Positions 1 to 64,000 of a stretch of 64,000 nt of DNA are shown piece after piece. Source of the stretch: Leptolyngbya sp. 'hensonii' (lineage in GTDB: Bacteria > Cyanobacteriota > Cyanobacteriia > GCF-001939115); the NCBI RefSeq assembly GCF_001939115.1, contig NZ_MQTZ01000002.1, forward strand, positions 130,904 to 194,903. Reading direction: 5' to 3'. A model generated the notes under the pieces. It had not been told where the DNA came from. It made no database searches and saw nothing but the letters and a program-made list of their open reading frames with translations. Within the stretch, counting starts at the first letter, position 1, and every line of letters starts with the position of its first letter. The position numbers were made by a program, and so were the translations under genes.

Positions 1-1
1 T

Positions 2-3000
2 CTGGCCTGCCGCAGCCTGCGATCGGGGGAAACCAATCTGGCCCTGGCTGGGGGGGTGAATGCCACCCTGGTTCCGGAGGCGTTCATCTGCTTTTCGAGA
101 TGGGGCATGATGGCCTCTGATGGTCGCTGTAAAACCTTTGACGCCCGTGCCGATGGCTTTGTCCGGGGAGAGGGCTGCGGCATCGTGGTACTGAAACGAC
201 TGTCGGATGCGATCGCGAATGGAGACCCTGTCCTGGCCGCGATTCGGGGTTCAGCGGTGAACCAGGATGGCCGCAGCAGCGGGTTGACGGTGCCCAATGG
301 GTTGGCCCAGCGGGAGGTGGTGCGGCAGGCCCTCCGGGATGCCAGGGTCAACCCCGCTGAGGTCAGCTATGTGGAGGCCCATGGCACCGGAACTTCCCTG
401 GGAGACCCGATCGAGATTGAAGCCTTAGGCGCAGCCCTGGGAGAGGGACGGACTGGGCAACATCCCCTCACCATTGCCTCGGTTAAAACCAATATTGGGC
501 ATCTGGAATCGGCTGCCGGAATTGCTGGTCTGATTAAGGTGGTGCTAGCGATGCAGCATCAACAAATCCCTCCCCACCTCCATTTTCAGGAACGCAGTCC
601 CCGGATCCCCTGGCCTGCCTTTCCAATGGACATTCCCACCCGGCTGACCCCCTGGACTGTGGGCGATCGGCCTCGGATTGCTGGGGTCAGCGGCTTTGGC
701 TTCAGTGGCACCAATGCCCATGTGATTCTGGAAGCCGCCCCCGCCCTGGCTCAACGTCAGCCTGCGACCCTGCCGGACCGATCGCGCCATCTCCTCACCC
801 TCTCCGCCAAGACCCGCGAGGCGCTGATGGCGCTGGCAGAGCGCTACAAAACCTTCCTGGAGGCCCATCCTGAGGTGGACCTGGGGGATGTCTGTTTTAC
901 CGCCAATAGGGGTCGGGCGCAGTTCTCCCACCGCCTGAGTACGATCGCAGGTTCCGTTACGGATTTGAAGGAAAAGCTGGCTGCAGTAACCACCAGCCAG
1001 GAAACGACTGGTGTTTTCCAGGGACAGGCTGCAGGCTCCAGCTTGCCGAAGCTGGCTTTTCTGTTTACGGGGCAGGGGTCCCAATATCCCGGCATGGGGC
1101 GGGAACTCTATGACACCCAATCGGTGTTTCGCGCCGCCCTGGACCGCTGTGCTGCCCTGCTGGAAGCAGATCTGGAGCAGCCGTTGCTGCAGGTGCTGTA
1201 TGGGTCTGAGCCTTCCCTACTGGACCAGACGGCCTATACTCAGCCCGCTCTGTTTGCCCTGGAGTATGCCCTGGCCCAGTTATGGCAATCCTGGGGGATT
1301 CAGCCCGGTATCGTTATGGGCCACAGTGTGGGGGAATATGTGGCGGCCTGTATCGCTGGGGTGTTCAGCCTGGAGGATGGGTTGAAGCTGATTGCAGCTA
1401 GGGGGCGGTTGATGCAGGCCCTGCCCCCGAATGGGGCCATGATCGCCATCATGGCCAGTGAATCCCAGGTGCAGGCTCTCCTTCAGCCCTATGCCCCAGC
1501 AGTGACGATCGCCGCCTTCAATGGACCGGAAAGCCTGGTGTTGTCGGGACAAGTGGGGGCGATCGAGCAATTGACCCCCATTTTAGAGAGTAAGGGCATC
1601 AAGGTAACGCGGCTGCAAGTGTCCCATGCCTTCCACTCGCCTCTGATGGAACCGATGCTGCGGGAGTTTGAGCAGGTGGCAGCGACGGTAACCTATGCCC
1701 TGCCCCGGCTGGATCTGATTTCGAATGTCACGGGCAAGGTAGCGACTGATGACATTGCCACGCCCGAGTACTGGGTCTGCCATGTGCGGCAGGCAGTGCG
1801 TTTTGCCGAGGGGATGGCGACCCTGGATCAACTGGGTTATGGCGTATTCCTGGAACTGGGTCCGAAGCCGGTGCTGCTGGGCCTAGGGCGGCAATGTGTG
1901 CCAGAAGGCCAGGGACTCTGGTTGCCGAGTTTGCGTCCCGTTCAATCAGACTGGCAGTCCTTGCTGGAGAGTCTGGGGCAACTGGCAGTCCTGGGTTTGC
2001 CGGTGGATTGGCGAAGTTTCGATCGGGACCAGCCCCATCGCTGCATTCCACTTCCCACCTATCCTTTCCAGCGAGAGCGCCACTGGGTCGAAGTCCAGCG
2101 GCAGCAGGTTCCAGTTCGATCGGGCCGAGGCATCGAACCGGGTCAGCATCCGCTTCTGGGAGCTGAGTTGGATCTGGCCCATCTACCGGGAACCTATATC
2201 TGGCAGGGAGAGGTGGATCTGAGTCGGGTTCCCTACTTCGATGACCATCGGGTTCAGGGAGCGGCTGTTCTTCCCGCCACGGCTTATCTGGAGATGGTGC
2301 TGTCGGCCACGATCGCCCACCGGGGGCCTGGTCCAGTGGTTCTGACCCAGGTCAAGAACGAAAAAATGCTGGTGTTGCATCCAGAGGGGGTGCCGCTGCT
2401 GCAGGTGATCCTGACCGAGCAGGCGGGTGGGCAGATGGCATTTCAGGTTTACAGTTGTAACCCAACCCTGGCCGATCCGGTCTGGACCCTGCACGCCACG
2501 GGACAGGTCCAGCCCCGGTCGGCACAGGCACAGACTGGAACTGCGTCTATCCTGGACGCCGCTGCGATCGCGGCGATTCAGGCCCGCTGCCCGGAGGCAA
2601 TTGACCGGGATGTTTTCTATCAGCAACTCAGTAGCCAGGAAAATCAATGGGGGCATTGCTTCCAGGGGGTTGAACAGATCTGGCGGGGGAGTGGGGAGGC
2701 CCTGAGCCGGGTTCAGGTTCCAGAGACTCTGATCGGGGATCTTGGCTCCTATCAGTTACATCCGGCGATCGCGGATGCCTGTGGTCATGTGCTGGCCTCG
2801 CTGATCCCGGCTCAACTGGCCAGTGGGGACCAGCGAGGGGCCTTTGTCGGAGGGGGCCAGGACGAAGTGTATGTCTACGAACCCCTGCGGGGACAGACGC
2901 TCTGGACCTATGCTCGCCTGCGTCAGGATGCCACGGCAGACCCCAAAATCATGATCGGTGATGTGCAGGTGTTTGATCAAACCGGCACCCTGATTTCGGA

Positions 3001-4990
3001 GACGCGGGGAGCCCGACTCTATTACCTGGACCTGAATCAGGCCAGCACCTTGCCTGAAAATCCCGAAGACTGGTTTTATCAGCTGCAATGGCAGGCGCTA
3101 GATCCCCCCGCTCAGAGTCCATCCCCTGCGGCTCACAAAGGATGGGTGATTCTCAGCGATCGCAAAGGGATTGGGGCGGCTCTGGCTGCAGCGTTGCAGG
3201 CCCAGGGAGCCCCCTGCCTGCAGGTCATTCCGGGTGATACCTACCAGCGGATCGATGCGACAACGGTTCAGGTGCGCCCTTCCCATCCCGAGGACATGCT
3301 GCGTCTCCTGGGAGACAGTCCCGCTGCCGATCGTCAAACCTGGGCGGGTATCGTTCACCTCTGGGGGCTGGAGAGTCCCCCGCCTGAGGCGCTCACTCCA
3401 GTAACCCTGGAAGCGGCTCAACAGCTGGCCTGTGGCGGTGTTCTCCATCTGATTCAGGCCCTGGCTCGCCAGGATTGGCGGGAGCCTCCCCGGCTCTGGC
3501 TGTTGACTCAGGGAGCCCAGGAGGTCAGTGCTGGAGAGGTCCCTGTCTCAGTGGGGCAAACCTCCCTCTGGGGCCTGGGCCGGACGATCGCCCTGGAACA
3601 TTCTGAATTCTGGGGAGGACTCGTTGACCTCGACCCAGCAGCTACTTCTGAAGCCGCGATCGTCCCATTGCTGCCCCTGCTGCTGCATCGGGATGGGGAA
3701 GACCAGAACGCCTTTCGCCAGGGTCAGCGGTATGGCCTGCGGCTGGTGCGGCTGGGACCGTCGCTTCCCTCTGGATCGCCATTTCAATGTCGCCCGGATG
3801 GGAGTTATTTAATTACCGGTGGTTTAGGGGGCATTGGCTTACAGGTGGCTCGCTGGCTGGTGGAACGGGGAGCCCGACGGCTGCTCCTGCTGGGCCGAAC
3901 CCCCCTGCCTCCCCGCTCCGAGTGGAAAACCCTGTCTGATCAGGCCCTGGCCAACCGAGTGGCGGCCATTCGAGCCTTGGAAGCGCTGGGTGCTACGGTC
4001 CAGGTTGTCCCGATCGATGTCGCAGATACAGCGGCCCTGCAAACTTTCCTGGAAACCTATGACCGGGAGGGTTATCCCCCCATTCGAGGGGTGATGCACG
4101 CTGCTGGAGTGATGCAGTATCAGCCGATCGTAGAGCAGACCCTGGCCGACATGCAGGCCATCTTCCAGGCCAAGGTTTATGGGGGCTGGAATTTACACCA
4201 TCTTCTGCAAGCTGCTCCCCTCGACTTCTTTGTCCTGTTTTCCTCTACGTCGGCCTTTCTCAGTTCGCCCCTGATGGCCAGCTATGCCGCTGCCAACACC
4301 TTCCTGGATGGTCTGGCCCATTATCGGCGGGCGATCGGCCAACCAGCCCTGAGCATTAATTGGGGCACCTGGGCTGAAGTCGGCATGGTGACGACATTTG
4401 AGGGGACTCAACGCCCGATCGAACTGCGGGGGATGGGCACCCTGTCTTCCCAGCAAGGTTTGAGGGCGCTACAACGTCTACTCCAGCCCGCTGCTTCTGC
4501 TCCAGCCCAGGTGGGGGTGATGCCCATTAACTGGCGTCAGTGGCGGGAGAGCTATGGGGCATTTAGTACGGCTCCCCTGTTTGCCACCGTTATGCAAGAG
4601 ATGGCAGAGAGCAGTGCAACTCAAACGCGAGTCCGATTAACCCGCGATCGGCTACTGGAAGTGGACCCGGAGCAGCGGCCCGCGCTGCTGCAGGAGTATC
4701 TCAGCACGCAAGTTTCTCAGGTGTTGGGATTGGTGCCATCCCGACTGGATCCGCAGCAGTCCCTGACCAATTTTGGGCTGGATTCCCTGATGGCGGTGGA
4801 GTTAAAAAACCGGATTGAAACCGATTTACAGGTGGTTTTACCCATGGTGCAAATTCTGCAAGGACCCAGTGTACTGCAACTGGTAGCCGGGTTGTTAGGG
4901 CAAATCGCAACCCTGGCCAAGGACGCGATGGGTGACACAGACGGAGCCGGAACAGCTGAAGAAGATGAGTGGGAGGTCGGTGAACTATGA
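2..4990 (+). CDS. Type I modular polyketide synthase, KS-AT-DH-KR-ACP (5' partial)
   Basis: One PKS extension module. The reading frame is open to the left edge, and the residues before the first possible start (GTG at 56) are typical KS sequence (ACRSLRSGE). The gene therefore begins upstream, and the KS catalytic Cys lies just outside the window. Both KS histidines are present (HGTGT near 380, KTNIGH near 485). AT: active-site GHSVGEY near 1318 and HAFH near 1625, the pattern of malonyl-CoA-specific ATs. DH: HxxxGxxxxP near 2246 and the conserved Asp in HPAIADA near 2774. KR: glycine-rich NADPH loop near 3819 and SYAAAN with the catalytic Tyr near 4283. ACP: GLDSLMAVEL with the phosphopantetheine Ser codon at 4784. 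No ER or methyltransferase is visible, so an alpha,beta-unsaturated unit is predicted. KR stereotype cannot be set, because the LDD motif is absent. The acidic C-terminal tail may dock to the next protein, whose ATG overlaps the TGA stop. Confidence 0.95.
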   Translation: MACRSLRSGETNLALAGGVNATLVPEAFICFSRWGMMASDGRCKTFDARADGFVRGEGCGIVVLKRLSDAIANGDPVLAAIRGSAVNQDGRSSGLTVPNGLAQREVVRQALRDARVNPAEVSYVEAHGTGTSLGDPIEIEALGAALGEGRTGQHPLTIASVKTNIGHLESAAGIAGLIKVVLAMQHQQIPPHLHFQERSPRIPWPAFPMDIPTRLTPWTVGDRPRIAGVSGFGFSGTNAHVILEAAPALAQRQPATLPDRSRHLLTLSAKTREALMALAERYKTFLEAHPEVDLGDVCFTANRGRAQFSHRLSTIAGSVTDLKEKLAAVTTSQETTGVFQGQAAGSSLPKLAFLFTGQGSQYPGMGRELYDTQSVFRAALDRCAALLEADLEQPLLQVLYGSEPSLLDQTAYTQPALFALEYALAQLWQSWGIQPGIVMGHSVGEYVAACIAGVFSLEDGLKLIAARGRLMQALPPNGAMIAIMASESQVQALLQPYAPAVTIAAFNGPESLVLSGQVGAIEQLTPILESKGIKVTRLQVSHAFHSPLMEPMLREFEQVAATVTYALPRLDLISNVTGKVATDDIATPEYWVCHVRQAVRFAEGMATLDQLGYGVFLELGPKPVLLGLGRQCVPEGQGLWLPSLRPVQSDWQSLLESLGQLAVLGLPVDWRSFDRDQPHRCIPLPTYPFQRERHWVEVQRQQVPVRSGRGIEPGQHPLLGAELDLAHLPGTYIWQGEVDLSRVPYFDDHRVQGAAVLPATAYLEMVLSATIAHRGPGPVVLTQVKNEKMLVLHPEGVPLLQVILTEQAGGQMAFQVYSCNPTLADPVWTLHATGQVQPRSAQAQTGTASILDAAAIAAIQARCPEAIDRDVFYQQLSSQENQWGHCFQGVEQIWRGSGEALSRVQVPETLIGDLGSYQLHPAIADACGHVLASLIPAQLASGDQRGAFVGGGQDEVYVYEPLRGQTLWTYARLRQDATADPKIMIGDVQVFDQTGTLISETRGARLYYLDLNQASTLPENPEDWFYQLQWQALDPPAQSPSPAAHKGWVILSDRKGIGAALAAALQAQGAPCLQVIPGDTYQRIDATTVQVRPSHPEDMLRLLGDSPAADRQTWAGIVHLWGLESPPPEALTPVTLEAAQQLACGGVLHLIQALARQDWREPPRLWLLTQGAQEVSAGEVPVSVGQTSLWGLGRTIALEHSEFWGGLVDLDPAATSEAAIVPLLPLLLHRDGEDQNAFRQGQRYGLRLVRLGPSLPSGSPFQCRPDGSYLITGGLGGIGLQVARWLVERGARRLLLLGRTPLPPRSEWKTLSDQALANRVAAIRALEALGATVQVVPIDVADTAALQTFLETYDREGYPPIRGVMHAAGVMQYQPIVEQTLADMQAIFQAKVYGGWNLHHLLQAAPLDFFVLFSSTSAFLSSPLMASYAAANTFLDGLAHYRRAIGQPALSINWGTWAEVGMVTTFEGTQRPIELRGMGTLSSQQGLRALQRLLQPAASAPAQVGVMPINWRQWRESYGAFSTAPLFATVMQEMAESSATQTRVRLTRDRLLEVDPEQRPALLQEYLSTQVSQVLGLVPSRLDPQQSLTNFGLDSLMAVELKNRIETDLQVVLPMVQILQGPSVLQLVAGLLGQIATLAKDAMGDTDGAGTAEEDEWEVGEL

Positions 4991-7900
4991 CTGGATCTGA
5001 ACTGCTGCTGCTGCTCTCTGAGCGGGGCGTTGAGTTATGGGTGGAGGGCGATCGACTTTGTTTCCGGGCTCCCAAGGGGGCGCTGACCCCGGAACTACGA
5101 ACCCTGCTGGCCGAGCACAAGGAAGACCTGCTGACCCAGTTACGTCAGGCTCCTCCGATCGTGGCTCCGCTGTCCTACAACCAGCGATCCTTATGGTTCC
5201 TCTGGCAACTTACAGAGAATAGTGCGGCCTATAATGTGGCGTTCACGGCTGTGATTGCGACTGATGTCGATCCGGCAGCTCTAAAATCGGCATTTCAGGT
5301 GTTGACCGATCGCCATCCGGCCCTGCGGACCACCTTCACCACGGAAAATGGGGTTCCTATCCAGCAAATCCACCCACACCGGCAGGTGGACTTTGAGGGG
5401 GTGGATGCAACTGCTTGGGATGACCTGACCCTGCGCGATCGGGTCACGGCGGCTTATCGGCGTCCCTTTAATCTGGAAACAGGCCCGCTGTTGCGGGTGA
5501 CGCTGTTCTCCCAATCCCCCCAGCACCATGTCTTACTGCTGACGATACATCACATCGTGGCCGATGGCTGGTCCTTGTGGGTGTTGCTGGATGAACTGCG
5601 GGTGCTTTACCCCCTCCAGAGTACGGGGGCGTCCCATTCCCTCTCCCGGCTGACCACCACCTATCCCGATTATGTCCAGTGGCAGGCCGAGATCCTGGCC
5701 GATGCTCAGGGACAAAAACTGACCGACTACTGGCAGCAGCAGTTGGAGGGTGAGCTGCCCATTCTGGATCTACCGACCGATCGGACCCGTCCCGCCTTGC
5801 AAACCGATCGGGGCGGTTCCCATCCACTTGTCCTTGATCGGGAGTTGACCCAATCCTTAAAAGCCCTGGCCAAGGCGCAGGGCGTGACGCTGTATATGCT
5901 GCTGCTGGCGGCTTTCCAGACGTTGCTGCATCGCTATAGCCGTCAGGATGATTTGCTGGTCGGATCACCCGTTTTTGGCCGCAATAAACCAGAATTCGCC
6001 AATTTGGTAGGGGATTTCGTTAATATGCTGCCCCTGCGGGCAGATCTGTCTGGTAATCCGACCTTTACGGAGTTGCTGGTCCGGGTGCGTCAGATGGTTC
6101 TGGGTGCCCTGGAGCATCAGGACTATCCCTTTGCCCTTCTGGTCGAACAGATGGGAGGACAGCGCGATGCCAGCCGATCGCCCCTGTTTCAGGTCACGTT
6201 TGATTTGCAACGGCTGCAGTCCTTCGGAGAGTTGGCGGACCTGTTTGTTCCCGGTGCAACAACGGCTCGGGTAAATTTGGGGGGGCTGATCCTGGAACCG
6301 TTTCCCATGGCTCAACAGGAAGGTCAATTCGATCTGACCATGCAGTTAGTGGAGGTGAATGACACCTTACCTGGGGTCTTAAAGTACAACGCCGATCTGT
6401 TCGATGCCGCCACGATCGCCCGCATGATTGGCCATTTCCAGACCCTACTGCAGAGTCTCCTGGCCGATCCGCAACAGCGGCTGTCGGAGCTGCCCTTGCT
6501 GACCCCGGTTGAACGGCAGCAGTTGCTGGTGGAGTGGAATCCGGCGGGGATGGCTGCATCTCCGCATCAATGCCTGCATCATCTCTTTGAAGCCCAGGTG
6601 GCCCGAACCCCGGATGCGATCGCAGTCACCTGTGGAGATCAGCATCTCACTTATCAACAATTGAACCAGCGAGCGAATCAGGTCGCCGCCCATCTCCAGC
6701 ACCTGGGAGTGGGACCAGAATCCTTAGTGGGGCTTTGTGTCGATCGATCCCTGGATCTGGTAGTGGGGATTGTAGCGATTCTGAAGGCAGGGGGAGCCTA
6801 TGTTCCCCTGGATTTGATGTACCCGGCGGAACGGCTGGCCTACATTCTGCAGGATGCCCAGATCTCGATTCTGCTGACTCAGACTGCCCTGATTTCTCAG
6901 TTGCCGCCCCATGCCTTAACGATCGTCGATTTGGATGACCCAGCGGGAGTTCTGGCGGGTCAAAGCACGGTCAATCCGGAAAGTACCGTCACCCCAGAAA
7001 ATCTGGCTTATGTCATCTACACGTCCGGGTCCACGGGAACACCTAAAGGGGTGCTAGTCACCCATACCAATGGCTCTCGGCTCTTTTCGGCCACGGCGGA
7101 TTGGTACCAGTTCAACGCCCAGGATGTCTGGACCCTGTTCCATTCCTATGCCTTCGATTTTTCTGTTTGGGAACTGTGGGGGGCCTTACTGTATGGCGGA
7201 CGCCTGGTCGTGGTGCCTTTTGATATCAGTCGCGATGCTCAGGCTTTCTACCAGCTCCTGGGCCGGGAACGGGTGACGGTGCTCAATCAAACCCCTTCGG
7301 CATTCCGTCAGCTGATCCAGGCTGAACAGGCTTTGGGAACAGAACAGGCTTTGCATCTGCGCTATGTCATTTTTGGCGGAGAAGCCCTGGACCTGCAGAG
7401 TTTAAAGCCCTGGTTCGATCGCCATGGCGATCGTCAGCCCCAGTTGGTCAACATGTATGGCATCACTGAAACCACAGTGCATGTGACCTATCGGCCCCTG
7501 ACCAGGGCTGATCTGGACAATCCCACCAGTGGGATTGGGGTGCCCATTCCCGATCTGCAACTGTATGTCCTGGACCCCAGTCAACAACCGGTCCCGATCG
7601 GGGTTCCGGGAGAAATTTATGTGGGGGGGCAGGGGGTGGCCAGGGGATATCTCAACCGCCCTGAACTGACGGCTGAACGCTTCCTGCCCCACCCCTTTGT
7701 GACGACAACGGCTGCTCGACTTTATCGCTCTGGTGACCTGGCTCGCTATCGGGCCAACGGGGAACTGGAGTATCTGGGTCGCCTCGATCACCAGGTCAAA
7801 ATCCGGGGGTTCCGGATTGAACTGGGCGAGATTGAATCCCTGTTGATGCGGCATCCGGCGGTGGGCCAGGTCCTGGTTAAAGTCGATGATAATGGTCAGG

Positions 7901-10900
7901 ACGATAAACGGCTGGTGGCTTACGTTGTGCCGACTCCGGGCCAATCTTTGACAACTGAGGATCTCCGCCGTTCTTTGAAAGAACAGGTGCCAACCTATAT
8001 GGTCCCGGCAGCCTTTGTCCTACTGGAGGCTTTCCCCCTGACGGCTAATGGCAAAATTGACCAGCGGGCTTTACCAGCCCCTGATCTGGCCGATCGCCGC
8101 AGTCTGGCGGGGGTCTTTGTCCCCCCAACAACTCCGGCAGAAGTGGCTCTGGCTGGCATCTGGTCAGAAGTTCTGGGCATCGAACAGGTGGGGATCGAAG
8201 ATAACTTTTTTGACCTAGGAGGACATTCTCTGCTGGCGACCCAGGTCGTTTCACGCATTCGGGAGGAGTTCCAGATCGATCTTCCCCTGCGGGCCTTGTT
8301 TGAAGCACCCACGATTCATGGGTTGAGCCTGCTGCTTGAAACTCACCCTCAGGTCCAGGCCACCCAGGACCTCGATCCCATCCAGCCCATTCCCCGTGAT
8401 CAGCCAATTCCCCTGTCCTTTGCCCAGGAACGGCTCTGGTTCCTGGGGCAGTTGGAGGGAGAGAACTCTACTTACAACATCTCTGGAGCAATTCGGATTG
8501 AGGGCAGTCTTCAGATTTCCGTCTTGGAACAAGCCATCACTGAAATTGTCCGTCGGCATGAGGGGTTACGGACTGCTTTCCCGAGTGTGAATGGGGTGCC
8601 CGTTCAGCGGATTATCCCTCCTGCTCCTGTGGCCCTGGCCCTGATCAACCTGCAGGAATTGGGCGAACCGGAGCGATCGACAGAATTACAGCGTCTCTTT
8701 GCCCAGGAAACCCATCGCCTGTTTGATCTGGAGCAGGGGCCTTTGCTCCAACTCAGTCTGGTGCAACTGGAACTGGAATCTTCGGTCTTGCTCCTGACCA
8801 TGCACCACATCATTGCCGATGGCTGGTCGCTGGGGGTCTTTATACAGGAACTCTCTACCCTCTACACCGCGTTCATAAAGGGGCAACCTTCTCCTTTACC
8901 GGAACTGCCGATTCAATATGCGGATTTCACCATCTGGCAGCGGCAGTGGTTGCAGGGGGAAACGCTGGCAACCCAATTATCTTACTGGAAACAGCAACTG
9001 GCCTCAGCCCCGCCTTTGCTGGAGTTACCCACTGATCATCCTCGTCCCCCAGTGCAGTCTTTCCAGGGGCATACCGAGACGTTCATGCTGGATGCCCCCC
9101 TGACTCAGCAGTTACATCGCTTGAGCCAAACCATGGGGGCCACGCTTTATATGACGGTGCTAGCTGTCTATGTGACCCTACTGGCTCGCTACAGCGGTCA
9201 GGACGATATTTGTGTTGGGTCGCCGATCGCCAATCGGAATCGTCGGGAAACCCAATCCCTCATCGGTCTATTGCTGAATACCCTGGTGATGCGGGTGCGC
9301 CTGCAGGCGGATTTCTCCTTTGCTGATCTCCTGAACCAGGTTCGGAAAACAGCGCTGGATGCCTATGCCCATCAGGACGTGCCCTTTGAACAGCTGATTG
9401 AAACGTTGCACCCAGAGCGGAGTCTGAGTCATTCCCTCTGGTTTCAAGTCATGTTCATTGTGCAGAATATGCCGCTCCAGGCTCTGGAATTGCCTGGACT
9501 GACCCTGACGCCCCTGGATGCCCAGCACGAGGCGGCCAAGTTTGATCAGACCCTGACCCTGGTGGAGGTTGATCAGCAAATCAAATGCTATCTGGAATAC
9601 AACACTGACTTATTTGAACCGGCCACGATGCAGCGGCTGATTGGCCATTTCCAGACGTTATTGGCAGCGATCGTTGAGAATCCTCACCAGAAACTGGCCC
9701 AGTTGCCGGTGCTCACCCCTCCAGAACGGCAGCAACTGTTGCTGGACTGGAACCAGTCTGCGCTTGAGTTTCAGCCTCTTGGCACCTGTATGCATGCCCT
9801 GTTTGAGGCCCAGGTGGCCCGATCGCCCGCTGCGATCGCGGTCCAGTTCCTGGAGGTTCAACTGACCTATCAAGCGCTGAACGAGCGGGCCAACCAGCTA
9901 GCCCACCACCTGATCAGCCTGGGGGTTGGCCCCGACCAACTCGTTGGTATTTGTGTAGAACGCTCTCCGGACCTGATTGTGGCGGTGCTGGGTACCCTCA
10001 AAGCGGGGGGAGCTTATGTTCCGTTGGACCCTGCTTATCCGTCCGATCGGATCGGCTACATTCTGGACGATGCCCAGATTTCGGTGCTGCTGACCCAGGC
10101 ACCTCTGCGGTCCAAACTTCCCGCTCAGACCGCTCCTGTGGTCTGTCTGGATGCAGATTGGGCCACGATCGCCACCCAACCCACCCATAATCCCACCGGG
10201 ATTGTCACAACTGAGAACCTGGCCTATGTCATCTATACCTCTGGTTCCACTGGCAAACCCAAGGGGGTGATGATTGAGCATCAGGCTCTGGTTAACTTTA
10301 CCCAGGCGGCGCGGCAGGTCTACGGGTTCCACGATCGCGATCGGGTGCTGCAGTTTGCCTCCATCAGTTTTGATGCGGCGGCTGAGGAACTCTATCCCTG
10401 TCTGATTACAGGGGGAACCCTGGTGCTCCGCACGGATGAGATGATTCGTTCCGCCGCCACCTTCATCCAGCTCTGCCAGGATTGGCAACTTACCGTTCTG
10501 GATCTGCCTACAGCCTACTGGTTCCAACTGACGGCAGATCTGGAATCCCAGGGGCTGGTGCTACCGTCCTCTCTGCGTCTGGTCATCATTGGGGGAGAAC
10601 AGGTGCTGCCCAGTCAGGTGGCGGTATGGCAACAGCTCCAGGGTCACCTTCCGGCTCTGGTGAATACCTACGGTCCCACGGAAGCCACTATTGTGGCCAC
10701 GGTCTATGACATTCCGACAGGCTCTCAGTCCCTCCAGGCCATTCCCATCGGTCGCCCCCTGGAGCATGTTCAGACCTATGTGCTCGATCCGATGCTGCAA
10801 CCGGTGCCGATCGGCATCCCCGGAGAACTCTGTATCGGTGGCATGGCCCTGGCCCGTGGTTATCTGAACCAGCCCGATCTCAGCACTGAGAAATTTGTCC

Positions 10901-11649
10901 CCAACCCCTTCCAGGCTGGTCGTCTTTACCGCACAGGGGACCGGGTACGCTATCTCCCGGATGGCAACCTGGAGTTTCTCGGTCGGATTGATCAGCAGGT
11001 GAAGATTCGGGGATTCCGAATTGAGTTGGGTGAAATCGAAGCCATCCTCCTCCAGCAGCCGATCGTACAGCAGGCTGCTGTGGAAGTGTTTGGTGATCGC
11101 CCGGACGATCGACGGTTGGTGGCTTATCTGGTGCCAGAGCCTCAGCAGGAGTTCTCCCTGGATGCTGTGCGTCAGGCCTTGAAGGAGAAATTACCGGCTT
11201 ATATGCTGCCGTCAGCTTTTATGCAACTGGAGGCTATTCCCTTGACCCCCAATGGGAAGATCGATCGACGGGCCTTGCCGGTTCCTGTGCCGGGGGATTC
11301 TGCTCCAGCCAGTGGAACCTTTGTGCCACCAGGGACTCCGACCGAAGTGGCCCTGGTGAGGATTTGGGCTGATGTGCTGAAACTGGATCAGGTGAGTACC
11401 CAGGATGACTTCTTTGACCTGGGGGGGCATTCGCTCCTGGCTACCCAGGTGATTGCGCGGGTGCAAGGAACCTTTGGGGTTGAATTGCCCCTGCGGGCCC
11501 TGTTCGAAGCGAGCACGATTCAGAGTCTGGCGGGCTTAATTGTCACCCAACAGTTGGAGCAGGCAGATAACGATGAGCTGGAGCGTCTGCTGGCGGAGGT
11601 AGATGCCCTTTCCGATGAGGCTGTGCAGCGCATGCTGTCAGAGTCTTGA
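4987..11649 (+). CDS. Bimodular nonribosomal peptide synthetase (docking-C-A-PCP-C-A-PCP)
   Basis: Protein of 2220 aa whose ATG overlaps the PKS stop (ATGA), implying translational coupling. Residues 1-55 resemble a TubC-type N-terminal docking domain (LWVEGDRLCFRAPKGALT). The first C domain has HHIVADG near residue 188 and differs in sequence from the other two, as expected for one that accepts a polyketide. A1 (about 530-1030) reads D-F-W-N-I-G-M-V-H plus Lys when I align it by eye to GrsA, the known threonine code. PCP1 has LGGHSLLA, Ser about 1081. C2 has HHIIADG near 1273. A2 (about 1600-2090) reads D-A-E-D-I-G-T-I-V, which I cannot assign; the two acidic positions would suit a basic side chain (inference). 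PCP2 Ser is about 2149. The helical tail (ERLLAEVDALSDEAVQ) probably docks to the next NRPS. No epimerase, methyltransferase or cyclisation domain is seen. Confidence 0.95.
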   Translation: MTGSELLLLLSERGVELWVEGDRLCFRAPKGALTPELRTLLAEHKEDLLTQLRQAPPIVAPLSYNQRSLWFLWQLTENSAAYNVAFTAVIATDVDPAALKSAFQVLTDRHPALRTTFTTENGVPIQQIHPHRQVDFEGVDATAWDDLTLRDRVTAAYRRPFNLETGPLLRVTLFSQSPQHHVLLLTIHHIVADGWSLWVLLDELRVLYPLQSTGASHSLSRLTTTYPDYVQWQAEILADAQGQKLTDYWQQQLEGELPILDLPTDRTRPALQTDRGGSHPLVLDRELTQSLKALAKAQGVTLYMLLLAAFQTLLHRYSRQDDLLVGSPVFGRNKPEFANLVGDFVNMLPLRADLSGNPTFTELLVRVRQMVLGALEHQDYPFALLVEQMGGQRDASRSPLFQVTFDLQRLQSFGELADLFVPGATTARVNLGGLILEPFPMAQQEGQFDLTMQLVEVNDTLPGVLKYNADLFDAATIARMIGHFQTLLQSLLADPQQRLSELPLLTPVERQQLLVEWNPAGMAASPHQCLHHLFEAQVARTPDAIAVTCGDQHLTYQQLNQRANQVAAHLQHLGVGPESLVGLCVDRSLDLVVGIVAILKAGGAYVPLDLMYPAERLAYILQDAQISILLTQTALISQLPPHALTIVDLDDPAGVLAGQSTVNPESTVTPENLAYVIYTSGSTGTPKGVLVTHTNGSRLFSATADWYQFNAQDVWTLFHSYAFDFSVWELWGALLYGGRLVVVPFDISRDAQAFYQLLGRERVTVLNQTPSAFRQLIQAEQALGTEQALHLRYVIFGGEALDLQSLKPWFDRHGDRQPQLVNMYGITETTVHVTYRPLTRADLDNPTSGIGVPIPDLQLYVLDPSQQPVPIGVPGEIYVGGQGVARGYLNRPELTAERFLPHPFVTTTAARLYRSGDLARYRANGELEYLGRLDHQVKIRGFRIELGEIESLLMRHPAVGQVLVKVDDNGQDDKRLVAYVVPTPGQSLTTEDLRRSLKEQVPTYMVPAAFVLLEAFPLTANGKIDQRALPAPDLADRRSLAGVFVPPTTPAEVALAGIWSEVLGIEQVGIEDNFFDLGGHSLLATQVVSRIREEFQIDLPLRALFEAPTIHGLSLLLETHPQVQATQDLDPIQPIPRDQPIPLSFAQERLWFLGQLEGENSTYNISGAIRIEGSLQISVLEQAITEIVRRHEGLRTAFPSVNGVPVQRIIPPAPVALALINLQELGEPERSTELQRLFAQETHRLFDLEQGPLLQLSLVQLELESSVLLLTMHHIIADGWSLGVFIQELSTLYTAFIKGQPSPLPELPIQYADFTIWQRQWLQGETLATQLSYWKQQLASAPPLLELPTDHPRPPVQSFQGHTETFMLDAPLTQQLHRLSQTMGATLYMTVLAVYVTLLARYSGQDDICVGSPIANRNRRETQSLIGLLLNTLVMRVRLQADFSFADLLNQVRKTALDAYAHQDVPFEQLIETLHPERSLSHSLWFQVMFIVQNMPLQALELPGLTLTPLDAQHEAAKFDQTLTLVEVDQQIKCYLEYNTDLFEPATMQRLIGHFQTLLAAIVENPHQKLAQLPVLTPPERQQLLLDWNQSALEFQPLGTCMHALFEAQVARSPAAIAVQFLEVQLTYQALNERANQLAHHLISLGVGPDQLVGICVERSPDLIVAVLGTLKAGGAYVPLDPAYPSDRIGYILDDAQISVLLTQAPLRSKLPAQTAPVVCLDADWATIATQPTHNPTGIVTTENLAYVIYTSGSTGKPKGVMIEHQALVNFTQAARQVYGFHDRDRVLQFASISFDAAAEELYPCLITGGTLVLRTDEMIRSAATFIQLCQDWQLTVLDLPTAYWFQLTADLESQGLVLPSSLRLVIIGGEQVLPSQVAVWQQLQGHLPALVNTYGPTEATIVATVYDIPTGSQSLQAIPIGRPLEHVQTYVLDPMLQPVPIGIPGELCIGGMALARGYLNQPDLSTEKFVPNPFQAGRLYRTGDRVRYLPDGNLEFLGRIDQQVKIRGFRIELGEIEAILLQQPIVQQAAVEVFGDRPDDRRLVAYLVPEPQQEFSLDAVRQALKEKLPAYMLPSAFMQLEAIPLTPNGKIDRRALPVPVPGDSAPASGTFVPPGTPTEVALVRIWADVLKLDQVSTQDDFFDLGGHSLLATQVIARVQGTFGVELPLRALFEASTIQSLAGLIVTQQLEQADNDELERLLAEVDALSDEAVQRMLSES

Positions 11650-11682
11650 TGTATTGCACAGGGGTTTATGGAGGAGAACACC

Positions 11683-14600
11683 ATGAGTGATCTGTTGAAG
11701 CGACTGGAACATCTGTCGCCAGAAAAGCGAGAACTGCTCCTGAAGAAACTGCGTAGTCAGTCCCTGGTTTCTGAAGGTGCTGCCTCGGCTCAAGCTTCTG
11801 CCATCCCCCTGGTCAGCCGGACAGCAGGGGAATTACCCCTGTCCTTTGCCCAACAGCGTCTCTGGTTCCTGGATCAACTGGAGGGCCAGACCACTGCCTA
11901 TAACATTGCTGGAGCGGCTCGCCTGATCGGCAAGCTGCATGTTGAGGCGCTGGAGCGGGCTATTTCGGAAATTATCCATCGTCATGAGGTGCTGCGGACG
12001 ACCTTTCCCACGATCGAGGGGGTTCCCACTCAGCGAATTGCGCCGCCCCAGCCTGTAACCCTACCCGTGACCGATCTGCAATCCCTCCCCCCCGATGAAC
12101 GGGCAGCGGAAGTACAACGCTTAAGTGCGGCGGCCATCCACCAGACCTTTGATCTGGCGACGGGACCCCTGCTGCAGGCCAGCCTCCTCAAACTGGAGCC
12201 GGAAGTGCATGTCCTGCTGGTGACGATGCACCACATTGTCTCCGATGGCTGGTCGATCGGGGTTTTCATGCGGGAATCTTCTGCCCTGTATGGAGCTTTC
12301 TCTAGGGGGGAATCCTCTCCCCTGCCGGAATTGCCGATTCAATATGCCGATTTTGCCGCCTGGCAGCGTCAGTCTCTGCAGGGAGAGACGCTGACCCGAC
12401 AACTGACCTACTGGATGCAGCAGTTGCAGGGCACTCCTCCCCTGCTGGACCTCCCGACCGATCGCCCCCGCCCCCCCATTCAGATCTTCCGGGGGGGGAG
12501 TCATGTTCTGGAGATCTCCCCTGGGCTGACAACAGCTCTGCGTAGCCTCAGTCGCCAAGCTGGCAGCACCCTGTTCATGACCACCCTGGCTGCTTTCAAA
12601 CTGCTATTGCGAGCCTGGACCCACCAGGAGGATATCGTGGTCGGGACTCCCGTGGCTGGCCGTAATCGCCTGGAAACGGAGGGATTGATTGGGTTTTTCA
12701 TCAATACCCTGGTACTCCGCACCGATCTGTCGGGTCAGCGCAGTTTTCGCGAGTTGCTGCAGCGGGTGCGGGAAGTCACTTTGGGAGCCTTCGCCCATCA
12801 GGATACACCCTTTGAAAAGCTGGTGGAGGAACTGCATCCCACCCGTAACCTGAGCTATAACCCCATCTTTCAGGTGTGGTTCAACATGCTGAACCTGGGT
12901 AAGGTCAGCATTGATCTGCCAGGGCTGCAGGTGGAGCCAATGAGTAACCTGGAGGTGGAGGCCAAATTTGATCTCACCCTGTATGTGGGGGAACAGGATG
13001 ACAGCCTGAAATTGACCCTGGTTTACAATGCGGAACTGTTTGATGCCGATCGCATGGCGGAGTTGCTGGCCCAATACCGCCAGCTCCTGGAACAGGCCGT
13101 TGCCGAGCCCGATGCCCCCCTCTCCAGTTTCTCCCTGGTCACTCCGGCTGCCAGGACCCACCTGCCCGACCCGACCCTGCCCCTCTCGTCGGAGTGGTTC
13201 GGCTCTATTCCTGCCAGGGTTACCCAACAGGCCCAACAACGGCCTGACCCGATCGCCCTGGTGGATGACCAGGGTACCTGGAGTTATGCGGAGCTGGAAG
13301 CGGCCAGTAACCAGTTGGCCCATTGCCTGCTGAACCAGGGGATCCAATCTCAGGAGGTGGTTGCAGTCTATGCCCACCGCAGTGCCTCCCTGGTCTGGGC
13401 CTTACTGGGAATTCTTAAAGCTGGGGCGGCCTTCCTGATTCTGGATCCGGCCTATCCACCGACCCGTCTGGTCAACTGTCTCCAGCAGGCCCAGCCCCAG
13501 GGTTGGCTGCAGTTGGAGGCTGCTGGTCCTGTACCGACTGAGCTGGCAGAAGCGATCGAGACCCTGGGAATGCGGGTCCGTCTCACCTTGCCCCCTGACC
13601 CGACGGGTGCCCCGGAGTTGAGCCCCCTGCCGGTGGTGCCTCCTCCTGTGACGATCGACCCCGATGCCTTGGCCTATGTTGCCTTTACCTCTGGCTCGAC
13701 GGGCAAACCGAAGGGAATTCTGGGCACCCACCGGCCCCTGTCCCACTTTCTCAAATGGCAGACTGAAACTTTTGATTTGCAACCTGCCGATCGCTTCAGC
13801 CTGCTTTCTGGGCTTTCCCACGATCCTTTGCTGCGGGATCTGTTCACCCCGCTTTGGCTGGGGGCAACGGTCTGCATTCCGACCCAGGCGACGATCGAAA
13901 CTCCAGGCCGCCTGGCCACCTGGTTGGCCCAGCAACAGGTGACGGTGCTGCATCTTTCCCCGGCTCTAGGACAACTCCTGACCGATCCCAATCTGGCCAG
14001 CCAGCCAACTATTTCTACCCTACCCCAGTTGCGCTATGCCTTTTTCGGCGGCGATCGACTGACCCAGCAGGATGTGCTGCGGCTCCGTCAACTGGCCCCA
14101 ACTGTCACCTGCATCAATTGCTATGGCACAACGGAAACGCCCCAGATCATGGGCCATTTTATTGTCCCCCCCGATGCGTCCCTGGAAACTGGCCAGGATA
14201 CTCTCCGTTCCCGGCAGATGTTGCCCATCGGTCGGGGGATTAGGAATACCCAACTGCTGGTGCTGCGACAGCACCAATTAGTGGGTGTCGGCGAAGTTGG
14301 GGAAATCTATGTTCGGACTCCCTACCTGTCCAGGGGCTACCTGGGGGATGAGGCCCTGACCCAGGAACGGTATATCCCCAATCCGTTCACCCAACTGCCC
14401 GGGGATCGGCTGTATCGGACGGGAGACCTGGGCTACTATCGCCCGGATGGCAACCTGGAATTTCTGGGTCGTCAGGATCATCAGGTCATCCTGCGGGGGT
14501 TCCGGATTGAGCTGGATGAGATCACGGCAGCCTTGCGTCAGCACCCCCAACTTGCCGAGATCCTGGTGACAGTACGGGAGGACCAGCCTGGAGAGAAACG

Positions 14601-16038
14601 CCTGGTGGCCTACCTCCTCTCCCCAGAGGCAGAATTACCCCCTCCCTCAGACCTGCGCCAGTTTCTCCAGACCCAACTTCCCGCTTACATGATTCCATCT
14701 GCCTTTGTCCGTCTAGAACACATTCCCCTCACCCCCAACGGCAAAGTTGATTATGCTGCGTTACCAGCGCCAGCCCCCCCTGCAACGGCAGCAGGTCCTA
14801 CCCCGACATTGCCCCAGGATGAGGTAGAGCGGCAGTTGACTGAGATTTGGGAAAGAGTGCTGGGTCTGGAATCTATTCGCGTGACAGATAACTTTTTTGA
14901 CCTGGGGGGCCATTCTCTCCAGGCTGTGCGTCTGTTTGCTGAAATTGAAAAAGCTTTTGGTCGGGTCCTGCCCCTGGCCACTTTCTTTCAAGCAGCAACG
15001 ATCCGGGATCTGGCTGCCATCCTGCGCCAGGAAAAATCCCAGGTTCCCTGGTCCTCCCTGGTTCCCTTGCAACCCAATGGCACGCGCCTGCCCCTATTCC
15101 TCATGCATGCGGGGGGGGGGAACCTGCTGATCTATCGGGATCTGGTCAACGCCCTTGATGCTGATCAACCCGTCTATGGATTGCAGCCGATCGGTCTGGA
15201 TGGCAGTCAGAAACTCCTGTCTCGACTGGAAGATATGGCATCCTACTACATTGCCCAGATGCGGGAAATGCAGCCTGAGGGCCCCTACTTCCTGGCGGGA
15301 TTGTCTACGGGGGGCGCGATCGCCTGGGAAATTGCCCGCCAACTTGATCAACAGGGACAGACGACGGCTCTGCTGGCTATGTTTGACACCCATGGTCCTG
15401 GCTATCCCCAATTGCTGTCCCCCATTCCCCGACTTCTGTCCGTGCTCCTCTGGGTGGGTTGGGATACGGGCAGACGCATTCTGCGATTTCCGTTCCGATT
15501 AGTGCAGAAACTCCGCAAATTCCAGATCAAAGGCTTCCGACTCGTCAGGCGCAAGGTGGATGAGGAAGCGGTCGTCCAGCAATTCCTGGTCCAGAGTCAG
15601 ATTGAACAGAAGATGGAAGTGTATGAAACTTACACCAGCGCAGCCAGTCCCTTGGAGAAATGGATTGACACGCTGATTATTGATCTCTTGAAACGATCGT
15701 CCCAGCCCTACTATGCCAATACCTTTGCCACCGGTCTGTATCGCAATGCCGTCAATACCCTTCCCGAAGCGCTCCGGAAGATTCATGCAGCCAATCTGGC
15801 GGCTCGCAAAGCCTATACCTATCAGCCTGCGCCGGTGCGAGTCACCCTGTTTCGGGCGCAGCAGCGACCACCAGGAATTTATCGTGACCCCTATTTAGGC
15901 TGGAAGGAAATGGCCGTCCATGGCATTGAAATTCATGACAGCCCTGGCAACCATATTTCCCTGTTGCGCTCGCCCGTGCTGGCCCGAAAATTTAAACGTT
16001 GCCTGGAAAAAGCTCAGATCAGAACTCCCCATGCCTGA
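11683..16038 (+). CDS. Terminating nonribosomal peptide synthetase module (C-A-PCP-TE)
   Basis: I chose the ATG at 11683 because GGAGGAG lies 6-7 bases before it; an ATG at 11668 is in frame but has no such site. The 1451 aa start with a charged helix (MSDLLKRLEHLSPEKRELL) likely to dock with the preceding NRPS. C: HHIVSDG near residue 183. A: about 515-1030, core YVAFTSGSTGKPKG, with LSGLSHDPLLRDLFTPLWLG and YAFFGGDRLT. These are hallmarks of the yeast Lys2/alpha-aminoadipate class rather than ordinary NRPS A domains. The pocket read by eye is D-P-R-H-F-G-C-Q-I. PCP Ser about 1078 (GGHSLQA). Thioesterase: GLSTGG Ser about 1208, Asp about 1235, His about 1424 in SPGNHISLL, with a long lid between Asp and His. 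It should release the finished chain by hydrolysis or cyclisation. The amino acid is uncertain; a dicarboxylic one is possible. Confidence 0.94.
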   Translation: MSDLLKRLEHLSPEKRELLLKKLRSQSLVSEGAASAQASAIPLVSRTAGELPLSFAQQRLWFLDQLEGQTTAYNIAGAARLIGKLHVEALERAISEIIHRHEVLRTTFPTIEGVPTQRIAPPQPVTLPVTDLQSLPPDERAAEVQRLSAAAIHQTFDLATGPLLQASLLKLEPEVHVLLVTMHHIVSDGWSIGVFMRESSALYGAFSRGESSPLPELPIQYADFAAWQRQSLQGETLTRQLTYWMQQLQGTPPLLDLPTDRPRPPIQIFRGGSHVLEISPGLTTALRSLSRQAGSTLFMTTLAAFKLLLRAWTHQEDIVVGTPVAGRNRLETEGLIGFFINTLVLRTDLSGQRSFRELLQRVREVTLGAFAHQDTPFEKLVEELHPTRNLSYNPIFQVWFNMLNLGKVSIDLPGLQVEPMSNLEVEAKFDLTLYVGEQDDSLKLTLVYNAELFDADRMAELLAQYRQLLEQAVAEPDAPLSSFSLVTPAARTHLPDPTLPLSSEWFGSIPARVTQQAQQRPDPIALVDDQGTWSYAELEAASNQLAHCLLNQGIQSQEVVAVYAHRSASLVWALLGILKAGAAFLILDPAYPPTRLVNCLQQAQPQGWLQLEAAGPVPTELAEAIETLGMRVRLTLPPDPTGAPELSPLPVVPPPVTIDPDALAYVAFTSGSTGKPKGILGTHRPLSHFLKWQTETFDLQPADRFSLLSGLSHDPLLRDLFTPLWLGATVCIPTQATIETPGRLATWLAQQQVTVLHLSPALGQLLTDPNLASQPTISTLPQLRYAFFGGDRLTQQDVLRLRQLAPTVTCINCYGTTETPQIMGHFIVPPDASLETGQDTLRSRQMLPIGRGIRNTQLLVLRQHQLVGVGEVGEIYVRTPYLSRGYLGDEALTQERYIPNPFTQLPGDRLYRTGDLGYYRPDGNLEFLGRQDHQVILRGFRIELDEITAALRQHPQLAEILVTVREDQPGEKRLVAYLLSPEAELPPPSDLRQFLQTQLPAYMIPSAFVRLEHIPLTPNGKVDYAALPAPAPPATAAGPTPTLPQDEVERQLTEIWERVLGLESIRVTDNFFDLGGHSLQAVRLFAEIEKAFGRVLPLATFFQAATIRDLAAILRQEKSQVPWSSLVPLQPNGTRLPLFLMHAGGGNLLIYRDLVNALDADQPVYGLQPIGLDGSQKLLSRLEDMASYYIAQMREMQPEGPYFLAGLSTGGAIAWEIARQLDQQGQTTALLAMFDTHGPGYPQLLSPIPRLLSVLLWVGWDTGRRILRFPFRLVQKLRKFQIKGFRLVRRKVDEEAVVQQFLVQSQIEQKMEVYETYTSAASPLEKWIDTLIIDLLKRSSQPYYANTFATGLYRNAVNTLPEALRKIHAANLAARKAYTYQPAPVRVTLFRAQQRPPGIYRDPYLGWKEMAVHGIEIHDSPGNHISLLRSPVLARKFKRCLEKAQIRTPHA

Positions 16039-16774
16039 AATTAATCCCTGGATGACCTGCTTCAAAGCCCAACCTCAGGCAAAGCTACGCCTGTTTTGCT
16101 TCCCCTATGCGGGGGCGGGGGCGTCGGTATTTCGCACCTGGGCGACCCAGTTGCCAGAGACGATCGAGGTTTATGCAATTCAGCTTCCAGGGCGGGAAAC
16201 CAGATTACGAGAACCCCTGTTCACTGACTTGGTGCCGCTGGTGGAAGCCCTCACCCCTGTGCTGTTGCCTCATTTCGATCGCCCCTTCGCCTTTTATGGC
16301 CACAGCCTGGGAGCCCTGATCAGTTTCTCCCTTTCCCTGCAACTCCGTCGGAGCGGTCAGCCTTTGCCGCAACATCTGCTTGTTGCCAGCCGTCGGGCTC
16401 CCCAGATCCCCACCCAATCCCCAATTCATGCCCTTCCCGATCCGGAGTTTGCCCTGGCCTTGCAACGTTACGATGGCACACCGGAAGCTGTTCTGCAGAA
16501 TGCCGAATTGATGGAGATTTTTCTTCCCATCCTGCGGGCTGATCTGATGATTCATGAACGCTACCAGCATGCCGATGAACCTCCGCTGGATTGTCCAATT
16601 TCCGCTTTTGGTGGGGTTCAGGATCAGGAAGTCAGTCATCCTGAACTGGCTGCCTGGGAATTCCAAACAGCCAGCTCGTTTAAGCTGCGCCAGTTTCCAG
16701 GGGGGCATCTTTTCCTGAAGCAGGAAGGGGCGGCCCTGTTAACGGCGATCGTTGAGGATTTGTCCCTGGATTAA
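16031..16774 (+). CDS. Type II thioesterase of the PKS/NRPS cluster
   Basis: External alpha/beta-hydrolase editing thioesterase (GrsT/RifR type) that removes stalled or wrong acyl groups from carrier proteins. The protein is 247 aa, the usual length. The ATG at 16031 overlaps the NRPS stop by 8 bases; the in-frame codons further upstream lie inside the NRPS gene and are not needed. Motifs: FCFPYAGAGASVF near the N-terminus, nucleophile in YGHSLGA (Ser about residue 92), Asp in GGVQDQEV, His in FPGGHLFL. It is the last gene of the assembly-line operon. Its stop overlaps the stop of the convergent hcp gene by 4 bases, so the operon ends abruptly here. Confidence 0.94.
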   Translation: MPEINPWMTCFKAQPQAKLRLFCFPYAGAGASVFRTWATQLPETIEVYAIQLPGRETRLREPLFTDLVPLVEALTPVLLPHFDRPFAFYGHSLGALISFSLSLQLRRSGQPLPQHLLVASRRAPQIPTQSPIHALPDPEFALALQRYDGTPEAVLQNAELMEIFLPILRADLMIHERYQHADEPPLDCPISAFGGVQDQEVSHPELAAWEFQTASSFKLRQFPGGHLFLKQEGAALLTAIVEDLSLD

Positions 16775-18405
16775 CCCAGACAGGCCGCCAGATCCTGCTC
16801 TGGTGTGGTAATCAGCTTCAAGTTAAAGGTCTCCGACAGCAATTTCACCACATTAGGGCTGAGGAAAGCGGGCAAGGTCGGCCCAATCCGAATATTCTGA
16901 ATGCCCAGGGCCAGCAGGGTCAGCAGTACGGCGATCGCTTTCTGCTCATACCAGGACAAGACCATGGATAGGGGAAGTTGGTTGACTTCCACCCCGAATG
17001 CGTTGGCCAGGGCCACAGCAATCTGAATTGCCGAGTAGGCATCGTTGCACTGTCCCACATCCAGGAGACGGGGAATGCCGCCGATCGTGCCCAGGTCTTG
17101 ATCGAAGAAACGGAATTTACCGCAACCCAGGGTTAGGACGACACAATCCTGGGGCATGGTTTCGACCAGATCACTGTAGTAGTTGCGGCCTGGTTTGGCC
17201 CCATCACAGCCACCGACCAGGAAGAAGTGGCGGATCTGGCCCTGTTTCACCGCATCAATCACCGCATCAGCCACCCCCAGCACTGCATGACGGGCAAAGC
17301 CAGTGGTGACGCTGCCCCGATCTGTCTCCTCGGTGAATCCTGGCAGTTCCAGGGCTTTCTGGATAATTGGGGAAACATCCTCAATGCTGGTATGAAGTAG
17401 CCCCGGATATCCGACTGGCCCCAGGGTAAAGAGCCGATCGCTGTAGGTGTCGTGGGGGGGCATGAGGCAATTGGTGGTCATGACGATCGGACCCGGGAAG
17501 TGATCAAAGTCATGGGTCTGGTTCTGCCATGCCGTACCGTAATGCCCATAGAGGTGAGGATAGGTCTGTTTCAGCTTGGGATACCCATGGGCTGGCAACA
17601 GTTCCCCATGGGTATAAACGGTGATGCCCGTTCCCACGGTCTGTTCCAGGATGGCCTTCAGGTCTCGCAGGTCGTGCCCGGAAACGAGGATGGCCTTACC
17701 CGCGATCGTCCCCAGGGGCACGGTCGTTGGCACTGGATGGCCAAAGGTTTCGGTATTTCCCGCATCCAGCAGTTCCATGGCTTTCAGATTCATTTGGCCA
17801 ACCTTAAGGGCTAGACCGACCCAATCCTGCAGGCTCTTGTCCTGGGCATCCAGGCTGACCAGCACTTCATGGCAGAAGCGATAAAAGCCCTCATCCTGTT
17901 GATTCAGTTCCAGGGCATGGAAGGCATAGGCCGCAGCACCCTTCAGGCCATAGAGAACGGTGAGTTTGAGGGAGAAAATATCCACATCGGAGGCAGATTG
18001 ACTGATAAAGGCATACTCCAGATCCCGCCCCTGTTTCATCCGCTGGGCCAGATCGCCAGCGGGTTGAAAGGTGGAGAGCATAGATTCGACAACGACCTCT
18101 CCCGTGCTATGAATTTGCAGCTTCAGACTATCCCGCAGGGCGATCGCCCGATTCACGAAGGCCACAAAATCATTCGGATCAAAGTTCACATTGGTCAGTG
18201 TGGAAAAGAGCATCTCACAGGTAAACTCATCCGTCTCGCGGGTGGCAATCCCCAGAGCTTTGGCCTGCAGGGCCACCTGAGACAATCCCCGCAAACAATG
18301 CACCAACAGATCCTGCAACGCATCGACTTCTGGACTCTTGCCGCAAGCTCCCCACTGATGACAGACATCGCCCCGGGTGGTTTGTTCACACTGATTACAA
18401 AACAT
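16771..18405 (-). CDS. hcp: Hydroxylamine reductase / hybrid cluster protein
   Basis: 544 aa Hcp, which reduces hydroxylamine and is also reported as a nitric oxide reductase under nitrosative stress. The N-terminus MFCNQCEQT followed by CHQWGACGK holds the CxxC-type ligands of the [4Fe-4S] cluster. The hybrid Fe-S-O cluster ligands are visible as HGELLPAHG, TTNCLMPP, GGCDGAKPGR, LTLGCGKFRF and DVGQCNDAYS, with Glu and Lys in LSWYEQKA. Length and motif order are normal, so the protein should be functional. The gene is monocistronic, convergent with the biosynthetic operon. Upstream is a perfect TTGACTTAAGTCAA palindrome, a plausible CRP/FNR-family (HcpR-like) site, consistent with nitrosative or redox control. 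Confidence 0.97.
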   Translation of the reverse strand: MFCNQCEQTTRGDVCHQWGACGKSPEVDALQDLLVHCLRGLSQVALQAKALGIATRETDEFTCEMLFSTLTNVNFDPNDFVAFVNRAIALRDSLKLQIHSTGEVVVESMLSTFQPAGDLAQRMKQGRDLEYAFISQSASDVDIFSLKLTVLYGLKGAAAYAFHALELNQQDEGFYRFCHEVLVSLDAQDKSLQDWVGLALKVGQMNLKAMELLDAGNTETFGHPVPTTVPLGTIAGKAILVSGHDLRDLKAILEQTVGTGITVYTHGELLPAHGYPKLKQTYPHLYGHYGTAWQNQTHDFDHFPGPIVMTTNCLMPPHDTYSDRLFTLGPVGYPGLLHTSIEDVSPIIQKALELPGFTEETDRGSVTTGFARHAVLGVADAVIDAVKQGQIRHFFLVGGCDGAKPGRNYYSDLVETMPQDCVVLTLGCGKFRFFDQDLGTIGGIPRLLDVGQCNDAYSAIQIAVALANAFGVEVNQLPLSMVLSWYEQKAIAVLLTLLALGIQNIRIGPTLPAFLSPNVVKLLSETFNLKLITTPEQDLAACLG

Positions 18406-18461
18406 AGGTCTTTACTCCAAGCTTCTGAGTCTCAGCCTATAGAGAACGTCAGCATAAATCC

Positions 18462-18475
18462 TTGACTTAAGTCAA
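18462..18475. promoter_or_regulatory. Perfect palindrome TTGACTTAAGTCAA upstream of hcp (CRP/FNR/HcpR-like operator)
   Basis: A 14-bp perfect inverted repeat lies 57 bp before the hcp start. It fits the TTGAC-N4-GTCAA pattern described for HcpR-type regulators of hcp in other bacteria. On the minus strand its centre is about 30 bp upstream of a TATAGG hexamer, close to the spacing of a class II activator. The family assignment is from memory; binding is inferred. Confidence 0.6.
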
Positions 18476-18637
18476 AAGTCCCTGCAATGTTTGGTGAATT
18501 GTTGGTCAGGTGCCTCAAGTTGTTTGACGGGTCAGTGTACCCGCCTTGCCTGTATGAATGTAATATTCGGATCAGAAGTGCAGTTTAGTTATTTGATACT
18601 CAAATGAAGTCTCGCTCCAGTGAACTGACCTACTAGT

Positions 18638-18707
18638 GTTGCAAAGAATAAATTTTGCAACATGGGGGTTTGGGGGCGCAGCCCCCAAGAGGGGGTGAAA
18701 CCCCCTC
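18638..18707. repeat. Cluster of three hairpins, including a back-to-back G5/C5 pair (REP-like)
   Basis: Arms: GTTGCAAA (18638-18645) with TTTGCAAC (18654-18661); TTGGGGGC (18670-18677) with GCCCCCAA (18681-18688); and immediately adjacent GAGGGGGT (18689-18696) with ACCCCCTC (18700-18707). All stems are perfect 8-mers, the last two with 3-base loops. This resembles small G-rich palindromic repeats dispersed in cyanobacterial genomes. Lying in a divergent promoter region, it is unlikely to be a simple terminator. Confidence 0.7.
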
Positions 18708-18764
18708 GAAAACTTTTAATTTGGTCTACTAATAGTTGGATTAGTTTTTGGGGAGGATTGCACG

Positions 18765-21629
18765 ATGCAGGTCCATCCACCTGGCTACAAGGTTCATACT
18801 CAGAAGGCTACCCTACGATCGAGTTCTCCCCCACGTAAGAACCGCATGGGGTCAATTTTGATTACTGTTGCTCTGCTGCTCTTGCCCTGGGGCACCCCTC
18901 TGCTGGTTTTCCCATCCTTGACCTTGGCTCAGTCTCCGAGTCAGGCAAACCCTAAGGCCGAAGCTCAGCGGTTGAACCAACTGGCATTGCAGCAGTACCG
19001 CCAGGGTCAGATCCAGAAGGCGCTCCAGACATTTCAGCAGGAATTGCAACTGCGACGGGATGTGGGTGATCGCTCCGGCGAAGGGACTGCCCTGAACAAC
19101 ATTGGCGAAGTACTGCTGACCCTGGGGCAGTTTCAAACAGCGCTGGAGTCTTATCGACAAGCTTTAGACATCGCCAGGGAACTGCGCGATCGGCCCAGGG
19201 AAAGAGTTTTTCTGGGAAATCTGGGCAAAGCCTACTATAGTCTGGGCCAATATCCCCAGGCTCTGGACTTTTATCAGCAGTCCCTGACGATCAGTCGGGA
19301 GGTGAACGATCGGGTTGGTGAAGGCATTCTCCTGAACAATATTGGGTTAACCTACAGCCGACTGAGCCAGCAATCCAAAGCCCTAGACTACTATCAGCAG
19401 GCCCTCAAAATCGCCAGGGAGAAAACCGATCAACAGACGGAAAGTACTATCCTAGGCAATATTGGACTGGCCTATGACAATCTTGGCGACTATCAAAACG
19501 CTCTGACGTACTATCAACAATCTTTCGATATCAGTCGGACCATTGGCGATCGGATTGGCCAGGGTTATAACCTTACCCGCACAGGCACAACCTTCGCCAA
19601 AATGGGCAACTATCCGAAGGCGCTGGAGTTTTTGCAACAGGCTCTGGATCTGCGGCAAGAGATTGGCGATCAGGCTGGAGTGGCTTATACCCTAAACAGT
19701 CTGGGATTGGTGTATGACAATCTGGGACAGTACGCCAAAGCGTTGCAGTACTACCAGCAGGCGAGGGTGATTCAACAGGAGATTGGCGATCGCTTTGGCG
19801 AAGGCATTACCCTCAGCAATATTGGAGCGATTTATCGTACTCAAGGAAATCGTTCTGCAGCCCTGAAGACATATCGGCAGGCCCTGGACATTGCCAGGGC
19901 GATTGGCAATCGCAGTGGCGAAGGGACAGCCCTCAGCAATATTGGAGATATTTACACGGGTCTGGAGGACTATTCCCTGGCTCTGCAACACAATCAGCAA
20001 GCGCTGGAGATAGCCAGACAGATTGGCAATCAGTCGCTGGAAAGCACAGCCCTGAATAATATTTCCTACATTTACATTAAAACAAAGCAATATGCCCAGG
20101 CACTGGAAGTGGCTCAGCAGTCTTTAAAGATTAAAGTCAAAATTGGCGATCAAACTGGAAAGGGCATCAGTTTGAACAATATTGGTTTTATCTACAACCA
20201 GTTAAATCAGTTCAAGCAGGCTGAGGAAACTCTTTTGCAGGCAATTCAAATCTGGGAATCTCTGCGACCGGGTCTGACGGACGAGAATAAAGTCTCCCTA
20301 TTTGAATCTCAACCCAGAACCTACTGGATGCTTGGACGGAGTCTGATCGCCCAGAGTAAACCTGAACTTGCTCTAGAAGTGGTTGAGCGGAGTCGGGCTC
20401 GGGCTTTTGTGGAATTGCTGGCGACCCGATTGGCTCCCGGTCAGACGAATCCGGGAACGGTGGTTCCCCCGAAGATACAGCAAATTCAGCAGATTGCCAC
20501 AGATCAAAAAGCAACCCTGGTGGAGTATTCCATTCCTAATGGAGATGAAACCCAGGATCGGGCCTTGTACATCTGGGTGGTACAGCCCAATGGCAAAATC
20601 ACTTTTCGCCGTTCCAGCTTACAAGCTCTGGATGATCAGAAAATTTCCCTCGATCAACTGGTGATCCAGAAGCGGGAGGCTTTAGGGGTGAGAGGGTTAA
20701 GCTTTGTTGCCAGTCCAACCTTAGAGGGGCAGCCCAGTAGTGCCAGGCTGAAGGATCCTAATCTGCAGGAATTGTATCGACTGCTGATCGACCCCATTGC
20801 TGATGTGTTGCCCCAAGACCCGCAGGCAAGGGTGATTTTTGTTCCCCAGCGATCGCTCTTCTTCGTCCCCTTTGCGGCTCTGCAGGATGCCTCTGGCAAG
20901 TATTTAATTGAGCGGCATACGATTTCGATCGCCCCCTCGATCCAGGTGTTGCAGTTGACCCGACAGCAACGCCAGCGCCTGGGTAGCCGATCGGCTGGGG
21001 GGAATATTTTGGTGATGGGCAATCCCACGATGCCGAAACTGCAACTTCAGGAGGGGGAAGCCCCCCAACAGTTGCCCAATCTCCCCGGCGCAGAAAAGGA
21101 AGCCCGGGCGATCGCGGCCCTCTTCAAGACCAACGCCATTACAGGCGATCGGGCTACCAAAGCAGCCCTGTTGCCTCGATTGCAACAGGCCCGCATCATT
21201 CATCTGGCCACCCATGGGTTGCTGAATGACATCGGGGGTTTGGGGATGCCAGGGGCGATCGCCCTGGCTCCGACCTCGACGGACAGTGGATTTCTCACCG
21301 CTGCCGACCTCTTCAAGCTGAACCTGCAGGCGGAACTGGTGGTGCTGAGTGCCTGTGATACGGGACGGGGACAGGTAACGGAAGACGGCATCATTGGGCT
21401 GTCCCGGTCTCTGATTTCAGCAGGATCACCTAGCGTCATTGTCTCCCTCTGGAAAGTCCAGGACGAGGCAACTTCTCTGCTGATGACACAGTTCTACCAG
21501 AACCTGCTTCAGGGGCAGAACAAGGCTCAGGCTTTGCGTCAAGCCATGTTAACTCTGGCCACCCATAAAGACGCACCCTATCCACCCACGGCCTGGGCTG
21601 CTTTTGTTTTAATTGGGGAGGCAGAGTAA
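18765..21629 (+). CDS. Secreted TPR-repeat protein with C-terminal CHAT (caspase-like) domain
   Basis: 954 aa. A hydrophobic stretch (ILITVALLLLPWG) and a plausible cleavage point at TLAQ/SPS suggest export; an in-frame ATG at 18846 would shorten the leader. About eleven TPR units of roughly 40 residues follow (ALDYYQQALKIAREK and similar, each with an xNIGxxY helix). The C-terminal third is a CHAT protease-fold domain. The His/Cys dyad is visible in HLATHGLLN (about residue 817) and LSACDTGRG (about 864), followed by GSPSVIVSLW and the closing AWAAFVLIG. Cyanobacteria carry many such proteins and their substrates are mostly unknown. GGGGAGG precedes the start. Gene ends 5 bp from the convergent argD. 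Confidence 0.93.
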   Translation: MQVHPPGYKVHTQKATLRSSSPPRKNRMGSILITVALLLLPWGTPLLVFPSLTLAQSPSQANPKAEAQRLNQLALQQYRQGQIQKALQTFQQELQLRRDVGDRSGEGTALNNIGEVLLTLGQFQTALESYRQALDIARELRDRPRERVFLGNLGKAYYSLGQYPQALDFYQQSLTISREVNDRVGEGILLNNIGLTYSRLSQQSKALDYYQQALKIAREKTDQQTESTILGNIGLAYDNLGDYQNALTYYQQSFDISRTIGDRIGQGYNLTRTGTTFAKMGNYPKALEFLQQALDLRQEIGDQAGVAYTLNSLGLVYDNLGQYAKALQYYQQARVIQQEIGDRFGEGITLSNIGAIYRTQGNRSAALKTYRQALDIARAIGNRSGEGTALSNIGDIYTGLEDYSLALQHNQQALEIARQIGNQSLESTALNNISYIYIKTKQYAQALEVAQQSLKIKVKIGDQTGKGISLNNIGFIYNQLNQFKQAEETLLQAIQIWESLRPGLTDENKVSLFESQPRTYWMLGRSLIAQSKPELALEVVERSRARAFVELLATRLAPGQTNPGTVVPPKIQQIQQIATDQKATLVEYSIPNGDETQDRALYIWVVQPNGKITFRRSSLQALDDQKISLDQLVIQKREALGVRGLSFVASPTLEGQPSSARLKDPNLQELYRLLIDPIADVLPQDPQARVIFVPQRSLFFVPFAALQDASGKYLIERHTISIAPSIQVLQLTRQQRQRLGSRSAGGNILVMGNPTMPKLQLQEGEAPQQLPNLPGAEKEARAIAALFKTNAITGDRATKAALLPRLQQARIIHLATHGLLNDIGGLGMPGAIALAPTSTDSGFLTAADLFKLNLQAELVVLSACDTGRGQVTEDGIIGLSRSLISAGSPSVIVSLWKVQDEATSLLMTQFYQNLLQGQNKAQALRQAMLTLATHKDAPYPPTAWAAFVLIGEAE

Positions 21630-21634
21630 AGAAT

Positions 21635-22927
21635 TCAGGCTGGGAGCGTTACAGTCGCCATCGCCTGCTCCAGGGCCTGGAGAGCTTCCGTGACTTCGTC
21701 TGCGGTCACAATCAGGGGAGGGACGAACCGGACCACCTTGGGACCAGCGGGCACCAGCAGCACCCCTTCCTGGATGGCAGCCTTCACCAGTTCCGCTGCG
21801 GTGAGATTGGCTGATTCTTGCAACACCAAACCATTGATTAGGCCCCAGCCCCGCACTTCGGCAACCAGGTCCGGATATTTCTGGGCGATCGCAGTCAGTC
21901 CGGCCCGGAGTTGCTCCCCTCGCTCCTGGGCATTCGCCAGCAGGTTCTCCTGTTCCAGGGTATGACAGACGCTCAGGGCCACCCCACAGGCAAAGGGATT
22001 GCCGCCGAAGGTGCTGGCATGGTCCCCCGGTTGGAAGACGCAGCAGAACTGTTTCGCCAACAGGGCTCCGATCGGAATCCCGCCCCCCAGCCCTTTTGCG
22101 CTGGTAAAGATATCGGGTTCGATGCCCAGGTTCTCGTAGCCCCAGAGTTTGCCAGTGCGGCCCATCCCCACCTGGACTTCATCCAGAATCAGCAGAATCC
22201 CCTTAGCGTCACAAATTTCCCGGATGCGCTGGAAGTAGGCCCGATCGCCCGGGCGCACCCCACCTTCACCCTGCAGAGCCTCCAGAAGAATGGCTGCCAC
22301 CCGTCGTTCGTCTTTGTCCAGCTCGGCGATCGTCGCCTCCAGGGCGGCAATATCGTTGTAGGGAATGTAGTGGAATCCCGGTACCAGGGGACTGAAGTTC
22401 TGCTGGTATTTGGGCTGGCCGGTAGCGGTAATGGTGGCCAGGGTGCGGCCATGGAAACTGGCCTGGGCCGTCAGAATCACCGGGTCAGCAATCTTCAAAA
22501 CCGTATGGGCATACTTGCGGGCTAGCTTGATCGCCCCCTCGTTAGCCTCCGCACCGGAGTTACAGAAGAAAGCCTGGTCGGCACAAGAATGCTCAATCAG
22601 CCAGCGGGCCAGTTCCCCCTGCTGGGGGGTGTAATACAGATTGGAGACGTGGTGCAGGGTGCTGATTTGCTGGGTAACGGCGTCAATCATGGCAGGATGG
22701 GCGTGACCCAGGGTGCAGGTGGCAATGCCAGCGACAAAGTCCAGATATTCCTTCCCCTCTGTGTCCCAGACGCGACACCCGGCTCCTCGCTCCAGGGCGA
22801 TGGGAAAGCGCCCGTAGGTGGTCATGACGTGGCGATCGAACTCTTCCTGACTGAATGGATTGGCGGGTACAGGGGAAAGGGTGGTAAAGGCGGAGGTCTG
22901 AACGGTAGTCTCTAGGCTCACGGGCAC
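21635..22927 (-). CDS. argD: Acetylornithine aminotransferase
   Basis: 430 aa class III PLP-dependent aminotransferase of arginine biosynthesis, transferring an amino group from glutamate to N-acetylglutamate semialdehyde. Visible features are the N-terminal substrate region (GTEGKEYLDFVAGIAT-like, here DTEGKEYLDFVAGIAT), CNSGAEANEGAIK, the LDEVQVGMGRTG motif with the PLP Asp, and the Schiff-base Lys in FTSAKGLGGG. Length and order match ArgD. Related aminotransferases (AstC, GabT) are possible, but the ILDEVQVGMGRTGKLWGYE stretch and the cyanobacterial setting favour ArgD. Monocistronic by appearance, with hcp/CHAT and mutL neighbours unrelated in function. Confidence 0.93.
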   Translation of the reverse strand: MPVSLETTVQTSAFTTLSPVPANPFSQEEFDRHVMTTYGRFPIALERGAGCRVWDTEGKEYLDFVAGIATCTLGHAHPAMIDAVTQQISTLHHVSNLYYTPQQGELARWLIEHSCADQAFFCNSGAEANEGAIKLARKYAHTVLKIADPVILTAQASFHGRTLATITATGQPKYQQNFSPLVPGFHYIPYNDIAALEATIAELDKDERRVAAILLEALQGEGGVRPGDRAYFQRIREICDAKGILLILDEVQVGMGRTGKLWGYENLGIEPDIFTSAKGLGGGIPIGALLAKQFCCVFQPGDHASTFGGNPFACGVALSVCHTLEQENLLANAQERGEQLRAGLTAIAQKYPDLVAEVRGWGLINGLVLQESANLTAAELVKAAIQEGVLLVPAGPKVVRFVPPLIVTADEVTEALQALEQAMATVTLPA

Positions 22928-23005
22928 TGTCCCAAACGCATGGTTTCTATCTTAAGGACAATCGGGTTAGACGTAGGGAAATTCTGTGGATAAATCCTGA
23001 CAAAT

Positions 23006-24676
23006 TTATATCCCATGGCTTTTGCCGATCACCCAATGGCGGCGGAAAAACCGGGAGAGGGCTGATTCTTCTAGGGTGAGGCAAATAGGCCGCCCATGGG
23101 GACAGGTGCGGGGATGGCGGGTTTGCTGCCACTGATCTAGCAGATGTTGCATTTCCGCCAGGGTCAGGGGGGTGCCATTGCGGATGGCGCTGCGGCAGGC
23201 GGTGGCGACCAGGGCCGTCTCCAGATCTCCTCCCTGACTGAGTTCTAGCAAAGCCTCGGCACAGTCCGATCGCTGGGCCAGCATTTCCGGAGCCATGCGC
23301 ACAGCCCAGCACTGTTCCCCGAAAGCCTCGACTGTCAGTTGCAGTCGCTGTAACTGCGCCACCTGGGCTGGGGTGAGCCGCTGCAGGATGATGGGAGGTT
23401 CCAGGGCCACGAGTTGCCAGCGATCGCACAATTGCTCATACAGCACCCGTTCGTGGGCGATATGTTGCTCAATCAGCCAGAGACCCGCCGGATGCTCGGC
23501 CAGGATATACATTTGGTGCACCTGGGCTACAGCCTTCAGGGGATTGCCTGGGCTGGGGAGTTTTGACGAGGACTGAACGGTACGAGTCACCTCGTAGCCT
23601 CCCTCGGTTTCTGCGGTTTTCAACACCTGGCCCACCCGTTTGGAATAGAGAGACTCTGGTAGGGTGGTGGCGCTGAGGGCTTGGCCGATCGCACCCTGGA
23701 CCTGCTCCTGCCACCATTCCAGGTGCTGAAGATAGACTTCTGCTTTCGCCGGATGCCGGTTCCAGTCAATCTCCTGAGCCGGGACCTGGAGATGGATGAA
23801 ACAAATGGGATGACGATCGCGGGGCAATGTGCGCCGAAATGCGGTGAAGATGACTTGCTCCAGTTCTGGCACCCGGACACAGCGGCCATTCACTGCCACC
23901 CGCATTGCATCTGGACGATGGCGATGGCAACGATCGGGCAACCCAGCCAGAAGATATAGGGAGGAGCCATCGCTGGAATGGTGCAGGTTGACGGCCAATT
24001 CCTGCAGGTCTGTGGGGTGGATATCCTTCAGAATTTGAGGCAGAACCTGTTTGGCTGTCTGTCCCGGCCACAGGGTAAACCAGGTGCGATCGTTCTGCTC
24101 CACCTGCCAGGTGACATGGGGATGGCAGAGGGCGGCCCGCTGGACGACTTGCTGCACGGCCCGCATCTGTTGGGGGAAAGTGGGCAGACTCTGGCGACGG
24201 GTAGGCCAGATCTGGAATAGATGGGAGACGGTGACGATCGTACCGGGAGCAATCGGGACAGCCTCCACCTCAATCACTTCACCCTCGGCATTGTAAGTCA
24301 CCTGTTGGCCGGTGCGATCGGCTGCGGTGGCCGATCGACTGCAGATTTCCAGATCCGCCAGTTGGGCCAGACTGTGCAGGGCCTCTCCCCGAAAACCCAG
24401 GCTGGTAATCTGCCAGAGATCTGCCCGATCGTGAATTTTGCTGGTGCTGTGGGGAGCAGCAGCCCGTTCCAGGTCTGCCAGGGTCATACCCTGGCCATTG
24501 TCTGCCACCCGGATCTGCCACTGCTCTGGCCAGAGGGCAATGTGAATCCGGGTCGCTTTAGCATCCAGGGCATTGTCGATCAACTCCCGCACCACCGCTG
24601 CTGGGGAGTCAATCACTTCTCCGGCAGCGATCAGGCTGACGACTTCAGCAGGGAGGGACTGGATGGGAGAGACCAT
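23006..24676 (-). CDS. mutL: DNA mismatch repair protein MutL
   Basis: 556 aa from the ATG at 24676, where MutL homology begins (MVSPIQSLPAEVVSLIAAGE); 28 further upstream codons are open but non-conserved. GHKL ATPase motifs are complete: ELIDNALDA, DNGQGM and TSLGFRGEAL. The C-terminal dimerisation/endonuclease region has EQHIAHERVLYE where the canonical motif is DQHAx2Ex4E, and CPHGRP, the second metal-site motif, near the end. MutL couples MutS mismatch recognition to strand incision. The Asp-to-Glu change in the first motif should be noted but may be normal in this phylum. It lies 80 bp downstream of thiO on the same strand. Confidence 0.95.
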   Translation of the reverse strand: MVSPIQSLPAEVVSLIAAGEVIDSPAAVVRELIDNALDAKATRIHIALWPEQWQIRVADNGQGMTLADLERAAAPHSTSKIHDRADLWQITSLGFRGEALHSLAQLADLEICSRSATAADRTGQQVTYNAEGEVIEVEAVPIAPGTIVTVSHLFQIWPTRRQSLPTFPQQMRAVQQVVQRAALCHPHVTWQVEQNDRTWFTLWPGQTAKQVLPQILKDIHPTDLQELAVNLHHSSDGSSLYLLAGLPDRCHRHRPDAMRVAVNGRCVRVPELEQVIFTAFRRTLPRDRHPICFIHLQVPAQEIDWNRHPAKAEVYLQHLEWWQEQVQGAIGQALSATTLPESLYSKRVGQVLKTAETEGGYEVTRTVQSSSKLPSPGNPLKAVAQVHQMYILAEHPAGLWLIEQHIAHERVLYEQLCDRWQLVALEPPIILQRLTPAQVAQLQRLQLTVEAFGEQCWAVRMAPEMLAQRSDCAEALLELSQGGDLETALVATACRSAIRNGTPLTLAEMQHLLDQWQQTRHPRTCPHGRPICLTLEESALSRFFRRHWVIGKSHGI

Positions 24677-24756
24677 GCGACCATCGTAATTCGGAACTGA
24701 GCCGGTGGAGATTCTACTCTCAATTCTGGTCGCCCTTCTGGGACAGCGGGCGGAGA

Positions 24757-25800
24757 TCAACTAAAGCGATCGTAATGAAAATGAGGCAGCAGCGGATCGA
24801 CCTGCTGATCCAGAACCAGGGCTGAGATCATCTGGGCAGTAACAGGGGCCAGCAGAATCCCATTGCGGTAGTGGCCAGTGGCCAGGGTCAGGTTCTCCCA
24901 AGCACTGGGACCGAGAATCGGATTCTCATCTGGGGTGGCGGGCCGGAAGCCCCACCAGAATTCCTGAATCGGGAAGTCTTGCAACAGTGGATACAGGCGA
25001 ATTGCCCGCTGGAGCAGGGCCTGCATCCCAGCCGGGGTGTTATGGGGGGTGAAACCTACCTCCTCACTGGTGGCCCCGATAATAATTCGGCCATCCCGGC
25101 GCGGCACGATGTAGGTAGCCGGACCAAACAAAACTTTCTGCAGTGGCAATTCCCCATAGTCAACCGGAACCCGCAGAGACAGCATCTGTCCTTTCGTAGG
25201 AGACACCGGCACTGGTACCAGGTCCGCTGACCAGGCCCCTGTGGCCAGGATATAGTGTTCTGCCTGCATCTCTCCGGCAGAGGTGGTCAACCCTGTTACC
25301 CGGCCAGCTTGCTGTCGCAGGGTTTGAACGATTACGCCTTCCTGGAGATGGACTCCAATTTCCTGAGCGGCACTCTGGAGCGATCGCATGAGGGACTCGG
25401 TATCCACCTGTCCATCCTCTGGAAACCACCAGCCCCCAGCCACATCCGGCCCCAGACCATCCTGGTGGTGGTCGATCTGCGATCGATCCAATTCTCCTAT
25501 TCCATCATCATAGACTGGGGCCAGGATGCCACAGGGCCAATAGCCGGTGTCCAGGCCGGTCAGGGTCTCCAGCTTACCGACCCACTCGGGATAGAGGGCA
25601 CGACTCCGGAGGCAGAGATCCAGCATGGGGCCGGAGGGAATGGCCTCAGCCTGGGGAGCCAGCATTCCAGCCGCCGCATAGGCTGCAGCTTCTCGGACAT
25701 TCCGGCTGATCAGGGTGACAATCATCCCCCGTAGCCGCAACTCAATGGCGATCGACAACCCCATGATGCCGCCGCCAATTACAATGATTTCTCCTGTCAT
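24757..25800 (-). CDS. thiO: Glycine oxidase ThiO (FAD-dependent, thiamine biosynthesis)
   Basis: 347 aa from the ATG at 25800, which places the FAD-binding dinucleotide motif IIVIGGGIMGLSIA at the N-terminus as in the DAO family; the longer frame adds non-homologous residues. Other family marks: AAAYAAAGMLAPQAE, YILATGAWS, GRIIIGATSEEVGF and the C-terminal ATGHYRNGILLAPVTA. ThiO oxidises glycine to the imine used for the thiazole ring of thiamine. Cyanobacterial ThiO can be fused to ThiG; here it is separate. No thiamine riboswitch was seen upstream. Confidence 0.9.
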   Translation of the reverse strand: MTGEIIVIGGGIMGLSIAIELRLRGMIVTLISRNVREAAAYAAAGMLAPQAEAIPSGPMLDLCLRSRALYPEWVGKLETLTGLDTGYWPCGILAPVYDDGIGELDRSQIDHHQDGLGPDVAGGWWFPEDGQVDTESLMRSLQSAAQEIGVHLQEGVIVQTLRQQAGRVTGLTTSAGEMQAEHYILATGAWSADLVPVPVSPTKGQMLSLRVPVDYGELPLQKVLFGPATYIVPRRDGRIIIGATSEEVGFTPHNTPAGMQALLQRAIRLYPLLQDFPIQEFWWGFRPATPDENPILGPSAWENLTLATGHYRNGILLAPVTAQMISALVLDQQVDPLLPHFHYDRFS

Positions 25801-26457
25801 TATTGTCTTAAGAATGAGAATTAAATAAAGTGGGGATTTAGGGAGCTTTTGCTGACGCAACGCTTTGCGAACGCCCCTGAACCCCAATTGTTCATGTTAT
25901 TTAGTTCGTGATCCTTACCGTTCCTGGTTGAGCGGAACCTGTCCTGTTCTGGCGCGTTCAACTGCAAAATAAGGGTTTTACCAGAGCTGTTGCGTTCCCC
26001 CGTGATTGACTGTGGAGTAGGCTTTGTCTGCCGAAACGCCAGCCTGATCCGTTTCGAGCCCGGATGAAGAGGGGGGAATTTCTTCAGAATTAGCCTGCTC
26101 ACTCCCCGATCGAGTGGGAGGACGGGATCCAGTCCCGCCAGCTTGTTGATTCGTAGTCTCCGTCATCGCTTTGACCGGTTTGCTGTTTGCCAGGGAACGC
26201 AGGCCGGGAAGAAAAGGAGAGGGGGGTGTGGCAGGTTGGCGGACGGATGGAGGAAAGCGGTAGCGCGTGGCTATGGCTGCCCCAATCATAATGGCTGCCG
26301 CAATCAGGGCACACATCGCTGCGATCAGCTGGCCACTGCTTCTTACAGCTGTTCGGGAATCGCTGATGCGATGTCTTATACCCTGGTGCTGGCTTCTACC
26401 TGTCACTCAGTTATCAGGTGTTGTGTACTCGAAAGGCTCAAATTTTATGTTCTCAGT
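25801..26457. other. Low-information region between thiO and ferredoxin
   Basis: 657 bp. The part nearest thiO (25801-25977) has no convincing gene but contains the short repeat-like run GACGCAACGCTTTGCGAACG near 25853, of a type common in cyanobacterial intergenic DNA. The remainder is covered by one doubtful minus-strand frame (25978-26406) described separately, and by an overlapping plus-strand frame with no recognisable content. Confidence 0.5.
25978..26406 (-). CDS. Hypothetical small single-pass membrane protein
   Basis: Possible 142-aa protein, no family recognised. It has one strong hydrophobic segment (LIAAMCALIAAAIMIGAAIA) after about 27 residues, then a low-complexity tail rich in Pro, Ser, Thr, Gly and Gln. 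That composition is plausible for a membrane-anchored cyanobacterial protein with a disordered domain. It sits in the same direction as thiO and the ferredoxin. Against it: no clear ribosome binding site, and a competing plus-strand frame of similar length. An internal ATG (residue 31) is also possible. Confidence 0.4.
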   Translation of the reverse strand: MTGRSQHQGIRHRISDSRTAVRSSGQLIAAMCALIAAAIMIGAAIATRYRFPPSVRQPATPPSPFLPGLRSLANSKPVKAMTETTNQQAGGTGSRPPTRSGSEQANSEEIPPSSSGLETDQAGVSADKAYSTVNHGGTQQLW

Positions 26458-26796
26458 CTAACCTTCTGGTGTCCAGACAGATTGATTTCCCTGACCCCAG
26501 AAGCCATCAAATTTGGTCACCCTGACATCCCCAAGGACCTGGGTCTGGCAGGCTAAACGGCGATTTTGGGCGGGAGAGTGGGGAGGTAGCGATCGACGGG
26601 TTTTGTCCCTCCAGTTGGGTGCTGAAACCTCTCCTTCTACCTGCACGGCACAGGTGCCGCAAGTGCCAAAGCCATGACAGTTAACGGTGCTGGCATTGCC
26701 ATTATAGAGATCAACCCCATTCTGGAGAAGCACTTGGCGCAGATTTGCACCCTGTTCGCATTCAAAAGTTTTGCCCTGGGCTGTTACTTTAGGCAT
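26458..26796 (-). CDS. 2Fe-2S ferredoxin
   Basis: 112 aa from the ATG at 26796 (MPKVTAQGKTFECEQGANL). The upstream extension of the frame is non-homologous. Cluster ligands form C-x5-C-x2-C...C: CHGFGTCGTC followed by RLACQ. The x5 spacing differs from the x4 of photosynthetic plant-type ferredoxin PetF, so this is one of the accessory cyanobacterial ferredoxins and should donate electrons to unidentified partners. The C-terminus (VRVTKFDGFWGQG) is not recognised. Divergent from the phosphate transporter gene, with an 81-bp gap. Confidence 0.9.
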   Translation of the reverse strand: MPKVTAQGKTFECEQGANLRQVLLQNGVDLYNGNASTVNCHGFGTCGTCAVQVEGEVSAPNWRDKTRRSLPPHSPAQNRRLACQTQVLGDVRVTKFDGFWGQGNQSVWTPEG

Positions 26797-26877
26797 GGTT
26801 GATTTATATGAATCTGTTAATGTTTGGACTGCAGATCCCTGACAAGCAGGCATCTGTAGCTTCATCCTACACCTGTC

Positions 26878-28131
26878 GTGGACCAAATCATGGTGCTGAT
26901 TCTCATCTGCTTGCTGGCCTTTTATGTAGCCTGGAATCTGGGGGCCAATGATGTGGCCAATGCTATGGGAACCTCGGTGGGATCTAGGGCTATTACCCTG
27001 CGACAGGCCCTGTTCATCGCTGGAATTCTGGAATTTAGCGGAGCAGTTCTATTTGGGCGTAATGTCTCGCGTACCCTGGCCACAGGCATTGTGAATCCAG
27101 CGTTATGGGCTGATTCTCCCCAACTTTTCCTGGTTGGGATGTTGGCGGTGCTGCTGGCCAGTGGCTTGTGGCTTAATCTGGCCACGGCTCTGGGCCTGCC
27201 GGTTTCTTCTTCCCATGGGGTGGTGGGGGCGATCGCCGGATTTGGCCTGGTGGCTGCTGGGGCACAGGCGATTGATTGGCGGCAGATGGGGTTAATTTCC
27301 ATGTCCTGGGTGCTGACGCCCCTGCTCAGTGGGACGATCGCGGCGCTGTTTTACAGTCAGGTCCAGCGCTGGATTCTGGATCACCCTGACCCAATCCAGC
27401 AACTGTACGAGTGGATTCCCTGGCTGAGTGTACTGCTGTTCACAGTGTTTGGTCTGATTGTGCTGCTGCCATTGGTGCAACGTTGGGAGGGACATCCCCT
27501 GCCGGATCAGGATGTGGTGCTGGGGGGGGTGGGAATTGCGGCGATCGGGCTCACCCTCGCGAGCTGGCGGCGACTGAGTCGGGAAGCTGGGCGTGATTTG
27601 CAGGACCGATCAGCCCTGCTTGAAGGCCAATTGGCTCGGTTTCAGGTGCTGAGTGCCTGTTTTGTGGCCTTTGCCCATGGGTCCAATGATGTGGGGAATG
27701 CGATCGCGCCGCTGGCTGTGATCACGCAGATTCAGCAGACGGGTGAGGTGCCCCTGGGGGCTTTGCCGGTGCCGTTGTGGATTTTGATCCTGGGTGGGAC
27801 TGGCATTGTGGCTGGGCTGGCGATCTGGGGAAAAAAAGTGATGCGGACGATCGGAGAGAAGATTACCGCTCTCCAGCCCAGCAGTGGCTTTTGTGCGGAA
27901 CTGGCAACGGCCACAACAGTTTTACTGGCTTCTCGATTGGGTCTACCGGTGTCTACGTCCCATGCTCTGGTGGGAGCGGTGGTGGGGGTGGGCTGGGTTC
28001 GTAGTCGGGAAACCTTAAAGTTGACAACCCTGCGGGGCATTTTAGCAGCCTGGTTTTTGACAATTCCCATTGTTATGCTGCTGGGTGTCATCCTCTTTAC
28101 TGGCATGAGATCTATCCCACAACTACAATGA
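26878..28131 (+). CDS. PiT-family inorganic phosphate transporter
   Basis: 417-aa integral membrane protein of the PHO4/PiT family, moving phosphate with a cation. The two inverted family repeats are clear: N-terminal NLGANDVANAMGTSVGSR with GLPVSSSHGVVGAI, and C-terminal FAHGSNDVGNAIAPLA with GLPVSTSHALVGAVVG. About ten hydrophobic helices are spread along the chain, with a short polar loop in the middle (RRLSREAGRDL). The frame opens with GTG at 26878; ATG at 26890 is an equally good start. The following START-like gene is 28 bp downstream and may be co-transcribed. Confidence 0.93.
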   Translation: MDQIMVLILICLLAFYVAWNLGANDVANAMGTSVGSRAITLRQALFIAGILEFSGAVLFGRNVSRTLATGIVNPALWADSPQLFLVGMLAVLLASGLWLNLATALGLPVSSSHGVVGAIAGFGLVAAGAQAIDWRQMGLISMSWVLTPLLSGTIAALFYSQVQRWILDHPDPIQQLYEWIPWLSVLLFTVFGLIVLLPLVQRWEGHPLPDQDVVLGGVGIAAIGLTLASWRRLSREAGRDLQDRSALLEGQLARFQVLSACFVAFAHGSNDVGNAIAPLAVITQIQQTGEVPLGALPVPLWILILGGTGIVAGLAIWGKKVMRTIGEKITALQPSSGFCAELATATTVLLASRLGLPVSTSHALVGAVVGVGWVRSRETLKLTTLRGILAAWFLTIPIVMLLGVILFTGMRSIPQLQ

Positions 28132-28159
28132 ATCGTGGCGACCTTAGAATTTCTTCATA

Positions 28160-28783
28160 ATGCTGAACTCACTCTTTCGATCAAGTCTGATTTTGGCAAC
28201 AGCTCTCATCACCACAACCTGGAGCATGCCTATCCATGCTGGACTGTTCGATGGGCCTGTTGATAGTTTGCCTGTCCTGGAGCGGGTAGCCCTGCGGGAG
28301 GGAAAAACGGTCGTGACGGGGGAGAATGGGAAATACATTGCTAGAACCCTGGTGAATGCCTCACCGGAAGTGGTCTGGGCCGTGCTGACAGACTATGAAA
28401 ATTCAACCCAATATCTGCCCAATCTGGTTTCTTCCAAAGTGTTGGAAACGAATCAGCATGGCAAGGTGGTAGAACAAGTGAGTGAGCGGCAGATTTTTGT
28501 CGTCACCATTCGATCGCGAATTCGATTTGCTACAAAGGAGACGGATAAACAGCGGATTGACTTCCGTCTTGTGGAGGGTGACCTGGCCAAGATGCAGGGG
28601 TACTGGAAGTTGGAGCCAGTTGCTCCCTATCCTGGTGCGAAGCCCAATCAGGTGCTGATTACAACCCAGGTGGAAGCGGAACCGGCTGCTGGAACTCCGA
28701 CTGACATTTTCTATGACATTTATAAAAGTGCACTGAAAGACACCATGAACGCCATTCGCCAAGAGGTTGGACGACGATCGTAG
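28160..28783 (+). CDS. SRPBCC/START-like (polyketide cyclase family) protein with signal peptide
   Basis: 207 aa. Signal-like N-terminus (SSLILATALITTTWSMPIHA), then a START/Bet v1-like ligand-binding fold recognisable from ARTLVNASPEVVWAVLTDYE and the strand-rich middle. Such domains bind hydrophobic ligands or lipids; nothing in the sequence identifies the ligand. It follows the phosphate transporter closely and its 3' end overlaps the probable beginning of the DNA methyltransferase. No link to the PKS cluster is implied by the domain name. Confidence 0.8.
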   Translation: MLNSLFRSSLILATALITTTWSMPIHAGLFDGPVDSLPVLERVALREGKTVVTGENGKYIARTLVNASPEVVWAVLTDYENSTQYLPNLVSSKVLETNQHGKVVEQVSERQIFVVTIRSRIRFATKETDKQRIDFRLVEGDLAKMQGYWKLEPVAPYPGAKPNQVLITTQVEAEPAAGTPTDIFYDIYKSALKDTMNAIRQEVGRRS

Positions 28784-30474
28784 CCACTCCTCAGATCCAG
28801 ACCGAAAAGCTCCGGGGTGTTTACTACACACCGATTCACGTTGTTGATGACATCGTGGAACAGACGGTCGGGCGGCTCTTGGTGGGTAAAACGCCCACGC
28901 AGCTCTGGGATACCCCCCTGCGAATTCTGGAACCGGCCTGTGGCACAGGGGTTTTCCTGGTGCGGGCCTATCAATATTTGCTGGATTGGTTTGGCGGGGA
29001 TCTGCCCCCTACCGATCGGGTGCGGATCTTGCTGGATAGCCTGTATGGGGTGGATATCGACCCGATCGCGGTAGAAGCAACCCGCTGGGCGCTGGTGCGA
29101 ATGGCAGGCAAAACCCAGAACTTTTCTGCAGCAGCGGCCCAGGCGATTTACGTTGAACTGGGTCAGAATTTGAAATCAGGGAATGCTGTAATTGGACCGG
29201 ATTGCTCAGACCCCTGTCGAGACTGTCCCCTGGATTGGGAACGGGAATTCCCTGCCATCCTGCAGGCAGGTGGGTTTGATGCCGTGATTGGCAATCCCCC
29301 CTTCCTGGATGCGGAACTGATGGTGGAGCACTGGCCAGAGCAGCGCCGTTACTGCGCCAGTCACTACCGCACGGCCTCCGGTAACTGGGATTTGTTCTGT
29401 GTCTTCATTGAGAAGGCGATCGCCCTTTGTAAACCCGGTGGATTCACCAGTCTGGTCGTGCCGAACAAGTTGGGGTCAGCCCGCTATGCCGCGCCAGCGC
29501 GCCAGCTCCTGGCCCTGGACAATCAACTGCTGAGTATTCGGGATTACTCGATGGCGGGCATTTTTCCAGCGTCAGTGTACCCGATCGTGTATGTGACTCA
29601 AAAGCAACCACCCCAAGCCGGTGCCATGGTCCGGGTCGAACAGGTTCATCCTGGAAAACCCCCAATTGTGCGAGAGCTGGCCTGCGATCGCCATTTCAAG
29701 CAGCCCGAAAGACCCTGGCCCATCTTTGCCGGTGCTCTGCCCCTGACCCTGTTGGACCAGATTCAGACCCGCTTTCCAATGCTGGGAAGTATCGCTGAGG
29801 TCTGTGGGGCAGCCACCGTGGGGGAAGCCTACCAGTTGCAGCCCTTGTTGCAGGAGGCTGGCGCGGATGCAGCCGGGGCGTTGCCAGTCGTGAACAGTGG
29901 CACGATCGATCGCTACCACCTGCTCTGGGGCCAAAAACCATTCCGTTATCTGGGCCAGCGCTACCAGCGCCCTGTTCTGGAGCGCCATCGGCTGCAGGTG
30001 TTGTCTCCCAGACGGCAAGAACAGGTCCTGCAGCCCAAAATTATCGTGGCCGGGATGAGCAAAATTCTGGAATGTGGTGTGGACCTGGCCGGTCAGGTGT
30101 TGGCCGGAAAATCCACGACGATCGTCCGCTCCTCCCTCAACTTGCTGCACTTGCTAGGATTGCTCAACAGCCGCCTGCTGACCCTGATTTACCAGAGCCT
30201 GTTTGGGGGCGATCGGCTGCAGGGAGGCTACCTTCGGATTGGCCCACCCCAATTGCGAGCATTACCGATCTGGGTGCCTAATCTGGCGGACCCGATCGAT
30301 CAGCAGCACCATGAGACCCTGATCAGGCTGGTGGAGCGGATGCTGGTGCTGCAGCAGGAGCCGGATGAGGCCATGCAACCGGAGATCGATCGGCTGGATC
30401 AGGCGATCGATCACTTGGTTTGCAGTCTGTATGGCTTAACCGAGGCTGAAACCGCTACCATCCTGGAACCATGA
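28777..30474 (+). CDS. N6-adenine DNA methyltransferase (Eco57I/TaqI-like), start uncertain
   Basis: Class I SAM-dependent DNA methyltransferase. SAM motif I is ILEPACGTGVFL and catalytic motif IV is VIGNPPFLD (NPPF), which indicates adenine-N6 methylation. The C-terminal half resembles the TaqI-type target-recognition region (LNLLHLLGLLNSRLL, GGYLRIGPPQLRALPI). The first standard start is GTG at 28855, but that omits the strongly conserved LRGVYYTP block encoded at 28810-28833. Back to the in-frame stop at 28723 there is no ATG, GTG or TTG. ATC at 28777, which overlaps the previous stop and follows AGAGG at 28762, is my best guess; a damaged start is the alternative. No restriction subunit is next to it, so it may be a solitary methylase. 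Confidence 0.8.
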   Translation: MVATPQIQTEKLRGVYYTPIHVVDDIVEQTVGRLLVGKTPTQLWDTPLRILEPACGTGVFLVRAYQYLLDWFGGDLPPTDRVRILLDSLYGVDIDPIAVEATRWALVRMAGKTQNFSAAAAQAIYVELGQNLKSGNAVIGPDCSDPCRDCPLDWEREFPAILQAGGFDAVIGNPPFLDAELMVEHWPEQRRYCASHYRTASGNWDLFCVFIEKAIALCKPGGFTSLVVPNKLGSARYAAPARQLLALDNQLLSIRDYSMAGIFPASVYPIVYVTQKQPPQAGAMVRVEQVHPGKPPIVRELACDRHFKQPERPWPIFAGALPLTLLDQIQTRFPMLGSIAEVCGAATVGEAYQLQPLLQEAGADAAGALPVVNSGTIDRYHLLWGQKPFRYLGQRYQRPVLERHRLQVLSPRRQEQVLQPKIIVAGMSKILECGVDLAGQVLAGKSTTIVRSSLNLLHLLGLLNSRLLTLIYQSLFGGDRLQGGYLRIGPPQLRALPIWVPNLADPIDQQHHETLIRLVERMLVLQQEPDEAMQPEIDRLDQAIDHLVCSLYGLTEAETATILEP

Positions 30475-30484
30475 GCCGTCAGAC

Positions 30485-31267
30485 TCATCGATAGCCCTGC
30501 TGCCGCAACAACCCCTCGATCCAATCCAGGGTGTCTTGAGGGAAGGAAGCCACGGGCGATCGTCCATAATCAATCGCCGTATCAAAGCCAGCCTGCTCAT
30601 AGATCTGGCCCATCAATCTCTGTAAATTCAGCTCAGGTTCAGCCTCCTCTGGACCCAGGGGAACAGGAACCACTGGAATAGCCTCGGACAGGTTAAACGC
30701 ATAGAGGTCTGCGATCGGGCGGCGATCGCTACGGCTGACCAAAATGTGATAGTCCTTTAGCCAGCTATCTCCCTTTTCTACAGTTGATCGACCCGCCTTC
30801 AGCAAATCAATTTCAACCAAATGGGTCATACTGACCAACATCTGCCGCCGCTTCCGCTCGTAGGCTTCCAACCCTTCACCGGGGCGCTTATTTTTGGGAG
30901 ACAAAACTTCGATCGCAGTGACCACAACCCCAGTGACCACCTCTCGAATCTCCAGGTATCCTTCCCGCACTTCTTCTGGTATGGCCAACCTGATCTGAAT
31001 CGGATGCGGCTGCACAGTTGCCACACCCTCTAACTGAGGAGAGGGGCCTGCCCCAGGTTTGCTTGAGACGCTGACATCCGGAACCCCCACCAGCAAGGTA
31101 TCCTCGGCCCCACTTAAATAAACTCGCTTCTCAATCGCAACGCGATACTTCGGTCGCACCTGAGGAGCCAAGTCAATGGCGATCGCAGTAATCAGCCGAT
31201 GATGCACTTCCGGCCACAGATCTGCCGATTCGAGATAGGGATCGACACCCGGAAAGGGAGAAGACAT
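30485..31267 (-). CDS. DUF4058 family protein
   Basis: 260 aa, matching the cyanobacterial/planctomycete DUF4058 family from its start (MSSPFPGVDPYLE, LWPEVHHRLI). Function unknown. The middle contains LLVGVPDVSV and, further on, AIEVLSPKNKRPGEG followed by AYERKRRQML. This resembles the PD...ExK arrangement of Uma2-like PD-(D/E)xK nuclease folds; that is an observation, not a proven assignment. Convergent with the methyltransferase, with a 10-bp gap between stops. Confidence 0.88.
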   Translation of the reverse strand: MSSPFPGVDPYLESADLWPEVHHRLITAIAIDLAPQVRPKYRVAIEKRVYLSGAEDTLLVGVPDVSVSSKPGAGPSPQLEGVATVQPHPIQIRLAIPEEVREGYLEIREVVTGVVVTAIEVLSPKNKRPGEGLEAYERKRRQMLVSMTHLVEIDLLKAGRSTVEKGDSWLKDYHILVSRSDRRPIADLYAFNLSEAIPVVPVPLGPEEAEPELNLQRLMGQIYEQAGFDTAIDYGRSPVASFPQDTLDWIEGLLRQQGYR

Positions 31268-31430
31268 GGCGACACCTCAACAGCGATCGATCAACCCAAT
31301 ATTAGCGCCCCCTTTAACTCAGCTCAGGGAAAAGGCGGGCCAAATATCTGCGATCGCGCCAGTTGGAAAGAGGCTAGCGATCTCAAGCAGGACAGAACGT
31401 CGTTCTCAGCTTTTCCTGATCTGCATTAGG

Positions 31431-31820
31431 TCAAGATCCAAACCGGATCACCACCAAATCGCCTCGCACCCACCCGGAGAAGAAGCCATCAGGTTTTGCA
31501 TCCCGAGATGGCACCGTCACCTGGAGCCAGCAGTAGCCATCCGTACCCATAATCTGTTTCTGGGGAAAAACCCGTCCACCAGCCGGAGCAGCATAGATAA
31601 CGGCAGCGTTGACGGTTGGTTCTTTGCGGACATTCACAGGGGAGTTGTTGCGGTCAACGAACACAAACCGAGGCAAAAAATTGCTCTTGAAGATCTTGTC
31701 GTCCAGGCAACCTTTGTCTTTATTCTCGGAAATGGCCATGGCCGAGTCAGATGCCATAGCTCCCATAGAGAAGAGAGTGGCACTTAAAACCAGGAGGGAA
31801 AATGCTTTCAGGTATTTCAT
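31431..31820 (-). CDS. Secreted SH3-like domain protein
   Basis: 129 aa. Signal peptide MKYLKAFSLLVLSATLFSMG ends near ASDSAMA. The mature part contains a bacterial SH3-type pattern: SPVNVRKEPTVNAAVIYAAP, GYCWLQV and SGWVRGDLVVI. Two Cys (GCLDD and YCWL) could form a disulfide in the periplasm. SH3b domains usually bind cell-wall or protein ligands; the specific role is unknown. No operon partner. Confidence 0.75.
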   Translation of the reverse strand: MKYLKAFSLLVLSATLFSMGAMASDSAMAISENKDKGCLDDKIFKSNFLPRFVFVDRNNSPVNVRKEPTVNAAVIYAAPAGGRVFPQKQIMGTDGYCWLQVTVPSRDAKPDGFFSGWVRGDLVVIRFGS

Positions 31821-31906
31821 AGTAGGATGGCTAACCAGGTTCCGTCGTTGGCATCATAGGCTCCCTCCGATCGAGGACACCCCAAAGTTCAAGATATCTT
31901 CCAAAG

Positions 31907-31935
31907 CCCACCCCGGCCCTACGCGCCGGGGTGGG
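31907..31935. repeat. Perfect 11-bp hairpin (CCCACCCCGGC / GCCGGGGTGGG)
   Basis: Two perfect 11-base arms with a 7-base loop, followed by TTCAAGC. It sits in the divergent gap between the SH3-like gene and the coiled-coil gene, so it is not placed as a terminator. A partial relative (GAGGTGGGTTCAA) occurs near 33949, before the methyltransferase gene, which suggests a small dispersed repeat. Confidence 0.65.
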
Positions 31936-32048
31936 TTCAAGCAGTGATCTGCAGGCCCGATTGGGGTGGATCAGCATTGGCATGAGTTAAAACCAGGAAA
32001 AATAAGTTATGAGATTGATTGCATCAATAAGCCGTTCCATTCCCCCCT

Positions 32049-32579
32049 ATGGATGACATTCTCGATACCGTACTGGGTCAATGTGACCTGAAGAAACTAG
32101 CGGCGATCGGTCAGGATCTCCTGCAACTCCATGCCAATTACCAGGCCCTCAAACTCCAGGCCGAACAAGCCAAAAGCGAAACCACCTGGATGGGACGGTT
32201 GAATCCCTTCTCTCAAAATGAAACGGTGAAGGAATTCCGCCAGGTTAATCAGGAGATGTCCCAGCTTGAACAGCAGTATGATGGCCTGATTGGGGCCATT
32301 AAGCGGGAAGTGACGCTGGGGGCGGAGGCGGTTTTTCCCCTGCAATTTAAGTGGCTCATGGATGAGCTGTGGGAGAACATTGATAAATTACGGGTCAGTG
32401 GCAAGGGCCATCTTGTGGGGAAAGAAGATGTGAAGAACGCCGCTTCCTCCCTGTCCCACCTGGTGAATCAGCATTTTGGCCACCGCTATGCTTCCTGCCC
32501 TTCCCAGGCAGAATTCCTGACGCTGGCTACCCGCAAGATTTGCCTGCTCAATCAGCTCCCCCTGCAGTTGTATCGGTAA
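32049..32579 (+). CDS. Hypothetical coiled-coil protein upstream of Ser/Thr kinase
   Basis: 176 aa, family not recognised. Predominantly helical and charged, with a likely coiled coil from about residue 20 to 85 (YQALKLQAEQAKSE, FRQVNQEMSQLEQQYDGL). No signal peptide or transmembrane segment, so probably cytoplasmic. It ends 5 bp before the kinase start on the same strand, which strongly suggests one transcript. It could be a kinase partner or substrate; that is inferred from position only. Confidence 0.7.
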   Translation: MDDILDTVLGQCDLKKLAAIGQDLLQLHANYQALKLQAEQAKSETTWMGRLNPFSQNETVKEFRQVNQEMSQLEQQYDGLIGAIKREVTLGAEAVFPLQFKWLMDELWENIDKLRVSGKGHLVGKEDVKNAASSLSHLVNQHFGHRYASCPSQAEFLTLATRKICLLNQLPLQLYR

Positions 32580-32584
32580 ACCTC

Positions 32585-33889
32585 ATGTACCACCCCGGAC
32601 AGATTCTGAAGGAACGCTACCAGCTTGAGCAACGCCTGGGACGCACCGGAGCCGGTCGGCAAACCTGGCGGGCGATCGACCAGCAGGCTGCTCAGGAACC
32701 CGTGATTCTCAAGCTGTTGGCCTTTGGGGACACGATGCAATGGCAGGACCTGGAGCTGTTTGAACGGGAAGCGGCTATTCTCAAAACGTTGGATCATCCT
32801 CGCATTCCCCGCTATCGGGACTATTTTTCAATCGATCGCACCGAAGCCAATTCCCTGCCCTGGTTTGCCCTGGTGCAGGACTATATTCCCGGTGGCAGCT
32901 TGCAGGAGCGCTTGGATCAGGGGATGCATTTCAGCCAAACCCAGGTGCGGGCGATCGCGGAGCAGTTGCTGGGAATTCTGCAATATCTGCATGAATTGAG
33001 TCCGCCGGTGCTACATCGAGATCTCAAGCCCAGTAATGTGATCCTGGGGGAGAATGACCAGATTTTTCTGGTAGATTTTGGCGCAGTCCAGAATAAATCG
33101 GCAGTCACGGGGGTTAGCTTTACCGTCGTCGGCACCAGCGGTTACACACCCCTGGAACAGTTTTATGGACGGGCCGTGCCAGCCTCTGATCTTTATGCCC
33201 TGGGTGCAACCCTGGTTCATCTCTTAACTGGAATTCCGCCCATTGAACTATTGACCCCTGAGGGCAAGCTGAACCTTGCCAATCGGGTGAATTTTGATGC
33301 TGCCTTGCTCAGTCCAGGCTGGTTGCAACAGTTAATGGACCCGACCCTGGAGCGGCGCTTCCAGAGTGCCCGTGCCGCCCTGGCCGCCCTGCAGCAACCC
33401 ACGAAAGCGGTGTCGCAGCCCACACCAGTCTCTGGGAAAAAATCTGGTCCCTCCCATCTGGCCCAGCTCCAGCAACTGATTCAGACGGGTCAGGGCCTGG
33501 AACGATCGGCGATTTCTGAGTTGGATGATACACTGCGCCAGATTGACCTGGATTGGGATCGTGAACTGGAGCAAAAAGGCATCATCAACCGACGAGATGG
33601 GGTCTTCCGGCAGGGCCTGCCCTCCCTGGGGATGACTCTAGCTACCAGCGGCATGACCACCATCATTGCAGTTCCTACGGCTCTGGGGTTGTATCGGCTG
33701 AAGCAGGGCAAGATCCAGGGTGATGGTGTTTTCATGACTACGCTGGGGTTGTATGGATTGGCAGCTCTATCCGCTTTTCTGATTGGCTTTTCCCTCTGGA
33801 AGATCAAGCGCTATGTAGTCTACCAGAATCGCCATCAGAGGTATCAAGACCGTCGATCGGACGCCTTTTCTCGCTTCAACCGCCTGTAA
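32585..33889 (+). CDS. Serine/threonine protein kinase with C-terminal membrane segments
   Basis: 434 aa from the ATG at 32585 (MYHPGQILKERYQLEQRLG, a common start for cyanobacterial Hanks-type kinases). Visible motifs: Lys in VILKLL, Glu in the C-helix (LFEREAAIL), catalytic loop HRDLKPSN (about residue 143), DFGAV, and GTSGYTPLEQFYG. The glycine loop is weak (LGRTGAGRQTWRA). After the kinase domain and a linker, two hydrophobic helices (TTIIAVPTALGLY and GLYGLAALSAFLIGFSLW) anchor the C-terminus in the membrane. Substrate unknown; the preceding coiled-coil protein is the obvious candidate partner. Confidence 0.93.
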   Translation: MYHPGQILKERYQLEQRLGRTGAGRQTWRAIDQQAAQEPVILKLLAFGDTMQWQDLELFEREAAILKTLDHPRIPRYRDYFSIDRTEANSLPWFALVQDYIPGGSLQERLDQGMHFSQTQVRAIAEQLLGILQYLHELSPPVLHRDLKPSNVILGENDQIFLVDFGAVQNKSAVTGVSFTVVGTSGYTPLEQFYGRAVPASDLYALGATLVHLLTGIPPIELLTPEGKLNLANRVNFDAALLSPGWLQQLMDPTLERRFQSARAALAALQQPTKAVSQPTPVSGKKSGPSHLAQLQQLIQTGQGLERSAISELDDTLRQIDLDWDRELEQKGIINRRDGVFRQGLPSLGMTLATSGMTTIIAVPTALGLYRLKQGKIQGDGVFMTTLGLYGLAALSAFLIGFSLWKIKRYVVYQNRHQRYQDRRSDAFSRFNRL

Positions 33890-33967
33890 TTTTAGTCAGA
33901 CAAGCTCATATTTAAATTCTCTCCTGGGAAGGGTAGCCCGGAGGGGCGAGGTGGGTTCAAAAACCAT

Positions 33968-34669
33968 GTGAAAAATATTGCGAATTCGTTACAATTGGAG
34001 GCGTTATCTGCAAACTACCCTATGCTGCTGCGACCTGAAGAACGCACCAAACTGGATGGAACAGCCGATACCCTGTTCTATGACTTTCCCCGCTTTGTTA
34101 CCCATGTGGATGAGGGGTTTATTCAGCAGCTCACCGATCTCTATGGGGAACGACTGCAACCCCAGACCCGCATCCTGGACTTGATGAGTAGCTGGGTGTC
34201 TCACTTGCCAGATGAGATGGAATTTGCCCATGTGGAAGGCCATGGAATGAATGAAGCAGAACTGGCCCGTAATCCGCGTCTGAATCACTTTTTTGTCCAG
34301 GACCTGAACCAGAATCCGGCGCTACCGCTGCCCGATCGGACCTTTGATGCAGTGCTGAATACAGTTTCGATTCAATACCTGCAGTATCCAGAAGCCATTT
34401 TTAGCGAGATACACCGGATTCTCAAACCGGGTGGGATTGCGATCGTCAGTTTCTCAAATCGAATGTTCTACCAGAAAGCGATTCAGATCTGGCGAGAGGG
34501 GACAGAATCCAGTCGCCTGCAGTTGGTGAAGCAGTATTTCCAGGGGGTACCAGGGTTTAGTGCACCAGAGATCGTCAGTCGTCAATCCCAGGTGCCTGCG
34601 TTTTTGCAGATGTTGGGGCGGGGTGGGGGTGACCCCTTTTACGCCCTGATCTCTCACCGAATCCTGTAG
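33968..34669 (+). CDS. SAM-dependent methyltransferase (Methyltransf_11-like)
   Basis: Class I methyltransferase. Motif I region RILDLMSSWVSHLP is unusual in lacking the normal GxGxG, but it is typical of this cyanobacterial/plant group. Later motifs are clear: FDAVLNTVSIQYLQYP and ILKPGGIAIVSFSN. The 233-aa frame opens with GTG at 33968; ATG at 34021 (MLLRPEERTKLDGT) is a credible alternative start. Substrate not deducible. Convergent with the CysQ-like gene; the gap contains the inverted GATTAATC-like short palindrome only. Confidence 0.85.
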   Translation: MKNIANSLQLEALSANYPMLLRPEERTKLDGTADTLFYDFPRFVTHVDEGFIQQLTDLYGERLQPQTRILDLMSSWVSHLPDEMEFAHVEGHGMNEAELARNPRLNHFFVQDLNQNPALPLPDRTFDAVLNTVSIQYLQYPEAIFSEIHRILKPGGIAIVSFSNRMFYQKAIQIWREGTESSRLQLVKQYFQGVPGFSAPEIVSRQSQVPAFLQMLGRGGGDPFYALISHRIL

Positions 34670-34689
34670 AAGCATGATTAATCGGGCTT

Positions 34690-35589
34690 CTACAGGATTC
34701 GGTGAGGTGGGGCATCCAGGTCAGCCAGGATCTGGGTAGCCCGGGTGCAGAGCGCAGCATGGCAGCGTCCGTTACTCGCCAGTAGTCCTCCCCACTGGTT
34801 GACATCTTCCCGGTTGTATTGCAAGGGTTTGCCATCAAAGTAGGTGAACTGGCCCCCGGCCTCGGTCAGAATCAGTTCCGGTGCGGCCATATCCCAGTCT
34901 TTCGGAGCGGATTTGCCGGAAAGAGAAATATAGACATCGGCCCGCTGTTCTACGATCGCGGCAATCTTGCAACCCACACTGCCGATAAACTGCTTGTCTC
35001 GAAAAGGGAGACGGGACAGGAGCGCATCAAAGCGGGCATCGCGATGGGTGCGGCTGACAATGACAGCAAACTCTTCACAACGATCGTGGGCTGATACTTT
35101 CAGAGGTAAGTTCCGGTATCCACCCTTGCCATTGGAGACTTCGACAAAGGCACCACCACCAACCTTCGCATACAGCAACTTTCCAGCCACAGGCCAGACA
35201 ACCACGGCCACAACGGGCCTTCCCTGATAAGCCAGTGCGATATGAATTGCAAATTCACCTGTGCGCTGAATGAAGTCACTGGTGCCATCCAGGGGATCGA
35301 TAATCCAAACCCAGGCATGGTTTAACCGATCGTTGGGGGCTTGCTCTTTGAAGGTCTCCTCGCTCAAATAACCAAAGGGTTGGTTTCTCAGAGCCTGTTG
35401 CAGGCCTTCCAGAATATAGTGATTAACGGCCAGATCTGCTGCCGTAACCGGCCCCTCTGCCTGGTGGTGAATTTCCAGAGGTACGGTGGCTGTACCTGCC
35501 TGGTAGTAGGACATCAAGACATCTGCTGCTCCCCATCCAATCCCACGGGCCAGGGTCAGCATTTCATCCAGAGAAGGGGAATCGTTCAC
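34690..35589 (-). CDS. Inositol monophosphatase / CysQ-like phosphatase
   Basis: 299 aa Mg/Li-dependent sugar-phosphatase superfamily member. Metal-binding motifs: Glu in LSEETFKE, IDPLDGTSDF and the C-terminal KDWDMAAPELILTEAGG. Best candidates are 3'(2'),5'-bisphosphate nucleotidase (CysQ, recycling PAP from sulfate assimilation) or inositol monophosphatase; sequence alone does not separate them with certainty, though the SRTHRD motif leans towards CysQ. Transcribed just after the PfkB kinase (12-bp gap), so they likely share a promoter in the 36.5 kb divergent region. Confidence 0.9.
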   Translation of the reverse strand: MNDSPSLDEMLTLARGIGWGAADVLMSYYQAGTATVPLEIHHQAEGPVTAADLAVNHYILEGLQQALRNQPFGYLSEETFKEQAPNDRLNHAWVWIIDPLDGTSDFIQRTGEFAIHIALAYQGRPVVAVVVWPVAGKLLYAKVGGGAFVEVSNGKGGYRNLPLKVSAHDRCEEFAVIVSRTHRDARFDALLSRLPFRDKQFIGSVGCKIAAIVEQRADVYISLSGKSAPKDWDMAAPELILTEAGGQFTYFDGKPLQYNREDVNQWGGLLASNGRCHAALCTRATQILADLDAPPHRIL

Positions 35590-35601
35590 GGTGATCAGAA
35601 A

Positions 35602-36483
35602 TTAGGGGATTAGAGTTGACGGTTCCAACGTAGCCATCCATTGGCGAGTGCCGAAATAGCAGCAAGAATGGGATGCGATCGTTGCAGCCTGAGTCAGCGC
35701 AGGCGCAAATTCCATCCTCAGAATGGCATGGCAGAAGGCTCCATGCAACACATCCCCGGCTCCCAGGGTGTCCACCGTGGTAATAGCAGGAACTGGGATC
35801 TCTCCGGTTTGATCATTGGTTTGATAGACAATCGTTGCCCCTCCTCGACTGACAGCCCTGTAGGGAATGCCCAGGGAGGACAGGTAGGTAAGGACCTCAA
35901 TCACTGTCTGACAGTTTGGCGGGTGAAAGTCTGCTGAGCAAAGGGCATAGTCCACGAGGGGAAGTAGGCGATCGAACCCTGATTTCCAGCTCCCTCCATC
36001 CAAAACGACCGGGATGCGGCGGGCTTTAGCCTCCGTAGCGATCGTGATTCCGACTTCCATTTGATGACCGTCGATCAGGATCACATCGATATGGTCCAGA
36101 ATATTGGCTGGAATCTGATCGGAAGCGATCTGGTTTTTGACAGCATTGATCGAAACAACGGCCCGATCGCCCGTGCTTTCAGTTACCAGAATGGAGGACA
36201 CCGGTGGGGGGTCAGGGTGGGTTGGCGTCAGATCCCTGATCGTCACCCCGAACCTAGCCAGATCAGCTCGCACCAGATTGCTGATGGGATGGAGCCCGAT
36301 CGGGCTCAGCAGCATTGCCCGATCGCCCAGATAGTTGAACGTCACTGCTGCATTGGTCGCCGGTCCACCGGCAGAAACCGTGTAGTCTGTCGCCACAATT
36401 TTCTGATTTGCTCGAGGGAGTCCACCTGTGAGATAAACCAGATCGAGCGTGGTCATACCGACAAAAAGTCCTTGTTTGATCAT
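35602..36483 (-). CDS. PfkB-family carbohydrate kinase
   Basis: 293 aa ribokinase-like sugar kinase. N-terminal substrate region FVGMTTLDLVYLTGGLP and SAGGPATNAAVTFNYLG; C-terminal PfkB signature VDTLGAGDVLHGAF containing the catalytic Asp and anion hole. The sugar is not determined by the sequence. Upstream gene of a two-gene operon with the CysQ-like phosphatase; the start faces rsmI across a 74-bp gap. Confidence 0.92.
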   Translation of the reverse strand: MIKQGLFVGMTTLDLVYLTGGLPRANQKIVATDYTVSAGGPATNAAVTFNYLGDRAMLLSPIGLHPISNLVRADLARFGVTIRDLTPTHPDPPPVSSILVTESTGDRAVVSINAVKNQIASDQIPANILDHIDVILIDGHQMEVGITIATEAKARRIPVVLDGGSWKSGFDRLLPLVDYALCSADFHPPNCQTVIEVLTYLSSLGIPYRAVSRGGATIVYQTNDQTGEIPVPAITTVDTLGAGDVLHGAFCHAILRMEFAPALTQAATIASHSCCYFGTRQWMATLEPSTLIP

Positions 36484-36557
36484 GGGTCATGGGTGACTGG
36501 GAGACTCAGAGGATAATAAAAGCTGGAACAAGATTTTTGAAGATCTACCCATGACCC

Positions 36558-37427
36558 ATGACAGATCCCATAGCTGGAACACTTTATATTGTCGGGACTC
36601 CGATCGGTAATCTGGAAGACATGACTTTTCGGGCCGTGCGAATTTTACAGACTGTGGATGTGATTGCCGCAGAGGATACTCGCCATACGGGTAAATTGCT
36701 GCAGCATTTTCAAGTGGCTACGCCCCAGATTAGCTATCACGACCACAACCGTCGATCTCGCCTGCCCGATCTGCTGGAGCGGTTGCAGCGAGGGCAGACG
36801 ATCGCTCTGGTGACAGATGCGGGCATGCCTGGAATTTCCGATCCTGGTTATGAGTTGGTGCGAGCCTGTGCGGATGCCAATATTCGGGTGGTGCCCATCC
36901 CTGGTCCCAGTGCGGTGATTACAGCCCTCAGTGCTTCTGGCTTGTCCATGGAGCGATTTGCCTTCGAAGGATTTCTCCCGGCTAAAAGCCAGCCCCGGCG
37001 AGACTACCTGGAAACCCTCAAGGCTGAAGTGCGTACCCTGGTTTTTTATGAGTCTCCCCATCGTCTCCGGCAGACCCTGGCAGACCTCGCCACTGCCTTT
37101 GGAGCCGATCGGGAGATTACCCTAGCCCGAGAATTGACCAAACTCCATGAAGAATTCCAGCGCACTACCCTGGGGGCTGCGATCGACCACTACATCCGGC
37201 AAGAGCCCCAGGGGGAGTACACTCTAGTCGTTGCCGGAGCCACATTAGCGCCACCTGTTCTGTCAGAGACTGCCCTCAGAGCAGAATTACAGAGCCTGCT
37301 TCATCAGGGACTATCTCGATCGGATGCCAGTCGCCAGCTAGCCCAGCAGACCTCCCTATCCCGTCGCCAGATCTACCAGCTAGCCCTGAGCTTACCTGAT
37401 GGTAGTGAGAGGGATGATAGGGGATGA
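36558..37427 (+). CDS. rsmI: 16S rRNA (cytidine1402-2'-O)-methyltransferase
   Basis: 289 aa SAM-dependent TP-methylase family enzyme modifying C1402 in the 16S decoding site. Recognisable from YIVGTPIGNLEDMTFRAV, AAEDTRHTGKLL, LVTDAGMPGISDPGYELV, PGPSAVITALSASGL and FEGFLPAK. The C-terminal region ends with LSRRQIYQLALSL, a usual RsmI feature. A longer ATG ten bases upstream is out of frame. A REP-like hairpin begins right at the stop codon. Confidence 0.96.
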   Translation: MTDPIAGTLYIVGTPIGNLEDMTFRAVRILQTVDVIAAEDTRHTGKLLQHFQVATPQISYHDHNRRSRLPDLLERLQRGQTIALVTDAGMPGISDPGYELVRACADANIRVVPIPGPSAVITALSASGLSMERFAFEGFLPAKSQPRRDYLETLKAEVRTLVFYESPHRLRQTLADLATAFGADREITLARELTKLHEEFQRTTLGAAIDHYIRQEPQGEYTLVVAGATLAPPVLSETALRAELQSLLHQGLSRSDASRQLAQQTSLSRRQIYQLALSLPDGSERDDRG

Positions 37428-37463
37428 TAGGTAAAGACGCGATAAATCGCGCCTTTATCTATC
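37426..37463. repeat. Palindromic repeat (GATAGGTAAAGACGCGAT arm) after rsmI
   Basis: Arms 37426-37443 and 37446-37463 pair over 18 positions with two non-canonical pairs and a 2-base loop. The core AAAGACGCGAT/ATCGCGCCTTT resembles the GTAGAGACGCGAT-type palindromes dispersed in many cyanobacterial genomes. It overlaps the rsmI stop and could also act as a transcript 3' end, although no T tract follows directly. Confidence 0.7.
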
Positions 37464-37482
37464 ATGTCTCTCTTTTATCTAT

Positions 37483-37761
37483 ATGCTGAACTTGCTCCTC
37501 TCCTCCCTCCTGTCGTTCTGGATCGCCACGATCGCTATCCTTTCTGTCCAGAACGCTACCCCTGTTACCCTGCGGTTCTTTTCCCTGCAATCGGTTCAGT
37601 TGCCAGCGGGGCTTGTGCTGGCTTTCAGTACGGGGATTGGGGCGATTTCAATGGCTGCCCTACAAGTTATTTGGGAAGTGACCCAATCAAGTCCAGACGA
37701 ATTGTTAGATGACGAGGATTTGGGGAATGATGAGGAGAAGGATTCTGCAGAAGATTGGTGA
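37483..37761 (+). CDS. LapA-domain (DUF1049) small membrane protein
   Basis: 92 aa with two transmembrane helices (LLLSSLLSFWIATIAILSVQ and LPAGLVLAFSTGIGAISMA) separated by the family-typical QNATPVTLRFFSLQSV, followed by an acidic cytoplasmic tail (DELLDDEDLGNDEEKD). This is the LapA/DUF1049 pattern; in Proteobacteria LapA relatives work in envelope lipopolysaccharide assembly, while the cyanobacterial role is unknown. It lies 64 bp before the kinase gene. Confidence 0.85.
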   Translation: MLNLLLSSLLSFWIATIAILSVQNATPVTLRFFSLQSVQLPAGLVLAFSTGIGAISMAALQVIWEVTQSSPDELLDDEDLGNDEEKDSAEDW

Positions 37762-37825
37762 ATTAGGGTTGATAGAAGCGGATCTGGAGCAGTTCAGGGG
37801 TTGCAGTGAGAACGCAGTGAGAACA

Positions 37826-40081
37826 ATGACAGACGACTCTCTCGAATCTTTTGATCGGGTGGCAGCGCAATACTATGACCTGTTTGAGCATCTGGTTGAG
37901 GGCATTTTTCGGACTACACCAGCAGGTCAGTATCTCCATGCTAATGCTGCCTTGGCAAAGCTTTATGGTTATGTATCTCCCGATGCCCTAGTCAGCGCGC
38001 TGACGGACATTGAACACCAGCTTTATGTCGATCCCGATCGTCGTCGGGAATTCATGGCGCTCCTGGAAGACAGTGAGATGATTGCTGACTTTGAATCCTG
38101 TGTCTATTGCCAGGATGGACAAACAATCTGGATTTCAGAAAACGCTAGGGGGGTTCGGGATGAGACAGGGAGGATTATTTATTATGAAGGGACTGTCAAA
38201 AATATTACCAAGCGCAAGCTAGCTGAGCAGGCTCTGGGTGAGAGTGAAGCAAAATATCGGATTCTCTTCAATGCCATTCCTGACTTGATGTTGCGCCTGC
38301 ACCGGGATGGCACCTACCTGGACTTCAAACCCCCCACAAATTTCCAGACTTACTTTAAATCCCCGGACCAATGTATCGGGAAAAACGTACGAGATTTACT
38401 CCCACCGGCTAACGCTCAGCTATACTTGCAGGCTGTTGAGGAAGTTATCCAAACGGGCAAAATGAAGGTTTTTGAGTTTCAGTTACCGATCGAGGGGCAA
38501 TCCCGCGACTACGAAGCCCGATTTGTAGCCAGTGGTGTCGATGAGGCTCTGGGTATTATTCGCAACATTACTGAACGGAAACGGGTAGAGCGGCTGAAAA
38601 ATGAATTTGTCTCTGTGGTCAGTCATGAACTGCGAACTCCCCTGACCTCGATTCGAGGATCACTGGGGCTGATTATTGGTGGGATCGCAGGTGAAATTTC
38701 GGCCCAGGCCCGGGAACTGATCGACATTGCTCATAAAAATAGTGAACGGCTGGTGCTTCTGATCAATGACATTCTGGACGTGGAGAAGATCGAGTCTGGC
38801 AAAATGCACTTTGAGATGAAGCCCCTGGCGCTGGTGCCCCTGGTGGAACAGGCGATCGTGGCGAACCAGGCTTATGGAGAACAGTTCAAGGTCCAGTTTG
38901 TCCTGGAACATGATCTGACCGAGGTCAAAATCAATGGAGACAGTAACCGGTTGATGCAGGTGATGGCTAACCTGCTGTCTAATGCGGCTAAGTTCTCCCC
39001 ACCCGGTAGTACGGTGGAGGTGACGGTGCGGCGGAAAAATCTGGAAACGGTGCGGGTAACGGTGCGAGATCATGGCCCTGGTATTCCAGAAGAGTTTCGT
39101 TATCGGATTTTCCAGAAGTTTGCTCAGGCTGACACCTCAACGACAAGGCAGAAGGGAGGGACAGGGCTGGGGCTGAGTATTAGTAAGGCGATCGTGGAAC
39201 GTCTGGGCGGTACGATCGGGTTTGAAACGGAGATGGGGGTAGGAACAGCCTTCTATTTTGAGTTGCCGATGGTGACCCAGGCTCCAGCGATGAAACTCTC
39301 AGCACCGGGGAACCAGCCACCGATTCTGATCTGTGAGGATAATCAGGATGTAGCGACTCTGCTCAGCTTGATTCTGCAGCATTCCGGGTATCAGACTGAC
39401 ATTGCCTATGATGCAGCTACAGCCAAGCGATTGCTGGCTGAAAAGCAATATGTTGCAGCCACAGTGGATTTGATTTTGCCTGACCAGGATGGGCTTTCCC
39501 TGATTCGAGAATTGCGGAAGCAGGAGAGTACCCGCTTCCTGCCGATCGTGGTTGTCTCAGCGATCGCAGATCAGGAGCGAGAGGAATTGTCGGGCAGCAC
39601 CTATGCAGTTATAGACTGTCTGGATAAACCGATCGATCAGGAGCGCTTACTGGCTGCTGTGCAACAGGCCCTCTGCCAGAAAACAGGAACCCGAGCTAAA
39701 ATCCTTCATGTCGAGGATGATCCCGATATTCTTCAGGTTGTGTCTAGAATGCTCCAAGCCGTTGCAGATACCATTCCAGCACTCTGCCTGCGAGAAGCGA
39801 TTCAGCATCTCTCCAGAGAAACTTTTGATCTGGTGATTTTGGATTTAAATCTGCCCGATGGATTTGGCTTAGAAGTACTCCCCTACTTGAGTAGTCATAC
39901 AGGTGTAGCCATTCCAGTGGTTGTGTTTTCAGCCCAGGAGATGGAATTGGAGGCCGCCCGTAAAGTTACCGCATCATTGGTCAAATCCCGTACCTCAAAC
40001 CAGGAATTGCTGGATACAATCAAGGCTTTGATTCACCGGTCTATCCCTGAAGCTGCGATCGAGTCTGAATTCAGTTTGTAG
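37826..40081 (+). CDS. Hybrid sensor histidine kinase, PAS-PAS-HisKA-HATPase-REC-REC
   Basis: 751 aa from the ATG at 37826 (MTDDSLESFDRVAAQYYDLF); the longer frame from 37709 overlaps the preceding gene and adds no recognised sequence. Two PAS modules (about residues 15-135 and 145-265), then the phosphorylatable His in SVVSHELRTPLTS, ATPase boxes N (LSNAAKFSPPG), G1 (DHGPGIPE), F and G2 (GTGLGLSIS). Two receiver domains end the protein, with phosphoacceptor Asp in ATVDLILPDQDG and VILDLNLPDGFG. No transmembrane helix, so a cytoplasmic sensor. It is followed after 25 bp by a single receiver and then the diguanylate cyclase, forming a phosphorelay cassette. Confidence 0.94.
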   Translation: MTDDSLESFDRVAAQYYDLFEHLVEGIFRTTPAGQYLHANAALAKLYGYVSPDALVSALTDIEHQLYVDPDRRREFMALLEDSEMIADFESCVYCQDGQTIWISENARGVRDETGRIIYYEGTVKNITKRKLAEQALGESEAKYRILFNAIPDLMLRLHRDGTYLDFKPPTNFQTYFKSPDQCIGKNVRDLLPPANAQLYLQAVEEVIQTGKMKVFEFQLPIEGQSRDYEARFVASGVDEALGIIRNITERKRVERLKNEFVSVVSHELRTPLTSIRGSLGLIIGGIAGEISAQARELIDIAHKNSERLVLLINDILDVEKIESGKMHFEMKPLALVPLVEQAIVANQAYGEQFKVQFVLEHDLTEVKINGDSNRLMQVMANLLSNAAKFSPPGSTVEVTVRRKNLETVRVTVRDHGPGIPEEFRYRIFQKFAQADTSTTRQKGGTGLGLSISKAIVERLGGTIGFETEMGVGTAFYFELPMVTQAPAMKLSAPGNQPPILICEDNQDVATLLSLILQHSGYQTDIAYDAATAKRLLAEKQYVAATVDLILPDQDGLSLIRELRKQESTRFLPIVVVSAIADQEREELSGSTYAVIDCLDKPIDQERLLAAVQQALCQKTGTRAKILHVEDDPDILQVVSRMLQAVADTIPALCLREAIQHLSRETFDLVILDLNLPDGFGLEVLPYLSSHTGVAIPVVVFSAQEMELEAARKVTASLVKSRTSNQELLDTIKALIHRSIPEAAIESEFSL

Positions 40082-40106
40082 TGCAACCTCAGAACCTTTT
40101 TTCCCT

Positions 40107-40499
40107 ATGCCAATACCAACTTTATCCCGCATTCTTTACGTTGAAGACGAGCCCGATATCCAGGCCGTTGCCCGCCTGGCTCTGGCGGCTGTTGGTGGCT
40201 TTACCGTTGAAGTCTGTAGTTCGGGAAAAGAAGCTCTGGATGTTGCTCCTGTCTTTGCGCCCGATCTGATCTTGCTGGATGTCATGATGCCGGATCTGGA
40301 TGGTCCCAGCACCTTCAAGGCGTTGCGTGAAGTTCCTCAACTGGTCAACACGCCGGTAATTTTTATGACTGCCAAGGTGCAAACCCATGAAGTGAGTCAG
40401 TATAAGGATCTAGGAGCCCTTGATGTTATTTCTAAGCCCTTTGATCCGATGACCCTCTCTGCCACTATCAATAGCATCTGGGCGGATTATTATGGCTAA
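40107..40499 (+). CDS. Single-domain response regulator (CheY-like receiver)
   Basis: 130 aa consisting only of a receiver domain. The acidic pair is in LYVEDEPD, the phosphoacceptor Asp in LILLDVMMPDLDG, the Thr in VIFMTAK and the conserved Lys in VISKPFD. There is no output domain, so it may shuttle phosphate between the hybrid kinase upstream and the Hpt domain of the next protein. Its stop overlaps the next ATG by 8 bp. Confidence 0.93.
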   Translation: MPIPTLSRILYVEDEPDIQAVARLALAAVGGFTVEVCSSGKEALDVAPVFAPDLILLDVMMPDLDGPSTFKALREVPQLVNTPVIFMTAKVQTHEVSQYKDLGALDVISKPFDPMTLSATINSIWADYYG

Positions 40500-42150
40500 C
40501 GTTCCTGACAACATTCAGGAGCAGTTGATTCTTCTGCGCCAGGCTTACACCAGTCAGTTGCTGGGCAAAGTTGGGCAAATTGAGCAGATCTGGGCTCAGC
40601 GGCATGACCAATGGGACGATCGCATCCTGGCCACGTTTCACCGCATGACCCATAGTCTGGCCGGTTCTGGGGCCACGTTTGGGTTTTCGGTTTTGAGCGA
40701 TCGAGCTTACACACTGGAGCGGTTTCTCCGTTCTATGAGAGATAACGGGCATACCCTGACGACGGAAGAAGAGGACCAGATCAGTACCCTGCTGGTGTTG
40801 CTGCAGCAGGCGACCACTCAGCCTGACCTGGAGATGGCCATGAGCCAGCTCGATCACCACATTCTGGCTAGTGCCAGTTCACAGCCCCAGAAGGAAAACC
40901 GTCTGATTTATCTGGTCAAGGATGATTTACACCTGGCTAAAGACCTGATCCAGCAAATCAGCTATTTTGGGTACACCGTGCATGGCTTTGAGACCCTTGC
41001 AGAATTGCGGAACGCTATCCATCAGGCTGTGCCTGCGGCCATTATCATTGACATTGTGGCCTCGGAAGGGGCTTTTGCTGGAACCGATGTAATCACATCC
41101 ATCCAGCAAGACCAACCGGCTTCTATTCCCATCATATTTATTTCAGTTCGTAGCGATCTGATTGCCCGCTTGCAGGCTGTCCAGGCAGGGGGGCATGCGT
41201 ATTTCACCAAGCCAGTAGAGATCAGTGCCCTGATCGATCGCCTGGATCAACTGACGGTTTATCCTACCCACGATCCCTACCGGATCATGATCATTGAGGA
41301 TGAGGCCACCCTGGCTGATTATTATGCCTTTACCCTGCAACAGGCAGAGATGGTTACCGTGGTGGTGACGGATCCCTTACTCGTGATGCAACCCCTGATC
41401 GAATTTCGGCCTGATCTGATCCTGATGGATGTCTATATGCCCCGTTGCTCTGGCCTGGATCTGGCAACGGTAATTCGACAGTGGGAAGCCTATGTCAGTA
41501 TTCCCATCGTGTTTCTCTCGACTGAGACTAACCGAGATAAGCAGCTCAATGCCATGAGCCTGGGTGGGGATGATTTTTTGATGAAGCCAATTCATCCTGA
41601 CCATTTGATCAAGTCGGTTGAAAGTCGGGCTCGCCGATCGCGGATTTTGCGGTCTTTCATGGTGAAAGATAGCTTGACGGGCTTGCTGAACCACACAAAA
41701 ACCAAGGAACAACTCTCGATCGAGCTCCTGCGATCGCAACGCCAGAGAACAAATCTGGTGTTTGCCATGATTGATATTGATCGATTTAAGTCAATCAATG
41801 ACACCTACGGGCATCAGGTGGGTGATCGGGTGATTAAGAGCCTGGCCCGGATGCTATCTCAGCGTCTGCGCAAAACGGACTGTATTGGTCGCTATGGGGG
41901 TGAGGAGTTTGCTGTTATCCTGCCAGCTACCGATGGTCCCACAGCAGTCCGGGTGCTAGATGAACTCCGGGCAGGCTTTGCCCAGATTCGCCATCAGGCC
42001 AGCAATCAGGAGTTTTCGGTCACCTTCAGTTGTGGTCTGGCGGCCTATCCCAGCCATAGTGATGTGACCAGTCTCAGTGATGCTGCTGATCGGGCCCTCT
42101 ATGCAGCCAAGTCTCTAGGGCGCAATCAGGTTGTGCTGGCAGGCTCCTGA
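40492..42150 (+). CDS. Hpt-REC-REC-GGDEF diguanylate cyclase
   Basis: 552 aa. N-terminal Hpt-like helical domain with a candidate phospho-His in THSLAGSGATFGF. First receiver (about 140-260) has IIIDIV and FTKPV but its acidic pocket is degenerate (VKDDLH). Second receiver (about 263-385) is canonical (IIEDEA, LILMDVYMP, MKPIHP). The GGDEF domain has an active-site GGEEF and, five residues earlier, RKTD, the RxxD inhibitory site. An active, feedback-controlled cyclic di-GMP synthase is therefore predicted. Overlaps the single receiver gene; a strong terminator follows at 42284. Confidence 0.94.
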   Translation: MANVPDNIQEQLILLRQAYTSQLLGKVGQIEQIWAQRHDQWDDRILATFHRMTHSLAGSGATFGFSVLSDRAYTLERFLRSMRDNGHTLTTEEEDQISTLLVLLQQATTQPDLEMAMSQLDHHILASASSQPQKENRLIYLVKDDLHLAKDLIQQISYFGYTVHGFETLAELRNAIHQAVPAAIIIDIVASEGAFAGTDVITSIQQDQPASIPIIFISVRSDLIARLQAVQAGGHAYFTKPVEISALIDRLDQLTVYPTHDPYRIMIIEDEATLADYYAFTLQQAEMVTVVVTDPLLVMQPLIEFRPDLILMDVYMPRCSGLDLATVIRQWEAYVSIPIVFLSTETNRDKQLNAMSLGGDDFLMKPIHPDHLIKSVESRARRSRILRSFMVKDSLTGLLNHTKTKEQLSIELLRSQRQRTNLVFAMIDIDRFKSINDTYGHQVGDRVIKSLARMLSQRLRKTDCIGRYGGEEFAVILPATDGPTAVRVLDELRAGFAQIRHQASNQEFSVTFSCGLAAYPSHSDVTSLSDAADRALYAAKSLGRNQVVLAGS

Positions 42151-42531
42151 CCTTTTCCTTGAGCTGAAAGAAGATGGGAAATTTGTACTTCCGTATGGCC
42201 AGAATCCTCCTCTAGACAGAGGTACTCCGTGAGGCTCACCGATTATTCTTCAAATAGTGATAGCAAGTGAAAAAGGCAACCTGCCTGGAAAGGTCAATGT
42301 GTGAGAATTCATGCGGAAACCTTTCCAGGTTTTTTATTGTGTTGGAATATTTATAAAATCTTTCTTTGACATTGCTTCAATTCTTTTACTGTAAGTGAGA
42401 TAGCTTTGGTGATGGATAGCAATTGCTATCAGGTTGAGCACAAGGGGCCGGGTACGAAATGGATATCCTTTCCTGTTCCGATGTCAGCTCAACTGATGCT
42501 AAAGCCTGTAGTCTCTTGAAGGTAGTGCGGT
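42151..42531. other. Intergenic region between diguanylate cyclase and STAS gene
   Basis: A 381-bp stretch without a convincing gene. It contains the terminator hairpin at 42284-42336 and an AT-rich segment (42331-42430) that may hold the STAS promoter. A short plus-strand frame at 42459-42650 overlaps the STAS gene and has no recognisable content. Confidence 0.6.
42284..42336 (+). terminator. Rho-independent terminator after the signalling operon
   Basis: CCTGGAAAGG (42284-42293) pairs perfectly with CCTTTCCAGG (42320-42329), followed by TTTTTTATT. The loop is long (26 bases), but the T tract and position 134 bp after the diguanylate cyclase stop fit a terminator. Confidence 0.75.
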
Positions 42532-42870
42532 ATGAATGCTTCTGTAGCCATTTTACGACCCAGTCATATTCTCAGTTCCACAAGTGGGGGCGAATTACTG
42601 GAACAAATCAATCACCACTTGCAAGCAGGAAAGAAAGCAATTCTGATTGATTTTTCGGATGCTATGTTTATGGACAGTACCGGGCTGGGGTATTTAGTTA
42701 CGGCCCTCAGTCGAATTAAAGCAGCCCAGGGTGAGCTCTACCTCTGTTCTTTGAAAGGACAGGCTGCAATGTTGATCGAGCTCACAAAGATGGATAAAAC
42801 GTTTCAAATTTTTGCCGATCGGGCTGCCTTTGATCTGTACCATTCGGCTCGGAATACTTCTGAATCCTGA
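42532..42870 (+). CDS. STAS-domain anti-sigma factor antagonist
   Basis: 112 aa single STAS domain. The regulatory site DFSDAMFMDSTGLGYLV contains the Ser phosphorylated by anti-sigma kinases in the SpoIIAA/RsbV family. It probably belongs to a partner-switching pathway, but no anti-sigma kinase or PP2C phosphatase gene is in the window. Separate transcription from the upstream two-component cassette is suggested by the terminator in between. Confidence 0.9.
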   Translation: MNASVAILRPSHILSSTSGGELLEQINHHLQAGKKAILIDFSDAMFMDSTGLGYLVTALSRIKAAQGELYLCSLKGQAAMLIELTKMDKTFQIFADRAAFDLYHSARNTSES

Positions 42871-42884
42871 ATCTTGATCCTCGA

Positions 42885-44180
42885 TCAAATGCTCAGTCGC
42901 TGATAGATGGTATCCAGGTGTTGCAGGTGGCGCTGGGGGTCGAAGCAGGCGGCAATCTCCTCTGGTGTCAGCCGTGCTGTGACCTCTGAAGTACTGGCGA
43001 TCAGGTCACGGAAATTCCCGTCAGGCTTGTTCCAGGCAGTATGGGCGCAGGACTGCACGATCACATAAGCTTCTTCCCGACCCAGACCTTTTTCCACCAG
43101 TGTGAGTAAGACGCGCTGGCTGAAGACAACCCCCCCATACAGGTTCAGATTGCGGGTCATATTTTCAGGGTAGACCAGCAGATGTTTAACCAGGTCGGTA
43201 ATCTCTGCCAGCATGAAGTGGGTCAGGGTGCAGGCATCAGGAAATACCACTCGTTCGACGGAACTGTGGGAGATGTCCCGTTCGTGCCAGAGGGCAACAT
43301 TCTCCAGAGCCGCGATTGCATGACCCCGAATCACACGGGCAATCCCAGTTAATCGCTCAGATCGAATCGGATTGCGCTTGTGGGGCATGGCCGAGGACCC
43401 TTTCTGCCCTTTGGAGAAAAATTCTTCGACTTCCAGAACATCGGTGCGTTGGAGATTGCGAATCTCCACGGCAAAACGCTCGATCGAGGCAGCTAGGAGG
43501 GCCAGAACCTGCAGATATTCGGCATGGCGATCGCGGGAGATCACCTGGGTGGAAGCCGTATCCGGTTTTAACCCCAGGTTTTGACAGGCCAAAGCTTCCA
43601 CCTGGGGGTCAATGTTGGCATAGGTGCCGACAGCCCCGGAAATCTTGCCGACGGCAATCTGATCCTGTAAGGAGGCCAGACGATCGCGATGCCGTAAGAC
43701 TTCCGCCAGCCAACCAGCCAGTTTGAACCCGAAGGTGATGGGTTCAGCATGGATGCCATGGGAACGACCGATCATGACCGTATTGCGGTGTTGCTGGGCC
43801 TGGTAACGGATGGCCTGAATCAGGGCTTCCAACTGGTCCATCAGAACATGTAGACTCTCAACTAACTGCAGCGCCAGGGCTGTATCCAGCACGTCAGAAC
43901 TGGTCAGTCCCAGGTGGATGTAGCGCCCTGCATCCCCAACATGCTCGTTTACATTAGTCAGGAAGGCAATCACATCGTGACGGACTTCTGCCTCAATTTC
44001 CTGAATTCGTTTGGGGTCAAATTTTGCTTTTGCTTTAATTTCCGCTACAGCCTCTGCAGGAATATAACCGAGTTCGGCCTGGGCTTCGCATACTGCAATC
44101 TCAACCTGCAGCCAGGTCTTGAATTTATAAGCTTCGGTCCAGAGTTCGCCCATGGCGGGTAGAGTGTAGCGCTCGATCAC
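42885..44180 (-). CDS. purB: Adenylosuccinate lyase
   Basis: 431 aa fumarase/aspartase superfamily enzyme of purine biosynthesis, cleaving SAICAR and adenylosuccinate. Signature GSSAMPHKRNPIRSE, HLGLTSSDVLDT, GRSHGIHAEPITFG and the start MIERYTLPAMGELWTE are all PurB-specific. Full length. Lies 29 bp downstream of the phospholipase D-like gene, same strand; the two are functionally unrelated. Confidence 0.97.
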   Translation of the reverse strand: MIERYTLPAMGELWTEAYKFKTWLQVEIAVCEAQAELGYIPAEAVAEIKAKAKFDPKRIQEIEAEVRHDVIAFLTNVNEHVGDAGRYIHLGLTSSDVLDTALALQLVESLHVLMDQLEALIQAIRYQAQQHRNTVMIGRSHGIHAEPITFGFKLAGWLAEVLRHRDRLASLQDQIAVGKISGAVGTYANIDPQVEALACQNLGLKPDTASTQVISRDRHAEYLQVLALLAASIERFAVEIRNLQRTDVLEVEEFFSKGQKGSSAMPHKRNPIRSERLTGIARVIRGHAIAALENVALWHERDISHSSVERVVFPDACTLTHFMLAEITDLVKHLLVYPENMTRNLNLYGGVVFSQRVLLTLVEKGLGREEAYVIVQSCAHTAWNKPDGNFRDLIASTSEVTARLTPEEIAACFDPQRHLQHLDTIYQRLSI

Positions 44181-44209
44181 AACCTATTTCGTAGAGGACA
44201 ACCGTCACA

Positions 44210-45649
44210 TTATAAATTCAAATGGCACTTTTTTTTCTGAGCCGCTGCTTTGCGCCGAATCGTTGGGGGCAGGCCAGTCACGGCAGTCCCGTATAGACGA
44301 TCGAATTCACGGCGGAAGTGGGCTGCAGCCCAGGGACTGTGGATAACCAGCAGGGTTTCATCATTATTCTGGTTGGCCGATTCAGTCCAGTTGTGGGAGC
44401 CCGTGACAATCGTGGTGTCATCAATTAACCCAAATTTGTGGTGCAGGAGATCTCCCCGAGCCAGTCGCGGCACTCCTACTGTAGTGATTGGATTTTTCCA
44501 GGGCCGGTTATTAGCCTTGGGAGTACAGTTGTCTCGACGTTGGGACGGATTGAGGAGGGAGATGCCCAGCATATCCAGGGCCTCGCTATAGGGCCGGTAG
44601 GCAAAGCCCGGATCAATCAGGGTTTTAATCTTCACCCCCTCTTGCTGTCTGGTTTCCAGCAGGTTGACCAGATGCTGTTCTGAGAAGACGAACAGGGCCA
44701 GGTCAATGCTCTGGGTGGCTGTGCTCAAGGTTTTGCCGATCAGTCCGTTGGTGCTGCGTTCCCAGGGCAGGGTGGGAGAGGTGGGGGAGAACTGAACGGT
44801 GAGGGTGGTTTTTCCAAAGGTAAACTGACGGGGCGATCGCCAGGGTTTCTGAGGGCCAAATTTGCTGTCTGGTTTGCCACCTGGCCCATCTCCCCACATC
44901 AGGTTGAATTCTTCAGTAAAGGCCACTGCCAGTTCTCGGCTCTCAATGCGGAGCAAATTATTGGCATTGCCTGTACTGGCAGGATGGGCGAAATCTCCAT
45001 GGGCATCACTGGGGGTGAAGTTGGCAGAGGTCGCAATCACCAGTTGTTGATCCACCACGACAAATTTGTGATGCATCAGCCCACTTCCCGCCGACCCATT
45101 GGCGGTGTCGTCGATTCGGGGGATGCCAGCTTTTTGCAGAATGACGAGGGCATCTCCCTGGTTGATTTCGGCCTGGCTCACCTGGTGATCTCCATTCCGG
45201 TCCACCAGACGCCGGAATTCCTGGTACCGTCCCCGATCGCGGGGGTCCAGTCTGGCAATTTCTTGGTTTGACAGGCTACTCCAGGGCCGACTGTAGGTGT
45301 TTTCCAGGATGACTCTAACCCGTACCCCAGCTCGATGACGATCGGCCAATGCCTGAGCCACTCTGGGCAAGCGGAACTCCTGTACAGCTACATCAACGCT
45401 GGAGTGAGCGCTTTGGATGGCTGCCACAATCTTGGCTTCCAGGTCATCTCCCTGGCGGGTGCGATGGCGATAGGGCTCTGTGTATTTTGCTGTACTGTTG
45501 TGGTTAAAGTAGACCTCCACGATCGGGTCCTGGGGCAGGGGTTGGGGCTGCTCCACCCCAGGGGGAACCTCTGTCTGACAGGCACACAGCAGCATCAGCC
45601 CCAGCCCCAATCCCCCTATCTTGCCCTGGCCTAATTTTCGGTTACCCAT
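44210..45649 (-). CDS. Phospholipase D-like lipoprotein
   Basis: 479 aa from the ATG at 45649, giving a lipoprotein signal (GGLGLGLMLLCAC, Cys as the lipidation site); the 52 upstream codons are not signal-like. Two HKD catalytic motifs: HHKFVVVDQQLVIATSAN and HHKFGLIDDTTIVTGSHN, as in the PLD superfamily (phospholipases, nucleases, transferases). Substrate undetermined; the predicted location is the envelope. The protein also carries an EF-hand-like DRNGDHQVSQAE stretch between the two halves, suggesting calcium binding (inference). Confidence 0.9.
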   Translation of the reverse strand: MGNRKLGQGKIGGLGLGLMLLCACQTEVPPGVEQPQPLPQDPIVEVYFNHNSTAKYTEPYRHRTRQGDDLEAKIVAAIQSAHSSVDVAVQEFRLPRVAQALADRHRAGVRVRVILENTYSRPWSSLSNQEIARLDPRDRGRYQEFRRLVDRNGDHQVSQAEINQGDALVILQKAGIPRIDDTANGSAGSGLMHHKFVVVDQQLVIATSANFTPSDAHGDFAHPASTGNANNLLRIESRELAVAFTEEFNLMWGDGPGGKPDSKFGPQKPWRSPRQFTFGKTTLTVQFSPTSPTLPWERSTNGLIGKTLSTATQSIDLALFVFSEQHLVNLLETRQQEGVKIKTLIDPGFAYRPYSEALDMLGISLLNPSQRRDNCTPKANNRPWKNPITTVGVPRLARGDLLHHKFGLIDDTTIVTGSHNWTESANQNNDETLLVIHSPWAAAHFRREFDRLYGTAVTGLPPTIRRKAAAQKKKCHLNL

Positions 45650-45803
45650 CGCCTCTAAGTTCTCTTCACAACAGCCCAGGACGACTCTAAAGTCTGGAAG
45701 GCTGCTAACCTGTCCCCTAAACGGCGGATTAAATTCCTTGCTATTGCGGAAAGATTGACGAAGCTGCAGGCTATCCTGAAAGAGAATCCATGCTGAAACA
45801 GCC

Positions 45804-46970
45804 ATGCAAATCTACCTGGACTACAGTGCTACAACCCCTACCCGGCCTGAGGCGATCGCTCGGATGCAGCAGATTCTCGCCAGTGATTGGGGAAATCCCT
45901 CCAGTACCCATGAGTGGGGCCAGCGGGCTGCGACTGTGCTGGAGCAGGCCCGGATGCAGGTGGCAGCGCTGCTGAATGCTCTACCAGAATCTATCCTGTT
46001 TACCTCGGGTGGTACAGAAGCCGATAATCTGGCCATCATGGGAGTGGCACAGCAATACACCCAGCCTCAGCACCTGATCATCTCGGCGGTGGAGCATTCT
46101 GCGATCGCTGAACCGGTCAATTGGCTGGAACAATTAGGCTGGTCGGTGACCCGCTTGCCGGTAGACCGTTGGGGACGAATTAATCCTTTGGAATTACAGG
46201 CTGCCCTCCGGCCTGATACGGTGCTAGTTTCCATCATTTATGGGCAGAGTGAAGTGGGCACAATGCAGCCTATCCATACTCTGGGCGAAATTGCCCGGTC
46301 CCATGGAGCCCTGTTTCATACGGATGCCGTTCAGGTGGCAGGGCGATTGCCGATTGATGTGCAACACTTACCGGTCGATTTACTCTCCCTCTCCAGTCAC
46401 AAACTCTACGGTCCTCAGGGGGCTGGAGCCCTCTATATCCGTCCCGGCGTAGAGTTGCGGCCTCTGTTGATGGGCGGCGGGCAAGAGTTTAAGCGGCGTT
46501 CTGGGACGCAAGCTCTGCCTGCGATCGCGGGTTTTGGCACGGCGGCTGAACTGGCAGCCCAGGAAATGGCCCTGGAGGTCCCCCGACTGATACAGCTCCG
46601 CGATCGGCTCTTTGAACTGCTGGTGGATGTTCCTGGTTTGCTTCCTACAGGAGATCGGCTGCATCGTCTGCCCCACCATGTCAGTTTTTGCGCCCAACAG
46701 GCAGATGGGGAGATGCTCAGTGGCAAAACGATCGCCCGTCAGATGAACCTGGCCGGAATTGCCATCAGTGCTGGTTCAGCCTGCCATAGTGGTAAATCCA
46801 CCCCCAGCCCAGTGTTGCTGGCTATGGGATATGACGAGCGGACGGCTCAGGGTGCCATTCGTTTTACCCTGGGACGCCACACCACCGCAGCAGATATCGA
46901 TTGGGTGGCGATGGTGCTGCAGCAAGTGCTGGTAAGATTAACACCCAGACTTGCTTTCTCTGAGGTTTAA
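45804..46970 (+). CDS. Cysteine desulfurase (NifS/IscS-like)
   Basis: 388 aa PLP-dependent class V aminotransferase fold. N-terminus IYLDYSATTPTRPEA, PLP lysine in LSSHKLYGPQGAGAL, and the reactive Cys in SAGSACHSGKSTPS. It abstracts sulfur from cysteine for Fe-S clusters or thiolation. The cyanobacterial group I enzyme is likely, but the exact paralogue (iscS or nifS) cannot be fixed; no other Fe-S assembly gene is adjacent. DUF1995 gene follows after 4 bp. Confidence 0.93.
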   Translation: MQIYLDYSATTPTRPEAIARMQQILASDWGNPSSTHEWGQRAATVLEQARMQVAALLNALPESILFTSGGTEADNLAIMGVAQQYTQPQHLIISAVEHSAIAEPVNWLEQLGWSVTRLPVDRWGRINPLELQAALRPDTVLVSIIYGQSEVGTMQPIHTLGEIARSHGALFHTDAVQVAGRLPIDVQHLPVDLLSLSSHKLYGPQGAGALYIRPGVELRPLLMGGGQEFKRRSGTQALPAIAGFGTAAELAAQEMALEVPRLIQLRDRLFELLVDVPGLLPTGDRLHRLPHHVSFCAQQADGEMLSGKTIARQMNLAGIAISAGSACHSGKSTPSPVLLAMGYDERTAQGAIRFTLGRHTTAADIDWVAMVLQQVLVRLTPRLAFSEV

Positions 46971-46974
46971 GGTT

Positions 46975-47682
46975 ATGACTCAACTTCCCGATTCCCTGGA
47001 AGCAGCAGTTGTCCAGGCTAAGGAGGCGACCCGTGCGGCGTTGGCAGATGGATTGCTGCGGATCCAGGTTGAGCTGGTGTTCTCAGAATTGAAGCCGATG
47101 CCGATCGCGCGGCAGTTTCTGGACCTATTTGAGGATCTGGGGGAACATCTCAAGGTCATTTTTCCTGATGCAGGAGCCGCCGCTTTGGCCAGTCGGGACT
47201 GGGGTCCCCAGCCTTTTGCTATTCGCAGCCTGAGTGAAGTCAAGGGGCAGCCGCAACCCGAAGATCGGTTGTTTCTTCTAGTCAGTCCCAGTTCTGTGGA
47301 AGTCAGCGAGGTTGAGAAATTTAGTGAGCAGGTGGGCGATCGTCCGATTATTATGCTCAATCCTCAGTTGGAGGATGCGGCCACGATAGGGATTGGTTAT
47401 GCTAGTCGTCAACTTCGCATCAGGTTTTTGAGTACGTTTGAGCCTTGCTATTATCTTCGACCCCTGGAACAGGCAGCCCTGTTGCGAGCCTATCCAGGTT
47501 CCTGGCAAGTTTGGCAGGAACTAGATCAGGAATACAAGCTTGTGGCAGAACAGTCTCATAAACCTGTGGGGGAAGAGTTAGACCAGATTCTTTTTGGTTC
47601 CCCTGAAACACCAGAAGCGCTAAAGGGGCGAGAGGGATTTTTCAAAGGGTTACAGCGATTTATTAAAGCCCTGAATCAGTAA
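46975..47682 (+). CDS. DUF1995 family protein
   Basis: 235 aa from the ATG at 46975. Matches the DUF1995 family of cyanobacteria and plastids (LPDSLEAAVVQAKEATRAAL start, VLLVSPSSVEVSEVE-like centre, LSTFEPCYYLRPLEQAALLR). Plant relatives include LPA3, involved in photosystem II assembly; the cyanobacterial function is not established. Almost contiguous with the desulfurase gene, so co-expression is likely. Confidence 0.88.
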   Translation: MTQLPDSLEAAVVQAKEATRAALADGLLRIQVELVFSELKPMPIARQFLDLFEDLGEHLKVIFPDAGAAALASRDWGPQPFAIRSLSEVKGQPQPEDRLFLLVSPSSVEVSEVEKFSEQVGDRPIIMLNPQLEDAATIGIGYASRQLRIRFLSTFEPCYYLRPLEQAALLRAYPGSWQVWQELDQEYKLVAEQSHKPVGEELDQILFGSPETPEALKGREGFFKGLQRFIKALNQ

Positions 47683-47794
47683 CCGTTGAGTCCATCCTGA
47701 GTCAAAAGGATTGTGTTTTTTATTACACCCTGTTGCTAGTGCTCGGATGAATCGGGGCATAATTAAACTCAGAGGCAAAAGCAAGAGGGTTTGC

Positions 47795-48583
47795 ATGGCT
47801 GAAACGACGCACCGCCGGATTATCATTGGCGATGTGCATGGCCACTACAAGGGGCTGCAAGAATTGCTGGGTGCAATTGCCCCTGGCAAGGCAGATCAGG
47901 TCTACCTGCTCGGGGATCTGGTTGATCGGGGGCCGCAAAGCCCCGAGGTCGTGAGTTTTGTACGGGAGCACGGATACTCCTGTCTTTTAGGAAATCACGA
48001 ACAGCTTTTTCTGGAATCTTTTCCAGATGGAAAAATTGCTTCTAACGCTTTACAGGCATGGCTCTACAGCGGTGGACAGACAACTGTAGAGAGCTACATG
48101 AACCGGGAAAATGGCATTGACCTGCTGATTGAGCATGTCAAGTGGCTGGCAACTTTGCCAACCTATCTGGATTTGGGGGATGTTTGGCTGGCTCATGCCG
48201 GGGTTGATCCGAAATTATCGGTGGAGATGCAAACCACCCATGAGCTGTGTTGGGTCAGGGAAGAGTTTCTCAGCATTCCAGAACCCTATTTTCCTGACAA
48301 ACTGATTATTACCGGGCACACGATCACCTTTACCTTGCCAGGGGTGTCTCCTGGTGAAGTGGCTCAGGGCTATGGTTGGATGGACATTGATACGGGCGCT
48401 TACCATCCGAAGAGTGGATGGCTGACTGGATTAGATTTAACCCACCAGATGGTCTACCAGTTCAATGTTTATCAGAACTGTTCTCGTAAGTTACCGCTGG
48501 CCGAGATCACGACCTGGGTTGATCCGTCTGATATTACCGATCGCTACCAGCACCTGCGGAAGCAGTCGGCAGTAAGCCCATAA
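47795..48583 (+). CDS. Calcineurin-like metallophosphoesterase (protein phosphatase type)
   Basis: 262 aa from the ATG at 47795, with GAGGG six bases upstream. Metal-binding motifs of the PPP family: IIGDVHGHY, LLGDLVDRGPQ, LLGNHEQLF, LAHAGVDP and ITGHTI. Bacterial relatives are serine/threonine phosphatases or Ap4A hydrolases; the specific substrate is unknown. A REP-like hairpin covers the stop codon and separates it from the convergent M48 protease gene. Confidence 0.92.
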   Translation: MAETTHRRIIIGDVHGHYKGLQELLGAIAPGKADQVYLLGDLVDRGPQSPEVVSFVREHGYSCLLGNHEQLFLESFPDGKIASNALQAWLYSGGQTTVESYMNRENGIDLLIEHVKWLATLPTYLDLGDVWLAHAGVDPKLSVEMQTTHELCWVREEFLSIPEPYFPDKLIITGHTITFTLPGVSPGEVAQGYGWMDIDTGAYHPKSGWLTGLDLTHQMVYQFNVYQNCSRKLPLAEITTWVDPSDITDRYQHLRKQSAVSP

Positions 48584-48610
48584 AGACGTTGTATGCAAGG
48601 TCTTTACGGG
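48577..48610. repeat. Palindromic repeat/terminator between convergent genes (CCCATAAAGAC arm)
   Basis: CCCATAAAGAC (48577-48587) pairs with GTCTTTACGGG (48600-48610) with one mismatch; the centre TTG...CAA also pairs. It resembles the cyanobacterial GTAGAGACGTTGCATGCAAC-type dispersed palindrome. Its position between two convergent genes suits a bidirectional terminator. Confidence 0.7.
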
Positions 48611-48619
48611 CTTCTGGAG

Positions 48620-49471
48620 CTAGAGCAGGCTCTTGACTCGGCTGGTATAGGTCGAGCTATTTAACCCATCCCCTCGATTGGCCGTGGATGGATTGATCTT
48701 GCTCTTGAGAGCGCTAATTCGGTTGCCTGTATCCGGGTGGGTACTTAAAAATTCTGGTGTTCCAGAGGATCCCTTCAGAAGCTTCTCCATGAAAGAGACC
48801 ATGGCTGAAGGAGCATAACCCGCCCCACTCATCGTCCGTAGACCTCGCTGATCGGCGTCATACTCTGCTTGACGGCTGTTGGGTCTGTTCAAAGCCAGTT
48901 CCACGCCTATGCCAACCAGCTCGCTCTGATCGATACCGGCGACGTTGGCAACTCCCCGTTGAATGGCGACTTGCTTCAGTTGTTCAACCAGGTGACGGCC
49001 TGCAATATGGCCGATTTCATGGCCCAGGACACTCGCTACCTGAGCTTCGTTATCTGCAAGTCTGAGCAGGCCGGTTGTGATGTAAACAAACCCTCCCATC
49101 GTGGCGAAGGCATTCACGTTCTGGTCTGCAACAACTTGGAAGGTATAGGGAATGTTGGGACGATCGCTCTTGGGTACCAATCGTTGACCAGCCTGATTCA
49201 CAAAAGCATTCAGGGTTGGATTATTGTAAATTCGAAACTCTCTACTCGTTAGCTCGGCATTCATCTGTTTGCCGATCTCAACTTCCTGCTGATCGGAGAG
49301 GTTTGAGAGTTGAATAATTTGAACTCCTTGGAAAATTAAATCTGTAATTGAAATTGCCTGCAGGCGCAGTGGAACACTGAGCAACACTGCGATCGCGACC
49401 ACCAGAGAGATGGCAGGGTAAAGCCAACGACGATGGAAGCGACGCCAGAACAACGACAGGGAGTTAAGCAT
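48620..49471 (-). CDS. M48 family metalloprotease
   Basis: 283 aa. N-terminal membrane segment or signal (AISLVVAIAVLLSVPLRLQA), then an M48 zinc protease domain with HEIGHIAGRHL (HExxH) and the downstream zinc Glu in AEYDADQRGL. It lacks the multiple transmembrane helices of HtpX and resembles the secreted BepA/LoiP group, so a periplasmic protein quality role is likely. Divergent from the DUF4330 gene. Confidence 0.93.
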   Translation of the reverse strand: MLNSLSLFWRRFHRRWLYPAISLVVAIAVLLSVPLRLQAISITDLIFQGVQIIQLSNLSDQQEVEIGKQMNAELTSREFRIYNNPTLNAFVNQAGQRLVPKSDRPNIPYTFQVVADQNVNAFATMGGFVYITTGLLRLADNEAQVASVLGHEIGHIAGRHLVEQLKQVAIQRGVANVAGIDQSELVGIGVELALNRPNSRQAEYDADQRGLRTMSGAGYAPSAMVSFMEKLLKGSSGTPEFLSTHPDTGNRISALKSKINPSTANRGDGLNSSTYTSRVKSLL

Positions 49472-49759
49472 GGTAGTGTGGGAGAACTGGAGAAGATTTT
49501 AATAGGTTGGACGTATATCCAATCTAGAAGGTTGCAATTTTAAGACTTTTGAGGGTGAAGTATAGATCTTGATACTTAAAGACTATCTCTCACAGCGCTT
49601 CCCTACAAGAGATGAAGATAGCTAACCCATTCAAGACCAGGGGACTCTGCAAGCAACCTTGGTTATGGTAATCTGACACAGGATTCTTCCATGAGCTCTA
49701 ATCCTCAGCTTTTAGGATGGGAGACTCTGGGGCAGTTTCTTTACAGGAAGGAACCCGGT

Positions 49760-50287
49760 ATGGCTATTCTGGATTCTCAAGGTCGTCTATTTGGCAAGAT
49801 CAACATTTTAGATGCAGGGGCTATCCTGGTCATCCTGCTGGTGCTGATTGGTATCTTTGTCTATCCTGGCGCTACCGGCTCTGTTGCCCAGGTTGGCGTT
49901 CAGACTCAAGCTGTAGAGATTGATGTCATCTCGAAGGGGGTGGGAACCAGTCATGCAGATGCTTTTATCAAGGATCTGCAAGGAACCAAAACCATTAACC
50001 TGATTATTCGGAACCAGCCCTATGGTCAGGTCAACCTGAAATCCGTCCAGCTTTTACCTCGTAACACTGCTGTTCCCCAGCCTGATGGTTCTGTTAAGGC
50101 GCTGAAAGATCCCCGTCCGGAGTTGGACTACAGCACCGATATGATGCTGACGCTGGGGGGTGAAGCGAAGGTGACCAAGGATGGATATGTCTTGGGAAAT
50201 AGCAAAATCAAGATTGGTAGCCTGGTTGAGATGGAAGGATTGAAATTTAATTTCAATGGCAGTGTCGTTGATGTTCGTCCCCAGTAG
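49760..50287 (+). CDS. DUF4330 family membrane protein
   Basis: 175 aa from the ATG at 49760, the family-typical start (MAILDSQGRLFGKINILDAG); an ATG at 49691 would add 23 residues. One transmembrane helix (GAILVILLVLIGIFVYPGAT), the rest predicted outside the cytoplasm with a beta-rich pattern. DUF4330 is found mainly in cyanobacteria and its function is unknown. Confidence 0.85.
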   Translation: MAILDSQGRLFGKINILDAGAILVILLVLIGIFVYPGATGSVAQVGVQTQAVEIDVISKGVGTSHADAFIKDLQGTKTINLIIRNQPYGQVNLKSVQLLPRNTAVPQPDGSVKALKDPRPELDYSTDMMLTLGGEAKVTKDGYVLGNSKIKIGSLVEMEGLKFNFNGSVVDVRPQ

Positions 50288-50289
50288 CA

Positions 50290-50305
50290 GCGCGATTGAT
50301 CGCGC
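50290..50305. repeat. Perfect GCGCGAT/ATCGCGC palindrome
   Basis: Two 7-base arms with a 2-base loop just after the DUF4330 stop. The flanks (CAG before, CTGTAG after) suggest a degenerate copy of the same palindrome family as the repeat after rsmI. No T tract follows. Confidence 0.5.
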
Positions 50306-50412
50306 CTGTAGGGGGGAGGGAGATTTCTGCATGGGAAGGATGGCAGAATCTAAGTCAGAGTAAGGGGATTTGCCATAAAATAGTTGTCCGGTCAATTTTT
50401 CGGCAATGATGT

Positions 50413-51498
50413 ATGGGCAACACTTTTGGTCATCTCTTTCGCGTTACTACCTTTGGTGAATCCCATGGTGGGGGCGTTGGCGTCATTATCGATGGTTGCC
50501 CGCCCCGATTGGAGATCTCTGCGGAGGAGATTCAGGTGGATCTGGACCGGCGGCGTCCTGGCCAGAGCAAGATTACCACGCCCCGCAATGAAGCCGATGC
50601 CTGTGAGATTCTGTCTGGCGTCTTTGAGGGGAAGACTCTGGGCACCCCGATCGCCATCCTGGTCCGCAACAAGGATGCCCGTTCCCAGGATTACGATGAG
50701 ATGGCTGAAAAATATCGCCCGTCCCACGCGGATGCGACCTACGACGCTAAGTATGGGATTCGCAACTGGCAGGGTGGTGGACGTTCCTCGGCCCGTGAGA
50801 CGATCGGACGGGTGGCTGCTGGCGCGATCGCTAAGAAGATCCTGGCTCAGGTGGCGGGCGTGGACATCATCGCCTACGTTAAGCGGATTAAAGACATAGA
50901 GGCGGTGGTTGATCCGGCTACGGTGACCCTGGCTCAGGTAGAAAGCAATATTGTTCGGTGTCCGGATGGGGATTGTGCCGATCGTATGATTGACCTGATT
51001 GAACAGGTGCGGCGGGAGGGAGATTCGATCGGGGGTGTGGTGGAATGTGTAGCCCGCCATGTTCCCAAAGGACTGGGTTCACCCGTATTCGACAAACTGG
51101 AAGCGGACCTGGCCAAGGCAGTGATGTCCCTCCCGGCCACCAAGGGCTTTGAGATTGGCTCTGGCTTTGCCGGGACTCTGCTGACGGGCAGTGAACACAA
51201 CGACGAATACTATATGGAGGAGGGGCAGATCCGCACGGTCACTAATCGATCGGGTGGGGTGCAGGGTGGGATCTCGAATGGAGAGAACATTCTGCTCCGG
51301 ATTGCCTTTAAGCCAACGGCAACGATTCGTAAGGAACAGCGCACAGTCACCCAATCGGGGGAAGAAACACTGCTGGCAGCCAAGGGACGTCATGATCCTT
51401 GTGTGTTGCCTCGCGCCGTCCCTATGGTAGAAGCCATGGTGGCTTTGGTGCTGTGTGACCATCTGCTGCGCCAGCAGGGCCAATGCACCCTGTTCTAA
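50413..51498 (+). CDS. aroC: Chorismate synthase
   Basis: 361 aa FMN-dependent last enzyme of the shikimate pathway (EPSP to chorismate). Signatures: [17 protein letters not shown] near the N-terminus, [23 protein letters not shown] and the C-terminal [19 protein letters not shown]. Full length. It supplies aromatic amino acids, folate and quinone precursors. Confidence 0.97.
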
Positions 51499-51559
51499 TC
51501 AGGCTATACTGGGGACCTGACCGAAAAACGCAGGAATATTGCATGCGAGGATCCTTGCT

Positions 51560-53173
51560 ATGCTTCGCTTGCTATCAATTGTCGGGATCATAGTTATCCT
51601 GTCGTTGGGTATTTTCCTGCGCGTAAGCCATCTCGATGGCAAGCCGATCTGGGCTGATGAATCAGTCACCTTGTCTGTAGTCTCTGGTTACTGGCCAACG
51701 GATTGGATTCATCGCTTTTCCTCTGGCCAGGTATTTACTGTTAAAGAGCTGCTCCAATATCAATACCCAAATTCAGATCGGGGTTGGGGAGAGGTTTGGA
51801 AGCTGATTGCTGAAGATACCCATCCACCTCTTTATCCCATATTGGCGCGTTACTGGTTGCTGTGGTTTGGGAACTCCGTGACTGTGCTCCGGAGTCTATC
51901 TGTTGTCTTTGGGCTGTTATTAATTCCCTGTATCTATTGGCTGAGCTGGGAACTCTTTCGTTCACCTCTGCTAGGTTTGCTTGCAGCGTTATTGATGGCG
52001 GTTTCTCCGATTCATATTTACTATGCCCAGGAAGCGCGTCTGTACAGTTTATTCACCCTATTGACCCTGCTTTCTGCGATTGCCTTGCTCAGGGCCATTC
52101 GACTCAAGACTAGAATGGCATGGCTGATATATGGCCTGACACTAGTGCTGGGATTGTATAGCTATCTTTTTTTCATATTTGTTGCGATCGGCTACTTAGG
52201 TTATGTCTTTTTCTTAGAAGGCTTTTGTTGGACTCGAACTTCAGTTAAATCACTCATTGCTTTTTTGGCGAGCTTAATTATTTTTGTGCCCTGGATTGTA
52301 GTAATAGTCGAAAATTACAGCGATTTTAAGGAGCGCTCTGCCTGGGTTGGTGAGCAAGCATTGAGTTTGACGGGAGCCGTTCGACTGTGGATTCAAAATA
52401 TCAGTTTAGCCTTCTTTGATCCCTGGATTTTTCCCTATTTTAGATTGGGAAAAATCAATCCTTTTGTATATATTCTGGTTCTATTCGTTCTGATTTTTGT
52501 GGGTTATTCCCTTTACTTTCTTTGTTCTAAAGCTTCAAAGAAACAGTATGGATTTATCTTAAGTTTAGTGCTTTCAACAGGTCTACCTTTAGTTCTGGCT
52601 GATTTGTTTTTAGGAGGGAATCGTCAAACTTGGCCTCGATATTTACTTCCCGTCTATTTGGGGATTCAACTTGCAGTTTCCTATCTTCTATCTGTTCGGA
52701 TAACTTCTGTCAAAACTCCTGGCAGGGTGAATAAAGCCTGGTTTATGCTGGGAACTATTCTATTAGTTTTGAGTTTGTTTTGTAGTGTAATTTATGTTCA
52801 GGCTGATACCTGGTGGAATAAGTATGAATCAGGTGTGCTTGTTCAAATAGCTCGAACAATTGATCAGGCTGAACAGCCCCTGGTTCTAGTTGATCTGACC
52901 GATCGGCCTGAGAATGCTCATCCGCTGATTTATCACAGTCTTAATCCCGATGTTCGGGTGCAATTTGTGGCTTATCCTGATTCTAAAGCGCTCGATTTTA
53001 ATCGATTTGATCAGGTGTTTGTTTTTGCTAACTCTAATCGAGCTCCTATTTCAAACTGGTTCAATTCCAAACTTTCCCAGCAAGGCTATACCCTAAAGCA
53101 AGGTCTTAAATTCTCTGGCAGCGGGAATTTTCAGGGCATGTCTCTCTATCGGGTTGTGCCAATCAGATTCTGA
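51560..53173 (+). CDS. GT39-like polytopic membrane glycosyltransferase
   Basis: 537 aa from the ATG at 51560, with GAGG nine bases upstream (a TTG at 51539 is weaker). About ten to twelve transmembrane helices. Acidic loop motif in PIWADESVTL (DE type) and YYAQEARLYSLFTLL, typical of the dolichyl/undecaprenyl-phosphate-mannose-dependent glycosyltransferase (GT39/PMT-like) clan. It probably transfers a sugar from a polyprenyl carrier on the outer side of the membrane. Codon and base use is visibly AT-richer (about 52.1-53.0 kb) than the neighbours, which may indicate transfer. Stop abuts the stop of the convergent hydrolase. Confidence 0.85.
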   Translation: MLRLLSIVGIIVILSLGIFLRVSHLDGKPIWADESVTLSVVSGYWPTDWIHRFSSGQVFTVKELLQYQYPNSDRGWGEVWKLIAEDTHPPLYPILARYWLLWFGNSVTVLRSLSVVFGLLLIPCIYWLSWELFRSPLLGLLAALLMAVSPIHIYYAQEARLYSLFTLLTLLSAIALLRAIRLKTRMAWLIYGLTLVLGLYSYLFFIFVAIGYLGYVFFLEGFCWTRTSVKSLIAFLASLIIFVPWIVVIVENYSDFKERSAWVGEQALSLTGAVRLWIQNISLAFFDPWIFPYFRLGKINPFVYILVLFVLIFVGYSLYFLCSKASKKQYGFILSLVLSTGLPLVLADLFLGGNRQTWPRYLLPVYLGIQLAVSYLLSVRITSVKTPGRVNKAWFMLGTILLVLSLFCSVIYVQADTWWNKYESGVLVQIARTIDQAEQPLVLVDLTDRPENAHPLIYHSLNPDVRVQFVAYPDSKALDFNRFDQVFVFANSNRAPISNWFNSKLSQQGYTLKQGLKFSGSGNFQGMSLYRVVPIRF

Positions 53174-54817
53174 TTAGCAGGGTTCCGCAGGGTAAAACCT
53201 CACAGAGGAAGGACAGTCCGGACCACTGTGTACAGTGACAGTAATAATGCGGGCTTCCATAGCTCTGGCTTCGGTGGGGAGGGTGCCTGTGCCAGGATTG
53301 ACTGGATAGGCGGGAAAGCAGGCAGCACTGAGACTGAGACGCACGGCATGGCCGATCGGCAGGCGAGCGCAGGTTGCCTGGAGAGAAATGATCAGGGGGG
53401 ATGTTGGTTGACCTGGAGCCACCCGGATATATCCCTGGGTCAGGTTGAAGACTTGCCCATGGGGATGCACATCTGATAGTACTGCACAGAGGTCAAAGCT
53501 GGGGGCGTCGGCACTGCACCACAGTTCTACGGTGATCTCCCCCAGCAGGGATAGGTCTGTGGTCAAGGGCGGGGTGGTGTAGGTGAGGACATCAGAGCGG
53601 CAATCCAGAGCTGCCCGATCGACCATGCCAGAGGGGATGGCGGCATGGCCGCCCAGGGCTGGAACGGGTCGCCAGGGATCATGGACGAAGACATCAATGG
53701 CATCGGCTTTCGGCAAGGTGTTCAGGAGTTGGCCATCCTGCTCCTGCAGGGCGGCCAGTCCACTGCTGCTGAGGAAGAAGTGCCGATCGGGCGGCTGGGG
53801 CCAGCGATCGAACGATCGCCAGCAATTACTACCCATTTCAAACAGGGAGATGGGTAGTTCTGCCAGCACACCCCTGTCCTGCTCCTTGAGGAACTGGTCA
53901 AACCAGCGGATTTGTAGCCGATCGATCGGGTTGGCTGCCTCCGGGCCAAAGTCCACGGCTCCCACTCGCCGCCCCCAGGGCAAATGCGCCCAGGGACCCA
54001 CTAGCAGGAACTGGAACTGGCTGCTGCGCTCAACCATCTCCCGGTAGAGGTGCAGGGTGCCCCGTAGGTAGGTATCGAACCAGCCGCCGATATGTAACAT
54101 GGGCAAGTCAACGGGCTGGAAATCGCGACAGGGAGAGAGTTGCTCCCAGTAGTCATCCGGTTGAGGATGGGCTAACCAGTCGTGATAGAAGGAATCGGGG
54201 GCCAGATCTTGCAGAATCTGAGGTTGGGCCGCAATCGGACCGGACAGAGGCAAGTTGCGGGCAGCGGCGGCCAGAGCCAGAAAGGAAGGCTCTTTCCCCT
54301 GCAGACGGGCGGTTTCGGCGGCCAACTGAATGGCCCAACCCAGGTTAGCCTGCAGACAGAAAGCACCGCCTTCATAGGCCCAATCGGCATAGAGGTCATA
54401 GCCCACCATGGCGGGACAGAGGGTTTTAAGGGCGGGGGGAAGATCGATCGCCGCATAGAGTTGGGTCATGCCCTGGTAAGAGAAGCCGTACATGCCCACC
54501 GTACCCGTACTGTCCGGTAAGGCAGCGGCCCAGTTGACCGTATCCACCCCATCCTCCCGCTCATGGGCAAAGAGCTGGAACTCCCCTTCCGAAGTCCCCC
54601 GCCCCCGCACATCCTGAATCACGACGATGTAGCCGTGGGCAGCATACCAGGTCGGATGGGCATAGACGACGGTGGAGGCGATCGAGCGGCCATAGGGTTG
54701 CCGCATCAGCAACACCGGCCAGGGACCAACCCCATCGGGATAGTATACGTCTGCATCTAGACGTACTCCGTCCCTGGTTTGAAGGGATAGGGTTTGGCAA
54801 GGTCGTACCCTTAACAC
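53174..54817 (-). CDS. CocE/NonD-family hydrolase (X-Pro dipeptidyl-peptidase-like)
   Basis: 547 aa. Alpha/beta-hydrolase domain: RQPYGRSIAST, IVVIQDVRGRGTSEGEF, nucleophile in GMYGFSYQGMTQLY, followed by a helical cap and a C-terminal jelly-roll region (VELWCSADAPSFDLCAVLSD). The family includes cocaine esterase, glutaryl-7-ACA acylase and X-Pro peptidases; the substrate here is unknown. Start is GTG at 54817, overlapping the cupin stop in GTGTTAA, so the two are translationally coupled. Confidence 0.92.
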   Translation of the reverse strand: MLRVRPCQTLSLQTRDGVRLDADVYYPDGVGPWPVLLMRQPYGRSIASTVVYAHPTWYAAHGYIVVIQDVRGRGTSEGEFQLFAHEREDGVDTVNWAAALPDSTGTVGMYGFSYQGMTQLYAAIDLPPALKTLCPAMVGYDLYADWAYEGGAFCLQANLGWAIQLAAETARLQGKEPSFLALAAAARNLPLSGPIAAQPQILQDLAPDSFYHDWLAHPQPDDYWEQLSPCRDFQPVDLPMLHIGGWFDTYLRGTLHLYREMVERSSQFQFLLVGPWAHLPWGRRVGAVDFGPEAANPIDRLQIRWFDQFLKEQDRGVLAELPISLFEMGSNCWRSFDRWPQPPDRHFFLSSSGLAALQEQDGQLLNTLPKADAIDVFVHDPWRPVPALGGHAAIPSGMVDRAALDCRSDVLTYTTPPLTTDLSLLGEITVELWCSADAPSFDLCAVLSDVHPHGQVFNLTQGYIRVAPGQPTSPLIISLQATCARLPIGHAVRLSLSAACFPAYPVNPGTGTLPTEARAMEARIITVTVHSGPDCPSSVRFYPAEPC

Positions 54818-55263
54818 GGCACAGGAACCGTCCGCTGCAGCACCCTCATATCTTCCTCATCCAGTTCAACTGGTGTCCCACTGCGGATCAACTCTGCGAA
54901 GTCTTCATTTGGCACCATAATACAAAGAGCATACAGCCGATCGGATCCCGTATTCTCAATCACATGGGTTCCTGTGGGCGGAACCAGAATACTGTCCCCG
55001 GATCGAATCGGTACAATCTTGCCATCACAGTTGGCCGATCCTTCGCCCTTCAGAACGAAGAACATTTCGACGGCTCGCTGATGACGATTGGGGGGTGTTT
55101 TACCCCCGACATCAAAAATTTCCACACAGAAGGTGAGGGACATGCCAGCAATTACGGGGTCAAACACGATCGCCAACCGATTCGTGTCCTGGGGACTGAT
55201 CCGAAACGCCTGATAATTTTCGGGGGACTTAATGATTGGGATAACACAGTGAATGGCTTCCAT
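54811..55263 (-). CDS. Cupin-domain protein
   Basis: 150 aa from the ATG at 55263, with AGGAAAG about four bases upstream. Single cupin: motif 1 around PPNRHQRAVEMFFVLKGEG (His and Glu metal ligands) and motif 2 around SGDSILVPPTGTHVIENTG. Such proteins bind a metal and act as enzymes or sensors; no substrate can be deduced. Overlaps the start of the CocE-like hydrolase by 7 bp, suggesting a shared pathway. Confidence 0.88.
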   Translation of the reverse strand: MEAIHCVIPIIKSPENYQAFRISPQDTNRLAIVFDPVIAGMSLTFCVEIFDVGGKTPPNRHQRAVEMFFVLKGEGSANCDGKIVPIRSGDSILVPPTGTHVIENTGSDRLYALCIMVPNEDFAELIRSGTPVELDEEDMRVLQRTVPVPC

Positions 55264-55420
55264 AAATCTTTCCTGCGGGAGAGGCATTGAGCATTAGTCA
55301 CAGGTTGATAGGTTTTGCCTGAAGAGGCATGGCTAAAGACGGTTATGCTGCCCTATCTTGCTTTATTGTCACCAGCAGGAAGCTTCTGCGCTGTAGCGTA
55401 TGACATTTCTGTGGACTCTT

Positions 55421-55451
55421 TCATGCTAATGAGATAGCATGAAATTTCATG
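55421..55451. promoter_or_regulatory. Overlapping palindromes upstream of the antitoxin gene (probable operator)
   Basis: TCATGCTA (55421-55428) pairs with TAGCATGA (55435-55442), and CATGAAATTTCATG (55438-55451) is a perfect 14-bp palindrome overlapping the second arm. It lies about 20 bp before the antitoxin start, where Phd/YefM antitoxins usually bind to repress their own operon. Confidence 0.6.
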
Positions 55452-55470
55452 TATATCCCATGTTGAAGTG

Positions 55471-55764
55471 ATGAGCATGCTTGATACACGCAATATCTAT
55501 CCTCTTTCTGATTTTCAACGAAATGCAAAGGAATTTATCGCGCACTTACAGGAGAGTCATAAGCCTATTATTTTGACTGTTAACGGTAAGGCGGCGGTTG
55601 TCATCCAAGATGCAGCTTCATATCAGGCGTTGCTCGATGCTCTGGAAATGGAGCAGTCTGCAGCAGCAATTCAGCTATCCATCAAAGAGGCAGCAGAGGG
55701 AAAAGATGTGGATGCCAAAGAGGGCTTGCAAGCATTAAGGGCAAAACATGGAATATCGAGTTAG
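55471..55764 (+). CDS. Phd/YefM-family antitoxin
   Basis: 97 aa from the ATG at 55471 (GTG 55468 and ATG 55477 also in frame). Typical fold: NIYPLSDFQRNAKEFIAHL, then KPIILTVNGKAAVVIQDAASYQ, then a C-terminal helical toxin-binding tail. It would neutralise the RelE/ParE-like toxin whose gene overlaps its 3' end by 17 bp, and repress the operon at the upstream palindromes. The partner toxin is interrupted, so it may now be an orphan. Confidence 0.9.
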   Translation: MSMLDTRNIYPLSDFQRNAKEFIAHLQESHKPIILTVNGKAAVVIQDAASYQALLDALEMEQSAAAIQLSIKEAAEGKDVDAKEGLQALRAKHGISS

Positions 55765-56074
55765 GATAACGCCTACTGCTCTGGCTAATGCTGGAGATAT
55801 TTATTTATGGATCAGTTCTGACAATCCTGCCGCAGCCGTGGAATAGTTTAACAGCTTGTTTGATGCAGTGGACTCTCTTTCCTCAATGCCCAACCGCTGT
55901 CCTGTCGCACCAGAAACCCAGTTGGTTGGGATAGAAATACGCTGCTTTCTCTATAAGAGGTTATATAGAATCCTTTTCTCTGTAGAAGGTGATTTAGTAA
56001 TGGTTCACCATATCCGTCATGCTTCACGCAGACTTGCAACAAAAGAGGAATTTTTCACAGAACCGCCAAAGTAA
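55748..56074 (+). pseudogene. RelE/ParE-family toxin with in-frame TAG stop
   Basis: The frame from ATG 55748 reads MEYRVRITPTALANAGDIYL and continues as 32 codons, a TAG at 55844, then FNSLFDAVDSLSSMPNRCPV and YRILFSVEGDLVMVHHIRHA to the TAA at 56072. Both halves match the RelE/ParE toxin fold in one frame. Related toxins often have Trp at the stop position, so a single TGG-to-TAG change is the simplest explanation. The C-terminal part alone (from TTG 55856) is unlikely to be toxic. A sequencing error is not excluded. Confidence 0.8.
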
Positions 56075-56105
56075 TCCTTAAAAATCACTGAATCTTGAAA
56101 GGGGA

Positions 56106-56979
56106 TTAATACAAACCATCCTCTTCATTAGGAAAAGCGGCAAATTCTGTATGAATGTTTTCATCATAATATTTCAAGCCAAGCTTGATCAGGCGCAAGA
56201 GAAATCGGTAATCATCGTGGCCAATTATTTGTCTTGACCATGAACTAGCCCTGTACAGTTGTGAATATCGGTTAAATATTTCAAACCCTTGATTCAGCAA
56301 TGTTTCAACCTCGCTATGGGTAAGTGGGTGAGAGCATCCCAGTTTTGCAAGGTTGCCCTCATCCCCCAGCCCCTTCTCCCAAAGAGGGAGAAGGGGAGCC
56401 AGATTCAAAGTCCCTCTCCCCTTCTGGGAGAGGGATTTAGGGAGAGGGCTACAAAAGTGGGATGCACTCAAGTGGGTCTTCTGAAAGTTGTGGAGCTTTT
56501 CCAAGAACAAACTTACTGCCTTTATGAGCAACAATGTTGTTGCGCCATATCCTTAGCTTCTCAACTAAAGGGTCAGCCTTAGCAAATTCAATATCTTTAT
56601 CTAATTGTGCTTGGTCTGGCACCCTATCACATTCTGCGAGGGAATTTACAAAAGCATTATCTTTTAAGCGTTCACGAAAATTCTGTTCATTGAAAAAATG
56701 AAGATTTTCTTTGATTGTCTCAAGTAGATTTACAAGATTTAAATTGTTGTTGCATTGGGTATCGAATACTCTGCATAGACGAATGAGCCAAGCGTCTTGC
56801 AGAGCATCGAAGGTTAGAACCCAGAAGGTATTTGACTGCGCGAACTCTTCGGGGTGCGATCGTAAAGCATCGTTCAAATCCCAATAGAGGCGATAGTAAA
56901 TATTTGCGTATACAATCTCTTGCTGAAGATTGTCAAGAAGCCTATTGAGTTCGTCCCCTGTTTTAACGTTGATTTTCAT
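56106..56979 (-). pseudogene. HEPN-like (AbiU2-type) gene interrupted by a small mobile element
   Basis: Two frames on the same strand (56979-56449 and 56534-56106) are halves of one gene. The 5' part is helical and ends with LRIWRNNIVAHKGSKFVLG, where RNNIVAH fits the RN-x4-H catalytic pattern of HEPN ribonucleases and of AbiU2-like abortive infection proteins. The second half resumes as PLTHSEVETLLNQGFEIFN. Removing 148 bp (element plus one target copy) joins the halves as SEDPLTHSEVE in a single 241-aa frame. The interrupted version truncates at CIPLL after 176 aa, but the catalytic motif is retained, so residual activity is possible. The HEPN assignment is by motif and medium confidence. 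Confidence 0.8.
56329..56469. mobile_element. MITE-like element with terminal inverted repeats and 7-bp target duplication
   Basis: About 141 bp with no coding capacity. Ends: TGAGAGCATCCCAGTTTTGC on the left and, reverse-complemented, TGAGTGCATCCCACTTTTGT on the right (three mismatches). Flanked by perfect direct repeats AAGTGGG at 56322-56328 and 56470-56476; the last base of the right end is shared with the repeat. The interior holds two hairpins, CCCCTTCTCCC/GGGAGAAGGGG and CCCTCTCCC/GGGAGAGGG, of a type widely dispersed in cyanobacteria. A transposase in trans must have moved it. Confidence 0.88.
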
Positions 56980-57021
56980 CTCTCTCTTTACTAAGCCATG
57001 ACTAAATTTTAGCCATTGTTA

Positions 57022-57801
57022 TCAAATAGCAACTTCACCAATACCTTTGATCAAATGTGATGAGTCCGAGACAAATCCAAAACATTGGTTGACGTTGTAG
57101 ATCGTGGCTTGTAAACAATAGTCTGGGGAAGTGGTGGCAGTACAATCGCGCAGCAGGATACAGTCGTAGTTCAGGAAATTAGCATCCATTAACGTGGCCA
57201 GCACACATTGATCGGCATTGACCCCGGCAAAGAATAGGGTGGTGCACCCCAGGTTCTTTAAGATGCTATCCAGAGGCGTATCCCAAAAACCGCTCATCCG
57301 GTACTTATCGACCCAAATATCTTGCGGATCTTGAACCAGTTCCTCGACAACTGCGGCTGCCCAACTCCCTTGGGTCAGGACTTTTGCCCCCCTTGTTGGG
57401 AGTGGATCTCCCAGGCCAACGCCCTCTCCTGTAGGATTGTAGACGTGACGTAGCCCGGCTCCAATGTTTAGCAAGTCAGGGCGGTTCCCCCAATTGACCC
57501 AGAGGATGGACACTTGGGCCGATCGCAGATCTGGCAGCAACTGCTTCAGGGGTTCGATCGGTTTTCTGGCTGGGGTTACATCCACGCCAATGGAAGCCAG
57601 CCAACCTTCTGGATGGCAGAAATCGTTCTGCATGTCGATGACCAACAGGGCTGCTTTGGCCAAATCCAGTCGCAGTTCTTTAGTATCTGCGGGTAATGTA
57701 AGCAGGCGTGGTGGTAAAGACGGACGGGTGAGGTCTGCGATCGTAGCATTCACAGCCCAGGTGTTAGGAGGAACACCCAATTGACGGAGTGTAAAACTCA
57801 T
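57022..57801 (-). CDS. Isochorismatase-fold cysteine hydrolase (RutB/biuret hydrolase-like)
   Basis: 259 aa from the ATG at 57801 (MSFTLRQLGVPPNTWAVNAT). Catalytic triad: Asp in LLVIDMQNDFCHPEG, Lys in WVDKYRMSGFW and Cys in GVNADQCVLAT. The stretch DVTPARKPIEPLKQLLPDLR followed by WGNRPDL is reminiscent of the RutB, biuret hydrolase and ureidoacrylate hydrolase branch, so cleavage of a small amide or ureide is more likely than isochorismate. Divergently transcribed from the amidohydrolase with a 130-bp shared promoter region, suggesting joint use on a nitrogenous compound (inference). Confidence 0.88.
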   Translation of the reverse strand: MSFTLRQLGVPPNTWAVNATIADLTRPSLPPRLLTLPADTKELRLDLAKAALLVIDMQNDFCHPEGWLASIGVDVTPARKPIEPLKQLLPDLRSAQVSILWVNWGNRPDLLNIGAGLRHVYNPTGEGVGLGDPLPTRGAKVLTQGSWAAAVVEELVQDPQDIWVDKYRMSGFWDTPLDSILKNLGCTTLFFAGVNADQCVLATLMDANFLNYDCILLRDCTATTSPDYCLQATIYNVNQCFGFVSDSSHLIKGIGEVAI

Positions 57802-57931
57802 ACCGTTTCTGTTGAAGATTGCAACATGATGATACAAACTTGTTGCTAATGGGCATGCTTCAATTCAAGGTTAGTCTTTTCTTCCCGATCAAGGAGAATT
57901 CTAGACTACAGCCTGAGGCTCATTTAACGGA

Positions 57932-59383
57932 ATGAACCCTTGCTTGGCTTTTAATCTGCAGCACACACAGGACAGTCACGTGGATTTCACCATTCAAAAT
58001 GCCTTAGTTCCCTTTGATACTGGCTATCAGGAAGTTGATGTTCAAATTCAAGCAGGAAGAATTACCGCGATCGGCTCCTCTCTAACAGTCATAGGAACAG
58101 CGATCGAGGCCCGTAATAAGTTGCTGCTCCCCGGATTTGTCAATGCCCATACCCACTCCTCAGAAATGTGGCAGCGAGGGCTGGTCCATCCCTATCCCCT
58201 GGAACTATGGATTGGTGAGCTGTATGATTTTGTGCCCCTGGAACCAGAGCAGGTTTACCTGAGTGCCCTGGGTACGGCTGTGGAAACGTTGCTCACGGGT
58301 GGAACTACGGTTGTCGATCACCTGGTGCCCATTCCGGGGCTGGAAATGGAGACAGTTGCTGCAGTTGAGCGAGCCTATCGAGAAGTTGGAATTCGCGCTT
58401 TTGTCGCCCCTCTGCTGCAGGATGAATCTCTGCCAGCCAGCCTGCCCTCTGGGGGCTATGAGGTTAGCCATCCTCCCTATATTCGGAATACGGCAACCAC
58501 GCTTGAGTTAATCCAGGCTGTGGTGGATCAGTTCCATCGCCCAGCAGAAGGTATCTTTGTCGCTACAGCTCCAACGGGGATGCAACTCTGTTCCGATGCC
58601 CTGTTTGAGGGATTTGGAGCCTTGAGCGATCGCTATAACCTCTGTCGCCATACCCACTTGCTGGAAACGAAAGCCCAACAGATGTTGGCCCAGGAAAAAT
58701 ATGGTTGCAGTGCGGTGGAGCATCTCAAGCACCTGAATTTTCTCGGCCCCCGGACCTCTCTGGCCCACTGTGTCTGGCTCACCGATCGGGATATTGAGAT
58801 TCTGGCTGAGACCCAATCTACGGTCGTGCACAATCCCCTCAGCAATCTGCGTCTCGGAAGTGGGATTGCTCCAGTGCTGAAGTATTTACAGGCTGGGGTT
58901 AATGTTTCCTTTGGTTGTGATGGATCCGCCAGTAATGATTCTCAGGATCTGCTGGAAGCGATCAAAATTGGCTCTATTCTGCACAATGTTACTGATCTGG
59001 ACTACCGCCACTGGATTTCCCCCCGACAGGCCGTGGAAATGGCAGCGCTAGGGGGAGCGAAAGGGCTGGGCCTGGCGGATCAGATCGGGACGGTGGAAGT
59101 GGGGAAACAGGCGGATCTGGTGCTGTATGATCTGAAGAATTTGTCTCTGCTGCCCCGGACTGATCCGATCGGGCTGCTGGTCCTGGGGCGTCCTACCCAG
59201 GTGGTAGACAGTGTTTGGGTCAGGGGGAATCGGGTGGTTGCAGAGGGGCAGGTCACCACAGTGGATGTGGGGCAACTGCAACAACAACTGTTTGAGCGCA
59301 GCCAGTGGACCTACAATCGACAATCATCCTCGGTCCCTCAGATGGAAGCCCACTATCGGGCGGTCATGGGCTTGCCGGAGTAG
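57932..59383 (+). CDS. TRZ/ATZ-family amidohydrolase
   Basis: 483 aa metal-dependent amidohydrolase. Metal and catalytic residues: [19 protein letters not shown] (HxH), [25 protein letters not shown] and [15 protein letters not shown]. The pattern fits the group with atrazine chlorohydrolase, guanine deaminase and S-adenosylhomocysteine/methylthioadenosine deaminases. A deaminase or amidase on a purine- or triazine-like ring is expected, but the exact substrate is unresolved. The divergent isochorismatase-fold hydrolase hints at a short degradation pathway for a nitrogen-rich compound. Its 3' end overlaps the FHA gene's 3' end by 31 bp. Confidence 0.9.
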
Positions 59384-61167
59384 GGGGTTGTTTCTTCGGA
59401 AGGTTGCCCGATCGGATCGAACTGAAAAGTGAGACTGAAAGCGCCCAGAAAAATTAAATCCCCTCCCCTGAGGGGCTGACGTTGGAGTACCTGGAGAGTG
59501 TTCACAAACAATCCATTGGTGCTACCCAGGTCAATCAGATAGAATCCCTGACTGGGAACATATTGAATCGCAGCATGGCTACGGGAAACCTGGGGATCGT
59601 GGATGGGAATATCGGCTTTGTGATGACGACCAATCACCCAGTTTAAATCGGGCTTCACCAAGGTTCTGAATTCACCCTTGGGTAGATTTGTCTCCAGATA
59701 GGCTTGCTGTTCCTGGATTACACCCCGAATGTACCAGTCCACGGATTCAGTGGCTTCCACATAGGATAGGGTTTCATCCTGGGACAGGATCTCATCCTCG
59801 GGCTGGCTGTTGACAATTTTGATCAAAACCTGATTTGTTTGCTGCTCGTTTTCCAGGGCTTTAGCCTGGGAAGCAGACAAAAACTGATGGTCCTGATCCC
59901 CCAGATTTTTGCCAGCAGCCCAGGCCAGGGCATTCTGTAGGACCATCCCCTGGAGTAAAAATTCGTCCCCTCTGGTTTCAAGCCAGGTCTTTAAGGCCGC
60001 TCCATAGGGTCGCAGGTTGGCCAGAGCTTCATCTACCCATTCCAGATTGAAAACCGCTGCATAGATCCGGTTATAGACCTGAAGTTTGCCCTGGCTAGTG
60101 ACGACCAGACCCGACAGGCGCAGTTCCGTTTGTTCCGTACTGTCGTCTGCTGGAACTTCCCCTTGCTCCAGAATCCGGCGGTACAGCCCCAACAGTTGGT
60201 TGGTCCGCTGTTCACTGCGCAGGATTCGATCGCGGATGGTGCGGAGGTGCTCTGGTTCATCCTGCGACTCCCAGTTGGTAATCAGGTAAGTCTGGACAAT
60301 GCTGGTCACGAATTGCTTGGAGGCGCTAGATTTTGGGGATGTAAAAGAGGGGGTTGCCTTCTCTCCCCGGCGTTTCTGCTCGATCGCCTGAGCCACTAAC
60401 TTACAGAGTTTCTGGGTCAGAAAGGGTTGGCCACCTGTCCAGAGAAGGATTTCAGCCATAGTTGCAGTAGGGTTCTCAACCTGATTGACCAGACCTTGAG
60501 CCAGGGGATTGGCTTCTTCCAGACGAAACCCGGTGAGTTCGATCGCCCGTCCAATATTAAAGGGGGTTCGACTCTTGTCCTGAATCAGATTTGAGGGGGT
60601 AGCGACCCCAAATAGGGCAAAGGTGAGGCGACGATATCCGGGCTTATCAGCGCGACTGTTATAGCAGGAGCGAATCACTGCAAAAAAGTCGTCCTTGAAG
60701 CCCAGTCTCAGGACGCTATCAATCTCATCGACAAAAATCACAATCTTGCGATCGGGAATTCGAGTCAGGATTTCTCCTCGGAGAATTTCGCTGAAGCGAT
60801 GGACAGGAGACAGGAAGTCATAGCGTATCCACCAGGCATTAATATCGACCTGATCCAGCAAATCCAGGCCACTCAGGAGGGTATAGGTCAAACCGGCATA
60901 CCATTGATTGGGTGTAATATCCTGGCTGCCTACAGCGGTCAGGTCAATCACGGCGCAGGCAATTCCGTCTGCCTGCAGGCGCTGCATGGTTTGTACCCGC
61001 AGGCTGGATTTTCCCATCTGGCGCGAATTCAAAATGTAGCAAAATTCCCCAGCCTTTAATCCCTCATACAGGTCCCGATCTGCCCGTCGGGTGACATAAG
61101 TCGGAGCGTCCAGCGGTAAACTTCCCCCCACCTGATAATCGTAGGGTCTGTCCATATCCCCACTCAT
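59353..61167 (-). CDS. AAA-like ATPase with C-terminal FHA domain
   Basis: 604 aa. N-terminal AAA-like (AAA_35-type) ATPase: Walker A in [12 protein letters not shown] (about residues 47-58), Walker B in [14 protein letters not shown], winged region after [14 protein letters not shown] linker, then an FHA phosphothreonine-binding domain near the end ([39 protein letters not shown]). It may sense a phosphorylated partner and change ATPase state. ATG overlaps the stop of the cyclase-TIR-ATPase gene (ATGA), so the two are one translational unit. Both proteins share the same kind of ATPase module. Confidence 0.9.
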
Positions 61168-63299
61168 AACATCTCTCCGGCTGACTTGGCGGGCAGGTTT
61201 TCCAGGCGGGGAGAGAAGTATTGGCGATAGAGATGGCAGCGCGCTCTGGCTTCATGGCCCTGCAGTCGAACCAGCCCCATACTGTGGAGTTTAAAGCCTG
61301 GAATTGCCTCCAGTTGGGTCGGGCCATCGGTAGAAAAGACCTGGCGGGCTGCTGCTGCCAGTTCCGGATGTTGTTGTAAATTCCACAAATGTCGCCGTAG
61401 ATGATCCCCGTAGAGACCGGTTTCACCGGCAGCGGTGGCGACCAGTTGCTCCAGGGTGGTTTCCTGGCGGGCGATCGCATAGAGGGCCAGCCGGACCAGG
61501 TAGGGATGACCTCCCACCAGATGCATCAACCCCTGCACGTCTTCCCAAGTCCAGGTCAGGTGGTGACGGTGGGCCAGAGCCAGAACCTGCTCGGTGTCGA
61601 ACTCTGCCAGCTCGATCGGTAGCCCGACATTGAAGGGAGACTGGTTGATGTCGATTGGAATGTAGACTTCGGTGGAATGGACCACAATCAGGCGCAACTT
61701 TTTCCAGATCTCCCGGTTTTTGGCTTCTTCATGCCAGGCTCGCAGGAGACCAAAAAAGTCCCCAGCCAGTTCGGGATGGAGAAAAATGCGGTCCACTTCA
61801 TCCAGACCCAGCACCAGAGGAGCCTGGGACTGAGGCAACAGATAATTCTCAAAGTAGGCTTTGCAGGCCACTTTGCTACCGAAGACGCGATTCCATTTTT
61901 CGGAAAGTAGATCGGGCAGATTCAGCTCCAGGGCGATGTTGGCACAGAACCACTGCAGAAATCGGTCCAGATCAGCCAGGATTTTACTGTCTGCCAGTTG
62001 AAAGTTAAGGGGAATCGTGCGGTAGCCCTGATCTGCGGCCTGTTGAAGAATGCGGACCATGAGGGAGGTTTTACCCATCTGGCGAGGAGCCCGAATTCGA
62101 ACCAGCGCTCCGGCCCGGGTAATTTCCTGGTAACAACGGATTTCGATCGGGGGCCGTTCCATATAGAAGGGAGATGCCAGATTCACCTGACCAGTGGGCA
62201 ATTCCGGCTCTGCGGCGGGGGTGGGCCGATCGCTGGCTGGGGATGGTGAAGGGAGGCTGGGCTGGCCTGAAACGGGTTGGGTTGGCCCGTTTGTGATCAG
62301 CTGCAGGACTTCCGCCAAGAGAGCGGGGGTATCGGCATCGGATTGCCATTCTCGCTGTTGAATTTGATCGAGATAATGGTGCAGATCGTAGGTCAGGGGC
62401 ATGCCCAGGGGGAAATTTACCCGAATTGGCAAAATTACAGGTTTACCTTCGGGGTGCTGCTCCTGCAAGTCCTTGGCCCGCCGTACTTCCTCCATCACCA
62501 TTTCGCTGGTGGCCGATCGGGCAGAGAGGAGCAGGAGCAGATAATCAGACTGACGCAGCTCCGCCTCAATTCGCTGGGGCCAGTTCTCTCCCAGCCGGAT
62601 ACTCTCTCCCGCCAGAAATGCCTCATGACCAGCTTCTGTCAAGGCTGCATAAAACTGTTGGGCTAGACCAAAGTCAGGGTTCTGGCTGCGGTAGCTGATA
62701 AAAATTTTCCTGGAAACGGTTTCGATCGGGTAGGGCGGGGCAATTTCATACACCGGTACGGGTTCAGGAATGCCTTTGAGCTGTCGTCGCCCCATAAACA
62801 TTGCGGGTCGGGGCAACCGCCCCTTGACAACCTCATACACCGTCTGGGAGAGGCAAATCCCCCGGGCTGGGGCTTCTCGCTGCAGTCGAGCAGCCAGGTT
62901 AACGCCGCTGCCCATGACATCGCTGCCTGTGAACTCCACATCTCCCAGGTGAATCCCGATGCGGTGGTGCAAAATATCGCGGATCGGGAGGTTAAGAGCC
63001 ATTTCGGCGAAGGCCAACTGGATTTCGATCGCACAGGAAACGGCTTTTTCTGCACTCACAAAGTACATCAGCAGGCCATCCCCCAGGGATTTCAGAACCT
63101 GCCCTTCAAAGCGATCGCACAGTTCGCCCATGCGCTGAAAATCTCGTTCAATCAGGGCCAATGCATGCTGCTCATCGGCCAGCATCTTGGCTGTGAAAGC
63201 TTCCACATCCGTAAAAACGATCGCCGCCAGAACAATGGAGCCTCTGAGATTCAGGGGGCGGACCACATTATCTATGGGATTCATGGGCGGATTTCCCAT
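61164..63299 (-). CDS. Class III nucleotidyl cyclase - TIR - AAA-like ATPase fusion
   Basis: 711 aa. Residues about 20-190 are a class III cyclase catalytic domain with all key residues: metal Asp31 (FTDVEAFT) and Asp74 (KSLGDG), Lys70 and Asp127 (SDVMG) suggesting ATP as substrate, Asn134 and Arg138 (VNLAARLQ). Residues about 198-335 are a TIR domain ([20 protein letters not shown]); Glu271 in SEMVMEEV aligns with the NADase Glu of TIR enzymes. After a Pro/Ser linker comes an AAA-like ATPase: Walker [12 protein letters not shown] (about 403-413), Walker [13 protein letters not shown]. No transmembrane helix. First gene of a two-gene operon with the ATPase-FHA protein. A cAMP-linked TIR/ATPase switch is inferred; the biological role is unknown. 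Confidence 0.9.
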
Positions 63300-63505
63300 T
63301 TCTGACAGCGATGCCCAAGGCTAAACCACAAGTACCAGTATCGCGAATAAGCCAGTTTGTGACAGGGAACTCCGGAGACAGTACCCCCACAAGGAGGACG
63401 ACGCACCTCTTGCGAAGTTTTCGCGTGGCTGGGCTGTTATAAGCACCTGTAACTTAAGCAATTCTACTAATACTTTCGGATTGAACGGAAAAGTCTGCAC
63501 ATCGC

Positions 63506-64000
63506 TTAATCTGATGACTCCTGCTCGGGTGAGGATTCAGGAGTAGTTCGGTGATGGAAGCGAATGCCCAGAAAGACATCGTAGAGGAAACTCCAGAAGC
63601 TTTTCCCCTGTAACAATCCTAAAGATTGATAAGAGCCTTTCTCATCCAGTAAAGGCTTGGTGGCATAGTAGGCGGGTTGGTAGTTATACCAGGGGATGGA
63701 AGGCCACAGGTGGTGGATCAGGTGATAATTCTGGCCCAGGATCAGAATATTGAGAATTGGGCTGGGATAAACTCTGGCATTCTTCCAGCGATCGCGCTCC
63801 TGGAAAGGACGGTGAGGCAGGTAGTCGAAAAATAACCCCAGAGCCAGACCCACAACTAACGCACAGGAGAACCAGTAATTAATCAGGTAATTAAAGAACC
63901 CGTATTGCAAGGAAAGATAGATCAGTATGGCCACCGTCAGGCGAGCGAGGAACCATTCCATTAACTCGTACTTACGCCACAATTGCCGCTTGAAGAAAAA
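63506..64000 (-). CDS. crtR: Beta-carotene hydroxylase CrtR-like, C-terminal part (5' partial)
   Basis: The frame is open to the right edge, so the N-terminus lies outside the window; 164 residues are seen. C-terminal membrane helices and a histidine box NYHLIHHLWPSIPWYNYQ (HxxHH) match cyanobacterial CrtR, a di-iron membrane oxygenase hydroxylating beta-carotene to zeaxanthin. The tail LLDEKGSYQSLGLLQGKSF is also CrtR-like. The related desaturases have similar boxes, but the tail favours CrtR. Confidence 0.85.
   Translation of the reverse strand, partial: FFFKRQLWRKYELMEWFLARLTVAILIYLSLQYGFFNYLINYWFSCALVVGLALGLFFDYLPHRPFQERDRWKNARVYPSPILNILILGQNYHLIHHLWPSIPWYNYQPAYYATKPLLDEKGSYQSLGLLQGKSFWSFLYDVFLGIRFHHRTTPESSPEQESSD

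Follow-up and report, generated by a model that had tools for sequence, protein, structure and literature searches.

A gene of the cyanobacterium Leptolyngbya sp. 'hensonii' encodes, in one chain of 711 aa, a class III nucleotide cyclase followed by a TIR domain and an AAA_35 ATPase, and the gene that overlaps it encodes a second AAA_35 protein with a C-terminal FHA domain. The proposal made here, at about even confidence, is that a STAND switch is split over these two genes and that the 711-aa protein forms its output subunit; an ATP-dependent assembly set off by the sensing partner would then activate both the TIR domain and the cyclase. The broader proposal, that this is a new two-gene STAND system of filamentous cyanobacteria in which one assembly activates cyclase and TIR and in which the cyclase is a swappable cartridge, is offered more tentatively. 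The window analysed is a stretch of 64,000 nucleotides of contig NZ_MQTZ01000002.1, and its relevant features are given in Table 1.

Table 1. Features of the two-gene locus and its surroundings (window positions)
Feature	Position	Strand	Basis or remark
Cyclase-TIR-AAA_35 gene P0001, 711 aa, output-side class (cl1)	61164..63299	-	No internal stop
Class III nucleotide cyclase domain, residues 22-188	62736..63236	-	Pfam, PDB relatives, residues
TIR domain, residues 197-318	62346..62711	-	Pfam; profile matches to Cat1, AbTIR, SARM1
Glu271 codon, predicted NADase catalytic glutamate	62487..62489	-	Conservation and AbTIR catalytic Glu column
AAA_35, predicted STAND-type NTPase with winged helix, residues 368-696	61212..62198	-	Pfam, AF2, Foldseek
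Walker A APRQMGKTS, residues 404-412	62064..62090	-	GK kept in 94/95 cl1 domains
Walker B LVLGLDE, residues 495-501	61797..61817	-	D500 kept in 94/95 cl1 domains
Partner gene, 604 aa, AAA_35 sensor-side class (cl2) with C-terminal FHA	59353..61167	-	
Partner AAA_35, residues 10-392	59992..61140	-	E 8e-26, Walker motifs
Partner FHA, residues 510-575	59443..59640	-	Pfam E 6.5e-19
HEPN_AbiU2-type gene	56449..56979	-	E 5e-22; about 2.4 kb past partner gene

The 711-aa protein and its active sites

A preliminary description of this DNA had read a single 711-aa frame joining a cyclase, a TIR domain and an AAA-like ATPase, and this reading holds; the minus strand, the overlapping AAA_35-FHA gene and two further copies in the source genome are additions to it. 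The frame is open throughout and is matched above the curated Pfam cut-offs by Guanylate_cyc (residues 26-159, E 4e-11), TIR_2 (199-318, E 5e-19) and AAA_35 (368-696, E 3e-149); translation may instead start from an internal ATG (codon 6), which is the start of many homologues. The residues named there (D31, K70, D74, D127, N134, R138 and E271) were found at the numbers given, both Walker motifs are present, and profile searches across genomes for the domains and for the whole architecture, which had been suggested as a check, upheld the homology and found the catalytic residues kept. Structure prediction of the fusion, the other suggested check, gave a divided answer: the AlphaFold2 model of the whole chain (mean pLDDT 81.8, pTM 0.49) has separate domains that are well folded in an arrangement that is unsure. 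All structures were predicted as single chains; for one prediction, plasmid-derived rows were left out of the alignment. No sensor domain was recognised by Pfam in the chain, where AAA_35 ends at residue 696 of 711.

The cyclase active-site sextet DKDDNR is complete and consists of the metal-binding aspartates D31 and D74, the purine-site residues K70 and D127 and the transition-state residues N134 and R138. Relatives in the PDB are 3mr7 (sequence E 1e-22; structural TM 0.86-0.89 of the target), Ma1120 and Rv1900c, and the domain has the homologous CHD fold of class III cyclases. The Lys/Asp purine pair predicts ATP as the substrate; PDB titles list a 'KDA to EGY' mutant of Ma1120, in which the same residues were altered by others. 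Wherever one cyclase alone is fused to an output-class AAA_35 domain the sextet is complete, with the exception of an Argonema copy (L042:3325-5427, plus strand) that has K->A and D->Q changes in the purine site and keeps the metal and transition-state residues, possibly reflecting a changed substrate.

Two genes of the source genome carry cyclases in tandem. One encodes cyclase-cyclase-TIR-AAA_35 (contig C42, L011:3396-6032, plus strand) and the other two cyclases followed by pentapeptide repeats (contig C65, L017:1320-2978, minus strand), and in trees both tandems go back to one shared duplication. The sextets read DKDDNC in copy 1 and AKYDNR in copy 2 of L011, and DADELK and AKSDNR in L017. 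In both proteins the metal Asp pair survives in copy 1 only and the full Lys/Asp/Asn/Arg set in copy 2 only; the Arg of copy 1 is gone from both, with further losses in L017. The active site of class III cyclases lies at the dimer interface, and in mammalian transmembrane adenylyl cyclases the C1 and C2 halves share one active site by the same partition of residues. The tandem proteins match this reciprocal division, although, unlike C1/C2, they are soluble, bacterial and fused to TIR-AAA_35 or to pentapeptide repeats. Such reciprocal loss would follow from selection on a single composite active site, and the tandem copies are the best sequence evidence for selection of a working dimer-interface site. 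Together with the conserved residues of the single cyclases, the decay argues for genuine catalysis.

The TIR domain likewise has both the fold and the catalytic glutamate of TIR NADases, among which Cat1, AbTIR and SARM1 are matched by profile. E271 is the second Glu of an 'MEE' motif and aligns with the AbTIR catalytic Glu column in the profile alignment, in contrast to the adjoining E270, which is not conserved and falls outside that column. The glutamate is kept in all 16 cyclase-bearing members and in 56 of the 63 TIR domains of the family; with the glutamate lost from the other seven, some relatives may have a TIR without enzymatic activity. Retention of the glutamate and presence of a cyclase were not significantly associated (Fisher p 0.18).

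The 'AAA-like ATPase' of the preliminary description stands as a P-loop switch and is sharpened to a STAND-type one by fold matches. Predicted alone, the AAA_35 domain reaches pLDDT 92.4 and pTM 0.89. Its closest Foldseek matches are PABY2304 and SSO1545 (with Orc2 between them), followed by Avs3, the STAND-TPR protein 6mfv, Roq1 and RPP1; Avs4 is also among the STAND folds matched, Orc/Cdc6-type AAA+ ATPases are among the best matches besides STAND proteins, and RPP1 aligns with the full 711-aa model over 561 columns. A GxP-type motif with conserved G597 and P599 and a C-terminal helix-strand wing in the model complete the set of STAND features (Walker A and B, GxP-type motif, winged helix, structural match to known STANDs). 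The STAND-like fold and the conserved Walker and G-x-P motifs thus support the prediction that AAA_35 is a STAND-type switch. No paper on PF14516 or on the cyclase-TIR-AAA_35 architecture was found in the literature open to search, in agreement with the earlier remark that this arrangement was not known as a characterised system.

Two classes of AAA_35 protein

The stop codon TGA of the 711-aa gene overlaps the ATG of the partner gene by 4 nt (ATGA), and the AAA_35 domain of the partner is the more divergent of the two. Upstream of the pair lies a desaturase gene; downstream, beyond the partner, are an amidohydrolase gene on the opposite strand, an isochorismatase gene and the HEPN_AbiU2-type gene, whose product is possibly abortive-infection or toxin-like. 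Apart from this last gene the neighbours are of housekeeping type, which speaks against a defence island, and none was seen around the 711-aa gene.

Home-built HMMs divide AAA_35 proteins into an output class, with a variable N-terminus and a C-terminal AAA_35 domain, and a sensor class. Output-class N-termini with a TIR domain include cyclase-TIR (15, tandem counted), kinase-TIR (12), CHAT-TIR (8), trypsin-TIR (5) and TIR with no extra domain or an unrecognised one (20). A kinase without TIR is found in nine, and the remaining 23 TIR-less members have mostly a short N-terminal segment, often of about 110 aa, which by eye looks like a DNA-binding helix-turn-helix and has no Pfam match. The C-termini of the sensor class carry WD40, GAF/PAS, FHA, GUN4, GUN4 with peptidoglycan-binding repeats, or WD40 with an amidase. 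In two loci (L062:7023-11006 and L066:6996-11075) an N-terminal dCache-HAMP-PAS, which is a classical membrane sensor module, is joined to AAA_35 in place of a histidine kinase, and the gene adjoins a short AAA_35 gene of the output class whose N-terminus is HTH-like.

Genes of the two classes recur side by side. Of the 29 TIR-bearing output genes for which no less than 1.5 kb of sequence is available downstream, 18 are followed on the same strand, within 1.5 kb, by a gene of the sensor class, in many cases with an overlap of 1-4 nt, against a rough chance expectation of 0.003 per gene. No sensor-class gene was found within 3.6-6 kb of the L038, L040 and L041 copies, and the sensor-class genes of the copy on contig C6 are convergent with it; these are tandem AAA_35-WD40 genes (L012:2792-6277 and 7506-10994) of 1161 and 1162 aa, 58% identical to each other. 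Sensor-class genes are present in all 12 genomes tested. A 904-aa protein (L100:346-3060, plus strand) fuses sensor-class AAA_35, cyclase and output-class AAA_35 in this order. A Nostoc HK-01 plasmid (L128) has a CHAT-TIR-AAA_35 and AAA_35-GUN4 pair with a second AAA_35-GUN4 gene nearby, in surroundings that include restriction-modification and caspase-FGE genes, and on a different Nostoc plasmid Trypco1 adjoins a trypsin-TIR-AAA_35 gene.

The position of the cyclase varies as well, since it is C-terminal in a TIR-AAA_35-cyclase protein (L023) and in a CHAT-AAA_35-cyclase protein (L119). On the AAA_35 tree the cyclase state changed at least eight times, and a single origin of cyclase-TIR-AAA_35 was rejected (AU p 8e-5), with the caveat that the C6 copy forms a long branch. 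The varied positions, the state changes and the rejected monophyly point to a shuffled cartridge, and as judged from domain content the cyclase slot is swappable, being filled in relatives by proteases, CHAT or kinases. Separate cyclase genes also occur near AAA_35 loci (L013, L042, L048), at about chance level, and were dropped as evidence; at L013, on contig C19 of the source genome, the gene immediately upstream of a kinase-AAA_35 / AAA_35-GAF-PAS pair is an FHA-GAF-cyclase gene (8000-9622, minus strand).

Fifteen relatives have the same N-terminal order, three of them in the source genome and one carrying two cyclases. The two further copies of the source genome are the tandem-cyclase gene of C42 and the C6 gene, whose product shows 44% identity along its length. 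Other full-length members come from Oscillatoriales USR001, Limnofasciculus, Coleofasciculus, UBA11153, Argonema, Oscillatoria and several other genomes, and the hosts are filamentous cyanobacteria. In a sample taken evenly over the phylum the cyclase-TIR fusion was found in 4 of 386 genomes, the source genome counted. Of 146 genomes sampled for AAA_35, 49 have it, against none of 14 controls. A tblastn search of phages with the cyclase-TIR half returned irrelevant cyclase-only matches, and the same search of plasmids returned no record covering at least 80% of the query; rhizobial plasmid matches cover the cyclase and then run on weakly, and the one looked at more closely, L126, matched the cyclase and not the TIR. 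By these searches the fusion is found only in cyanobacterial records.

Proposed mechanism and rival readings

In the proposed split switch the partner would sense the trigger through its FHA domain, which makes a phosphothreonine protein signal the probable trigger, and would then hetero-oligomerise with the 711-aa protein. The TIR and cyclase domains each need more than one chain, and assembly would turn both on: ATP-dependent co-assembly would bring the TIR domains together for NAD+ cleavage, and the same assembly would pair the cyclase domains for conversion of ATP to cAMP. With both enzymes on, one event would yield an NAD-derived signal or loss of NAD together with a cAMP signal. The likely setting, in filamentous cyanobacteria, is a response to stress or to invaders. 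A conflict role of AAA_35 modules is suggested by the plasmid-borne Trypco1, the restriction-modification and caspase neighbours, the filamentous hosts and the domain vocabulary shared with conflict systems.

The protein could also be an ordinary regulated adenylyl cyclase in the service of light, carbon or motility signalling, with TIR and AAA_35 only assembling and gating the enzyme and no role in death or defence. Signalling by cAMP is common in cyanobacteria, the neighbours are of housekeeping type in the window and at L038-L041, some family TIRs have lost the catalytic glutamate, and the Cache-HAMP-PAS, GAF and GUN4 partners resemble environmental sensing. Such a reading is nevertheless considered unlikely, though it is the most probable of the rivals. 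Every cyclase-bearing member keeps the TIR glutamate, and the cyclase is swapped in relatives while the TIR stays, so that the fixed output of the subfamily looks to be the TIR and not the cyclase. It is very improbable that the cyclase, the TIR or both are scaffolds devoid of catalysis; the presence of motifs does not equal activity, and the Argonema copy is without the residues equivalent to K70 and D127, but almost every member has complete motifs, and the reciprocal decay seen in the tandem copies fits selection for catalysis.

The preliminary description had taken the protein for a self-contained sensor, messenger and effector in which the state of the ATPase would gate the cyclase, the NADase or both; this would make the adjoining gene incidental. 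Full-length relatives that have no adjoining sensor-class gene (L038, L040, L041) agree with this, but it is improbable and the word 'self-contained' is probably wrong: the chain has no recognisable sensor domain, the AAA_35-FHA gene overlaps it by 4 nt, the pairing recurs, the sensor domains sit on proteins of the second class, which every genome tested encodes, and L100 fuses the two classes. The least probable reading is a Pycsar-like one, in which the messenger made by the cyclase would activate the fused TIR in cis. Cyclase and TIR do share one chain and PycC profiles match the cyclase, but marginally (E about 1e-5 to 2e-5); moreover, the Lys/Asp purine pair suggests ATP and not CTP or UTP, Pfam finds no cNMP-binding domain between cyclase and TIR, and TIR-AAA_35 relatives without any cyclase exist.

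Sensing and output are placed on two proteins in two-component systems, while STAND immune receptors are normally one chain. If the split switch is real, a widespread STAND family with exchangeable cartridges on both sides would be a general cyanobacterial signalling device, of more interest than the single protein, and its cyclase-TIR version would join TIR immunity and cAMP signalling within a single molecule. The 711-aa protein is small enough for direct biochemistry.

Comparison with known systems

The comparison with Pycsar made in the preliminary description survives as an analogy only. A class III-type cyclase is used with a TIR in both cases, but the 711-aa protein unites the two in one chain, its residues are of adenylyl type, its PycC match is weak and it has no cNMP-sensing domain; it was not assigned to Pycsar. 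Neither was it assigned to Thoeris, whose ThsB-type profiles match the TIR part only, with scores below or far from full-length ones; the SLOG domain of ThsA was found by Pfam in neither the 711-aa nor the partner gene. Avs3, Avs4 and the resistosomes of plant TIR-NLRs have an N-terminal effector followed by a STAND domain, as the 711-aa protein does, and their folds match. The differences are an extra cyclase, a split partner and a chain without C-terminal sensor repeats, and for want of such repeats the protein was not placed among Avs proteins.

The VMAP / MoxR-vWA ternary conflict systems, which are enriched in multicellular bacteria (Kaur et al. 2020, PMC7159879), fill their slots from the same vocabulary of trypsin with Trypco1, caspase-like domains, cNMP cyclase, kinase, TIR, FHA and GUN4. 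AAA_35 modules share the enrichment in multicellular bacteria, with an AAA_35 pair in place of MoxR, vWA and VMAP; none of these three was found among the neighbouring genes scanned, and membership was rejected. Also close to the present case are the STANDs of Kaur et al. 2021 (PMC8195603), which include an MNS clade and a Npun2340/2341 family, and AAA_35 is suspected to be the latter family. These are likewise cyanobacterial P-loop switches with variable effector and sensor domains, whereas the system described here distributes sensor and output over two AAA_35 proteins and places two enzymes on the output chain.
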